The position numbers and the translations under genes are program-made. Shown here piece by piece: positions 1 to 64,000 of a stretch of DNA of 64,000 nucleotides; the first letter of the stretch is position 1; every line of letters begins with the position of its first letter. Under the pieces are notes generated by a model that ran no database searches, was not told where the DNA came from, and saw nothing but the letters and a program-made list of their open reading frames with translations. This stretch comes from Cellulomonas sp. APG4 (GTDB lineage Bacteria > Actinomycetota > Actinomycetes > Actinomycetales > Cellulomonadaceae): assembly GCF_009996735.1 (NCBI RefSeq), contig NZ_JAACYI010000002.1, positions 186,001 through 250,000 on the forward strand. The letters run 5' to 3'.

Positions 1-535
1 CCTGGGCCAGCCGGTCCGGGTCGGTCGGGTCCGCGCGCGTGAGCGACTGCACGAGGGCCTCGGCGAGCTCGGCCTCGGTCCCGGCGTCGTCGGCGGGCAC
101 GGGCTCGAGGAAGTCGATCATGCTCCCGGCGAGGGAGGCACGGAACGACTGCTGCGTGGGGTCGACCCAGGTGTCGGTGACCTCCACGGCGCTCGTCACG
201 GTCGCGTCCGCCTGGTCGACGAGGGTGAGCACGGACTCGTGCACCGCGGGGTCCACGTCGGCGAGCTCGATCACCGCGACGCGGCGGTCGGTCAGCACGC
301 CGTCGAGCACGTCGGGTGCGAGCGCCGTCATGGCCGCGCGTGCCTGCTCGAGGTCGGTGGTCCGGGCGTCGAGCTCGGCCCGCAGGTCGCCCGAGCGGTT
401 GCGCAGCTCCTCGACCTCCCCGGTCAGGGCGTCGCCGATCGACTCCTTGAGCGGGCCGGCGCCGAGCACGATGCCCACGGCGAGCGCCATGAACACCGAG
501 ATGAGCGAGACGAGGTGGTAACGGAAGTCGATCAC
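1..535 (-). CDS. steB: SteB/MctB-like copper-transporter-family membrane protein (3' end cut by window)
   Basis: The first 178 codons are present; the C-terminus lies outside the window. Reading from a GTG at 535 gives a short cytoplasmic start, one strongly hydrophobic segment at about residues 8-30 (LVSLISVFMALAVGIVLGAG), then a polar region with a likely coiled coil (EVEELRNRSGDLRAELDAR) and a folded part. This is the plan of the actinobacterial MctB/SteB family: one N-terminal membrane segment with the body outside the membrane. It follows steA by 34 bases, the steA-steB order known from Corynebacterium, where the pair affects cell-wall and septum function; mycobacterial MctB is linked to copper export. 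Family assignment rests on topology and neighbour; which of the two roles applies here is unknown. Confidence 0.75.
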   Translation of the reverse strand, partial: MIDFRYHLVSLISVFMALAVGIVLGAGPLKESIGDALTGEVEELRNRSGDLRAELDARTTDLEQARAAMTALAPDVLDGVLTDRRVAVIELADVDPAVHESVLTLVDQADATVTSAVEVTDTWVDPTQQSFRASLAGSMIDFLEPVPADDAGTEAELAEALVQSLTRADPTDPDRLAQ

Positions 536-569
536 GATGAGGTCTCTCGGTCGGGAGCGGTGGAGGTGG

Positions 570-1760
570 TCACACCCCACCGCCGAACAGGCCACGGACG
601 GACGACCACACGCCGTCGTACCAGGCCGCGAGCAGGATGAAGAAGGTCTGGCCGGCCGCGGTCGAGGCCAGCGCGACGGTCAGGGCGAAGAGGCCCGCGA
701 TCACGAGCAGCCCCAGCTGCCAGCTCGAGATCCGCTGGCGGTAGAGCCGGGAGACGCCCTTGGCGTCGATGAGCTTCGACCCCACGCGCAGTCGGGTGAG
801 GAAGGTGCTCGCCATGCCTGAGCGTCCCTTGTCGAGGAACTCGACGAGGGTCGCGTGGGTGCCCACGGCGACGATGAGCTCAGCTCCCTTGTCGTCCGCC
901 AGGAGCATCGCGACGTCCTCGCTCGTGCCCGTGGCCGGGAAGACGACGTGGGGCACGCCCAGCTTCTCGACGCGCTCGACCCCGGGCGCACGGCCGTCGC
1001 GGTAGGCGTGCACCACGACCTCGGCCCCGCAGGTCAGCGCGCGGTCGGACACCGAGTCCATGTCACCGACGATCATGTCCGGGGTCCACCCCGCCTCGAG
1101 GATCGCGTCTGCGCCGCCGTCGACGCCCACGAGCACCGGGCGGTACTCCTTGATGTAGGGCCGCAGGACCACGAGGTCCTCCTTGTAGTGGTAGCCCCGC
1201 ACGACGATGAGCACCTGGCGCCCGTCGATCGGTGTCGCGACGTCCGGCACCCCGACCCCGTCGAGCAGCAGCTCGCGCTCGCGGCGGAGGTAGTCCATCG
1301 TGTTCGCGGCGAAGGACTCGAGCTGGACGGCGAGGCCCGCACGCGCCTCCTCCATCGCGGCGGCGACGGACGCCGCGTCCTGCACCGTGCCCTCGGCGAC
1401 CACGGTCTCGCCGTCGTGCACGGCGCCGTCCACGACGCGCACCCGACGCCCCTCGGTGAGCGTCAGCACGTCGGGGCCGAGGTCGTCGACGAGGGTGATC
1501 CCCGCCTGCACCAGGATGTCCGGTCCCAGGTTCGGGTAGCGGCCCGACGTCGAGCGGGCTGCGTTGAGCACCGCGAGGGGCTTGCACGCCGCGAGAGCCT
1601 CGGCCGATACCCGGTCGATGTCGAGGTGGTCGATCACCGCGATCTCACCGGGACGCAGCCGCTTGGTCAGGTTCTTGGTCCGTGGGTCGACGCGGACGAC
1701 CCCTGCCAGCCCGTCGGGCTCGGTCGCGGGGGTCTGCTGCGTCCTACGAAGCGGTCTCAT
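570..1760 (-). CDS. steA: SteA-like protein, thiamine pyrophosphokinase-like fold with C-terminal membrane anchor
   Basis: 396 residues from ATG 1760. The middle carries thiamine-pyrophosphokinase-like signatures: DGGAD at 214-218 and GDMDSVSD at 232-239, the aspartate-rich site that binds substrate and metal in that fold. The last 50 residues contain one hydrophobic segment (about 348-375), so the protein is probably membrane-tethered. This combination is the SteA family of Actinobacteria, named for a septum/cytokinetic-ring role in Corynebacterium. It starts six bases after recN stops and is followed by the SteB-like gene, so it is likely co-transcribed with both. True thiamine kinase activity is not implied: the extra N-terminal domain and anchor set it apart from enzymes of thiamine salvage. 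Confidence 0.85.
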   Translation of the reverse strand: MRPLRRTQQTPATEPDGLAGVVRVDPRTKNLTKRLRPGEIAVIDHLDIDRVSAEALAACKPLAVLNAARSTSGRYPNLGPDILVQAGITLVDDLGPDVLTLTEGRRVRVVDGAVHDGETVVAEGTVQDAASVAAAMEEARAGLAVQLESFAANTMDYLRRERELLLDGVGVPDVATPIDGRQVLIVVRGYHYKEDLVVLRPYIKEYRPVLVGVDGGADAILEAGWTPDMIVGDMDSVSDRALTCGAEVVVHAYRDGRAPGVERVEKLGVPHVVFPATGTSEDVAMLLADDKGAELIVAVGTHATLVEFLDKGRSGMASTFLTRLRVGSKLIDAKGVSRLYRQRISSWQLGLLVIAGLFALTVALASTAAGQTFFILLAAWYDGVWSSVRGLFGGGV

Positions 1761-1766
1761 CGCGGG

Positions 1767-3488
1767 TCATCGTCCCACGACGGAGCGCTCGAGGAGCTCA
1801 GCGGCGTGCTCCCGCGCCGTGCTGGAGTCCTCCTGACCGGACAGCATGCGTGCGAGCTCGGCCACCCGGTCGTCGCCGTCGACCCGCCGGACGTCCGAGG
1901 CGGTGACGACGTCGGCCCCGGACTCGACCGACTTGCTCACGACGAGGTGCTGGTCCGCGAACGCCGCGACCTGCGCCAGGTGGGTGACCACGACGACCTG
2001 CGCCTGCTTCGAGAGCTCCGCCAGACGCCGGCCCACCTCGACGGCGGCCTTCCCGCCGACCCCCGCGTCGACCTCGTCGAAGACGAACGTGTCGGGCCGC
2101 GCCGCCCCTGAGCCGGGCGCGGTCGCGAGCGCGACCTCGATCGCGAGCATGACGCGCGAGAGCTCGCCTCCCGATGCACCCTGGCCGAGCGGACGCGCCG
2201 GGGCGCCCGCGTGCGGCTCGAGGTTCATGCGTACCTCCTCGGCGCCCCACGGGCCGGGCTCGTCGAGCGTCTCGAGCTCCACCACCAGGCGGGCCGAGGA
2301 CATCGCGAGGCCCGTGAGCTCGTCCGTGACCGCTCGGGCGAGGACGTCGGCGGCCGAGCGTCGCACCTGGGTCACTCGCGCTGCGCACGCGAGCAGCTCG
2401 GTCTCGAGGTCGGCGAGCCGCTCGCGGATCTCCTCGGTCCGCGTCTCGCCGCCATCGAGCTCGAGCAGGCGGCGGCCGGCGCCCTCGGCCCAGGCGAGCA
2501 CGTCGTCGACGGTCCCGGCGTGGGTGCGGGCGAGGGCCGTGAGCTCGGCACGGCGACGATGCACGACGTCGAGCCGTGCAGGGTCGGCCTGGAGGTCCTC
2601 GCCGTAGCCGGCGAGCTCGGTCACGAGGTCTGCGACGAGGTACCCGACCTCCGCCACCCGCGTCGCGAGCTGTGCCAGCTGGTCGTCGTGCTCGGACACC
2701 TGCTCAAGTGCACGCCGCGCGTCGTCGACACAGACTGCCGCCCCGCCGACGTCCCCCAGGTCGCCGCCTCCGCCGAGGGCGTCGTGCGCGGAGCGCGCGG
2801 CCGTGCGCAACGCCTCTGCGTGGTCGAGGCGTTGCGCCTCGGCGGCGAGCTCGTGGTCCTCACCTGGCTGCGGGTCGACCCGCTCGACCTCGGCGAGCCC
2901 CACCCGGAGCAGCTCGGCCTCGTGCCGACGCTCGGCGTCGTGGGTCAGGATCTCGTCGAGCTCGGCCGCCAGCTGCCGACGCTCGGCCCACGCACGCCTG
3001 TACGCGCTCAGCGCCTCGTCGAGGTCGGGCCCGGCGAAGGCGTCGAGCGCCTCACGCTGTCGCTGCGGCGAGCGCAGGCGGTTCTGCTCGGCCTGCCCGT
3101 GCACCGTGACCAGCTGGTCGGCGAGCTCGGCGAGCAGTCCCTGCGGCACCGTGCGACCCCCGAGAACTGCACGCGAGCGTCCGGCCGCCGCGACCGTACG
3201 TGCGACCACGAGGGAGCCGTCGTCGTCGACCGTCGCGCCGGCCTCGAGAGCGCGCGCGGCGACGGGTGACCCGTGCGGCAGCACGAAGCACCCCTCGGCG
3301 CTGGCCTGGGTCGCGCCCGCCCGCACCGCACCGGCGTCGGCGCGACCGCCGAGGATCAGCCCGAGCCCGGTGAGGACCATCGTCTTGCCGGCCCCCGTCT
3401 CGCCGGTGATCACCGTGAGGCCGGGCCCGAGGGGCACGTGGGCGCTCGTGATGACGCCCAGGTTCTCGATCCGGATGTCCTCGATCAC
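1767..3488 (-). CDS. recN: DNA repair ATPase RecN
   Basis: 573 residues. RecN is an SMC-like ATPase that acts at DNA double-strand breaks with RecA. Walker A is GETGAGKT at 29-36, after the typical N-terminus IEDIRIENLGVI. Long helical arms rich in Arg/Glu fill the middle; near the C-terminus are the ABC signature (GASGGELSRVMLAIE) and Walker B (TFVFDEVDAGVGG). I chose GTG at 3488: it gives the family N-terminus at once and overlaps the nadK stop by four bases (GTGA). The open frame continues upstream for over 120 codons but that part is antisense-like, arginine-rich and unrelated. Length matches the family (about 550-590). The nadK-recN order is the common actinobacterial one. Confidence 0.95.
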   Translation of the reverse strand: MIEDIRIENLGVITSAHVPLGPGLTVITGETGAGKTMVLTGLGLILGGRADAGAVRAGATQASAEGCFVLPHGSPVAARALEAGATVDDDGSLVVARTVAAAGRSRAVLGGRTVPQGLLAELADQLVTVHGQAEQNRLRSPQRQREALDAFAGPDLDEALSAYRRAWAERRQLAAELDEILTHDAERRHEAELLRVGLAEVERVDPQPGEDHELAAEAQRLDHAEALRTAARSAHDALGGGGDLGDVGGAAVCVDDARRALEQVSEHDDQLAQLATRVAEVGYLVADLVTELAGYGEDLQADPARLDVVHRRRAELTALARTHAGTVDDVLAWAEGAGRRLLELDGGETRTEEIRERLADLETELLACAARVTQVRRSAADVLARAVTDELTGLAMSSARLVVELETLDEPGPWGAEEVRMNLEPHAGAPARPLGQGASGGELSRVMLAIEVALATAPGSGAARPDTFVFDEVDAGVGGKAAVEVGRRLAELSKQAQVVVVTHLAQVAAFADQHLVVSKSVESGADVVTASDVRRVDGDDRVAELARMLSGQEDSSTAREHAAELLERSVVGR

Positions 3489-4402
3489 GTGCTCCGCCCC
3501 CGCGGGTCTTCGGCGCGGGCTCCGTCCGCGCCCGGGCTCACGTCGCCGACGTCCGGGACGCCGTTCGGCGCGCGCCCACGCCACCCGCTGACGGGGAGCG
3601 CGAACCTCGAGACCAACCGATCCGTGAACGGCGCATGGCTCAACCGGGCCAGCCGGATGGGGGTCTCCCCGCGCCGCACCTCGATCCGCGTCCCCACCGG
3701 GAGCTCGGCGCTGCGGCGCCCGTCGCAGGTCAGCCCGCCGGCACTCGACGACCTGGCCAGGATCTCGACCGCGAGCACCGACCGTGGCCCCACGACCAGC
3801 GGACGGGCGAAGAGCGCGTGCGCCGAGATCGGCACGAGCAGCATCGCGTCGACGTCCGGCCACACGACGGGCCCTCCGGCGGAGAACGCGTGCGCCGTCG
3901 ACCCCGTCGACGTCGCCATGACCACCCCGTCGCAGCCGAAAGACGACAGGGGGCGCCCGTCCACCTCGACGACGACCTCGACCATGCGAGCGCGATCGGC
4001 CTTCTCGATGGTCGCCTCGTTGATGGCCCAGTAGCTCTCGGGTCGTGCGCCGGGCCGCATCACCCGCACGTCGATCGTCCCGCGCTCCTCGACGTCGAAC
4101 TCGCCTGCCGCGATGCGCCGCACCGCCTCGTCGATGTCCTCGCGCTCGCTCTCTGCGAGGAAGCCGATGTGCCCGAGATTCACACCCAGCAGGGGGACGT
4201 CCATGCCGTACGTGAGCTCGGCCGCGCGCAGGATCGTGCCGTCACCGCCGAGCACGATCGTCATCGCGAGGTCGTCGGTCCCCGTGAGCTGGTGCTCGAG
4301 GACAGGCTGCAGGCCCGCGCGCCGGAGCGAATCGACGGCCTCGCGGGCCGCCGCGACCGCCTCAGGTCGCCCGCTGTGCGTCACCACCAGGACCGATCTC
4401 AT
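3485..4402 (-). CDS. nadK: NAD kinase
   Basis: 305 residues. Phosphorylates NAD to NADP in the cytoplasm. Diagnostic motifs: GGDGT at 52-56, an NE motif (AINEATIEKA) and the glycine-rich TGSTAHAFSAGGP loop that binds the substrate. The start is ATG 4402, which overlaps the tlyA stop as ATGA; the stop overlaps recN as GTGA, so tlyA-nadK-recN look translationally coupled. The frame is open further upstream but that extension lies wholly inside tlyA. The C-terminal 40 residues are polar and probably disordered, somewhat longer than in shorter NadK proteins. Confidence 0.95.
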   Translation of the reverse strand: MRSVLVVTHSGRPEAVAAAREAVDSLRRAGLQPVLEHQLTGTDDLAMTIVLGGDGTILRAAELTYGMDVPLLGVNLGHIGFLAESEREDIDEAVRRIAAGEFDVEERGTIDVRVMRPGARPESYWAINEATIEKADRARMVEVVVEVDGRPLSSFGCDGVVMATSTGSTAHAFSAGGPVVWPDVDAMLLVPISAHALFARPLVVGPRSVLAVEILARSSSAGGLTCDGRRSAELPVGTRIEVRRGETPIRLARLSHAPFTDRLVSRFALPVSGWRGRAPNGVPDVGDVSPGADGARAEDPRGRST

Positions 4403-5262
4403 GCGTGCTCCTCGACGAGCACGGCAGTCCCGTCGACGACCGCGCTGCGGACGGCCACCACGATCCGAGGCGACGCCCCGCCCTCGAGAGCCTCGCCGCG
4501 ATGACCCACGTCCACCCGCACGAAGTACTCGACGTTCCCGTGCTCGCCAGGGACGGGGCTCGGCACGACTGCGCGTACGAGACCGCCGCACCGCCGCGCC
4601 GCCTCGACCACTGACAGCACCGCCTCGGAACGCAAGGACGGCGACGAGACCACCCCGCGCGCTCCCAGTCGCGCCCGCCCGACCTCGAACTGCGGCTTGA
4701 CCATCGCGAGCAGCACGGCGCCGCGCGCGCAGACCTCCATGACGGGAGGGAGGGCGAGGGTCAGCGAGATGAAGGAGAGGTCCGCCACGGCGAGCGAAGG
4801 CTCGGGGCCGGGCAGCACACCCGGGCGGAGGTCGCGCACGTTGACACCCTCGAGGAGGGTCAGACGTTCGTCGCCGCGCAGCTCAGGTGCGAGCTGACCG
4901 TGACCCACGTCGAGCGCGACGACGTGGTGCGCCCCACGCTCGAGCAACACCTGCGTGAACCCCCCGGTCGACGCACCGACGTCGAGCGCGTCGACACCCT
5001 CGACGACGACGGGCACCCCGAGCCGGTCGAGCGCATCAAGCGCGCCGACGAGCTTCAGCGCGGCGCGCGAGACGTACTCTGTCGGCCCGGCGGAGACGGC
5101 GACCTCCGCGTCCGACGATATGCCCTGGGACGGCTTGCGCGCAGTCGCGCCGGCCACGCTCACGCGGCCGTCGACGACGAGTTCCGCAGCGCGCGCGCGA
5201 GATCGTGCGAGCCCGCGCCGCACGAGCTCCGCGTCCAGCCTCGACGTGGTCCTCGACGTCAT
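4399..5262 (-). CDS. tlyA: TlyA family rRNA (cytidine-2'-O)-methyltransferase
   Basis: 287 residues. N-terminal S4 RNA-binding domain (about 1-65: RLDAELVRRGLARSRARAAE), then a Rossmann FtsJ-like methyltransferase domain with the SAM loop DVGASTGGFTQVLL and the KPQFE motif. In mycobacteria TlyA methylates C1409 of 16S and C1920 of 23S rRNA and its loss gives capreomycin resistance; the same reaction is inferred here. Start ATG 5262 overlaps the preceding gene's stop (ATGA) and the gene's own stop overlaps nadK. Its place between an rRNA operon block and nadK-recN is the usual actinobacterial neighbourhood. Confidence 0.93.
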   Translation of the reverse strand: MTSRTTSRLDAELVRRGLARSRARAAELVVDGRVSVAGATARKPSQGISSDAEVAVSAGPTEYVSRAALKLVGALDALDRLGVPVVVEGVDALDVGASTGGFTQVLLERGAHHVVALDVGHGQLAPELRGDERLTLLEGVNVRDLRPGVLPGPEPSLAVADLSFISLTLALPPVMEVCARGAVLLAMVKPQFEVGRARLGARGVVSSPSLRSEAVLSVVEAARRCGGLVRAVVPSPVPGEHGNVEYFVRVDVGHRGEALEGGASPRIVVAVRSAVVDGTAVLVEEHA

Positions 5263-5441
5263 TCGCGGGTCTCGGCCAGCCGGTCGGAGAGAGCACCGTG
5301 CACCGCCTCGTAGACCGCGACGTGCTCGCGTACCGGCCGCGCGTGCAGGCCGTCGAGAACGCTCAGTGCGGCGTCGACGGAGGAATCCCCCGTCGCGGTC
5401 ACGGTCGGGCCGCCATCCTCGTGCCGTTCGACCTGATCCAC
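5259..5441 (-). CDS. Small conserved-context protein, 60 residues, unknown function
   Basis: I do not recognise a named family. The start GTG 5441 is supported by a GAGGAGG Shine-Dalgarno six bases upstream, and the stop overlaps tlyA's ATG (ATGA), so it is very likely translated. The protein is acidic at its N-terminus (DQVERHEDGG) and mostly helical after that (SSVDAALSVLDGLHARPVRE), with no cysteines and no membrane segment. Similar small frames commonly sit directly before tlyA in Actinobacteria. A much longer reading frame extends upstream but its codon use is antisense-like. Confidence 0.72.
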   Translation of the reverse strand: MDQVERHEDGGPTVTATGDSSVDAALSVLDGLHARPVREHVAVYEAVHGALSDRLAETRE

Positions 5442-5577
5442 CGCTCGCCTCCTCGTCCCGTCGCCCTGCGCACACGTTCTCCGTGCCACGCTACCGCCCG
5501 CACACGCGCGCGTCGGTCTCCCTTCCACAGACACCCCCGCACCGGAGCCGACAAGGCGCAGCCGCGCAGGTCTCGTG
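5442..5577. other. Short intergenic region, no feature seen
   Basis: 136 bases between the HAD gene stop and the 60-residue gene. It holds the Shine-Dalgarno of the latter at its left edge. I see no convincing promoter, terminator stem or RNA gene. Confidence 0.4.
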
Positions 5578-6582
5578 CTAGACGACGCCGAGATCCGGCA
5601 GCGTCCCGGCCGTGAGCGCGCGCCCGGCGTCTGCGGCGCTCCACGCCGCGGCGCACGCGACGCGCACACGGTCGAGCGAGTCGCCCGCATCTCTCATCTC
5701 GAGAGAGTCGTCGACCACCCGTGCGGCCGCATCGCGGCACGCCCACCAGCCGTCGCGAAGCACAGGGACAGGATGCGGCTCGAGCAGGCTGCGCAGGTCG
5801 GCGCCGAGGAAGCTGGGACGCTCGCCGGGTTTGGCGAGCACCGCGTCCCGAGCCGTGCTCACACCCGTCAGCACGTGGAGTCCCGGGAAACCCGCCGCGC
5901 GAGCTCCCGCAAGATCGGTGTCCAGCCTGTCTCCGACCACCAAGGTGCGCTTACCTCCGAAGCGCTCGACCGCAAGACGGAACAACGCGGGCGACGGCTT
6001 GCCCGCGCTCACCGGCTCCACACCGGTCGCAGCGCGGACGACCTCGACGAGCGCGCCGTTACCGGGCGCGAGACCGAGCTCGTTCGGCAGCGTCATGTCC
6101 CGGTTGCTCGCGACGTGCCATGCGCCGCGCTGGATCGCGTACGCCGCCTGCGCAAGGTGGCGCCATCCGACGTCGGGCGCGAAGCCCTGCACCACGGCAA
6201 CCGGTTCCTCGTCGGCCGACGACACGACCGCGAAGCCCTTGGCCCGCACAGCCGTGACCAGACCAGCACCACCGACGACCAAGACCCGATCGCCGCGCGC
6301 AAGTCGGGTCGCGAGCACCTCGGCGGCGGCCTGGGCGGCGGTCATCACGTCATCGGCGCCGGCGGGGATGTCGAGCCTCGAGAGGTGGTCGGCGACCTCT
6401 TCCGGCTCACGCGATGCATTGTTCGTGACGAAGGCCAGGCGCAGCCCGGCAGCTCGGGCCGCGCCCAAGCTCGACGCCGCGTGATCGACCGGCAAGGGCC
6501 CCCGGTACGCCACTCCGTCGAGATCGACCAGGGCGAGGTCGAACGCCTCGCACAGCGGTTCAGTCGACTCCGCCAGCATCAT
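5578..6582 (-). CDS. HAD-IIA (NagD/PGP-like) phosphatase
   Basis: 334 residues. Class IIA HAD hydrolase: motif I VDLDGV with Asp20 and Asp22, motif II VTNNASRE, motif III lysine in SAGKPSPALF, and motif IV VVGDRLDTDLAGA. The nucleophile Asp20 would carry the phosphoryl group; the C2 cap sits between motifs II and III. Substrates in this family include sugar phosphates, nucleotides and phosphoglycolate; none can be assigned here. The last 80 residues after motif IV are an Ala/Arg/Asp-rich extension not needed for the fold. Start ATG 6582 overlaps the TPR gene's stop (ATGA); a second ATG follows directly at 6579. Order TPR-HAD-tlyA is common in Actinobacteria. Confidence 0.88.
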   Translation of the reverse strand: MMLAESTEPLCEAFDLALVDLDGVAYRGPLPVDHAASSLGAARAAGLRLAFVTNNASREPEEVADHLSRLDIPAGADDVMTAAQAAAEVLATRLARGDRVLVVGGAGLVTAVRAKGFAVVSSADEEPVAVVQGFAPDVGWRHLAQAAYAIQRGAWHVASNRDMTLPNELGLAPGNGALVEVVRAATGVEPVSAGKPSPALFRLAVERFGGKRTLVVGDRLDTDLAGARAAGFPGLHVLTGVSTARDAVLAKPGERPSFLGADLRSLLEPHPVPVLRDGWWACRDAAARVVDDSLEMRDAGDSLDRVRVACAAAWSAADAGRALTAGTLPDLGVV

Positions 6583-7682
6583 GCCTCGTCCTCCGCTTGC
6601 CCACCCTCAGCCGTCCGTGATCTCCGGTCGACGACGGCTCCTGCACGAGGCGCAGAAGCTTCCGACTCGAGGTCGTACACGACGACGTCTTCCTCGTCGC
6701 GCCCCGTGGCCCCTTCGGCCGCGAGGAGCGACGAGGCCTCTTCCGCGCGACCCGCAGCCTCGAGGGCGGCCGCGCGTGCGATCACTACGCGCGCGCGCAG
6801 CTCCGCCGTCGCGCGGGCCACCACGGGACCGTCGAGAACTGCCAGAGCGGCCTCCGGATCCCCGAGGTCGAGCCTGGCCCCGCTGACGACAAGTGCGAGC
6901 TCGACCTGCAGCTCGGGCGGGAGCTCACGCACGACCTCGTCCTGCGCGATGGCCAGGGCGCGCTCCGGGCGGCCGAGTCCGCGCTCGCAGTCCGCCATCA
7001 ACGGCAGGTGCTCGTTCGACCCGTTCAAGCGCCGGACGGTCCGCAACTCGCGGAGAGCCTCCGCGTAGCGACCCGTTCGGTACGCCGTGATGCCAGCGGC
7101 CTCACGCACGACGTCAACCCGCCCGGCACGTCGCACCGCCGCCTGCGCGTGCGCGTATGCAAGCTCGGGATCGTCGTCCAAGAGGCGCCCGGCCATGACC
7201 AGGTGCCGCGCGACCCCGTCCGCATTCTCCCTGCTGAGCGTCCGCAGACGCGCCCGAGCGGCCCTGTCGAGATCGCTCGCCTGGACCTCGTCGGGAATCT
7301 CTGGCGCACGCGGACCGCGAGGTGAGGCGTCGGAGCCTGAACCTCCTCGTCGAGCGTGCAACCGGGCTGACGCGTCGTCGTCAGCCTCTCTACGACCGTC
7401 GCGCGCTCGGGTCGCTCCGTCGCGATCGGCTCGTCCTCGCCGGGCCCCGGCGGTACCTCCGCGTGACCTGCGTCCGTCCGCTCCCTGGCCCACGGCGGAC
7501 GCACCACCCTCGCCTTGACCGCGCGCGGGCCGTCCTCGGCCCTCACCCGCCGTCGCCGTTGAACGACCTGCGTCGCGCACGTCGGACCGTGCCCCATCCC
7601 GACCGCGGTCGCCGGGCGTGCTGTCGACACTGGGCCGCGACCTCTCGTCACCGCGACCGCGGTCGTCTTGATCCTGCTGCAC
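6579..7682 (-). CDS. TPR-like helical repeat protein with disordered, charged N-terminus
   Basis: 367 residues from GTG 7682, with an AAAGGA element ten bases upstream. Residues 1 to about 130 are Arg/Asp/Gly-rich low complexity with no predicted fold; about 135-320 are alternating short helices of the tetratricopeptide type (ELAYAHAQAAVRRAGRVDVV, then AGITAYRTGRYAEALRELRT); the tail is acidic. TPR domains bind protein partners; the partner here is unknown. The gene is first in the unit that continues through HAD, tlyA, nadK and recN, and it lies directly beyond the rRNA operon terminator. The start is uncertain because the N-terminus has no homology anchor; later GTG codons are possible. Confidence 0.78.
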   Translation of the reverse strand: MQQDQDDRGRGDERSRPSVDSTPGDRGRDGARSDVRDAGRSTATAGEGRGRPARGQGEGGASAVGQGADGRRSRGGTAGARRGRADRDGATRARDGRREADDDASARLHARRGGSGSDASPRGPRAPEIPDEVQASDLDRAARARLRTLSRENADGVARHLVMAGRLLDDDPELAYAHAQAAVRRAGRVDVVREAAGITAYRTGRYAEALRELRTVRRLNGSNEHLPLMADCERGLGRPERALAIAQDEVVRELPPELQVELALVVSGARLDLGDPEAALAVLDGPVVARATAELRARVVIARAAALEAAGRAEEASSLLAAEGATGRDEEDVVVYDLESEASAPRAGAVVDRRSRTAEGGQAEDEA

Positions 7683-7741
7683 GTGTGGAGTGTCCTTTCG
7701 AGGCCTGTCGGCAGATCATCTCATGGTCGGAGGGCTGAATG

Positions 7742-7776
7742 CAGAAAGGGCCACCCCGGTGGGGTGGCCCTTTCTG
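7742..7776 (-). terminator. rRNA operon terminator hairpin
   Basis: A perfect 16-bp inverted repeat (arms 7742-7757 and 7761-7776) with a 3-base loop, ten bases beyond the 5S gene. There is no long U-tract after the stem on the minus strand, but the distal arm itself ends in CCCUUUCUG. Position and strength make it the terminator of the rrn operon. Confidence 0.85.
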
Positions 7777-7785
7777 AAAGGATGT

Positions 7786-7902
7786 TCGGCGGCGACCTAC
7801 TCTCCCACACAGTCTCCCGTGCAGTACCATCGGCGCAGAAGGGCTTAGCTTCCGGGTTCGGAATGGAGCCGGGCGTTTCCCCTTCGCTATGACCGCCGTA
7901 AC
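7786..7902 (-). rRNA. rrf: 5S ribosomal RNA
   Basis: 117 bases on the minus strand beginning GTTACGGCGGTCATAGCG and closing with the complementary end near CGCCGCCGAAC. The core blocks CCCGGCUCCAUUCCGAAC and GGGAGAGUAGGUCG are typical of 5S rRNA. It is the last gene of the rrn operon, about 80 bases after 23S. Ends are estimated from pairing of the terminal helix. Confidence 0.95.
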
Positions 7903-7982
7903 TCTATGGAGATGTCAATCGGTGTCCCGACCGTATCTCGGGAACCGCACAGTGGACGCGTAGCAATAGTAAGGTGTGTCAA
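7903..7982 (-). other. 23S-5S spacer with distal arm of the pre-23S processing stem
   Basis: 80-base spacer. Bases 7942-7960 are the reverse complement, with one mismatch, of 11105-11123 just before 23S. Together they would close a long helix around the 23S precursor, the usual RNase III target. No tRNA is present. Confidence 0.7.
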
Positions 7983-12948
<4,966 letters not shown>

Positions 12949-13397
12949 GATGTCTATAGGCACCCACACCCGAAGGCATGGACGACCGACACACGAAGCG
13001 GCCCCGAAGGACCTGTTCTCATCTGGCCTCGATCAAATGTTCAACTGACGTAAAACATTCGTCTCAACCAAGTCACCGAGCCAGGCAGACCCGCACCACA
13101 ACGGCACGAACCACACCCGAACACGACGACAACTTGGCATCGACTTTCGGCACGCTGTTGAGTTCTCAAGGAACGAACGCTCATCCATCCAGACCCTTCG
13201 GCCCATCCGGAGGCAACTTCTCAATCTTACCCCATCGGCGGGCCGTTATGATCCGTGAGGATCGACCCGACGTCTGGGCCCGCGTCTCAGCCGGCGACAT
13301 GAGTGTCACCGGCTGGTCTTCGGGGAGTCCTCCGCTGGGACCGGCCGCGGCGCTTGGCGCCTCTCGTCCGTTCCTCCCGTCCGGAGCAACAGGTAGG
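12949..13397 (-). other. rrn leader region
   Basis: About 450 bases between the promoter candidate and 16S, with no gene. Bases 13149-13175 read on the minus strand as CGTTCCTTGAGAACTCAACA, the conserved block upstream of 16S in Actinobacteria that takes part in processing or antitermination. A second -10-like TAAGAT lies at 13224-13229 without a good -35, so a downstream second promoter is possible but weak. Confidence 0.55.
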
Positions 13398-13427
13398 ACT
13401 CTACGCACACGCCGTCGCGAGCGTCAA
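13398..13427 (-). promoter_or_regulatory. Candidate main rrn promoter
   Basis: On the minus strand TTGACG (13422-13427) is followed after 18 bases by TAGAGT (13398-13403), a good match to a vegetative sigma promoter. It lies about 450 bases before 16S and only 49 bases beyond the tyrS stop, so the rrn operon has its own start directly after tyrS. Confidence 0.6.
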
Positions 13428-13475
13428 ACCAGGCGTGGCCCGCCGTTCATCCGGCCGTCGTCGCCACGACACCGG

Positions 13476-14735
13476 TCACGGGGCGAGCTCGACGACGGCC
13501 AGCGTGCGCTTGCCCCGACGGAGCACGGCCCACCGTCCGTGGAGGAGGTCGGCCGCCTCCAGGACCGCCTCGGGGTCAGTCACCCGCACGTTGTTGACGG
13601 AGATCCCACCCTCATCGATCGCCCTCCGGGCGGCACTACGCCCCGCAACGAGACCAGCGTGCACGAGTGCGTCGATGATCGGTGCACCGAGGACGGCCTC
13701 AGCGTGCGGGAGCTGCTCGACCGCTGCCCCGAGCGTGGTTGCGTCGAGGTCCCCGAGATCTCCTCTGCCGAAGAGTGCCCGGCTCGCGGCGACCACGGCC
13801 GCCGTCGCCCCTCGGCCGTGCACGAGGGTCGTCACGTCGTCTGCGAGCGCTCGCTGCGCCTCGCGAGCCGCCGGGCGCTCGGCGACCGCCCGCTCGAGCT
13901 CCGCGATCTCCTCCCGGCTGCGGAAGGTGAACGTCTTGAGGTAGCCGACGACGTCCGCGTCCTCGGTGTTGAGCCAGAACTGGTAGAAGGCGTACGGGGT
14001 CATCAGGTCAGGCGCCAGCCACACAGCGCCGCCCTCCGACTTGCCGAACTTGGTCCCGTCCGACTTCGTGATCAGCGGTGTCGTCAAGGCGTGCACCGCA
14101 GCGTGCTCGCTCTTGCGCACGAGCTCGACGCCGGACAGCAGGTTGCCCCACTGGTCGTTGCCTCCCGTCTGCAGGGTGCACCCGTGGCGCCGGTACAGCT
14201 CGAGAAAGTCCATGCCCTGCAGGATCTGGTAGCTGAACTCCGTGAAGCTGATCCCCTCGTCGCTCGCGAGGCGCCGTGCCACGGTCTCCTTCGTGAGCAT
14301 CGTGCCGAGCCGGTAGTGCTTGCCGACCTCACGGAGGAAGTCGATCGCCGACAGGTCACCGGTCCAGTCGAGGTTGTTGACCATGCGAGCGGGGTTCTCG
14401 CCGTCGAAGTCGAGGAACGCGGAGATCTGCACCCGTAGCCGCTCGACCCACTCGGCGACCGTCTCGGGCGTGTTGAGCACGCGCTCCCCCGACATGCGCG
14501 GATCACCGATCAGCCCCGTCGCGCCACCTACCAGCGCGAGCACCCGGTGGCCTGCGCGTTGGAGGTGCCGGAGCAGGACCAGCTGGACGAGGTGCCCGTG
14601 GTGCAGGCTCGGCGCCGTCGGGTCGAACCCGCAGTAGAGCGTCACAGGCCCCGCTGAGAGGGCCTGCCTCAGGGCGGGCTCGTCAGTCGTCTGGGCCACG
14701 AGGCCACGCCACCGCAGCTCGTCCAGGATGTGCAC
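13476..14735 (-). CDS. tyrS: Tyrosyl-tRNA synthetase
   Basis: 419 residues. Class I synthetase charging tRNA-Tyr. The HIGH-type motif is LHHGHLV and the KMSKS loop is KFGKS; tyrosine-site residues sit in [13 protein letters not shown] and YQILQGMDF. The C-terminal 70 residues form an S4-like RNA-binding domain ([15 protein letters not shown]). Two adjacent GTG codons compete as start: a GAGGAG element lies only three bases before GTG 14738 but six before GTG 14735, so I prefer 14735. It follows the glycosylase gene by 48 bases and is the last protein gene before the rrn operon. Confidence 0.95.
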
Positions 14736-14783
14736 CACGTGCTCCTCGTCTCGTCGTCCGCCCACCGCGGGCAGGTGCGGTGC

Positions 14784-15460
14784 CTAGTGTGCCGTCCCTG
14801 CGCCGCCGCTCCGACCGACGTCCGTCCCGCGGCGCGCGCGGGGTGCGGACGGGCCCGGACGGAAGACCGACACCGTGGGCTCGCCGTCGAGCCAGAAGCG
14901 CCACGGGAACGCCACAGCGTCACCGCCCTCGCCCGACACCCCCACCCGCGGGCCCGTGCGGATCCGCGGGCCGTCCGGCGCCGGTGGGGCGAGCCGCAGC
15001 CGCAGGCGTTCCCCGTCGACGACGTCGGTGCCCAGGTCGTCGAGGGCGATCCCGAGCGCCACCGCGAGGCGAGCGGGGCCGCGCGCGAGGTCGACCTCGC
15101 TGCGCGCGACCCCCGCGCGCGTGCGGCGCTCGTGCGCGAGCGCCACGCCGTCGACGACCTCGCCGGCCCGCAGCAGCACGGCCGAGGCCAGCCCGCTGCG
15201 CCCCGTGACCACGTTGGCGCACGTGTGCAGCCCCATGTGCCGGTACACGTACAGGTTGCCGGCTGGGCCGAACATCACCTGGTTTCGCCGGCTTGGGCCG
15301 CGGAACGCGTGGCTGCCCGGGTCGCACTCGCCGTCGTACGCCTCGACCTCCGTGAGGCGCACGGTCACGTCACCCTCGGGGGACGACGACGTGAGGTACG
15401 CCCCGAGGAGCAGCGGGGCGACCTCGAGGACCGGGCGTGCGAGCACCTCATGGAGGTCGC

Positions 15461-15464
<4 letters not shown>
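14784..15464 (-). CDS. mpg: 3-methyladenine DNA glycosylase (AAG/MPG family)
   Basis: 226 residues. Base-excision repair enzyme that removes alkylated purines. Family signatures: TEVEAYDGECDPGSHAFRG (with the catalytic Glu in EVEAY), NQVMFGPAGNLYVYRHMGLH and the CANVVTG strand, then DLARGPARLAVALGI. Start GTG 15464 overlaps the stop of the upstream kinase-like gene as GTGA. The C-terminal 20 residues are basic and Ala/Gly-rich, probably a tail. Length matches the family (about 190-230). Confidence 0.93.
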
Positions 15465-17442
<1,978 letters not shown>

Positions 17443-18684
17443 TCAGCCCTCCGTCGGCAGCTCGCCGGTACCCAGGTCGACCCCGTTGCCGAAGCGCACG
17501 TCGCGCGCCGCCGAGAGCTTCGCCTGCAGGCCGTAGATCTCGATGAAGCCCTTGGCGTGCGACTGGTCGAACGCGTCGCCCGTGTCGTACGTCGCGAGGC
17601 TGAAGTCGTAGAGGCTCGCCTCGCTGCGCCGACCGGTGACCGTCGCGCGACCTCCGTGCAGCACCAGGCGGACCTCGCCCGTGACGTAGCGCTGGGTGTC
17701 GGCGATGAAGGTGTCGAGCGAGCGCTTGAGCGGCGAGAACCACATGCCGTCGTAGGCCAGCTCGGTCCACCGCTGCTCGACGCCACGCTTGAATCGCGCC
17801 TGCTCTCGCTCGAGGGTGACGTTCTCGAGCTCGGCGTGCGCCGCGATGAGAGCCATCGCACCGGGCGCCTCGTACACCTCACGGCTCTTGATGCCGACCA
17901 GGCGGTCCTCGACGATGTCGATCCTGCCCACGCCCTGGGCGCCCGCACGGCGGTTCATCTCCTGGATCGCCTCGAGCGGGGTGACCGGGACGCCGTCGAG
18001 CGCGGTCGGGACGCCCTGCTCGAACGTCACCACGACCTCGTCCGCGACGGGCGGGAACGTCGGGTCGTCGGTGTAGGTGTAGACGTCCTTGGTCGGAGCG
18101 TTCCAGATGTCCTCGAGGAAGCCTGTCTCGATCGCGCGGCCCCACACGTTCTGGTCGATCGAGAACGGGTTGTGCTTCGTGGTCTCGATCGGCAGCCCGT
18201 TGCGCTCGGCGTACTCGATCGCCTTGTCGCGCGTCAGCGCGAGGTCGCGAACCGGCGCGATGCAGCGCAGGTCCGGGGCGAGCGAGGTGATGCCCACCTC
18301 GAAGCGGACCTGGTCGTTGCCCTTGCCGGTCGAGCCGTGCGAGACCGTCGAGGCACCGAACTGCCGCGCCGCGCGCACGAGGTGCTTGACGATCACCGGC
18401 CGCGAGAGCGCCGACACGAGCGGGTAGCGGTCCATGTAGAGCGCGTTCGCCTGGAGCGCGGGCATGCAGTACTCGGCCGCGAACTCCTCCCGCGCGTCGG
18501 CGACGTAGGCCTCGACCGCGCCGCAGTCCAGGGCGCGGCGACGGATGACCTCGAGGTCCTCCCCGCCCTGGCCGACGTCGACCGCGACGGCGATCACCTC
18601 GGCACCGGTCGCCTCGGCGATCCAGCCGATCGCGACAGAGGTGTCGAGACCTCCGGAGTAGGCCAGCACCACACGTTCAGTCAT
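17443..18684 (-). CDS. argG: Argininosuccinate synthase
   Basis: 413 residues. Condenses citrulline and aspartate using ATP. N-terminal PP-loop [10 protein letters not shown] (residues 8-17), then GNDQVRFE and KGFIEI blocks typical of ArgG. The frame is open upstream, but ATG 18684 gives the family N-terminus [12 protein letters not shown] and has a GAGAGAG purine stretch before it. A 62-base gap separates it from argR, the widest in the arg cluster, so a second promoter for argG-argH is possible; I see no clear one. Confidence 0.96.
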
Positions 18685-18746
18685 CTCAGGTCTCTCTCTA
18701 GGTGGGAGCGTCGGTGCGCTCGTCCGTTCAGGGGGTTCGTGGAGGT

Positions 18747-21440
<2,694 letters not shown>

Positions 21441-21444
<4 letters not shown>

Positions 21445-22429
21445 GGCGTACCCCCCGCGGCCGGGACGACCGGGACGGAACCCGTCCGCACGTCGTCGGG
21501 CAGGACCATGGTGCCCACACCGGCCTGCGTGAACACCTCCATCAGCACCGAGTGCGCCTGGCGACCGTCGACGACGTGCGCCTGCGGCACTCCCCCACGC
21601 ACCGCGCGCAGGCAGGCCTCCATCTTCGGGACCATGCCCGACTCGAGGGACGGGAGCAGCTGGGCGAGCGCCGAGGCGCGGATGGTCCGCGCGAGCGACG
21701 ACCTGTCGGGCCAGTCGGTGTAGAGGCCCTCGACGTCGGTCAGCACGATGAGCTTCGTCGCCCCGAGGGCGACCGCGAGGGCGGCGGCGGCCGTGTCGGC
21801 GTTCACGTTGAGCACCTGGGTCGGGTCGTCCACGTCGGGCGCGACCGTCGAGACCACCGGGATGCGGCCGGCGTCCAGCAGGTCCTGGACGGCACGCGGG
21901 TCCACGCCCACGACGTCGCCCACCTGGCCGACGTCCACCGGACGCCCGTCGACGGTCGCGGTGCGGCGGCGTGCGCTGAACAGGCCGCCGTCCTCACCGG
22001 AGAGCCCGACGGCGTGCGGTCCGTGCGCGTTGAGCAGGCCCACCAGCTCGCGCGAGACCTGGCCCGTGAGCACCATGCGGACGACGTCCATGCTCTCGGG
22101 TGTGGTGACGCGCAGGCCGCCGCGGAACTCGCTCTCGATGCCGAGGCGGTTGAGCATGGCGGAGATCTGCGGGCCGCCTCCGTGCACGACGACGGGGTGC
22201 AGGCCGACACGGCGGAGGAAGACCATGTCCTCGGCGAAGGCGCGCTTGAGCCGGTCGTCGACCATCGCGTTGCCGCCGTACTTCACGACGAACAGCGCGC
22301 CCGAGAACTCCTCGAGCCACGGCAGTGCCTCGATGAGCACCTCGGCCTTCTGATCGGGGCGGAGGTCGGTACGGACGTCGAGGCCCTCGAACGGGGCGTC
22401 GACGTGCGGGGTGGCAGGGGTCTGCTCGC

Positions 22430-22433
<4 letters not shown>
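21441..22433 (-). CDS. argB: N-acetylglutamate kinase
   Basis: 330 residues. Amino-acid-kinase fold; phosphorylates N-acetylglutamate and is usually the arginine-feedback point. Seen: [18 protein letters not shown], and [15 protein letters not shown] with [11 protein letters not shown] (ATP site). The N-terminal helix before VVKYGG (about 45 residues) is the type found in hexameric, arginine-inhibited enzymes. Start ATG 22433 overlaps the argJ stop (ATGA). Confidence 0.96.
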
Positions 22434-25712
<3,279 letters not shown>

Positions 25713-25715
25713 CGC

Positions 25716-25765
25716 ACGCGCGGGCGTCCCCGGGGCACTGCAAGGCCACGAGGACGCCCGCGCGT
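25716..25765. terminator. Bidirectional hairpin between convergent genes
   Basis: A perfect 14-bp inverted repeat (25716-25729 with 25752-25765) with a 22-base loop lies between the oxidoreductase stop and the pheT stop. No U-tract on either side, as usual for GC-rich Actinobacteria. It could end transcripts from both sides. Confidence 0.65.
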
Positions 25766-25775
25766 CGTGAGGAGG

Positions 25776-28378
25776 TCAGGCCCGTAGCTCGGCCCCGCAC
25801 CGCCGGGACGCCTCGGCGACCGCCGACTCCCGCACGGCGAGCGTCTCGGCGGCCGTGAGCGTCCGGTCGGGGGCACGCAGGCGCAGCGAGAAAGCCACCG
25901 AACGCCTCCCCTGGCCGACCTGCGGCCCCGTGTACACGTCGAACAGACGGACCTCCTCGACGACGTCGCCCGCGGACGACCCGGAGGCGCCGTCGTGCAC
26001 CGCGGCCAGGAGCTCCGCCCCCGCGACGGTGTCGTCGACGACGAGGGCGATGTCCTCCTTCGCGACCGGGAACGTCGACACCGGGCGCGCCTGGACCGGC
26101 TCGGACGGTCGCGCGGCGAGCAGGGCGTCGAGATCCACCTCGAATGCCGACGCCCGGACCGGCAGGCGCAGCGCCTCGACGACCGTCGGGTGGAGCTCAC
26201 CCGCGTAGCCGACGAGCGTGCCGTCCGGGAGCTCGAGCCGGGCGGTCCGCCCCGGGTGCCACGGCATGGGCGCGCCCTGGGCGGACACCGTGACCGGCGC
26301 ACCGGCGGTGCGCGCCACGAGCTGCGCCGCCGCGATCGCGTCGGTGTGGTCGCCGCGTCGGCCCTCGCCCCACCAGCCCGCGCGTTCGCGATCACCCATG
26401 ACCACGCCCGCGACGTGCCTCGGCTGGGGCGGCACGGCGCGGACGATCTGCGCGAGGACCTCGTCCGCGGGGCGAACGCCGCCGACGGGCGCGGGCGCGG
26501 GCGCGGGCGCCGGTGCCGGCGTCACGAGCCCGGTCTCGAACAGCGCGACGTCCTCGTTGCCCCGTGCCACGTTGCGCCGCGCGGTGTCGAGGAGCGTCAC
26601 GAGGAGGTCGGTCCGCAGCAGCGGCTGCTCCTCCGACATCGGGTTCACGAGCCTGAGGCCACCACGACGCGGGTCGTCCGCGGCCAGGCCGAGCTCGTCG
26701 TACTGGTGCGGACCCACGAAGGGGTAGCTGAGCACCTCGACGAAGCCCGTGCGTGCGAGCGCACCAGCGACCGCCCGGCGCAGGCGCTGCGCCTCGGTCA
26801 GACCGAGCCCGGCGGGTGCTGTCGGCAGGATCGAGGGGATCGCGTCGTAGCCGCGCAGGCGCGCGACCTCCTCGACGAGGTCGACCGGCGTGAGCAGGTC
26901 GGGTCGCCACGACGGCGGGGTGACGTCCACCGCGCCGACCGCGTGGCGGCCGCCCCCGGGATGCTCCTCGCCCAGGACGCAACCGATCTCGACGAGCGTC
27001 TCGCGCACCTGCTCGGGCGTGTAGGCAACCCCCACGAGCCGACCGGGGAGATCCAGCGGCAGGGTCACCACGGCGGGGAGCGCCGGCTCGCCGACGTCCG
27101 TCACGGCGGCGTCGGCCTCGCCCCCGCCGTGCTCGACGAGCAGCTCGACGACGCGGCGCACCGCCACGAGCGGGAGCTGCGGGTCCACGCCCCGCTCGAA
27201 GCGTCGCGCCGCCTCGGTCGGGAGCTTGTGCCGGCGAGCGGTGCGCGCCACCGTCACGGGGTCGAAGTGCGCGGCCTCGACCAGGAGGTCGGTCGTCTGC
27301 TCGGACACCTCGCTCTCGGCCCCGCCCATGACGCCGGCGAGACCCAGCACGCGGCCGCCGCGATCGCCGCCGGGCGAGTCGGTGATCAGCAGGTCCTCGT
27401 CCACGAGCGTGCGCGTGACGTCGTCGAGGGTCGTGAGCCGTTCCCCCGCTCGCGCGCGACGCACGACGATCGGTGCTGCCACGCGCGCGAGGTCGTACGC
27501 GTGGAGAGGCTGCCCCAGGTCGAGCATCACGTAGTTCGTGACGTCGACAGCGAGCGAGATCGGGCGCATGCCCGCCTGCGTGAGGCGCTGCTGCATCCAG
27601 GCGGGTGACGGCGCAGAGGCCCGCACGCCGCGCACCACCTGCGCGACGAACCGGTCGCAGCCCGGCTGCCCGTGCACCGGCGCGGTGTCCTCGAGCGCGA
27701 CCGCGAACCCGGCCTCACCCGGTCGCCACGCCGGCTCGCCGTCGCGAGGCAGGCCCCGGTCGGTGAAGACGGCGCCCGTGGCGTGCGCGTACTCGCGTGC
27801 GAGCCCACGCATCGAGAAGCAGTAACCCCTGTCGGGCGTCACGTTGACCTCGAGCACCTCGGCGTCGAGACCGAGCAGCCGACGCGCGTCCTGGCCCGGC
27901 ACGACGTCGTCGTACCCCAGCTCCGCCAGCACGATGATGCCGGCGTGGTCCTCGCCGAGACCGAGCTCGCGCGCGGAGCAGATCATGCCGTCGCTCACGT
28001 GGCCGTACGTCTTGCGGCTCGCGATCGCGAAGCCGCCCGGCAGCACCGCGCCGGGCAGGGCGACGACAACCTGGTCACCCACGCCGAAGTTGTGCGCGCC
28101 GCAGACGATGCCGCGCGGGCCACGGGTGCCGTCCTCGCGCTCCTCGCCGTGCTCGGGCCCGACGTCGACGCGGCACCAGTTGATCGTCTTGCCGTTCTTC
28201 TGGGGCTCAGGCGTCAGTTCGACGACCCGACCCACCACGAGGGGGCCCGTGACGGCCGCCGGGTGGACGGCCTCCTCCTCGATGCCCACCCGCACCAGGG
28301 CGGTCGCGAGCTGCTCGGCCGTGGTGCCCGCAGGCAGCTCGACGTGCTCGGCCAGCCAGCCGAGAGGGATGCGCGGCA

Positions 28379-28379
<1 letters not shown>
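25776..28379 (-). CDS. pheT: Phenylalanyl-tRNA synthetase beta subunit
   Basis: 867 residues. Non-catalytic beta chain of the (alpha-beta)2 enzyme. Domain order: N-terminal EMAP/tRNA-binding OB fold (VVGRVVELTPEP), the B3/B4 editing module (about 210-400), B5 wing, catalytic-like B6-B7 and the C-terminal FDX anticodon-binding domain (PVSTFPVAKEDIALVVDD). An eight-residue Pro/Ala alternation (PAPAPAPA) near residues 628-637 is a low-complexity linker. Start ATG 28379 overlaps the pheS stop by one base (TGATG), so the subunits are made in coupled fashion. Confidence 0.96.
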
Positions 28380-29632
<1,253 letters not shown>

Positions 29633-30244
29633 TCATGGACGCGTCGCCAGGTCCGGGGTGAGGTCGAACCGGGCGACGTCCTCGTACAGGGGTCCCCCGC
29701 CGCGACCGGCCCCCGGACGCGAGTGGACGAGGAGGACGTGGTCGACCTCCCACGTGGGCCCCTCGTAGAGCGACAGCGCATGCACGAGGGCCTGCACCTG
29801 TGGAACCGCGCGACCCGTCCGGCGCGCGCGCCCGCCCCGCCCGGCGACCACCCGACCCACCGTGAGGTGCGGGCGATGGCGTGGCCGGTCGTCCTCCCGA
29901 CCCGTGACGTCCGCGCCGACCGCCGCGGCCGCCGCGCTGAGACCGGTCATGGCCTGGACGTCTCCGGACGCGCCGATCCACAGCGTCCGGTGGGAGAAGA
30001 CCCCCGCGCCGCGCAGGCTCAGCTCGAACGGCGCGGTCGCGCGCGCGACACCCGCGAGGTCGGCCGTGAGCTCCTCGACGGCGCCCTCAGGCACCTCACC
30101 GTAGAAGGCGAGCGTGAGGTGCCAGTTCTCCTCGGCCGTCCACCGGACGTCGTCGGGACGCGACGGCCCGAGGACGCCGAGCAGGGCGCCCGAGAGGTGC
30201 TCGAGGACAGGGATCGGCGGCCGGACGGCTGCGAAGAGACGCAC
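29633..30244 (-). CDS. thpR: RNA 2',3'-cyclic phosphodiesterase / 2'-5' RNA ligase-like (2H family)
   Basis: 203 residues. 2H phosphoesterase with both histidine motifs: HLTLAF near residue 43 and HLTVGR near residue 126; the N-terminus RLFAAVRPP is typical of ThpR/LigT. These proteins open 2',3'-cyclic phosphates in vitro and their role in bacteria is not firmly known. Start GTG 30244 lies one base after the methyltransferase stop, so the two are co-translated. The C-terminus keeps the YEGPTWEV strand seen in the family. Confidence 0.87.
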   Translation of the reverse strand: MRLFAAVRPPIPVLEHLSGALLGVLGPSRPDDVRWTAEENWHLTLAFYGEVPEGAVEELTADLAGVARATAPFELSLRGAGVFSHRTLWIGASGDVQAMTGLSAAAAAVGADVTGREDDRPRHRPHLTVGRVVAGRGGRARRTGRAVPQVQALVHALSLYEGPTWEVDHVLLVHSRPGAGRGGGPLYEDVARFDLTPDLATRP

Positions 30245-30245
30245 G

Positions 30246-31100
30246 TCAGCGCGCCCTCTGGGCTCGCGCCGAGGCGTAGAGGCACACCGTCGCCGCGGTC
30301 GCGAGGTTGAGCGACTCCGCGCGCCCGTGGATGGGGACGCGGACGACGTCGTCCGCGAGGGCACGGTCCTCTGCGGACAGCCCCCACGCCTCGTTGCCGA
30401 AGACCCACGCCGTGGGCCGGGAGAGATCGGGGACGCCCTGCGGGGCGGCGCCGGCGACGTCGAGCAGGTCGTCGAGATCGTGCGCGCCGGTCCCGTCCGC
30501 CGCAAGGACGAGCAGCCCTGCCGCGCGAAGGTCGGTCACGGCGCGAGCGAGAGGCAGTCCGGTGACGACCGGGAGGTGGAAGAGAGAGCCGGCCGTCGAC
30601 CTCACGACCTTCGGGTTGTGCACGTCGACACTCGCGTCGGTGAGAACCGCTGCGCGGGCGCCCGCGGCGTCGGCGGCCCGGATGACCGTTCCCGCGTTGC
30701 CCGGGTCGCGGGCGTGCGCGAGAACCGCGACGAGCCCGGGCTTCTCAGCGATGACCTCGGACCAGTCGTGCCGCCGCAGCGGCGCCACGCCCACGAGCTG
30801 CTGCGCGTCGGCGCTCATCGCCTCGAGGACGTCGGCCGTCCCCCGGTGCACGTGGACGCCGGCCGCGCCGACCGCCTCGGCGAGCAGCTCCGGGTAGCGG
30901 TCAGCCGCGACCGGACCCACGTACAGGTCGAGCGGCCGCGCGGTCCGGTCCCGCACGGCCTCACGGACCGCCTGCGGCCCCTCGACAAGGAAGCGCCCGT
31001 GCCGACGCCGTGCTGCCGCGCCTGCGAGCGCCCGCACCCACCGCACCCGGTCGGAGCGAGTACTCAGCAGGTCGGCCCCCGGGCCCGTGCCAGACGTCAC
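30246..31100 (-). CDS. TrmH/SpoU family RNA 2'-O-methyltransferase
   Basis: 284 residues. SPOUT methyltransferase with the three trefoil-knot motifs: NAGTVIRAADAAGA (motif 1), WVFGNEAWGLS (motif 2) and SLNLATAATVCLYA (motif 3). An N-terminal substrate-binding domain of about 110 residues (RHGRFLVEGPQAVREA) resembles those of rRNA methyltransferases such as RlmB/TsnR relatives. The target nucleotide cannot be told. Start GTG 31100. It follows the rplT terminator region and precedes the 2H protein. Confidence 0.9.
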   Translation of the reverse strand: MTSGTGPGADLLSTRSDRVRWVRALAGAAARRRHGRFLVEGPQAVREAVRDRTARPLDLYVGPVAADRYPELLAEAVGAAGVHVHRGTADVLEAMSADAQQLVGVAPLRRHDWSEVIAEKPGLVAVLAHARDPGNAGTVIRAADAAGARAAVLTDASVDVHNPKVVRSTAGSLFHLPVVTGLPLARAVTDLRAAGLLVLAADGTGAHDLDDLLDVAGAAPQGVPDLSRPTAWVFGNEAWGLSAEDRALADDVVRVPIHGRAESLNLATAATVCLYASARAQRAR

Positions 31101-31124
31101 GGCGCCAGTGTGCCAGGGCCGGGT

Positions 31125-31165
31125 ACGACGAAGCCCCTGGGACCCGGTCCCAGGGGCTTCGTCGT
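31125..31165 (-). terminator. Strong terminator hairpin after rplT
   Basis: Near-perfect inverted repeat with arms 31125-31142 and 31148-31165 (18 bp) and a 5-base CG-rich loop, fifteen bases beyond the rplT stop. No U-tract follows on the minus strand. It separates infC-rpmI-rplT from the methyltransferase gene. Confidence 0.8.
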
Positions 31166-31179
31166 GCGGGTGCGTCGCG

Positions 31180-31560
31180 TCAGGCCGCGGGGGCGTTGAC
31201 GTCCTCCGGCAGCGCCTCGCGCGCCACGACGACGAGCGCGTTGAACGCGGTCGGGTCGTTGACGGCGAGCTCGGCGAGGACGCGACGGTCGACCTCGACA
31301 CCCGCGGCCTTGAGGCCCTGGATGAAGCGGTTGTACGTCATGCCCTGCGCGCGGACCGCAGCGTTGATGCGCTGGATCCACAGCCGGCGGAAGTCGCCCT
31401 TGCGCGCCTTGCGGTCGCGGTAGGCGTAGACGAGGGAGTGGGTGACCTGCTCCTTGGCCTTGCGGTACAGGCGGGACCGCTGACCGCGGTAGCCGCTCGC
31501 GCGCTCGAGAGTCGTCCGGCGCTTCTTCTGGGCGTTGACCGCCCGCTTCACGCGTGCCAC
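31180..31560 (-). CDS. rplT: 50S ribosomal protein L20
   Basis: 126 residues from GTG 31560. Strongly basic N-terminus ([20 protein letters not shown]) and the family core [14 protein letters not shown] and [12 protein letters not shown]20 binds 23S rRNA early in 50S assembly and in some bacteria represses its own operon by binding the infC leader. Last gene of infC-rpmI-rplT, 64 bases after rpmI. Confidence 0.97.
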
Positions 31561-31624
31561 GTGATGCTCCTTGGGTTCGGGGGCTCACAGGTGGGCTCGG
31601 GGTGTGCGGTGCACACCCACGGGC

Positions 31625-31819
31625 TCACTTGCCGAGCAGCTTCTTGATCTTCGGGGTGTCGGCGGCCGAGACGACCTGGTCGGAGGCGAGGCGGCGGGTG
31701 CGACGGCTCGACTTGTGCTCGAACAGGTGGCGGGCGCCGGCCTGCTCGCGCATGACCTTGCCGCTGCCGGTGATCCGGAACCGCTTCTTCGCACCGGAGT
31801 GCGTCTTGTTCTTCGGCAC
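31625..31819 (-). CDS. rpmI: 50S ribosomal protein L35
   Basis: 64 residues from GTG 31819. Reads [20 protein letters not shown], then the basic [14 protein letters not shown] block; these are standard L35. An upstream ATG would add 24 unrelated residues and is not used. It sits between infC and rplT in the universal order. Confidence 0.97.
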
Positions 31820-31906
31820 TGGTGTGCTCTCTTCCTTCAGGCCGCCCGGCGGGGCGACGCGTTCGAGGTGCGGGCCGGCGGGCCCGCACACGTTCGGGAC
31901 GACGGC

Positions 31907-32506
31907 TCAGGACTCCGCGGGGGCCTCGTCGGCACTCGGCGCTCCGCCCGCGGCGGCGGCCTCCTTGGCACGGCGACGCTCGTTCTTGGCCTCGGCCTTC
32001 TTCTTGACCGGGCCGAGCACCATCGTCATGTTGCGGCCGTCCTGCTTGGGCATGCTCTCGACGAAACCGAGCTCGGCCACGTCGTCCGCGAGGCGTTGCA
32101 GCAGGCGCACACCCATCTCGGGACGCGACTGCTCACGCCCGCGGAACATGATCATGACCTTGACCTTGTCGCCCGCCCGGAGGAACCGCTCGACGTGGCC
32201 CTTCTTGGTGCCGTAGTCGTGCGGGTCGATCTTGAGGCGGAAGCGGATCTCCTTGAGGACCGTGTTGGCCTGGTTGCGCCGGGCCTCACGCGCCTTCATG
32301 TCGGCCTCGTACTTGAACTTGCCGTAGTCCATGAGCTTGCAGACGGGCGGCCGTGCGTCCGGGGCGACCTCGACCAGGTCGAGGTCGGCCTCCTGGGCCA
32401 GCCGGAGGGCGTCCTCCACGCGGACGATGCCGACCTGCTCGCCGTTGGGGCCGACCAGTCGGACCTCGGCGACGCGGATCCGATCGTTGATGCGGGGCTC
32501 GCTGAT
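31907..32506 (-). CDS. infC: Translation initiation factor IF-3, apparent AUC start
   Basis: 199 residues. N-domain begins [18 protein letters not shown], followed by the lysine-rich linker and the C-domain ([18 protein letters not shown], then [17 protein letters not shown]). The family N-terminus is reached only at an ATC codon (32504-32506), which has a GAGGAG Shine-Dalgarno exactly six bases upstream. No ATG, GTG or TTG is suitably placed; the nearest standard start would add 58 unrelated residues. IF-3 discriminates against non-standard starts, and many infC genes use AUU or AUC to regulate themselves. The C-terminus carries a 30-residue Lys/Ala/Glu tail common in Actinobacteria. Confidence 0.93.
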
Positions 32507-32550
32507 GTGCTGCTCCTCGTGCTCGTCGTGGCGACCGCCGGACGCGAGAA

Positions 32551-32580
32551 AGGCCCCCGCTGCCGAGCGCGCGGAGGCCT
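32551..32580 (-). promoter_or_regulatory. Attenuator-like hairpin in the infC leader
   Basis: Bases 32571-32580 and 32551-32560 form a 10-bp stem with one G-U pair and a 10-base loop; on the minus strand the stem ends in CCUUUCU, the only short U-rich tail among the hairpins of this window. It lies 45 bases before the infC start, so it could stop transcription prematurely in response to L20 or another signal. This is inference from position and shape. Confidence 0.5.
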
Positions 32581-32783
32581 GATCCGTCGGTCGCCCCCGC
32601 GAACGGGGCACGACACCTACGGCGCACGAGACGCCGTCCGGACCGAACCCGACACCTGTCGCCTCGAGGGCTGTCGGCACCTGGGTGGGAGTGGCTCCGC
32701 TTCACATCGCCGTCACGCCTGCAGCGACGGGCCCTCACGACGGAGGAACCGCAACCACGACGGGACGACGATCGGTCGCGCCC

Positions 32784-32789
32784 AGGTTA
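32784..32789 (-). promoter_or_regulatory. Candidate -10 element of infC-rpmI-rplT
   Basis: TAACCT on the minus strand about 280 bases before infC. A transcript from here would have a leader of some 270 bases, enough for the hairpin at 32551-32580 and others. The rest of 32581-32783 holds no gene; a short GCCCC/GGGGC pair at 32593-32609 is the only other structure I see. Confidence 0.35.
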
Positions 32790-32845
32790 CCACCCGGGCC
32801 GCCGGGACTCGACCCCTGCCGAGCCGCAGCGACACGACGGATGCG

Positions 32846-32868
32846 TACATTCTTGAACTGTTCCAGAA
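32846..32868 (+). promoter_or_regulatory. furA promoter with 19-bp Fur-type operator
   Basis: TACATT (32846-32851) fits an actinobacterial -10. Overlapping it is TTCTTGAA-CTG-TTCCAGAA (32850-32868), an inverted repeat with one mismatch and a 3-base spacer. Its length, AT-rich arms and place 21 bases before the fur ATG suggest autorepression by the regulator encoded next. Confidence 0.6.
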
Positions 32869-32888
32869 ACTCTGCCAGGCTCGAGCGC

Positions 32889-33341
32889 ATGGACGACGTC
32901 GAGCTGCTCCGCCACCGCGGCCTGCGGGTGACCGCTCCGCGGCGCGCCGTGCTCGCGACGATCGGCCGGCTCCCCCACGCGACCGCGGAGACGGTGCTCC
33001 GCGCCGTACGCGAGGACCTGCCGACCGTCTCCGTCCAGGCGGTCTACGACGTCCTGCACGCGCTGACCGACGCAGGACTGCTGCGGCGCATCGAGCCGGC
33101 CGGCCACCCCGCCCGCTACGAACGACGCGTGGCGGACAACCACCACCACGTGGTGTGCCGGGGCTGCGGTGCCGTCGACGACGTGGACTGCGCCGTGGGA
33201 CACGCCCCGTGCCTCACCCCCTCGTCCACCTCGGGCTTCACCGTCGACAGCGCCGAGGTCACCTACTGGGGCACCTGCCCCGCATGCGCCGGGGGCACCA
33301 CCCCGGCCCCCGTGCACGACGTCGTCGCCCCTGCGCACTGA
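32889..33341 (+). CDS. furA: Fur-family regulator, FurA/CatR (PerR-like) type
   Basis: 150 residues. Winged helix with recognition region [22 protein letters not shown], then the metal site [18 protein letters not shown] (His triplet plus CxxC) and a second CxxC near the C-terminus (TCPACAG), which would hold structural zinc. Adjacent catalase points to a peroxide sensor like CatR or mycobacterial FurA, which oxidise and release DNA. ATG 32889 is preferred; an in-frame ATG at 32839 would place the operator inside the coding region. The catalase gene follows after 64 bases. Confidence 0.9.
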
Positions 33342-33405
33342 CCGCGCACCCGCTCGTCCGACGGCCGCGACCGCGGGACCGTCGCACCCACCAGGAAGGA
33401 ACGCC

Positions 33406-34911
33406 GTGACCCACCCGTACACGACCACCAACGCCGGGGCCCCCGTCGCCTCGGACGGGCACTCCCAGAGCGTCGGGGCCGACGGCCCGATCGTCCTGCA
33501 CGACCACTACCTGGTCGAGAAGCTCGCGCAGTTCAACCGCGAGCGCGTGCCCGAGCGTGTGGTGCACGCCAAGGGTGGCGGCGCGTTCGGCACCTTCACG
33601 ACGACCGAGGACGTCAGCCGCTACACGCGTGCCGCACTCTTCCAGCCCGGGGCCACGACCTCGATGCTCGCGCGGTTCTCGACCGTGGCCGGAGAACTCG
33701 GCTCCCCCGACACGTGGCGCGACCCGCGAGGATTCGCCCTGAAGTTCTACACCAGCGAGGGCAACTACGACCTCGTCGGGAACAACACACCCGTCTTCTT
33801 CATCCGTGACGGCATCAAGTTCCCCGACTTCATCCGTTCCCAGAAGCGGCTCCCCGGCTCCCACCTGCGTGACAACGACATGCAGTGGGACTTCTGGAGC
33901 CTGCAGCCCGAGTCCGCCCACCAGGTGACCTGGCTCATGGGCGACCGTGGCATCCCCGCGTCGTGGCGCCACATGGACGGTTTCGGCTCGCACACCTACC
34001 AGTGGATCAACGCCGACGGCGAGCGCTTCTGGGTGAAGTACCACTTCAAGACCGACCAGGGCATCAAGAACCTGTCGAACGAGGAGGCCGCGCAGCTCGC
34101 CGGCTCCGACGCCGACATCCACATCCGTGACCTGTACGAGGCGATCGAGGCCGGGGACCACCCGAGCTGGACGCTGTACGTCCAGGTGATGCCCTACGCC
34201 GACGCGGCGACCTACCGCTTCAACCCGTTCGACCTCACGAAGGTGTGGCCGCACACGGACTACCCGCTGCTCAAGGTCGGGACGATGCAGCTCAACCGCA
34301 ACCCCGAGAACTACTTCGCCCAGATCGAGCAGGCCACGTTCGCGCCGAGCAACTTCGTACCCGGGATCTCGACGAGCCCCGACAAGATGCTCCTCGCCCG
34401 GATCTTCAGCTACGCCGACGCCCACCGCTACCGCGTGGGCACGAACCACGCGCAGCTGCCCGTCAACTACCCCCACGGGGCCGAGCAGGTGCACACCTAC
34501 TCCAAGGACGGCGCCGCCCGGTACACCTTCAACGCACCGGAGGTCCCCGTCTACGCGCCGAACTCCCGCGGCGGGGCGCACGCCGACCCGCAGCGTGCCG
34601 CGGAGTCGCCCGGCTGGGAGGCCGACGGTGAGCTGGTGCGCGCGTCGGCGACGCTGCACGCCGAGGACGACGACTTCGGGCAGGCGGGCACGCTGTACCG
34701 CGAGGTGTTCGACGACGCCGCACGCGCCCGGTTCCTCGACACGATCACCGGTCACGTGGGCGGCGTGAAGGACGCCGGCATCCGCGACCGGGCCATCGCC
34801 TACTGGACGCAGGTCGACAGCGACCTCGGTGCACGCCTGCGGGAGAACCTCGCCGGCACGGCGCCACTCGAGACCGGGCAGCCCGCGACAGCCACGCTGC
34901 CCACGCGCTGA
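33406..34911 (+). CDS. katA: Catalase, small-subunit haem type
   Basis: 501 residues. Dismutates hydrogen peroxide. Catalytic His54 in [12 protein letters not shown], the distal Asn in [10 protein letters not shown] (126/127), and the haem-ligand Tyr336 in [14 protein letters not shown] are all present. Length and sequence fit clade 3 (about 480-510 residues, NADPH-binding type). GTG 33406 has AGGAAGGA five bases upstream. Downstream of furA, so probably induced when the regulator is oxidised; a strong terminator follows. Confidence 0.96.
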
Positions 34912-34917
34912 GCACAC

Positions 34918-34952
34918 GTGGTGGGGGCGCGCGTCAGGCGCGCCCCCACCAC
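34918..34952 (+). terminator. Terminator hairpin after katA
   Basis: Perfect 15-bp stem (34918-34932 with 34938-34952), 5-base loop, six bases after the katA stop. No U-tract. It ends the furA-katA unit and lies just before the DUF1844 gene. Confidence 0.8.
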
Positions 34953-34970
34953 GGTGAGAGGATCGGGGCC

Positions 34971-35321
34971 ATGAGCGACATCCCGAGCAGCCCGACCCGC
35001 GACATCGCCGAGGTCCCGGCCGTCGAGGTCATCACGACCGCTGCCGTGCACCTGATGAGTGCCGCCGCGGTCAAGTGCGGCCTGGGGCCGGACGAAGACG
35101 GTCGCAGCGGTGCCGAGCTCATGGACCTCGACGAGGCGCGCAAGCTCATCACGGCCCTCGCGGGCCTCGTGACCTCTGCCGCGCCGGACATCGGCAACCA
35201 GCACGCCCGCTCGCTGCGCGACGGCCTCCGCTCGCTCCAGCTCGCGTTCCGTGAGGCCTCGCCGTACCCCGACCCCCCTGGCGAAGGCCCTGGTGAGGCC
35301 CTCACCGGCCCCGTGTCCTGA
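34971..35321 (+). CDS. DUF1844 family protein
   Basis: 116 residues. Core VEVITTAAVHLMSAAAVKCG and LDEARKLITALAGLVTSAAPDI match the short helical DUF1844 family, usually found near infC and rplT in Actinobacteria, as here across the furA-katA unit. Function unknown. The C-terminus is a Pro/Gly-rich tail. GAGAGGAT sits seven bases before the ATG and could be either a Shine-Dalgarno or part of a -10 for a leaderless message. Confidence 0.85.
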   Translation: MSDIPSSPTRDIAEVPAVEVITTAAVHLMSAAAVKCGLGPDEDGRSGAELMDLDEARKLITALAGLVTSAAPDIGNQHARSLRDGLRSLQLAFREASPYPDPPGEGPGEALTGPVS

Positions 35322-35362
35322 GCGGCCGTCACCCCGGTGGTGACTTTCCCTATCCTGGGAGC

Positions 35363-36301
35363 ATGACCGAGCCCTCGGACCGTGCGCGGACGGCCTCGAA
35401 CACCGCCGGCGAGCCGCACGAGCGGCTCGGCGCGACGGCGTCGCTCGACGTCCAGGAGAGCACCGTCCCCCGCGCGGACGACGGTGACTCGGACGGTCGT
35501 GCCTCGCAGGGCGCCGGGTCGGCACCGCAGGACACGTCGTCGGTGGACGAGGACACGGCCCCCGCGTCCGAGGCGTCGGCGACCCACGAGAGCGCTCCCG
35601 CGGCACCGCATCCCGTCGAGGAGGACGCTGCGTCAGCACCCAGCGTTGCCGGCGCGGACGACGACGTGCCGTGCCCCGGAGCTGCCGGCGACGACTCTGC
35701 AGGGCCGGGGTCCCGGCCGTCGGCCGGCCACCACCGCCAGCGCGCCCACCACGACGCGAGGGAGCGCAGGCGACGGCGACGGCTCACCGTCGCGGTCGTC
35801 ACGCTCGCCGTGCTGGTCGCCCTGGCCGGCACGGGTATCGCCTACCTCTGGCGCACGAGTGATGCCTGGGAGGGGCGCGCCGAGGCCTACCGGGGCGAGG
35901 CCGCCGAGCTCGGCACCGAGCTGGCGACCACCCGGGCGGAGCTCGAGGGTGCCCGGTCCGAGCTCGCGGCCGTCCGGGACCAGCTCTCGACCGCCAACAC
36001 ACGCATCGCGGAGCTCGCCAACGAGAAGGCACAGGTGGGCGACGACCGCGAGGCGCAGCGGCAGCTCGCGGACTACCAGGAACGCGTGACCGAGGCCGCA
36101 GGCGACGTCGCGCTGGCGCTCGACCAGTGCGTGCAGGGCCAGCAGCAGCTGATCACGTACCTGCGGGCCCAGGCGGATGCTCCGCCGGACCAGAAGCCGT
36201 ACGACGAGGCCGCCCTCACCCAGTACGCGACCGACGTCGACACGCTGTGCCAGGCCGCGACCGAGGCCAACGCGACCCTGCAGACCGAGCTCGAGCGATG
36301 A
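35363..36301 (+). CDS. Single-pass membrane protein with disordered N-terminus and external coiled coil
   Basis: 312 residues; family not recognised. Residues 1 to about 125 are acidic, Ser/Ala/Asp-rich and disordered; a basic stop (HDARERRRRRR) precedes one membrane helix (LTVAVVTLAVLVALAGTGIAY, split here across about 139-159); then a coiled coil of about 70 residues (heptad-like ELATTRAELEGARSELAAV) and a helical end with two cysteines (LDQC and DTLC) that could form a disulfide outside the cell. TATCCT ends six bases before the ATG, suggesting a leaderless mRNA. The stop overlaps the protease start (ATGA), so the two proteins are probably made together. Confidence 0.75.
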   Translation: MTEPSDRARTASNTAGEPHERLGATASLDVQESTVPRADDGDSDGRASQGAGSAPQDTSSVDEDTAPASEASATHESAPAAPHPVEEDAASAPSVAGADDDVPCPGAAGDDSAGPGSRPSAGHHRQRAHHDARERRRRRRLTVAVVTLAVLVALAGTGIAYLWRTSDAWEGRAEAYRGEAAELGTELATTRAELEGARSELAAVRDQLSTANTRIAELANEKAQVGDDREAQRQLADYQERVTEAAGDVALALDQCVQGQQQLITYLRAQADAPPDQKPYDEAALTQYATDVDTLCQAATEANATLQTELER

Positions 36302-37041
36302 CCCGTCACCTGCGCGCACCGCTCGCCGCTGCCGGTCTCGGCCTGGTCCTCGCGGGCTGCGGCGTCGTCGAGGACGTCCCCCGGATGCCCCCGCCCGCGC
36401 AGACGGACTTCGTGCCGAGCGAGGCACCGGCGGTGGAACCGAACGGCCGGGACAGCCTCTCCCCCGACGGCTTCGACGCGGTTCAACGGATGGCCGTCCG
36501 CATCCGCAACGTCGGGTGCAGCTCGCTGTCGACCGGATCGGGTTTCGCGATCGACGCGACGACGCTGATCACGAACAAGCACGTCGTCGCGGACTCCGCG
36601 GACCTACAGGTCTCGACCTACGACGGGCGCGACATCGACGTGACCGCGGCCGAGACCGCTGACCTCGCCGACCTCGCCGTGGTGCGGACGGCCGAGGAGC
36701 TCCCGTCCTCGCCGCGCCTCGCGGAGGCCGACCCTGCGCGCGGGGACGTGGTCACCGTGGTCGGCTACCCCCAGGGCGGCCTGCTGACGGTGACCGACGG
36801 CCAGGTGATCGGCGCCACGACCGACCCGCTGAACGAGAACCTCGGTCAGGTGCTCGTGACCGACGCCCCCGTCGAGCCGGGCAGCTCCGGCTCGGCGGTC
36901 CTCAACGCCGCGGGCGAGGTGGTGGGCGTCGTCTACGCCAAGAGCGCGGCCGGGCAGAGCTTCATCGTCCCGGTGAGCACGCTGGTCGACCTGCTGGCCG
37001 ACGACGAGGCGTTCGTGCCCGCGCCCGGGTGCGACGGGTGA
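36298..37041 (+). CDS. Trypsin-like serine protease, probable lipoprotein
   Basis: 247 residues. Signal peptide with lipobox LAGC (Cys21), so likely anchored outside the membrane. The S1 fold follows with His95 in TNKHVVAD, Asp125 in DLADLAVV and Ser197 in the GSSGSA loop, matching the HtrA/trypsin triad. No PDZ domain: it stops after the protease core. Two cysteines apart from the lipobox (74 and near the C-terminus) may pair. Coupled to the upstream membrane coiled-coil protein, which could be its partner or regulator; this is inference. Confidence 0.87.
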   Translation: MTRHLRAPLAAAGLGLVLAGCGVVEDVPRMPPPAQTDFVPSEAPAVEPNGRDSLSPDGFDAVQRMAVRIRNVGCSSLSTGSGFAIDATTLITNKHVVADSADLQVSTYDGRDIDVTAAETADLADLAVVRTAEELPSSPRLAEADPARGDVVTVVGYPQGGLLTVTDGQVIGATTDPLNENLGQVLVTDAPVEPGSSGSAVLNAAGEVVGVVYAKSAAGQSFIVPVSTLVDLLADDEAFVPAPGCDG

Positions 37042-37067
37042 GGAACCACGACCACGAGGAGCCTGCG

Positions 37068-37472
37068 ATGAGCGAGACGAACGGCACGAGCCGCGCGACC
37101 CCCCAGGGCCGCGGCAGCGACGCCCTGCGGACCGCGTCCGACCTGCTGACGGTGCGCCGGGCGTTCGGGGAACCGATCACGGAGGGCTCCGTGACCCTCG
37201 TCCCCGTGGCTCGGGTCACCGGGGGCTCGGGCGCCGGGTGGGGCACGGGCACGATCGGCGAGGCCGACCGCGGTGAGGGGGCCGGCGAGGGCGGCGGCGG
37301 AGGTTACGGAGTACACGTGCGACCGCTGGGCGCCTACGTCGTCGACGGGGCCCGGGTCACGTGGCAGCCCGCGCTCGACCTCGGTCGCGTGATCCTGGGC
37401 GGGCAGGTCGTGGGCGCCGTCGCGCTCGTCGCGTTCGCGTGGGCGTGGCGCGTGCGCCGTCGGACGCGCTGA
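37068..37472 (+). CDS. GerW/YtfJ-like protein with C-terminal membrane segment
   Basis: 134 residues. The core RRAFGEPITEGSVTLVPVARV, glycine-rich EGGGGGYGVHVRPLGAYVV and DGARVTWQPALDL resemble the YtfJ/GerW family known from Bacillus spore germination; relatives occur widely in non-sporulating Actinobacteria, where the role is unknown. One hydrophobic segment (about 107-127) ends in a basic tail. ATG 37068 has GAGGAG six bases upstream. It follows the protease gene by 26 bases and ends the plus-strand unit. Confidence 0.75.
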   Translation: MSETNGTSRATPQGRGSDALRTASDLLTVRRAFGEPITEGSVTLVPVARVTGGSGAGWGTGTIGEADRGEGAGEGGGGGYGVHVRPLGAYVVDGARVTWQPALDLGRVILGGQVVGAVALVAFAWAWRVRRRTR

Positions 37473-37508
37473 CCGCGCTTCCCGGCGGCCGCCTCCGGCC
37501 CCCGGCGT

Positions 37509-38234
37509 TCAGGGCCGTGCGGTGGCGGTGACGACACGCACCTCGAGTGTGTCGACCTGTGCGGCCAGCTCCGCTTCCGCGAGCCGTTCGCCGACCCGTG
37601 CGAGCACCGCGTCGAGGCGTGCGCGGTCGAGGCCCGGCCGCAGGGCCAGCACCACGGCGACCTCGGCACGCCTGCCCGGCTCGAGATGGGCGCGACGCAC
37701 CTCCTCGACATCGGCGAGGGCCGTCGCCACGACGTCGCTGAGCTCCCTGCGGACGCCGCCGTCGACCACCGCAGGGGTCCATGGTCGTCCCGAGGCCAGC
37801 GCCCGGAGCGCCGGGTGCGGCACCACCACGGCCGGCCCTGCGGGGTCGACGACGAGGACCTCCCAGCCCTCCTGCAGCGCCGACGCGGCCGCACGCGGGC
37901 CCTCCGCGGGCACCGGCCGCGCACCGCGATGCCAGGCGGCCATCGCCGCGACGTCCGAGAAGACGGGCAGGGCCGTACGGCCGTCGGGCGTCCGCAGGGC
38001 GACGACACCGGTCGAGGCAGTCCGGTCGACCGCGAGGCCCTCGGCGCCCTTCTCCACCACCTCGGCCTCGGCGAGGACGGGGACCAGGACGCGCGCCTCC
38101 GCGAGCGCCGCGACCACGTCGACGACCCGGGCGCCGTCGGCCGCCGCGCGTGCGAGCGCACGGACGAGGGCCGGGGCGGCGCGACCGTCGTCGTCCGCGA
38201 ACCCCGACGTGGGTGGCAGGGCACGACCGCTCAC
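37509..38234 (-). CDS. SseB-like family protein
   Basis: 241 residues. Two SseB-type alpha/beta repeats are visible: [20 protein letters not shown] in the first half, [20 protein letters not shown] around the junction and an enhanced-serine-sensitivity-like C-terminal part with repeated [13 protein letters not shown]. Function is unknown; the family is common beside hisA in Actinobacteria. Start GTG 38234 overlaps the hisA stop (GTGA), so it belongs to the his unit. It converges with the GerW-like gene across 36 bases. Confidence 0.78.
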
Positions 38235-38965
38235 GGCCGGCCGGCCACCTCGAGCGCCTGCGGCAGCGTGAAGGCGCCGGCGTACAGGGCCTTCCCGACG
38301 ATCGCGCCCTCGACCCCTTCGCCGACCAGCTCGCGCAGCGCGGCGAGGTCCTCGAGGCTCGAGATCCCGCCCGAGGCCACGACCGGTGCGTGGGTCCGGC
38401 GGCACACCTCGCGCAGCAGGTCGACGTTGGGCCCACGCAGCGTGCCGTCCTTGGTCACGTCGGTGACGACGTACCGTGCGCACCCCGCGGCGTCGAGACG
38501 CTCGAGCACCTCCCAGAGGTCGCCGCCGTCCCGGGTCCACCCGCGTGCCGCGAGGGTCGTGCCGCGCACGTCGAGCCCGACGGCGATCCGCTCGCCGTGC
38601 TCCGCGATCGCGCGGGCCGTCCACTGCGGGTCCTCGAGAGCGGCGGTACCCAGGTTGACGCGTGCGCACCCTGTCGCGAGCGCACGCTCGAGCGACGCGT
38701 CGTCCCGGATGCCGCCCGACATCTCGACCTTGACGTCGACGGCCGCGACGACCCGCGCGAGCAGGTCCGCGTTCGTCCCACGGTCGAACGCCGCGTCGAG
38801 GTCGACCAGGTGGATCCACTCCGCGCCGCCCGCCTGCCAGTCGAGGGCGGCCGTGAGGGGGTCTCCGTAGGACGTCTCCGACCCTGCCTCTCCCTGGACG
38901 AGTCGGACGGCCTGACCGTCGGCGACGTCGACGGCGGGCAGGAGCTCGAGGCGAGCAGCAGACAT
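38231..38965 (-). CDS. hisA: Phosphoribosyl isomerase (HisA, probably bifunctional PriA)
   Basis: 244 residues. TIM barrel with duplicated half-barrel motifs: [19 protein letters not shown] at the start and the second half with [16 protein letters not shown]. Acts in histidine synthesis; in Actinobacteria PriA also does the TrpF step of tryptophan synthesis, and this protein has the PriA-like N-terminus. No trpF lies in the window, so dual use is possible but unproven. Start ATG 38965 overlaps the hisH stop by one base (TGATG). Confidence 0.94.
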
Positions 38966-39606
38966 CAGAGTCCCTTCAGGGTCGCGACCCAGTTGGCGAG
39001 GAGCTGCGCTCCGGCGTCCCCCGACTTCTCGGGGTGGAACTGCGTGGCCGCGAGCGGGCCGTTCTCGACGGCCGCGACGAAGCGGCCACCGTGATCCGCC
39101 CAGGTCACCTGGGGCGGGGTGAAGCGTCCTCCGCCGAGCTGCGCGAAGGAGCGCGCGGCGTAGGAGTGCACGAAGTAGAAGTGCGCGCCGTCGAGGCCGT
39201 CGAAGAGCACCGAGCCCTCGGCAGGCTCGACGGTCGACCAGCCCATGTGCGGCACGACGGGGGCTGCCAGGCGGTCGACGACCCCCGGCCACTCGCCGAG
39301 CCCCTCGGTCCGCTGCCCGTGCTCCTCACCCGTCTCGAACATCACCTGCATCCCGACACAGATGCCCAGCACAGGACGACCCCCGGCCAGGCGACGGTCG
39401 ATGATCTGGTCACCGCGCACGGCGCGCAGCCCGGCCATGACGGCGGCGAACGCCCCGACCCCCGGCACCACGAGACCGTCGGCGGCCGCCGCCCGGTCGG
39501 CGTCGGCCGTGAGCTCGACCGTCGCGCCCACGCGTTCGAGGGCACGCACCGCGGAGCGCACGTTGCCGAAGCCGTAGTCGAGCACGACGACGTCTGGGGA
39601 GGTCAC
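38965..39606 (-). CDS. hisH: Imidazole glycerol phosphate synthase, glutaminase subunit
   Basis: 213 residues. Class I glutamine amidotransferase supplying ammonia to HisF. Nucleophile Cys in [11 protein letters not shown], and the His-Glu pair near the C-terminus (TQFHPEKSG). Start GTG 39606 is preceded by TAGACT ending exactly six bases before it (39613-39618), so an internal leaderless transcript for hisH-hisA-sseB is likely. HisF itself is not in the window. Confidence 0.95.
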
Positions 39607-39612
39607 CGCACG

Positions 39613-39618
39613 AGTCTA
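39613..39618 (-). promoter_or_regulatory. Candidate internal -10 for a leaderless hisH transcript
   Basis: TAGACT, six bases before the hisH GTG. No Shine-Dalgarno is visible before hisH, which fits a leaderless mRNA. The same hexamer and spacing occur before hisD. Confidence 0.45.
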
Positions 39619-39665
39619 GACGCGGGGCGTCGGACGCTCTCCGACGTCCGGATGCTGCACACGCG

Positions 39666-40145
39666 TCAGCCGCGTCGGCCCCGCCCGACCTTGGCCGCGG
39701 CCGCAAGCACACGCATGGCACGCCAGCGCGACATGCCCACCGAGCTCACCGCTCCCGCGATCTCGCCGACCTGGAGGCCGCCGAGCAGGAGGTGCTCGAT
39801 CTCGGGCGGGGCGCCGTCGAGCATGAGGGCCGCGGGGACCTCCTCGTCCTCGCGACCAGCGCTCCACCGGGTCGCGGTGAGCCTGCCCGCCCGCTGCACC
39901 AGCAGCACCACAGGGGTGTTCTGCAGCAGCTGCGAGATCACCTGGGCCGCCCGCTCGGGGTCGCCCGCCTCCGTCGAGCGGCAGACCGCCACCGCGCCGA
40001 TCTCCGTGGCTACCGCGTCTACCGGCACCTTGCTCAGGGCGCACGCGGCCGCGAGCCCCTCGGGCACCGCGACCTTCGTCAGGACGACGGCGACCGGGGC
40101 GAGCCCGGCCGGGACGTCGTCCGCGCCGGGAGCGTCGTCCGTCAC
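39666..40145 (-). CDS. Conserved protein of the his operon, unknown function
   Basis: 159 residues from GTG 40145, overlapping the hisB stop (GTGA). I do not recognise a named domain. The first 75 residues look like an alpha/beta unit ([20 protein letters not shown] and [17 protein letters not shown]), then a predicted strand with [13 protein letters not shown] and a helical C-terminus ending in a basic patch ([20 protein letters not shown]) that could bind nucleic acid. Frames of this kind between hisB and hisH are common in Actinobacteria, so a role tied to histidine synthesis or its control is plausible but undefined. Confidence 0.75.
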
Positions 40146-40774
40146 AGCGCGCCCTTGGTCGAGGGGATCCCCTCGACGCGCGGGTCGCGGGCCACGGCGG
40201 CGCGGAGCGCGCGGGCGAGCGCCTTGAACTGCGCCTCGACGACGTGGTGCGGGTCCCGGCCCGCGAGCACGCGCATGTGGATGCAGATGCCCGCGTGGTG
40301 GGCGATCGACTCGAGCACGTGGCGTGTGAGGGAGCCCGTGAAGTGCCCGCCGATCAGGTGGTACTCCTGGCCCGCAGGCTCGCCGTCGTGCACCAGGTAG
40401 GGCCGGCCGGAGACGTCGACGACCGCCTGGGCGAGCGCCTCGTCGAGCGGCACGAGCGCGTCGCCGAACCGCGCGATCCCGGCCTTGTCCCCCAAGGCCT
40501 CGCGCAGCGCCTCACCGAGCGCGATCGCGACGTCCTCGACCGTGTGGTGGACGTCGATCTCCACGTCACCCGTGGCACGCACGGTCAGGTCCACGAGGGC
40601 GTGCTTGCCGAGCGCCGTCAGCATGTGGTCGTAGAAGGGCACCGACGTCGAGATCTCGGTGCGCCCCGTGCCGTCGAGGTCGAGCTCGACGTGCACGTCG
40701 GACTCCGACGTGGTGCGCGACACCCGGCCCGTGCGGTGGGTGACCACCGTCTCGTCACCGCTGCGTCCTCTCAC
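40142..40774 (-). CDS. hisB: Imidazoleglycerol-phosphate dehydratase
   Basis: 210 residues. Manganese enzyme with duplicated HHTVED-type motifs: [14 protein letters not shown] (about 73-86) and [15 protein letters not shown] with [16 protein letters not shown]. Single-domain form without the phosphatase part found in enterobacteria. Start GTG 40774 overlaps the hisC stop (GTGA). A slightly long basic N-terminus (about 15 residues) precedes the core. Confidence 0.95.
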
Positions 40775-41871
40775 AGTGCCACCTCCTCGAGGGCGTCCTG
40801 GAACGCCGCCATCTCCGCCGGGGTGCCGATCGACACCCTCAGCCAGCCGTCCGGTCCCGTCTCGCGGATCAGCACGCCGCGGTCGAGCAGGCCCTGCCAC
40901 ACGGCGTGGCGGTCGGCGAACGTGCCGAAGAGCACGAAGTTCGCGTCGGTCTCCGCGACCCGCAGACCGCGTGACCGCAACCATTCCACGGTGCGGTCAC
41001 GCTCGGCACGCAACGCGCCGACCTGGGCCATCAGCTCATCCGCGTGGGCGAGCGCGGCACGCGCGACCGCCTGCGTCACCGCCGACAGGTGGTACGGCAG
41101 CCGGACCACCCGGAGCGCGTCGACCAGCGCCGGAGCCGCCGCGAGGTAGCCGAGCCGCGCACCGGCCAGCCCGAACGCCTTGGACATGGTCCGGCTCACC
41201 GCGAGGTGCGGATGGTCCGCCAGGAGCTCGAGCGCCGAGGGCACCCCCGCCCGGCGGAACTCGCCGTACGCCTCGTCGACCACGACGACGCAGCCGCCAG
41301 GTACCTGACGGGCAGCATCCAGCAGGGCACGCACCGTGGGGAGGTCGAGGGCGGTGCCCGTGGGGTTGTTCGGGCTCGCGAGCAGGACGACCGACGGTCG
41401 GTGCTCGGCGACCGCGGCGACGGCCTGCTCGACGTCGAGCGTGAAGTCCTCGGCGCGACGGCCGACCACCCAGCGCGTGGACGTGTCGCGCGCGTACTCG
41501 GGGTACATCGAGTACGTCGGCGCGAACGACAGCGCGGTACGGCCGGGTCCACCGAACGCCTGGAGCAGGTGGAGCATGACCTCGTTGGACCCGTTGGCCG
41601 CCCACACCTGCGCGGCCTCGACCGGCACGCCCGACTCACGCGTGAGGTAGTCGGCCAGGTCCGCGCGCAGCGCCGGGAAGTCCCGGTCCGGGTAGCGGTT
41701 GAGGCCGCCCGCGGCGCGGCGGACCGCCTCGGCGACGTCGTCCACGACGGTCGACGACGGCGGGTACGGGTTCTCGTTGACGTTGAGCAGCACCGGCACG
41801 TCGAGCTGGGGGGCCCCGTAGGGCTCGAGCCCGGCGAGCTCGGGGCGCACGGGAAGCGTCGGCTCGGTCAC
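40771..41871 (-). CDS. hisC: Histidinol-phosphate aminotransferase
   Basis: 366 residues. PLP aminotransferase of fold type [10 protein letters not shown] at the N-terminus, [17 protein letters not shown], and the PLP lysine in [17 protein letters not shown]. Start GTG 41871 gives the family N-terminus. In a usual actinobacterial operon hisD would lie directly upstream; here hisD is 4 kb away, so hisC must have its own promoter or depend on read-through from the YgjV-GNAT gene 93 bases upstream. Confidence 0.95.
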
Positions 41872-41964
41872 GCCGCGATCGTAGTCAGGGCACGAGGCCG
41901 ACGGGGGTGTCGTCCGCTCCTCGTCCCGCGGGTCCCGCACCACCCGAACGCGTCCGGCCCGGCG

Positions 41965-42597
41965 TCAGGCCCGGCCGAGCTCGAGCACGCGGTGGCCGCC
42001 CTGCTCGACGAAGCCGACGGTGCGCAGGTAGCGCTCGGAGGCCGCCATGCCCGGCGAGGCGACGACGCGCCGGGTCCCCAGCGCCGCGAACGGCCCGTCC
42101 GGCCGGAAGACGAACTCGCCGGGCGTGAAGTCGCGGTAGGCAGGGGTGACGTAGTCGAGCAGCACCTGCTGCTCGTCGGGAGCGGCCCCGGTGCGCGAGA
42201 GCACGACGCCGACCACCTCGTCCCCGAGGGTCACGACGAAGGCGTGCTCGGCCTCGTGCGTGACGTCCGCGGGCAGGCCCGGGTTGAACGAACGGATGTC
42301 CTCACCGTGGCGCTCGAGGAGGCGCCGCAGCAGCGGCTCGTGCACCCCGATCGGCACCGCGTCGTACACCCGGGCGTCGTGCCGCTCACGGAGGAGCTTG
42401 CGGATCACCCACAGGTTGATGCCCACGAGCACGACGTTCATGCCGACCATCGGCCAGACGCCCACGGCGGCGTTGTAGCCCACCAGGACGACGCACGCGA
42501 CGGCGTTGAGCACGCGGAAGCGCATGACGCGGGTCTGCAGCAGGGACAGCACGAGCAGGGCCGAACCGGCCCAGCCGATCACTTCGAGGACGGGCAC
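41965..42597 (-). CDS. YgjV-like membrane domain fused to a GNAT-like acetyltransferase domain
   Basis: 210 residues. The first half has two or three membrane segments (IGWAGSALLVLSLLQTRVMR, VLNAVACVVLVGYNAAVGVW, MVGMNVVLVGINLWVIRKLL), the pattern of YgjV proteins. After LRERHDARVYDAVPI a soluble domain of about 110 residues follows with EHAFVVTLGDEVVGVVLSR and the C-terminal ASERYLRTVGFVEQGG, which looks like the end of a GNAT fold. The acceptor is unknown. GGAGG sits six bases before GTG 42597. Not part of standard his operons. Confidence 0.72.
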   Translation of the reverse strand: MPVLEVIGWAGSALLVLSLLQTRVMRFRVLNAVACVVLVGYNAAVGVWPMVGMNVVLVGINLWVIRKLLRERHDARVYDAVPIGVHEPLLRRLLERHGEDIRSFNPGLPADVTHEAEHAFVVTLGDEVVGVVLSRTGAAPDEQQVLLDYVTPAYRDFTPGEFVFRPDGPFAALGTRRVVASPGMAASERYLRTVGFVEQGGHRVLELGRA

Positions 42598-42736
42598 CGA
42601 GAACCTCCGGGAACAGGCGCACGTGACGTGCGGCGGGGTGGCCGCGGGGATGGGCGGCCGGGGCCGGAGGTCGTCGGGTCGACGCACTCCGGAGCACTCG
42701 GACCGCGCGAGGCAGCAGGAGGTCCCACGCCCCGCG

Positions 42737-43582
42737 TCACCGGTCCACGACCGCCCCGGTCACCCACCGCACGACGTCGTCGGCGACGACGTTCGGGTCG
42801 ATGACCTGCAGATGGTCGACGCCAGGGTAGGTGACGACGGTGACCTCGTGCCCCGCCTCGTGCAGCGCCGCCCCGAAGTCGTCGGTGAGCGCCTGCGGCA
42901 CCACCGCGTCGTCCTCGCCGTGCACGAGCAGGAACGGCACCTCGGGACGCTCCGACACCCAGGTGAGCGGGTTGCCGTCGGCCCACAGCTCCGGTTCCTG
43001 GCTGCGAGGCGCGTCGAAGAGCGCTCCCGCGACGGGCCCGACGCGCTCGACGTCGTACGGTCCGGCGAACCCGACCACGGCGTCGGCGTCGTGCGCGGGT
43101 GCGGCGCAGGCGGCGCCCTGGTCGGGGGCGAGGGCCGCGAGCGCCGCCAGGTGCGCTCCGGCCGAGTGACCGAGGAGCACGACGGGGACGTCCGGGACGC
43201 GCGCGGCGGCGAAGGCCGTCGCGCACGTGAGGTCCTGCACCGGGACCGGGTGGTGGTCGCCGGTGCCGTCCGTGCCGTAGGTGACGGTCAAGGTGGCGAG
43301 CCCGGCACTGCCCAGGGCGTCCGCGAGCACGTGCATGCCCGCCGGGTCGGCCGACCGCCACGAGCCACCCGGGACGAGCACGACGACCGCGTCGGGCCCC
43401 GCGGGCACCTGGAGCCTGCCGGCCCTGCCCGTGCGGTACTCGACCTCCGCCACGACGACCTCGGCTCGCGCGCCGTCGCCCGGCGGGCCGCCCTCGGCCC
43501 CCTCACCGGTGCAGGCGGCGACGCCGGCCACGAGCGCGAGGGCCAGCAACGCCGGGACGACGCGCCGTGCGCGAGGAGCCAT
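42737..43582 (-). CDS. Secreted alpha/beta hydrolase, probable lipoprotein
   Basis: 281 residues. Signal peptide (VVPALLALALVAGVAAC) ending in a plausible lipobox cysteine, then the alpha/beta hydrolase core: oxyanion strand VLVPGGSW, nucleophile in GHSAGAHLAAL, acid in VHGEDDAVVP and the late His in PGVDHLQVI. Resembles BD-FAE/carboxylesterase-like enzymes; the ester is unknown. ATG 43582 has no Shine-Dalgarno, but AAGACT ends six bases upstream (43589-43594), so the message may be leaderless. Divergent from the helicase gene across 44 bases. Confidence 0.85.
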   Translation of the reverse strand: MAPRARRVVPALLALALVAGVAACTGEGAEGGPPGDGARAEVVVAEVEYRTGRAGRLQVPAGPDAVVVLVPGGSWRSADPAGMHVLADALGSAGLATLTVTYGTDGTGDHHPVPVQDLTCATAFAAARVPDVPVVLLGHSAGAHLAALAALAPDQGAACAAPAHDADAVVGFAGPYDVERVGPVAGALFDAPRSQEPELWADGNPLTWVSERPEVPFLLVHGEDDAVVPQALTDDFGAALHEAGHEVTVVTYPGVDHLQVIDPNVVADDVVRWVTGAVVDR

Positions 43583-43626
43583 GGGGCAAGTCTTGCAGTG
43601 TCGGGGCACGCTGGAACACTCGTGCG

Positions 43627-45825
43627 GTGCCCCGATCCGAGCCCGACGTCACCCAGCCGTCCTCGTCGCCGTCGACCGGCCTCGACGAACCCGCGGAGGG
43701 CGCTCAGCGCGCGGCCGCCGAGGAGGTGCTCCGCCGCCTCGTCGGGCAGCCCGAGGCGACCCTTCGCACCGACCAGTGGACCGCGATCGAGGCCCTGCTC
43801 GCGGGTCGGCGGGCCCTCGTGGTCCAGCGCACCGGCTGGGGGAAGTCCGCCGTGTACTTCGTCGCCACGGCGCTGCTGCGCGCCGCAGGGCGCGGTCCCA
43901 CGGTCATCGTGTCGCCGCTGCTCGCCCTCATGCGCAACCAGGTCGACGCCGCGCGGCGGGCCGGGATCCGTGCCGAGACGATCAACTCTGCGAACACCGA
44001 GGAGTGGGACGAGGTCCACGCACGCGTCGCGGCCGGAGAGATCGACGTCCTCCTCGTCTCCCCCGAGCGGCTCAACAACCCGGGCTTCCGCGACGAGGTG
44101 CTCCCCCGCCTCGCCGCAGGCACAGGACTGCTCGTGGTCGACGAGGCGCACTGCGTCTCGGACTGGGGTCACGACTTCCGCCCGGACTACCGACGGATCC
44201 GCACCCTGCTCGGCGAGCTGCCTGCCGGCACCCCCGTGCTCGCGACGACGGCCACGGCGAACACGCGCGTCACGGCCGATGTCGCCGAGCAGCTCGGTGC
44301 CTCGACCGCCGACGACGCCGGTGCCGTGACCGTCCTGCGCGGCGAGCTCGACAGGCCGAGCCTGCACCTGGCGGTACGCGAGCTCGACTCGCACGCGGCC
44401 CAGCTCGCGTGGCTCGCACGGACCCTGCCGACCTACGAGGGTTCGGGCATCGTGTACTGCCTCACGGTGGCCGCGGCCGAACAGGTCACCGCGCACCTCG
44501 CGGCCGCCGGTCTGACCGTGCGGGCCTACACGGGGCGCACCGACCCGGCCGAACGTCTCTCGTGCGAGTCCGACCTCCTCGAGAACCGGGTCAAGGCCCT
44601 CGTCGCGACGTCCGCCCTCGGGATGGGTTTCGACAAGCCCGACCTCGGCTTCGTGGTCCACCTCGGTGCGCCCGCCTCCCCCATCGCGTACTACCAGCAG
44701 GTGGGGCGCGCGGGCCGCGCCACGCACCGGGCCGACGTGGTGCTGCTTCCCGGCCGGGACGACCGTGCGGTCTGGGACTGGTTCGCCTCGATGGCGTTCC
44801 CGCCCGAGGCCGAGGTGCGTCGTGCGCTCACGGCTCTCCGCGAGGCGTCGGGGCCGATGTCGACGGCCGCGCTGGAACCGCTGGTCGACCTGCGGCGCAC
44901 GCGGCTCGAGCTGATGCTCAAGGTCCTCGACGTCGACGGGGCGGTCCGGCGCGAGCGCGGGGGCTGGGTGGCCACCGGGGCCGGGTGGGAGTACGACGCC
45001 GAGCGCTACGCCCGCGTGGAGGAGACCCGCCGCGCCGAGCAGCAGCTCATGCTCGACTACGTACGCACGCCCGGTTGTCGCATGGCCCACCTGCGCCGAG
45101 CTCTCGACGACCCCGGCATGGACGGCGCTCCCGACTGGCGGTGCGGCAGGTGCGACCGGTGCGGCGGGACCTCGGCGGCCGACGCTCCCGACGACGAGGC
45201 GATCGCCGTCGCCCGGGCCCGCCTCGCCGTGCCCGGTGTCGAGATCGCGCCGCGGCGACAGTGGCCGAGCGGCCTGGGCAGGCTCGGCCTCGGTCTCAGC
45301 GGTCGCATCCCGCCCGCCGAGCAGCACGCGCCGGGTCGCGCGGTCGCGCGCAGCGACGGACTGGGCCTGGGCGGCGTGGTCCGCGCCCTCTACGCACCGA
45401 CGGCCGAGCAGCGGGCCGTCGAGGTCCCTGACGCTCTCGCGCACGGCGTGATCGAGGTCCTCGAGGCGTGGCGTCCGGCCGTCGAGGGCGTGGTGCTCAT
45501 CCCCTCGGCGTCCCGTCCCGGACTCGTCGAGCACCTCGCGCGCGGGGCAGCGGGCCACCTCGGGGTCCCCGTGGTCGGTGAGGTCCGCCCTGATCCGGAG
45601 TCCCCTCCTGGTCGGCACGACGTCAACTCCGCCCAGCGGCTCGCAGGCGTGGGCCGAAGGCTCTCGCTCGCGCTGTCACCAGCGGCGCTCGAAGGGCTTC
45701 CGGGCCGACGGGTCCTGCTGGTCGACGACAGGGTCGACTCGGGCTGGACCATGACCGTGGCCGCGCGCCTGCTGCGGCGGGCCGGCGCCGCCGAGGTGCT
45801 CCCGCTCGCCCTCGCGCTCGGCTGA
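43627..45825 (+). CDS. recQ: RecQ-type DNA helicase fused to a C-terminal phosphoribosyltransferase domain
   Basis: 732 residues. Helicase core: variant Walker A TGWGKS (69-74, GGGKS in most RecQ), SPLLALM (motif Ia), DEAH at 172-175 inside VVDEAHCVSDWGHDFRPDY, TATAN (motif III), and motif VI YYQQVGRAGRA. A zinc knuckle follows near residues 490-513 (PGCRMAHLRRAL, then CGRCDRCGG). After about 570 comes a PRTase-like domain ending in a PRPP-loop-like VLLVDDRVDSGWTMT at about 697-711. GTG 43627 has no Shine-Dalgarno; AACACT ends six bases before it. Substrate of the PRTase part is unknown; such fusions occur in Actinobacteria. Confidence 0.92.
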   Translation: MPRSEPDVTQPSSSPSTGLDEPAEGAQRAAAEEVLRRLVGQPEATLRTDQWTAIEALLAGRRALVVQRTGWGKSAVYFVATALLRAAGRGPTVIVSPLLALMRNQVDAARRAGIRAETINSANTEEWDEVHARVAAGEIDVLLVSPERLNNPGFRDEVLPRLAAGTGLLVVDEAHCVSDWGHDFRPDYRRIRTLLGELPAGTPVLATTATANTRVTADVAEQLGASTADDAGAVTVLRGELDRPSLHLAVRELDSHAAQLAWLARTLPTYEGSGIVYCLTVAAAEQVTAHLAAAGLTVRAYTGRTDPAERLSCESDLLENRVKALVATSALGMGFDKPDLGFVVHLGAPASPIAYYQQVGRAGRATHRADVVLLPGRDDRAVWDWFASMAFPPEAEVRRALTALREASGPMSTAALEPLVDLRRTRLELMLKVLDVDGAVRRERGGWVATGAGWEYDAERYARVEETRRAEQQLMLDYVRTPGCRMAHLRRALDDPGMDGAPDWRCGRCDRCGGTSAADAPDDEAIAVARARLAVPGVEIAPRRQWPSGLGRLGLGLSGRIPPAEQHAPGRAVARSDGLGLGGVVRALYAPTAEQRAVEVPDALAHGVIEVLEAWRPAVEGVVLIPSASRPGLVEHLARGAAGHLGVPVVGEVRPDPESPPGRHDVNSAQRLAGVGRRLSLALSPAALEGLPGRRVLLVDDRVDSGWTMTVAARLLRRAGAAEVLPLALALG

Positions 45826-45879
45826 CGAGCACCGGTACGGCCCCCGGGTGGTCGGCCGCCGGCGACCGCGGTCGAGCGC

Positions 45880-47208
45880 TCAGCCTCCGGCCGTGAAGCG
45901 CGCTCGTACGGCCTCACCGTGGGCGGGGAGGTCCTCGTCCTGCGCGAGCGCGTCGATGCGGTCGGCGAGCTCGCCGAGCGCCTCGCGCGCGTACTCGATC
46001 ACCTGGACCGGGCGCAGGAAGCTGTGCACCCCGAGGCCGCTCGAGAAGTGCGCGCAGCCGCCCGTCGGGAGCACGTGGTTGGACCCGGCCATGTAGTCCC
46101 CGAGCGACACGGGTGAGAAGGGCCCGACGAAGATCGCACCCGCGCTCGTGACACGTTCGGCCACCGCGGAGGCGTCGGCGGTCTGGATCTCGAGGTGCTC
46201 GGCACCGTAGGCGTTGACGACCTCGAGGCCCTGGTCCAGGTCGTCGACGAGCACGACGGCCGACTGGGGACCCGCGAGGGCCGTCGCGACGCGGTCGCGG
46301 TGCCGGGTCGCGGCCACCAGGCGCGGGAGCAGCTCTTCGACGGCGCCGGCCAGAACCGAGGAGTCCGTCACGAGGACCGACGCTGACGTGGGCCCGTGCT
46401 CTGCCTGCGAGATGAGGTCGACCGCTACGTGCAGCGGGTCGGCGGACGCGTCCGCCAGCACGGCGATCTCGGTCGGCCCGGCCTCGGAGTCGATCCCGAC
46501 GAGACCGCGGACGAGACGCTTGGCCGCCGTGACGTACTGGTTGCCCGGGCCAGTGATGACGTCGACCGCCTCGCACAGCTGCTCGCCCGGCGTGTCGCCG
46601 ACCGCGCCGTGGGCGAGCATCGCGATCGCCTGGGCCCCGCCGACGGCGTAGACCTCGTCGACCCCGAGGAGGGCGCACGCCGCGAGGATGGTCGGATGGG
46701 GCAGCCCGCCGTGCTCGGCACGGGGCGGGCTGCTCACGGCGAGCGACGCGACGCCTGCGGCCTGGGCGGGCACGACGTTCATGACGACCGAGGACGGGTA
46801 GACCGCGAGGCCCCCGGGGACGTACAGACCGACTCGCCGCACGGGGATCCAGCGCTGCCGCACCTGCGCACCCGGCGCGAGGTCGACCGACGTCGGGCTC
46901 GGCACCTGGGCCGCGTGCACCGCGTGCGCCCTCCGGATCGACTCCTCGAGCGCCGCGCGCACGCGCGGGTCGAGACCGTCGAGTGCGCGCTCGAGGGCCT
47001 CGGGGGGTACGCGGAGGTGCTCGGGCCGCACGCCGTCGAAGCGCTCCGCGAGGTCGCGGAGAACGGCGGCGCCGTGCAGGCGGACCTGCTCCATCAGCGG
47101 GGCCACCTGCTCCGCCGCGCCCGCGACGTCGAGCTCGGGACGAGGGAGCGCCGCGGTGAGCGCGCGCCGGTCCGGCCGCTGCCCCCGCAGGTCGATGCGC
47201 GAGATCAT
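45880..47208 (-). CDS. hisD: Histidinol dehydrogenase
   Basis: 442 residues. Two-step NAD-dependent oxidation of histidinol to histidine. Zinc-site and catalytic regions are intact: [21 protein letters not shown], the [15 protein letters not shown] signature and AEHLEIQ. ATG 47208 is preceded by TAGACT ending exactly six bases upstream (47215-47220), and no Shine-Dalgarno is seen, so the transcript is probably leaderless. The next gene downstream on this strand is 2.3 kb away and codes on the minus strand only after recQ; hisD is therefore cut off from hisC. Confidence 0.96.
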
Positions 47209-47214
47209 GCGGCG

Positions 47215-47220
47215 AGTCTA
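47215..47220 (-). promoter_or_regulatory. Candidate -10 for a leaderless hisD transcript
   Basis: TAGACT six bases before the hisD ATG, in the 78-base divergent gap to the S4 gene. I found no -35 match. Confidence 0.45.
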
Positions 47221-47286
47221 GGCGCGCGACCGACCCGAGCGGCCCCGGGTCCACCTCCACGGCGAGCTCGGGGCACACTGGTCACC

Positions 47287-47508
47287 ATGGACGAGGAGAC
47301 CGTGCACGTGACCGATGTGATTCGCCTCGGTCAGCTCCTCAAGCTGGCCGGCGCGGCCGAGTCGGGCGCGCACGCACGCCACCTGCTCGACGAGGGTGAG
47401 GTGCACGTCAACGGCGAGCTCGAGCAACGGCGCGGACGCCAGCTGGGGGCGGGCGACGTGGTCACCGTGGCGCGGCCGGAGGGTGAGCTCACGGTCCGAC
47501 TCACCTGA
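47287..47508 (+). CDS. Small S4-domain RNA-binding protein
   Basis: 73 residues. A free-standing S4 domain: IRLGQLLKLAGAAESGAHAR, then the turn DEGEVHVNGELEQRRGRQL. Resembles YaaA/RlbA-type proteins, which bind rRNA or tRNA; the target is unknown. CACACT ends seven bases before ATG 47287, so the start may be leaderless. Divergent from hisD and convergent with the PPOX gene. Confidence 0.85.
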   Translation: MDEETVHVTDVIRLGQLLKLAGAAESGAHARHLLDEGEVHVNGELEQRRGRQLGAGDVVTVARPEGELTVRLT

Positions 47509-47545
47509 GCCCCGGCCCGCGCAGACAGACCGCGCGACGCCTCGT

Positions 47546-47994
47546 TCAGCGCGTCATGTACGCCGACCCGAGCACGCGACGGACGGCGACCCGCACGACG
47601 ACGCGTCGCGGGTCAGGCTCGAGGGTGCGGTACCTGCGGGCATAGCGTCGCATCGCCTCGGCGACCTCGTCCGCGTCCCGCGAGACCGTCGCCCGCCCCT
47701 CGAACGTCAGCCAGCGGCCTCCGTCGACCTGGCACACCGCCACGCGCAGGCCCTCGTCACCCGCACGCTCGATGTTGCGCACCTTGACCGACGTCCCGCG
47801 GCTCGTGATCCGCAGCACGCACTCCTCCGGGTCCCACGTGAAGCCCACGGGGACCACGTGCGGGCTGCCGTCGGCACGCAGCGTCGTGAGGGTGGCGAGG
47901 TGCCGCTCGGTGACGAAGACGTGCTGCTCGGGGGTGAGCCGGACGTCTCGACGCGCATGCGCGGCGGCCGACGAGGCAGGGGAAGGGCGACCAG

Positions 47995-47998
<4 letters not shown>
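47546..47998 (-). CDS. PPOX-type (F420/FMN-dependent) oxidoreductase
   Basis: 150 residues. Split-barrel fold of the pyridoxamine-5'-phosphate oxidase superfamily: FVTERHLATLTTLRADGSPH, VVPVGFTWDPEE, RNIERAGDEGLRVAVCQVDG and WLTFEGRATV. This arrangement is that of the F420-dependent PPOX class of Actinobacteria; a flavin variant is not excluded. Start ATG 47998 overlaps the dnaE stop (ATGA). Confidence 0.85.
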
Positions 47999-51540
<3,542 letters not shown>

Positions 51541-51547
51541 GCCGTCG

Positions 51548-51553
51548 ATTCTA
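51548..51553 (-). promoter_or_regulatory. Candidate -10 for a leaderless dnaE transcript
   Basis: TAGAAT, five of six bases of the TATAAT consensus, seven bases before the dnaE ATG at 51540. It lies in the 42-base gap after the rluD stop. Confidence 0.5.
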
Positions 51554-51582
51554 GGTGGCGGCGCCGACACGACCGACGCCCG

Positions 51583-52515
51583 TCACCGGGTGTCGCGCAG
51601 CCGCGCCCAGGCGTCGGCGAGGTCGTGCGGGTAGTCGCTGCGCACTGTCAGCCGCCGGCCGGTCGTCGGGTGGTCGAAGCCGAGCTGCACCGCGTGCAGC
51701 CACTGCCGCGTCAGGCCCAGGCGGGCGGCGAGTCGCGGGTCGGCGCCGTAGGTGAGGTCACCCACGCACGGGTGCCGCAGCGCCGCCATGTGCACCCGGA
51801 TCTGGTGGGTGCGCCCCGTCTCGAGGTGGACCTCGACGAGCGAGGCCGCCGGCACCATCTCGACGACCTCGTAGTGCGTCACCGACGGCTTGCCGTCCGC
51901 CGTCACGGCGAAGCGGTGGTCGGCCGTCGGGTGACGGCCGATCGGCGCGTCGACCGTCCCGGTGGTCGGTTCGGGATGGCCCTGGACGACGGCGTGGTAG
52001 ACCTTCTCGACCGTCCGCTCCTTGAAGGCGCGCTTGAGCACGCGGTAGGCCGCCTCGCTCTTGGCGACGACCATGAGCCCCGAGGTGCCGACGTCGAGCC
52101 GGTGCACGATGCCCTGCCGTTCGGCGGCTCCCGACGTCGCGACCCGGAAGCCCGCTGCCGCGAGGGCGCCGACCACCGTGGGCCCGGTCCATCCCGGCGA
52201 CGGGTGCGCCGCGACCCCGACCGGCTTGTCCACCACCACGACGTCGTCGTCCTCGTGCACCACGCGCATCCCCGGGACCGGCTCGGCCCGGACCACCGGG
52301 GTCGCGGGCGCGATGTCCGCGAGGTCGACCTCGAGCCAGGCGCCCGCCGTCAGCCGCTCGCTCTTGCCGACGACGCGCCCGTCGACGAGGACGGCCCCGG
52401 CCGCCGCCAGATCCGCCGCACGGGTGCGCGACACCCCGAGCAACCGGGCGATGCCCGCGTCGACCCGCTCACCGGCCAGCCCGTCGGGGACGGGCAGGGA
52501 CCGCAGCTCGCTCAT
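51583..52515 (-). CDS. rluD: RluA/RluD-type pseudouridine synthase
   Basis: 310 residues. N-terminal S4 domain ([20 protein letters not shown]) and the RluA catalytic domain with the catalytic aspartate in [15 protein letters not shown], preceded by [16 protein letters not shown] and followed by [13 protein letters not shown]. Probably modifies 23S rRNA; the exact uridines cannot be told. Start ATG 52515 overlaps the lspA stop (ATGA), the common actinobacterial lspA-rluD pair. Confidence 0.93.
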
Positions 52516-53081
52516 CGATCGTCCGCGGTGCCCGAGCCGACGGCGTCGTCGTCCGCCGTCCGGTCGAGCTGCTCGTGCGTGGGGTCAGGGCCAGGCCGCG
52601 AGCCGTCGACACCGATCCCGCGCAGGCTCAGCAGCACGATCAGCACCGCGGCGGCGACGATCGCGATGTCGGCGACGTTGCCCACGAAGAGGTCCCCGTA
52701 CGCGATGAAGTCGACCACGTGACCGCGACCGACCCCTGGCTCTCGGACGAGCCGGTCGACGAGGTTGCCCGCGGCACCCCCGAGCAGGAGACCGAGCGCC
52801 CAGGCCCAGCCGCGGGACCCGAGACGCGGCGCGACCCGGATGATCGTGATCACGACGACGACGGCCACGACGGTGAGCAGCCACGTCATGCCGGTCGCGA
52901 GGCTCAGGGCGGCGCCCGGGTTGTACAGCAGGGTGAGGCCGAGGAGGTCGCCGACGATCGGGGTCCGCTCACCCTCGACGAAGGTCGCCACCGCCCACAC
53001 CTTGGTGAGCTGGTCGGCGACGAGCACGGCGACCGCGAGCAGGACGAGGAGCACGACGAGCGTGGGACGAGCGGCACGCAC
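52512..53081 (-). CDS. lspA: Lipoprotein signal peptidase
   Basis: 189 residues. Aspartic membrane protease that cleaves before the lipobox cysteine; it would process the lipoproteins seen elsewhere in this window. Four membrane segments with [17 protein letters not shown], and the two catalytic aspartates in GNLVDRL and [10 protein letters not shown] polar tail of about 40 residues after the last helix is longer than in most LspA. GTG 53081 starts two bases after the DksA-like gene's stop. Confidence 0.94.
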
Positions 53082-53083
53082 GC

Positions 53084-53554
53084 TCAGCGACGCTCCTGCT
53101 TCGCCTTGCAGGTCACGCACAGGGTCGCGCGCGGGAACGCCTGGAGGCGCGCCTTGCCGATCGCGCTCCCGCACGACTCGCACGCGCCGAAACCTGGGGC
53201 GCCGACACGGTGGAGGGCGTGCAGGTTCTGCTCGAGCAGGTCCCGGGTGTTGTTCACCAGGGTGAGCTCCTGCTCGCGCTCGAGCGCGCTCGAGCCGGAG
53301 TCGGCCTGGTCGTCCCCGGCGCCGTCGCCCGAGTAGCGCAGCAGCGCCGACAGCTCGGCGTCCGCCTCGGCGAGCTCGACCCTGAGCCGGCCGATCTCGG
53401 CCGTGAGACCGTCCGCGATCTCGCGGACCTCCTTGACCGTCCACGCCTTCTCGCCCTCGCGCACCGGGAATCCCTTGACAGCGGTCGCGAGGTCCGGCAT
53501 CTCGTGGACGGGCTCGGGCACGACCGCGGAGCTGACCGGGTCTTCGATCGCCAT
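53084..53554 (-). CDS. DksA/TraR-type zinc-finger protein
   Basis: 156 residues. Helical middle (ELAEADAELSALLRYSG, ALEREQELTLVNNTRDLLEQ) and a C-terminal four-cysteine zinc finger (GACESCGSAIGKARL and LCVTC). These small DksA-like proteins may bind RNA polymerase; the actinobacterial members beside lspA are poorly known. ATG 53554 has AGGGAG four bases upstream. It is preceded by the divIVA terminator. Confidence 0.85.
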   Translation of the reverse strand: MAIEDPVSSAVVPEPVHEMPDLATAVKGFPVREGEKAWTVKEVREIADGLTAEIGRLRVELAEADAELSALLRYSGDGAGDDQADSGSSALEREQELTLVNNTRDLLEQNLHALHRVGAPGFGACESCGSAIGKARLQAFPRATLCVTCKAKQERR

Positions 53555-53605
53555 GGCACTCCCTGTGTGCAGAAGGTCACGCGAGAGTAGACCTCCCACG
53601 CACGA

Positions 53606-53646
53606 CGCACAACGCACCACACCGCGAGGGTGTGGTGCGTCGTGCG
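53606..53646 (-). terminator. Terminator hairpin after divIVA
   Basis: An 18-bp inverted repeat with one mismatch (53606-53623 with 53629-53646) and a 5-base loop, 40 bases beyond the divIVA stop. It separates the division cluster from the lspA unit. Confidence 0.75.
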
Positions 53647-53686
53647 GTGGTCGCAGCGGGCCCGGGCGGCCTCCGCGAGGTTCGGC

Positions 53687-54376
53687 TCAGCCGTTGAACG
53701 GGGACTGCCCCTGCTCGCCGCCCTGGCGGGGAGCGACGGAGCTGCCACGCGCGTCGAGGTCGCCGAGCAGGTTCTCGAGGTAGCTCTTGAGGCGCGTGCG
53801 GTAGTCGCGCTCGAAGACACGCAGCTCGTCGATCTTGCGCTCGAGGAGGCTCCGCTCCTGCTCCAGCTGGGCGAGGGTCCGGTTCGAGGTCTCCTCGGCC
53901 TCACGCACGATGCGCGTCGCCTGGCTCTTGGCCTCGGAGATGATCCGGTCGCCCTCCTCCTGGCCCGAGCGCACGTAGTCGTCGTGCAGCTTCTGGGCCA
54001 GCTGGAGCATGCCGGTGGCGGACTCGGGCTCGCTCACGCGCTGCGACGGGGCCGCGGCCGCGGAGACGCGGTCCGAGACCGAAGGCGCGGGCTCCGGCGC
54101 CGGCGCGGGGGTCGGGACGGGCGCCGGTGCCGGCTCGGGCTGGGGCGCGGGGGCCGGGGCGGCCTGGGCGGCACCCCCACCGCGGCTGAGCTCGGCGATG
54201 CGGCGCTCAGCGGCAGCGAGCTTGCTGGTCAGGTCCTCGTTCTCGGCGGTGACCGCGCGCAGCGTGTTGACGACCTCGTCGAGGAAGTCGTCGACCTCGT
54301 CCTGGTCGTAGCCCTCGCGGAACTTGGTCGCCTGGAACTTCTTGTTCAGGACGTCGTCTGCCGTGAGCAGAGCCAT
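53687..54376 (-). CDS. divIVA: DivIVA/Wag31 polar growth protein
   Basis: 229 residues. The N-terminal lipid-binding domain reads LTADDVLNKKFQATKFREGY and DQDEVDDFLDEVVNTLR, as in Wag31. A Pro/Ala/Glu-rich linker of about 45 residues follows (alternating PAP repeats), then a long coiled coil (about 120-205) and a short polar tail. It recruits the wall machinery to poles and septum in Actinobacteria. ATG 54376 has GAGGTGA five bases before it. TACCGT (54439-54444) upstream could be its -10. Confidence 0.94.
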   Translation of the reverse strand: MALLTADDVLNKKFQATKFREGYDQDEVDDFLDEVVNTLRAVTAENEDLTSKLAAAERRIAELSRGGGAAQAAPAPAPQPEPAPAPVPTPAPAPEPAPSVSDRVSAAAAPSQRVSEPESATGMLQLAQKLHDDYVRSGQEEGDRIISEAKSQATRIVREAEETSNRTLAQLEQERSLLERKIDELRVFERDYRTRLKSYLENLLGDLDARGSSVAPRQGGEQGQSPFNG

Positions 54377-54518
54377 GCTGTCACCTCGGTTTGAGTCGTG
54401 CTGGTCGGGCCCGGGCAGTCCGCCGACCGCCACGCCTCACGGTAGCGGACATCGTCGATGGTGCACGGGCTGGGGCCCACGAGCGCCCGGCGTGTCGGCA
54501 GGGTCGCGCGAGCGGAGG

Positions 54519-54803
54519 TCAGAGGGCGGAGAGCACCGAGAGGAGGATCCAGGCCACGAACATCACGATGACGAAGGCGAGGTCGAGCCGCAGGCCGCCC
54601 AGGTTGAGCGGCGGCACGACCTTGCGGACCGCGCGCAGCGGCGGGTCCGTCACCGTGTAGGCGGCCTCGGCCACCACCAGCACGACGCCGCGCGGGCGCC
54701 AGTCCCTGGCGAACACCTGGATCCACTCGAGCACGAGCCGTACGAGCATCAGCACCACGAAGAGCAGGACGACGAACGCCAGCAGGTCGGTGACGAGGCC
54801 CAC
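54519..54803 (-). CDS. YggT family membrane protein
   Basis: 94 residues. Two hydrophobic segments (LLAFVVLLFVVLMLVRLVLE and DLAFVIVMFVAWILLSVLSA) flank the hallmark loop TDPPLRAVRKVVPPLNLGG. The family is tied to division genes but its function is not established. GTG 54803 begins three bases after the sepF stop. Confidence 0.9.
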   Translation of the reverse strand: MGLVTDLLAFVVLLFVVLMLVRLVLEWIQVFARDWRPRGVVLVVAEAAYTVTDPPLRAVRKVVPPLNLGGLRLDLAFVIVMFVAWILLSVLSAL

Positions 54804-54806
54804 CGG

Positions 54807-55280
54807 TCAGCTCTGGTTGAAGAAGCCGCGCGGGTCGCCCCCGGCGACCTGCTCCTCGCCCGTGATCTCGACGTGCTCCGGGGAGAGGAGGAACACCTTG
54901 GTGGTGACCCGCTCGATCGCCCCGTGCAGGCCGAAGATGAGGCCCGCCGAGAAGTCCACCAGCCGCTTGGCGTCCGCGTCCGTCATCTCGGAGAGGTTCA
55001 TGATCACGGGAGTACCCGACCGGAAGGCCTCACCGATGACGCGCGCGTCGTTGTAGGAGCGCGGGTGGATCGTGGTGATCCGACGCAGGTCCCCCGACGG
55101 GCGTGCCACGGGAGCCTCGTGCGACGCGCCGCGGTGCAGCGGCGTCACCTCGGCATGGTGCTCCGGCTCGTGCGGCACGTCGTACTCCTCCACGTACTCG
55201 TCCACGTACTCGTCGACGTGCCCGCGCTCGTCCTCGGCCAGGCCCAGGTACAGCATCGTCTTGCGCAGCGCTCCGGCCAT
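54807..55280 (-). CDS. sepF: Cell division protein SepF
   Basis: 157 residues. N-terminal amphipathic membrane anchor ([13 protein letters not shown]), an acidic linker rich in [12 protein letters not shown], and the FtsZ-binding core [19 protein letters not shown] with [12 protein letters not shown]. SepF tethers FtsZ to the membrane in Actinobacteria that lack FtsA, and no ftsA is seen here. ATG 55280 is chosen because GGGAGG lies seven bases before it; ATG 55295 is less well placed. Confidence 0.95.
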
Positions 55281-55300
55281 CGCGCGGCCTCCCATCCCCC

Positions 55301-55320
55301 AGCGGTCCCGGTGGACCGCT
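55301..55320 (-). other. Short hairpin upstream of sepF
   Basis: A perfect 8-bp stem (55301-55308 with 55313-55320) and 4-base loop in the 112-base gap between pgeF and sepF. It could be a weak terminator for pgeF or a sepF leader structure. Confidence 0.35.
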
Positions 55321-55392
55321 CCCAGGTGGGGCGATCCGGTCGTTGCTCACGCTAACCCAGCCGCCTGCGCAGACCTGCGCGACACGCCCGCG

Positions 55393-56127
55393 TCACGGGA
55401 GCAGTCGGACGACCCCCGCGAAGCGACCCGCGGGGTGCCCCCCGGCGGCCGCGCGGTGCGAGAACCACGACGCGTCCTCGATGGTGCACGCGGTGGTGCG
55501 CGTCACCGCCGCGACCCCGGCCGACACGAGCACGCGGGCGACCCCTCCCGGCAGGTCGAGGGCGGCCGTCCCGGTGCGGGTGGTCGCCCAGGTCCCGGGG
55601 ACGACGTCGGCCACCTCCTGCCGCATCTCGGGAGGCACCTCGTAGCACCGCCCGCACGCGGCGGGCCCGACGACCGCGCGGACGTCCCCGGGGACGGCAC
55701 CACGGGCGCACATCGCGTCGAGCGCGCGCTGGACGACGCCGGCGACGAGCCCGCGCCGGCCTGCGTGCACGGTCGCGACGATGCGGGCCCTCGGGTCGGC
55801 GAGGAGCACGGGGACGCAGTCCGCGACGAGCACGCCGAGCGCGACGCCCTCCTCCACGGTCACGAGCGCGTCAGCCACGCCGACCACCTCAGGCGCGGGC
55901 GGCGGCAGCCGGCCGCCGCACTCCAGCACCTGGTCGCCGTGGACCTGCCACGCGAACGCGACGGGAGCTCCGAGCCACTGCGCGAGCGCCGACCGTCGCG
56001 CCGCGACGTCGGCGAGATCGGCCCCGAGCGTCGTCGAGAGGTCGAAGCCGCCGTCCGCCCGTGTGAAGCCCGCGCGCACGCCGGGCCCGAGGTCGACCTC
56101 GTCGAGCGGGAGAGCCGTGGACGGCAC
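55393..56127 (-). CDS. pgeF: Polyphenol oxidase family / purine nucleoside phosphorylase YfiH
   Basis: 244 residues. Motifs of the family are all present: WQVHGDQV, ADCVPVLLADP, VHAGRRGLVAGV and the two-cysteine GPAACGRCYEVP, giving the zinc-binding His/Cys set. Homologues phosphorolyse purine nucleosides or act as amidases for muropeptide editing (PgeF); the earlier laccase label is doubtful. GTG 56127 begins seven bases after the ftsZ stop, so it is co-transcribed with ftsZ. Confidence 0.88.
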   Translation of the reverse strand: MPSTALPLDEVDLGPGVRAGFTRADGGFDLSTTLGADLADVAARRSALAQWLGAPVAFAWQVHGDQVLECGGRLPPPAPEVVGVADALVTVEEGVALGVLVADCVPVLLADPRARIVATVHAGRRGLVAGVVQRALDAMCARGAVPGDVRAVVGPAACGRCYEVPPEMRQEVADVVPGTWATTRTGTAALDLPGGVARVLVSAGVAAVTRTTACTIEDASWFSHRAAAGGHPAGRFAGVVRLLP

Positions 56128-56134
56128 GGGCGCC

Positions 56135-57442
56135 TCAGGGGTTCTTCAGGAAGTCCGGCAGGTCCAGGTCGTCGTTCGGGCGACGCGCGGGACGCTCCTC
56201 GAGCACCGGCGGGACGTCGACCCCGCCGGTCCGCGGCGACGGGTCGCGCTCGTCGGCGAGGAACGACGGTACGGGCTCCTCCGTACGCTCACCTGCCTCG
56301 GCCGGCGTCGCGAGCCGCTCGGGGTCGCGGTGCTCGGGGCCGCCCCACGCCGGGGTCGGCTCCGGGAGCACCGCCGCGGGCGGGAGGTCGCTCACGGCCG
56401 GTCGGGCGGGGTGCTGCTCGGGCGCCTGGACAGCCGGGGCGCGTGCGCCACCGCTCACCTGGCCGAGGGCGCGTGCGCTCGGTCGTGCCGTGGGCGATCC
56501 GCTGTCGAAGCCGGCGGCGATGACGGTCACGCGGACCTCGTCGCCCAGGGCGTCGTCGATGACGGCACCGAAGATGATGTTGGCCTCTGGGTGCGCGGCC
56601 TCCTGGACGAGGCGCGCGGCCTCGTTGATCTCGAAGAGACCGAGGTCGGAGCCGCCCTGGATCGAGAGCAGCACGCCGTGCGCCCCGTCGATGCTGGCCT
56701 CGAGCAACGGCGAGGAGATCGCGAGCTCGGCCGCCTGGACGGCACGGTCGTCGCCACGCGCCGAGCCGATGCCCATCAGGGCGCTGCCGGCACCCTGCAT
56801 GACGCTCTTGACGTCAGCGAAGTCGAGGTTGATCAGACCCGGCGTCGTGATCAGGTCGGTGATCCCCTGGACACCCGAGAGGAGCACCTGGTCCGCCGAG
56901 TGGAAGGCGTCGAGCACCGACACGTTGCGGTCGGAGATCGACAGCAGCCTGTCGTTGGGGATGACGATCAGGGTGTCCACCTCGTCGCGCAGCGCGTCGA
57001 TGCCGGACTCTGCCTGCACCGAGCGGCGACGCCCCTCGAAGGTGAACGGACGCGTCACGACACCGATGGTCAGCGCCCCGAGCGCGCGGGCGATCCGGGC
57101 CACCACGGGCGCGCCACCGGTGCCCGTGCCACCACCCTCGCCTGCGGTGACGAAGACCATGTCCGCCCCGCGGAGCACGTCCTCGATCTCCTCGGCGTGG
57201 TCCTCGGCCGCCTTCTTCCCGACCTCCGGGTCCGCCCCCGCACCCAGGCCGCGCGTGAGCTCGCGACCGACGTCGAGCTTGACGTCCGCGTCGGACATGA
57301 GCAGGGCCTGCGCGTCCGTGTTGATCGCGATGAACTCGACACCCTTGAGGCCGACCTCGATCATCCGGTTGACGGCGTTGACGCCGCCGCCGCCGATGCC
57401 GACCACCTTGATGACCGCCAGGTAGTTCTGCGGAGCTGCCAC
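56135..57442 (-). CDS. ftsZ: Cell division protein FtsZ
   Basis: 435 residues. Tubulin-like GTPase forming the division ring. GTP-binding motif GGGTGTG at 103-109, the N-terminal nucleotide loop [13 protein letters not shown], and the T7 loop with [11 protein letters not shown]. The core ends near 318; a disordered Pro/Glu/Ala linker of about 105 residues leads to the conserved C-terminal tail [10 protein letters not shown] that binds SepF. GTG 57442 has GAGAGG seven bases upstream. A palindrome and a good promoter lie directly before it. Confidence 0.97.
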
Positions 57443-57471
57443 GTCGGTGCCTCTCGTCCTGCTGCTCGCTC

Positions 57472-57509
57472 AACCTTCAGGTTCTACCTGAAGGTTAGAG
57501 TTATGTCAG
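57472..57509 (-). promoter_or_regulatory. ftsZ promoter overlapped by a 25-bp perfect palindrome
   Basis: On the minus strand CTGACA (57504-57509) and TAGAAC (57481-57486) are spaced by 17 bases, a good vegetative promoter. Bases 57472-57496 form an 11-bp perfect inverted repeat with a 3-base centre, covering the -10 and the likely start point. It could be an operator or, if transcribed, a leader hairpin about 30 bases before the GTG. The rest of the 186-base gap up to ftsQ shows nothing further. Confidence 0.6.
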
Positions 57510-57628
57510 ATGCTGTCGGGAGCGACGCTAGGTCGCCGGGCCTCGCGCATCAAACACCTGGGCGCGTGTCGCCGCCGATTCCCCGCGGCCCGGCGGTCGA
57601 GCTGGGCCACGTGCCGCACCACGGGTCC

Positions 57629-58657
57629 TCAGGAACGCGTGATCGGCAACGTAGGCGCGGACACGTCGTAGACGCTGACCCCCGCGCTCGCCTCGGCGGC
57701 GCGCAGCGTCTCGAGCACGCGCGCCTTGAGGGCGCCCTGGTCCGCGCTCCCCCACTCGACGACCGCGCCGTCGTCGAGCGTCAGACGCACCGTGTCCTGC
57801 GTCCGCGCAGAGACCGCGACGACCTCGGCCGCCAGAGCCTCCGGGAGCTGGCGCAGCACCGTGAGGACCGCGGTGAGCGTGCGCGCCCCCGGCTCGTCGA
57901 GCGGCACCTCCACCAGCGGCAGGCCCTCGGGTGCTGCGTCCGACCGACCGACCTGCACGCCGTCGGCGTCGAGCAACGCGACTCCCCCGTCTGCGTGCGG
58001 TACCGCCGCGACCGGCTCGCGCGAGACGACGGTGACACTCACCCCGTGCGGCCACAGCCGCGCGACCTCGGCAGCGCGCACCCCGGGGACGTCGAGGACC
58101 TCGCGCCGCAGCGCGACCGTGTCCAAGCGCGGCAGGGGCGTGCCGTCGTGCCGCGCGACGACCTCGCGGACGACGGCGGCGTCCACCACGGTCCCTTCAC
58201 CGCTCACCTCGATGCGGGCGGCGTCGAGCGCGAGGACGGGCGAGAGCAGCAGCAGCCACCCCGCAGCCGCGAGCACCGCGACGACCGCGGCGGCCCAGCC
58301 CACCTTGCGGCGAGCCAGGCGCCTGCGCAGCGCGACGCGCTCGGCGAACCTCGCGGCCGACCCGGTCGACACCACCGGGGGCCGGGCGGGTGCCCAGGCC
58401 GCCAAGGGGCGGCTGGGACGCCCGTCGCCCTCCCCGCCCCCCGTCGACGGCGCGCCGTCCGCGGACCGGCTCCGTGCCGCCGGGCTCCGTGTGGCCGGAC
58501 CCTGCCCTGCGGGGGCCTGCGCGGCCGGGCCCTGCGCGGCGGGGGTCTGCGCGGCAGGGCTCTGCGCGGAGGGGCTGTGCGCGGCAGGGTGACGCACGGC
58601 CGGACGGGGCGGGGCCGACAGGGGCGCCGTCCTGCGCGGGCGGACGGGCGGCCTCAC
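57629..58657 (-). CDS. ftsQ: Cell division protein FtsQ
   Basis: 342 residues. A disordered cytoplasmic part (1 to about 115) with eight 5-residue repeats, one membrane helix (WAAAVVAVLAAAGWLLLL, about 120-137), then the POTRA domain (ALDAARIEVSGEG and VVREVVARHDGTPLPRLD) and the beta domain with REPVAAVPHADGGVALLDADG. Scaffold for FtsB-FtsL at the septum. GTG 58657 overlaps the murC stop (GTGA). Confidence 0.92.
   Translation of the reverse strand: MRPPVRPRRTAPLSAPPRPAVRHPAAHSPSAQSPAAQTPAAQGPAAQAPAGQGPATRSPAARSRSADGAPSTGGGEGDGRPSRPLAAWAPARPPVVSTGSAARFAERVALRRRLARRKVGWAAAVVAVLAAAGWLLLLSPVLALDAARIEVSGEGTVVDAAVVREVVARHDGTPLPRLDTVALRREVLDVPGVRAAEVARLWPHGVSVTVVSREPVAAVPHADGGVALLDADGVQVGRSDAAPEGLPLVEVPLDEPGARTLTAVLTVLRQLPEALAAEVVAVSARTQDTVRLTLDDGAVVEWGSADQGALKARVLETLRAAEASAGVSVYDVSAPTLPITRS
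58472..58591 (-). repeat. Eight 15-bp in-frame tandem repeats in ftsQ
   Basis: Codons 23-62 of ftsQ form eight units of five codons of the type SPAAQ (HPAAH, SPSAQ, SPAAQ, TPAAQ, GPAAQ, APAGQ, GPATR, SPAAR). Such repeats can change copy number by slippage without breaking the frame; here they only lengthen the disordered N-terminus. Confidence 0.8.
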
Positions 58658-60072
58658 GGCCCTTCCCCCGCGGCGGCGAGCACCTCGGGGGCGAGCTCGG
58701 TGACATCACCGGCGCCCACGGTGAGGACGAGGTCACCCGGGCGCGCCGCCGCACCGATCGCGCGGGCCGCCGCGTGACGGTCCGGCACGAAGCTCGCGCG
58801 CGCCCCCAGCGCCGCCATGCGGTCGGTCACGAGCGCCCCCGTGACCGACGGGTCCGGGTCCTCACGCGCCGCGTAGACGTCCGTCACGACCACCTCGTCC
58901 GCGAGCGCGAGGGCGTTCGCGAACTCGTCCGCGAACGTCACCGTGCGGGAGAACAGGTGGGGCTGGAACAGGACCAGCAGACGACCGTCGCCCGCGACGG
59001 GACGCGCGGCCCGCAGGAGCGCGGCGACCTCGGTGGGGTGGTGCGCGTAGTCGTCCACGACGCGCACACCGTGGGCCGCGCCCCGGTGCTCGAAGCGCCG
59101 CCCGGTCCCCCGGAACGCGCCGATGCCCGCAGCGGCGGTCGCGGCGTCGACGCCCAGGAGCCGCGCAGAGGTCCAGGCCGCCGCGGCGTTGAGGGCGTTG
59201 TGCACGCCGGGGGCGGCGACGCGCACCTCGACCCCGGGGGCGCCGTCCGCGGTCACGGTGAACGCCCCGCCGTCGTCGGTGGGCCGCCACCCGGCGACGC
59301 GCACGTCCGCGTCGTCGGCGGTCCCGTACGTGCGCACCCGACGACCACGGTCACGCACCGCCTCCGCGAGCACGCGGGCGCCCGGGTCGTCCGCGCACGC
59401 GACGAGGCAGCCACGCGGCTCGACCCGCATCGCGAAGTCCGCGAACGCCGCGTCGAACGCCTCACTCGTGCCGTAGTGGTCGAGGTGGTCGGGCTCCACG
59501 TTCGTGACGACGGCGATGAACGGGCGGTACGCGAGGAACGAACCGTCGGACTCGTCGGCCTCGGCGACGAGGACGTCGCCCGCGCCCGTGTGCGCCCCCG
59601 GGCCCGTCTGCGCACCCGCGGCGGTCCGGACCGTACCCCCGATCGCCCAGGACGGGTCGAGCCCCGCGTGCGCGAGCGCGACCGCGACCATGGCGGACGT
59701 CGTCGTCTTGCCATGGGCGCCCGCGACCGCGACGGCGCGTCGTCCGACCATGAGGGCGGCGAGCGCCTGGGACCGGTGCAGCACGCGCAGGCCGAGCTCG
59801 CGCGCGCGCACCAGCTCGGGGTTGGTCGCACGCACCGCCGTCGAGACCACGACCGTGTCGGCGCCGTCGACGAGCGCGGCGTCGTGCCCCACGTGCACCG
59901 CGACGCCCGCGTCGCGGAGAGCCGTCAGGACGCCGGACTCACGTGCGTCCGACCCGGAGACCGCGAGTCCGCGCTGCGCGAGCAGCAGGGCGACGGCCGA
60001 CATGCCGGCCCCTCCCACCCCGACGAGGTGGACGCGCCCGAGCTGCGGTGCCGTCGGTACGGGTGCGCTCAC
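58654..60072 (-). CDS. murC: UDP-N-acetylmuramate--L-alanine ligase
   Basis: 472 residues. First amino-acid ligase of peptidoglycan synthesis. N-terminal Rossmann unit (VHLVGVGGAGMSAVA), P-loop AGAHGKTTTS, central ADESDGSFL and EPDHLDHY, and the C-terminal DDYAHHPTEVAALL. GTG 60072 overlaps the murG stop (GTGA). A repeated AGAQTGPGAHTGAG stretch near residue 155 is a small lineage insert. Confidence 0.95.
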   Translation of the reverse strand: MSAPVPTAPQLGRVHLVGVGGAGMSAVALLLAQRGLAVSGSDARESGVLTALRDAGVAVHVGHDAALVDGADTVVVSTAVRATNPELVRARELGLRVLHRSQALAALMVGRRAVAVAGAHGKTTTSAMVAVALAHAGLDPSWAIGGTVRTAAGAQTGPGAHTGAGDVLVAEADESDGSFLAYRPFIAVVTNVEPDHLDHYGTSEAFDAAFADFAMRVEPRGCLVACADDPGARVLAEAVRDRGRRVRTYGTADDADVRVAGWRPTDDGGAFTVTADGAPGVEVRVAAPGVHNALNAAAAWTSARLLGVDAATAAAGIGAFRGTGRRFEHRGAAHGVRVVDDYAHHPTEVAALLRAARPVAGDGRLLVLFQPHLFSRTVTFADEFANALALADEVVVTDVYAAREDPDPSVTGALVTDRMAALGARASFVPDRHAAARAIGAAARPGDLVLTVGAGDVTELAPEVLAAAGEGP

Positions 60073-61271
60073 AGCACGCCCTCGACCAGGTCCGCCACGC
60101 GTGCGGCGCTGTCGGTGCGACCCACGCCCGCGGCCGCCGCACCCATCGCCGCGAGCGCGCTCGCGTCGGTGAGCATCGGCACCAGACGCTCACGGACCCA
60201 GGCCGCGTCCAGCTCGACGTCCGGGACCAGGACCCCGCCTCCCGCATCGACGACCGGACGCGCGTTGAGGCGCTGCTCCCCGTTGCCGACCGGCAGCGGC
60301 ACGTAGACCGCGGGCAGACCGAGCGCGGCCAGCTCGCTCACCGTCCCCGCGCCCGAGCGGCACAGCACGAGATCCGCGACCGCGAGCGCGAGCTGCATGC
60401 GACCGAGGTACTCGCGGACCTGGTAACGGCCAGGGAGGCCGGCACCCTGCACGCCGTCGCGCACGAGGTCGCGGACGGCGTCAGCCTTGCCCGCGCCCGT
60501 CAGGTGGAGCACCTGGGCGCCCGCGGCCAGCAACGCGCCACTGGCGCCGGCGGCGGCGAGGTTGAGGCTCACGGCGCCGAGCGAGCCTCCGGTCACGACG
60601 AGCGTCGGCAGGTCGGGGTCGAGGCCGAGCTCGGCCGCGGCGCGGGTCCGTGCTGCCCGTGCGTCCGTCGCCCGCTCGGCCACGAGGTCCGCGAGCTCGG
60701 GTCGCAGCGGGAGGCCCGTCACCACGGCGCCGGGCAGTCGCGTGCCCGGGAACGTCACCGCGACGGCCGCGGCCCAGCGCGCACCCAGCCGGTTCGCCAG
60801 ACCCGGCCGTGCGTTCTGCTCGTGCACGACGACCGGGATCCCGCGATGACGCGCCGCGAGGTAGGCCGGGGTCGCGACGTAGCCACCGAAACCCACGACC
60901 ACCTGCGCACCGGCCTCGTCGATCGCGGCACCGGCCGCATCGACGGCCGCGCGCAACCGCGCCGGCAGCGCGAACCAGTCGAGGGTGGGCCGACGGGGCA
61001 AGGGCACGCGCGGGACGTGGACGAGCGGGTAGCCCCGTCCGGGCACCAGCTCCGACTCGAGACCCTGCTCGGTGCCCAGCACCGTGACGACGAGATCCGG
61101 GTCGCGGGCCACGAGCTCGTCCGCGACGGCGAGCAGCGGGTTCACGTGGCCGGCCGAGCCACCGCCCGCGAGCAGCACCGAGACGCGCCCGGTGGGACGA
61201 GCGGACCGGGGACCCTGGCCCTCCTCGGCGCGCGGCTCGTCGGTGCTCGGGACGTCGGGTGAGTCAGTCAC
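60069..61271 (-). CDS. murG: Lipid II synthase MurG
   Basis: 400 residues. Glycosyltransferase adding GlcNAc to lipid I at the inner face of the membrane. G-loop LAGGGSAGHVNP (about 34-45), VVGFGGYVA, the HEQNA motif, TGGSLGA and the donor-site CRSGAGTVSELAALG. A 30-residue disordered N-terminus precedes the core. GTG 61271 lies inside the ftsW 3' end (8-base overlap). Confidence 0.95.
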   Translation of the reverse strand: MTDSPDVPSTDEPRAEEGQGPRSARPTGRVSVLLAGGGSAGHVNPLLAVADELVARDPDLVVTVLGTEQGLESELVPGRGYPLVHVPRVPLPRRPTLDWFALPARLRAAVDAAGAAIDEAGAQVVVGFGGYVATPAYLAARHRGIPVVVHEQNARPGLANRLGARWAAAVAVTFPGTRLPGAVVTGLPLRPELADLVAERATDARAARTRAAAELGLDPDLPTLVVTGGSLGAVSLNLAAAGASGALLAAGAQVLHLTGAGKADAVRDLVRDGVQGAGLPGRYQVREYLGRMQLALAVADLVLCRSGAGTVSELAALGLPAVYVPLPVGNGEQRLNARPVVDAGGGVLVPDVELDAAWVRERLVPMLTDASALAAMGAAAAGVGRTDSAARVADLVEGVL

Positions 61272-62526
61272 GGGGTCTCCGGGTTCTGTGGGCGGGGCGC
61301 GCGGGGACGCCGACCACTGCGAGCGAGCGCCGCACGACGCCCGGCCGCGCGGCGAGGGCTTCCGCGGCGCCGGGTTCGCTGCGCGCGAAGGAAAGGACGA
61401 CCCCGAGGGCCGTCATCGTCGTGATGAGCGCCGAGCCGCCGGCCGAGACGAGCGGGAGAGGGACGCCGATCACGGGGAGCAGCCCGATGACGACGGCGAT
61501 GTTGGTGAAGGCCTGGCCGAGGATCCAGGCACCGATCCCGGCCGTCGCGATCTGCACGAAAGGGTCCGTGTGCCGCCGGACGACACGGGTCATCGCGACC
61601 GCGAGCACGCCGAAGAGCAGGAGCACGAGCACCGTGCCGAGCAGACCGAGCTCCTCGCCGAGGATCGCGAAGATGAAGTCGTTGTGGGCCTCGGGGAGGT
61701 AGGACCACTTCTCGCGGCTCTCCCCCAGCCCGATGCCCGTCAGACCACCCGAGCCGAGCGCGAACATGCCGCGCGCGGTCTGGTAGCACGCCCCGAGCAC
61801 GTCGCAGTCGTCGCTGAAGAACGCCTCGATCCGGTCGAGCCGGCTGCTCTTCTGCTGCGCGAGCTGCACCACCAGCAACGTCGCCGCGACTCCTGCCACC
61901 GCGAACATCCGCAGCGGGACGCCCGCGACGAACAGGGCCCCAGCCACCAGCATCAGCATGATCATCGCGGTGCCCAGGTCGTGCCCGATCAGCACGGCAC
62001 CGACGGCGGCACCTGCGACGACGACGCCGGGGATGAGCACGTGCAGCCATCGGTGCAGCAGGTGCCGCTTGCGCGCGAGGACGGCCCCGAGCCACACCGC
62101 GAGCGCGAGCTTGACCATCTCGGACGGCTGGATGGACTGTCCACCGAGCACGAGCCAGTTCCTGTTGCCGTTGACCGTCTTCCCGAGGCCGGGCACGAAG
62201 ACGAGCAGCTGGAGCAGGACGGCGGCCCCGAGGAGGGGCCAGGCCAGCCGCTTGTAGGTGGCGGGGGGCACGCGGCTCGCGGTCCAGGCGAGCGGGATGC
62301 CGATGAGCGCGAACCGCGCCTGGTTCACGAACACCGCGTAGGGCGACTCGTCCCGCGAGAGCGCGTCGACGCTCGAGCTCGACAGGACCATGACGAGGCC
62401 GATCGCGACCAGGAGCGCGGTCGCGCCGACGATGAGGTAGTAGCTCGTGACGGCGCTGTCCCAGTTGCCGAGCGCGGAGGGACGGCGCTCGGCGGTGGGG
62501 ACGTCGACGGGGGTGCCCGCGGCCAC
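61264..62526 (-). CDS. ftsW: SEDS glycosyltransferase FtsW
   Basis: 420 residues. Polytopic membrane protein with about ten segments, polymerising lipid II at the septum with a class B PBP. Seen: NRNWLVLGGQSIQPSEMVKL (split by me at the family signature), GHDLGTAMIM, the long external loop GLGESREKWSYLPEAHNDFI and the final LPLVSAGGSALI. A 40-residue basic tail ends the protein. GTG 62526 begins two bases after murD's stop. Confidence 0.95.
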   Translation of the reverse strand: MAAGTPVDVPTAERRPSALGNWDSAVTSYYLIVGATALLVAIGLVMVLSSSSVDALSRDESPYAVFVNQARFALIGIPLAWTASRVPPATYKRLAWPLLGAAVLLQLLVFVPGLGKTVNGNRNWLVLGGQSIQPSEMVKLALAVWLGAVLARKRHLLHRWLHVLIPGVVVAGAAVGAVLIGHDLGTAMIMLMLVAGALFVAGVPLRMFAVAGVAATLLVVQLAQQKSSRLDRIEAFFSDDCDVLGACYQTARGMFALGSGGLTGIGLGESREKWSYLPEAHNDFIFAILGEELGLLGTVLVLLLFGVLAVAMTRVVRRHTDPFVQIATAGIGAWILGQAFTNIAVVIGLLPVIGVPLPLVSAGGSALITTMTALGVVLSFARSEPGAAEALAARPGVVRRSLAVVGVPARPAHRTRRPRD

Positions 62527-62528
62527 GG

Positions 62529-63980
62529 TCAGCGCCCCGAGCCGTCGGCCCCGCGGTCCCCGGAGGGGTCGAGGGCACGCACCGCGGCCACGAACTCCTC
62601 ACCACGGTGGGCGTACGAGCGGAACTGGTCCATCGACGCGCACGCGGGAGCGAGCAGCACCGTCGCGCCCGCAGGCGCGAGGCGGCGCGCGGAGTCGACT
62701 GCCCGGGCCATCACGGTCCCAGTGTCCGTGGGATCGACCCGCACCACCGGGATTGCGGGCGCGTGTCGGCGCAGCGCGTCGTCCCAGGGCTCGGTGTCGA
62801 CGCCGATGAGGACCACCGCGCGCAGCCGATCGGCCCGGCTCGCGACCAGCTCGTCGAAGCGCGCACCCTTCGCGAGACCGCCCGCGACCCACACGACCGA
62901 GCCCGGGGCCAGGCCCGCGAGAGCCGCGGCGGCCGCGTGCGCGTTGGTCGCCTTGGAGTCGTCGACCCAGCTCACGCCGTCGACCACGGCGACCAGCTCG
63001 CTGCGGTGCGCTCCCGGACGGTACGCCCGCAGACCCGCCCCGACCGCGCGTGCGGGCACACCCTGCGCACGCGCCAGGGCGGCCGCCGCGAGCGCGTCGA
63101 GGACCACGTGCCGCGCGAGCCGCCCGTCGGGACCGGCGAGGTGCGCGAGGTCGTCGAGCGTCGCGAGCTCCTCGGCCGCCCCCTGACGCGCCGGGTCGTC
63201 GTCGGAGGCGTGGAAGGCGCGGTCGACGACCAGGCCCTCCACGATCCCGATCTCCCCGGCGCGTGGCGTGCCCGTGCCCACCCCGACGGCGCGCGCACCC
63301 TCCTGGACCTCGGCCTCGCGCACCATCCGCTCGACGACCTCGTCGCCCACCGGGTACACGCAGGCGCGCTCGACCCCTGCGTAGATGCGCGCCTTGGCCG
63401 CGCCGTAGGCCTCCATCGAGCCGTGCCAGTCGAGGTGGTCGGGTGCGAGGTTGAGCACCGCGGCCGCGCGCGGCGCCATCGACGACGTCGCGTGCAGCTG
63501 GAAGCTCGACAGCTCGACGGCGAGCACGTCGAGAGCAGGGTCGGTGGCCGCCGCGACGACGGGCGTGCCGACGTTGCCCACCGCCTCGGTGCGCAGGCCC
63601 GCCGCGGCCAGGATCGCCGCCAGCATGCCCACCGTGGTGGTCTTCCCGTTGGTCCCCGTGAGCACGAGCCAGGGCGCGGGCCCGTCGCCCGCAGCGCGGT
63701 CGACGCGTAGGCGCCACGCGAGCTCGACCTCGCTCCAGACCTCGACCCCCGCCTCCCGCGCCGCGCGCAGCAGCACCCCACCGGGCGCGAGACCGGGAGA
63801 GGCGACGACGAGGTCGAACCCCGCGAGGTCGGGCACGTCGTCGTGGTCGGCGTCGCCCGCCCGCTCGTCGTACGTCACGACGTCGGGCGGGGGGTCCAGC
63901 GTGCGGAGCGCGGCGAGGGCGGCCCGACCCGACACGCCCAGCCCCGCGACGAGCACGCGCGCCCGGGCGAGGTCCACCAC
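62529..63980 (-). CDS. murD: UDP-N-acetylmuramoylalanine--D-glutamate ligase
   Basis: 483 residues. Second amino-acid ligase of the wall pathway. N-terminal GLGVSGRAALAAL, P-loop TGTNGKTTTV, the central LNLAPDHLDWHG and C-terminal DDSKATNAHAA motifs are complete. GTG 63980 overlaps the mraY stop by one base (TAGTG); GTG 63977 is an alternative, and GTG 63995 would reach into mraY. Confidence 0.94.
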   Translation of the reverse strand: MVDLARARVLVAGLGVSGRAALAALRTLDPPPDVVTYDERAGDADHDDVPDLAGFDLVVASPGLAPGGVLLRAAREAGVEVWSEVELAWRLRVDRAAGDGPAPWLVLTGTNGKTTTVGMLAAILAAAGLRTEAVGNVGTPVVAAATDPALDVLAVELSSFQLHATSSMAPRAAAVLNLAPDHLDWHGSMEAYGAAKARIYAGVERACVYPVGDEVVERMVREAEVQEGARAVGVGTGTPRAGEIGIVEGLVVDRAFHASDDDPARQGAAEELATLDDLAHLAGPDGRLARHVVLDALAAAALARAQGVPARAVGAGLRAYRPGAHRSELVAVVDGVSWVDDSKATNAHAAAAALAGLAPGSVVWVAGGLAKGARFDELVASRADRLRAVVLIGVDTEPWDDALRRHAPAIPVVRVDPTDTGTVMARAVDSARRLAPAGATVLLAPACASMDQFRSYAHRGEEFVAAVRALDPSGDRGADGSGR

Positions 63981-64000
63981 TAGCCGGCCACCCACTCGGC
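63980..64000 (-). CDS. mraY: End of mraY (phospho-MurNAc-pentapeptide transferase), cut by window
   Basis: Only the last six codons (AEWVAG) and the TAG stop at 63980-63982 are in the window. MraY proteins of Actinobacteria end in a similar FYAEW stretch, and mraY is the expected gene before murD. The call rests on these few residues and on gene order. Confidence 0.6.
   Translation of the reverse strand, partial: AEWVAG

What the first reader, a model, noticed from the sequence alone, without database searches (positions are those of the whole stretch)
43627..45825. RecQ-type helicase carrying its own phosphoribosyltransferase domain
The last ~150 residues look like a PRTase fold with a PRPP-loop-like VLLVDDRVDSGWTMT, on top of a RecQ core with zinc knuckle and a changed Walker A (TGWGKS). 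A PRTase joined to a DNA helicase suggests that nucleotide salvage, PRPP sensing or nucleotide transfer is linked to repair. ComF proteins (PRTase-like, DNA uptake) give a precedent for such domains in DNA handling. The combination is known from annotation of Actinobacteria but I know of no established mechanism.
Basis: partly seen in the sequence, partly recalled or inferred. Interest (0 to 1): 0.6.

Follow-up and report, generated by a model that had tools for sequence, protein, structure and literature searches.

The report
RqlH-type RecQ helicase, antitoxin-less
The gene makes a DNA helicase with an attached phosphoribosyltransferase-like domain, a family already known as RqlH/PsyrT whose tail is the poisonous half of a toxin-antitoxin pair in some bacteria; here the antidote gene is absent and the tail lacks part of what the paired forms share.

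Summary
The 732-aa ORF at 43627-45825 (+) is a RecQ core (TGWGKS, DEAH, four-Cys zinc knuckle) followed by a C-terminal PRTase-type domain (Pfam PF00156 above cut-off) in place of RQC/HRDC. It is not new in kind: it is a full-length member of the RqlH/PsyrT family (PADLOC PsyrT, 697 bits). Published work describes RqlH as a 3'-5' helicase and shows that in E. coli its PRTase domain is needed for genotoxicity unless held by the DprA-like partner RqlI (PMC4670107). The window shows no such partner, and the genome only a generic DprA-like match.

What I add concerns the published puzzle of why most Gram-positive RqlH live without RqlI. Among 149 aligned rows, five PRTase positions (DD..D of the PRPP loop, Q and N of the hood) are all kept in 11 of 11 RqlI-paired rows but in 2 of 129 orphans, the window among the 129. 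The position matching the E. coli toxicity residue D663 changed at least 24 times among 74 orphans on the tree, never among 11 paired rows. The window keeps DD..D and lacks the hood. Against this, the coupling test had too few events, and orphan loops are in one respect more canonical (G706). No fold prediction was possible.

The parts
43627..45825 (+). RqlH/PsyrT-family helicase-PRTase gene (GTG start, 732 aa; upstream in-frame GTG at 43567)
   Evidence: ORF; PADLOC PsyrT 696.7 bits over model 5-682 of 689
43768..44271 (+). DEAD/RecA1 domain, residues 48-215
   Evidence: Pfam; RecQ family TIGR00614 242.4 bits against cut-off 219.8
43831..43848 (+). Walker A TGWGKS, residues 69-74, a family signature
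44140..44151 (+). DEAH box, residues 172-175
44431..44721 (+). Helicase_C/RecA2, residues 269-365
   Evidence: Pfam
45076..45162 (+). RecQ-type zinc knuckle, Cys484, Cys506, Cys509, Cys512
   Evidence: sequence; each Cys kept in 146 of 149 aligned rows; Pfam RecQ_Zn_bind below its cut-off
45250..45312 (+). conserved family linker PR..WPSG...GRI leading into the PRTase region (residues 542-562)
   Evidence: alignments
45400..45822 (+). C-terminal PRTase-type domain (residues about 592-732; start approximate)
   Evidence: PF00156 above cut-off; weak matches to PRPP synthetase, HGPRT, APRT and ComF models, mostly over the PRPP loop
45490..45528 (+). probable PPi-loop region VVLIPSASRPGLV (residues 622-634)
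   Evidence: placed by inference from the alignment; S627 kept in 124 of 129 orphan and 9 of 11 paired rows
45625..45663 (+). probable flexible loop/hood region NSAQRLAGVGRRL (residues 667-679); paired-type Q671 and N674 replaced by R and G
   Evidence: 'hood' is inferred from position between PPi and PRPP loops
45715..45753 (+). PRPP loop LLVDDRVDSGWTM (residues 697-709) with D700, D701, D704 and W707

Best explanation
An orphan RqlH: an ATP-driven RecQ-like DNA helicase whose C-terminal PRTase-fold domain shares descent with the genotoxic effector of the RqlHI/PsyrTA toxin-antitoxin (and proposed anti-phage) systems. In paired systems RqlI, a DprA-like protein, binds the PRTase domain and restrains it (published). 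In the actinobacterial orphans, including this one, the hood positions shared by all paired members are lost and the position of the toxicity residue is unconstrained, so the domain most likely no longer carries out the toxic reaction. It is still under purifying selection, with W707 invariant, and probably serves as a ligand- or DNA-binding module of a housekeeping-type helicase. Shown here: family membership, absence of the partner beside the gene, residue pattern, purifying selection. Published, not shown here: helicase polarity, toxicity, RqlI binding. Inferred: loss of the toxic reaction in orphans, and a binding role in its place.
For: PsyrT model 696.7 bits end to end; 1011 and 1019 bits for two paired homologues. 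Partners of four homologues match PsyrA at 291-577 bits, while the best match in the window's genome is a DprA-like gene at 80.6 bits on another contig. 0 of 80 named actinobacterial loci show an RqlI-like match (some are cut by contig ends). Neighbours are hisD, hisC and dnaE, whose relatives lie near rqlH in 10, 10 and 8 of 80 named loci. Five-position signature 11 of 11 paired against 2 of 129 orphan rows. D704: 0 changes in 11 paired rows, at least 24 in 74 orphans. At columns invariant in paired rows, orphans change 10.3 times per column in the PRTase (25 columns) against 2.2 in the helicase (119 columns). dN/dS below 1 for both domains in all 37 disjoint pairs; PRTase above helicase in 34, equal to three decimals in 2, below in 1. 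W707 kept in 129 of 129 orphan rows.
Against: Phylogeny: pairing and signature each change only 4 times on the helicase tree, and the independent-pairs test had 2-4 pairs, not significant. The window keeps DD..D, as do 61 of 129 orphan rows, itself included. In one respect orphans are MORE canonical: G706 of the loop is G in 110 of 133 rows then classed as orphan but R in 7 of 10 paired rows. Pfam scores do not show decay: four of five paired C-terminal domains score 14.8-18.9 bits, one 41.9, and four orphans 20.5-32.2; an orphan profile also matches the genome's own PRTases better than a paired profile does (22.1 against 13.2 bits for the best, RqlH itself aside). Two orphans keep the full signature; their genomes each hold one DprA-like gene elsewhere at 32% identity, which I take for DprA but which could be a distant partner. 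The 11 paired rows include close relatives (L039, L185), and the partner in L039 is broken. 'Orphan' is a local label for most rows. Russell and Mulvey reported no major difference between orphan and paired RqlH. No structure.
Confidence: 0.48

Rival explanations
1. The orphan domain is still an active, toxic or modifying PRTase, restrained by another protein or by the helicase domain itself, and orphans act as stand-alone defence or DNA-damage effectors.
For: The window and 60 other orphan rows (61 of 129) keep D700, D701 and D704. In E. coli the helicase domain was proposed to help restrain the PRTase (PMC4670107, passages). PADLOC's PsyrT model matches at 697 bits.
Against: The hood positions are changed in most orphan rows (Q671 kept in 23 of 129, N674 in 32 of 129), and D704 is the most changed of the 25 PRTase columns that are invariant in paired rows. 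The gene's nearest scanned neighbours are hisD, hisC and dnaE, not defence genes.
Confidence: 0.24
2. A PRPP- or nucleotide-sensing regulatory domain: it binds PRPP or NMP without the toxic reaction and gates the helicase according to nucleotide supply.
For: The window keeps the PRPP loop, including the canonical G706 that most paired rows lack, and S627. ComFC binds PRPP and nucleotides, and PurR and PyrR are cited in the same paper as PRTase folds turned into regulators (PMC9005727, passages). The PRTase domain is reported as dispensable for M. smegmatis RqlH ATPase and helicase activity (PMC4670107, citing Ordonez 2012).
Against: A good part of the orphans lose acidic residues expected for Mg-PRPP binding (D701 kept in 104 of 129, D704 in 73 of 129); no ligand data; his-gene neighbourhood found in only about 10 of 80 loci.
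Confidence: 0.28
3. Nucleotide-salvage enzyme merely tethered to a helicase.
For: PF00156 match.
Against: The genome already has seven other PF00156 loci, read as standard salvage, synthesis and regulator genes; an invariant Trp stands in the loop.
Confidence: 0.04

Closest known systems
RqlH (Mycobacterium smegmatis MSMEG_5935; Ordonez, Unciuleac and Shuman 2012, known here only through citing papers)
   Same: RecQ-like core plus C-terminal PRTase domain; actinobacterial; no RqlI in that species according to PMC4670107
   Different: No defining difference found; the M. smegmatis sequence was not identified in my set and the paper is not held
RqlHI of E. coli F11 / PsyrTA of Pseudomonas syringae
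   Same: Same full-length architecture; PsyrT model covers residues 28-730 of the window protein
   Different: Those have a DprA-like partner gene (in F11 directly downstream, published); the paired relatives that I read keep the full hood plus DD..D signature. The window has neither partner nor hood
ComFC (with ComFA and DprA) of natural competence
   Same: PRTase domain working beside a helicase-like ATPase; comF or GntX models match weakly in the window and in 3 of 5 paired domains scanned
   Different: Separate small protein with its own zinc finger; its loop reads DDIITTGTTL (PMC9005727) where the window has DDRVDSGWTM
ShosTA
   Same: DprA-like antitoxin system named beside rqlHI in PMC9122126 (passage); four RqlI proteins also match ShosA at 81-100 bits
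   Different: PRTase not fused to a helicase (from recall)

Membership tests
RqlH/PsyrT | RecQ-family ATPase core | tested here: met
   TIGR00614 242.4 bits over cut-off; best PDB matches are RecQ
RqlH/PsyrT | C-terminal PRTase domain in place of RQC/HRDC | tested here: met
   PF00156 above cut-off; no RQC/HRDC listed up to E 10; PsyrT profile end to end. By sequence only, no fold model
RqlH/PsyrT | Family Walker A TGWGKS | tested here: met
   144 of 149 aligned rows TGWGKS, the window included; signature status is my own observation, and the pattern TGWGK helped to find some rows
RqlH/PsyrT | 3'-5' translocase and helicase activity | not testable with these tools
   published for M. smegmatis RqlH, seen only as cited
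PsyrTA / RqlHI toxin-antitoxin system | DprA-like partner gene directly downstream | tested here: not met
   downstream is convergent hisD; genome-wide best PsyrA-model match 80.6 bits on another contig
PsyrTA / RqlHI toxin-antitoxin system | PRPP-loop DD..D, including the residue matching D663 needed for toxicity | tested here: met
   D700, D701, D704 present; mapping of D663 by motif in a plasmid homologue, not in F11 itself
PsyrTA / RqlHI toxin-antitoxin system | Hood Q and N shared by the paired rows read here (my own criterion) | tested here: not met
   R671 and G674 in the window; Q and N in 11 of 11 paired rows
PsyrTA / RqlHI toxin-antitoxin system | Toxicity when expressed alone | not testable with these tools
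   needs expression in a laboratory strain
Canonical RecQ | RQC and HRDC domains | tested here: not met
   none listed; recQ equivalog TIGR01389 265 bits against cut-off 640; a separate RecQ-like 704-aa ORF lies on contig C6, which I read as the canonical RecQ without scanning it
ComFC | stand-alone PRTase with N-terminal zinc finger | tested here: not met
   fused to helicase; comF model 22.8 bits against cut-off 233.55

The most novel reading that the evidence does not exclude
Actinobacterial orphan RqlH proteins are disarmed effectors: a helicase-PRTase toxin lost the need for its DprA-like antitoxin because the toxic pocket decayed (hood positions, and the D663-type position many times over), while the helicase and a Trp-centred surface were kept for a housekeeping DNA role. 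This would explain why nearly all Gram-positive RqlH live without RqlI, and it predicts toxicity from a five-residue signature.
Probability: 0.4. Interest if true: 0.55.

Novelty: new member of a known kind. Interest (0 to 1): 0.35.

Why it matters
The domain fusion is known and has published names, so the finding itself is ordinary. What matters is the open question that the 2015 authors left: how bacteria tolerate RqlH without RqlI, and what the PRTase does. The paired/orphan residue signature makes this testable with a handful of expression constructs and may help to tell likely-live from likely-disarmed RqlH genes when defence systems are annotated; PADLOC's PsyrT model alone matches the window's orphan at 697 bits and an archaeal orphan at 817, beside 1011 and 1019 for two paired proteins.

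Tried and rejected
Those are modest: the C-terminal profile reaches PDB PRPP synthetases at E 2.4e-5, over the PRPP loop only, and a more diverse profile only E 0.005. Pfam scores of nine homologous C-terminal domains range from 14.8 to 41.9 bits, with 2 of 9 over the cut-off.

DpdF (7-deazaguanine defence) was considered because several PADLOC DpdF models score up to 326 bits; rejected because PsyrT scores 697 end to end and the NCBIfam DpdF equivalog scores 137 against a cut-off of 550. Phage origin: 0 of 30 matching phage records cover 80% of the protein; of 49 viral-contig loci, 2 (L185, L186) match over the full length; a scan with the Nostoc protein gave no relative. Four viral loci (L185-L188) went into the paired/orphan analysis, two of them dropped as fragments; the other 45 were not examined further.

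Formal coupling test: independent pairs on the tree, not significant. A rough estimate of the chance of no change on the paired part, by branch length or with the helicase-column ratio as yardstick: D704 0.0013 and 0.007; D701 0.027 and 0.067; position 674 0.005 and 0.019; position 671 0.06 and 0.12. These treat parsimony changes as independent; only the D704 position has an independent reason to be tested, from the literature.

A literature search for RecQ with 'phosphoribosyltransferase domain' returned nothing; the PADLOC hit led to the right names. PMC13316683 only cites the RqlH paper in the passages seen.

Full report
WHAT IS THERE. The ORF 43627-45825 (+) is open from a GTG and encodes 732 residues. 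Pfam finds DEAD (82.3 bits), Helicase_C (59.7) and, at residues 645-724, Pribosyltran PF00156 (32.6 bits, cut-off 26.3); no RQC or HRDC is listed up to E 10. It passes the cut-off of the RecQ-family model TIGR00614 (242.4 against 219.8) but not of the recQ equivalog (265 against 640). The best solved relatives of the core are RecQ helicases. Four cysteines form the expected zinc knuckle (146 of 149 rows at each), although Pfam's RecQ_Zn_bind stays below its cut-off. The PRTase region with its linker runs from about residue 542 to the end.

WHAT IT IS CALLED. The PADLOC model PsyrT matches residues 28-730 with 696.7 bits. From there the literature opens. Russell and Mulvey 2015 (PMC4670107; I read the abstract, section 15, part 1 of the Discussion and passages) describe E. 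coli RqlH, a homologue of M. smegmatis RqlH (Ordonez, Unciuleac and Shuman 2012, not held), as a RecQ-like helicase with a PRTase domain. Without its partner RqlI, a protein with a DprA-like region, RqlH activates SOS, filaments cells and raises mutation. Deleting the PRTase domain, or changing D663 to Ala, removes most of this; the PRTase domain alone is not toxic. RqlI co-precipitates with full-length RqlH but not with RqlH lacking the PRTase domain. They note PsyrT/PsyrA of P. syringae as orthologues, draw the ComF parallel, report that 99.6% of Gram-positive bacteria in their set encode only RqlH, which they found surprising, and say that they 'did not detect major differences' between RqlH with and without RqlI. 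PMC5512222 (passages) places the helicase-PRTase fusion with DprA beside ComFA/ComFC. [quoted passage not shown] PMC8790059 (passages) lists PsyrTA with a RecQ toxin. So the fusion, its toxicity and the ComF link are known.

THE WINDOW'S COPY. Flanking genes are hisD (convergent, 456 bits), hisC (606 bits with its best model), dnaE (1542 bits) and, upstream, a gene with a weak esterase match (46 bits against a cut-off of 700). None of the five flanking ORFs that I scanned is DprA-like. Genome-wide, the PsyrA model's best match is 80.6 bits on another contig, against 291-577 bits for four partner genes found beside homologues; PsyrA also rings in 12 of 14 control genomes, so weak matches look like generic DprA. 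The PsyrT model's second-best match in the genome, 296.9 bits over model 10-361 only, is the 704-aa RecQ-like ORF on C6. In 80 named actinobacterial loci fetched with the family alignment (the best 80 of 587), the window's hisD and hisC relatives lie near rqlH in 10 each, dnaE in 8 and the esterase-like gene in none: a resident chromosomal position in some relatives (Cellulomonas, Demequina, Georgenia, Promicromonospora and others). None of the 80 shows an RqlI-like match.

SPREAD. The C-terminal domain finds matches at E up to 0.001 in 177 of 396 genomes of the phylum. Many of the weaker ones align only over the PRPP loop and are probably other PRTases, so the true count of RqlH genomes is lower; I did not count it. 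In plasmid records 11 of 255 matching records cover at least 80% of the query, among them Nostoc, Sinorhizobium, Acinetobacter, E. coli and a halophilic archaeon. Where annotation was read, the gene sits directly before a DprA gene in Nostoc, inside a BREX operon with DprA in Acinetobacter, and between type I restriction subunits with DprA in an E. coli plasmid. Sinorhizobium has a partner that reads in two frames, that is, broken. The archaeal, Streptomyces and Arthrobacter plasmid copies show none.

PAIRED AGAINST ORPHAN. I aligned 149 helicase rows of at least 600 aa, the window included: 11 with an RqlI-like gene in the stretch (one of them, L039, broken), 129 with at least 1.5 kb downstream and none (the window is one), 9 undetermined. 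Using window numbering, paired and orphan: D700 11/11 and 124/129; D701 11/11 and 104/129; D704 11/11 and 73/129; Q at 671 11/11 and 23/129; N at 674 11/11 and 32/129; N667 11/11 and 125/129; S627 9/11 and 124/129; W707 11/11 and 129/129. All five of D700, D701, D704, Q671 and N674: 11/11 and 2/129 (L137, L151). In the genomes of those two, one DprA-like gene each lies elsewhere (32% identity). Of the paired fragments left out, L125 and L148 show the same signature and L248 did not match my motif search. One difference runs the other way: position 706, Gly in classical PRPP loops, is R in 7 of 10 paired rows and G in 110 of 133 others (an earlier and looser split). D704 corresponds to E. coli D663 by the shared motif DIVD: in the E. 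coli plasmid homologue it is the last D of VDDIVDSGWT; the F11 sequence itself was not fetched. The same position is the Asp of VEDIIDSG in the genome's own HGPRT-like protein, where from recall it is the catalytic base. The window protein reads D, D, D at the loop and R, G at the hood: loop intact, hood not.

IS IT MORE THAN ANCESTRY? On a tree of the helicase core alone (90 rows, 11 paired and 74 orphan), D704 changes 0 times among paired (tree length 8.14) and at least 24 times among orphans (25.41). At the 25 PRTase columns invariant in paired rows, orphans average 10.3 changes and 12% stay invariant; at the 119 helicase columns invariant in paired rows, 2.2 changes and 51%. D704 is the most changed of the 25. 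So the PRTase has lost more constraint in orphans than the helicase has. But pairing and signature each change only 4 times on the tree, and the independent-pairs test (2 pairs on starred branches, 4 on all) cannot reach significance (84 rows); the tree was a quick one, with long branches for L041, L042, L156 and L147. The direction of change is not shown; that the paired type is ancestral is my guess, from a recalled likeness of its hood to ComF and weak comF/GntX matches in 3 of 5 paired domains. Nor do general profiles show decay: Pfam scores of four orphan domains (20.5-32.2) exceed those of four of five paired ones (14.8-18.9; the fifth 41.9). In 37 disjoint pairs of actinobacterial rows (the window in one), dN/dS is below 1 for both domains; PRTase is above helicase in 34, equal in 2, below in 1 (NG86, rough at this G+C). 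The domain is therefore kept, with less constraint than the helicase.

MECHANISM. Most likely (0.48): an orphan RqlH whose helicase does ordinary DNA work while the C-terminal domain, a toxic effector in paired relatives, no longer carries out that reaction and serves as a binding module around the invariant W707. Rivals are a PRPP sensor (0.28) and a still-active enzyme restrained otherwise (0.24); the intact loop of this copy leaves both open. ComFC offers the nearest structural precedent: it binds PRPP and nucleotides, has affinity for ssDNA and needs its PRPP-binding site in vivo (PMC9005727, abstract and passages).

LIMITS. No fold prediction. The PRTase assignment by sequence is above the cut-off for this protein but marginal for many homologues (7 of 9 below the Pfam cut-off). 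Orphan status is local for most rows. Rows were found partly by the patterns TGWGK and DEAHC, which favours members that keep them. Literature was searched in one open library, and only passages or sections of the papers named were seen; in those I met no report of the orphan/paired residue difference, which does not mean that none exists.

Noticed in passing
L042 3980-7509; L243 2998-6515: Paired rqlH-rqlI operons are embedded inside other defence operons: between pglX and pglZ (with a DUF262 gene) of a BREX locus in an Acinetobacter plasmid, and between the S and R subunit genes of a type I restriction locus in an E. coli plasmid.
   Followed up: partly
L041 3965-6046: A haloarchaeal plasmid carries a full-length PsyrT-family protein (817 bits) with no RqlI-like match in the stretch; it keeps much of the paired-type hood but has G in place of the D704-equivalent.
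   Followed up: partly
L039 6052-7480: Sinorhizobium pSymB: a stretch without listed gene after rqlH encodes an RqlI-like protein in two frames, that is, a broken partner beside an RqlH that keeps the full signature.
   Followed up: partly
L127, L153, L161, L162: A small orphan clade of one genus code (g81) keeps hood Q and N but has H at the D704 position and G, A or V at D701.
   Followed up: no
window 45745-45747 (W707): A Trp in the PRPP loop is invariant in 11 paired and 129 orphan rows although neighbouring positions drift; its role is unexplained.
   Followed up: partly
window 45742-45744 (G706): The loop Gly of classical PRTases is Arg in 7 of 10 paired (toxin-type) rows but Gly in most others: the toxin-type loop itself is unusual.
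   Followed up: no
G000 whole genome: Eight PF00156 loci were found at E up to 0.001, RqlH included, none of which I read as a stand-alone ComF; a ComF below that threshold was not looked for.
   Followed up: partly
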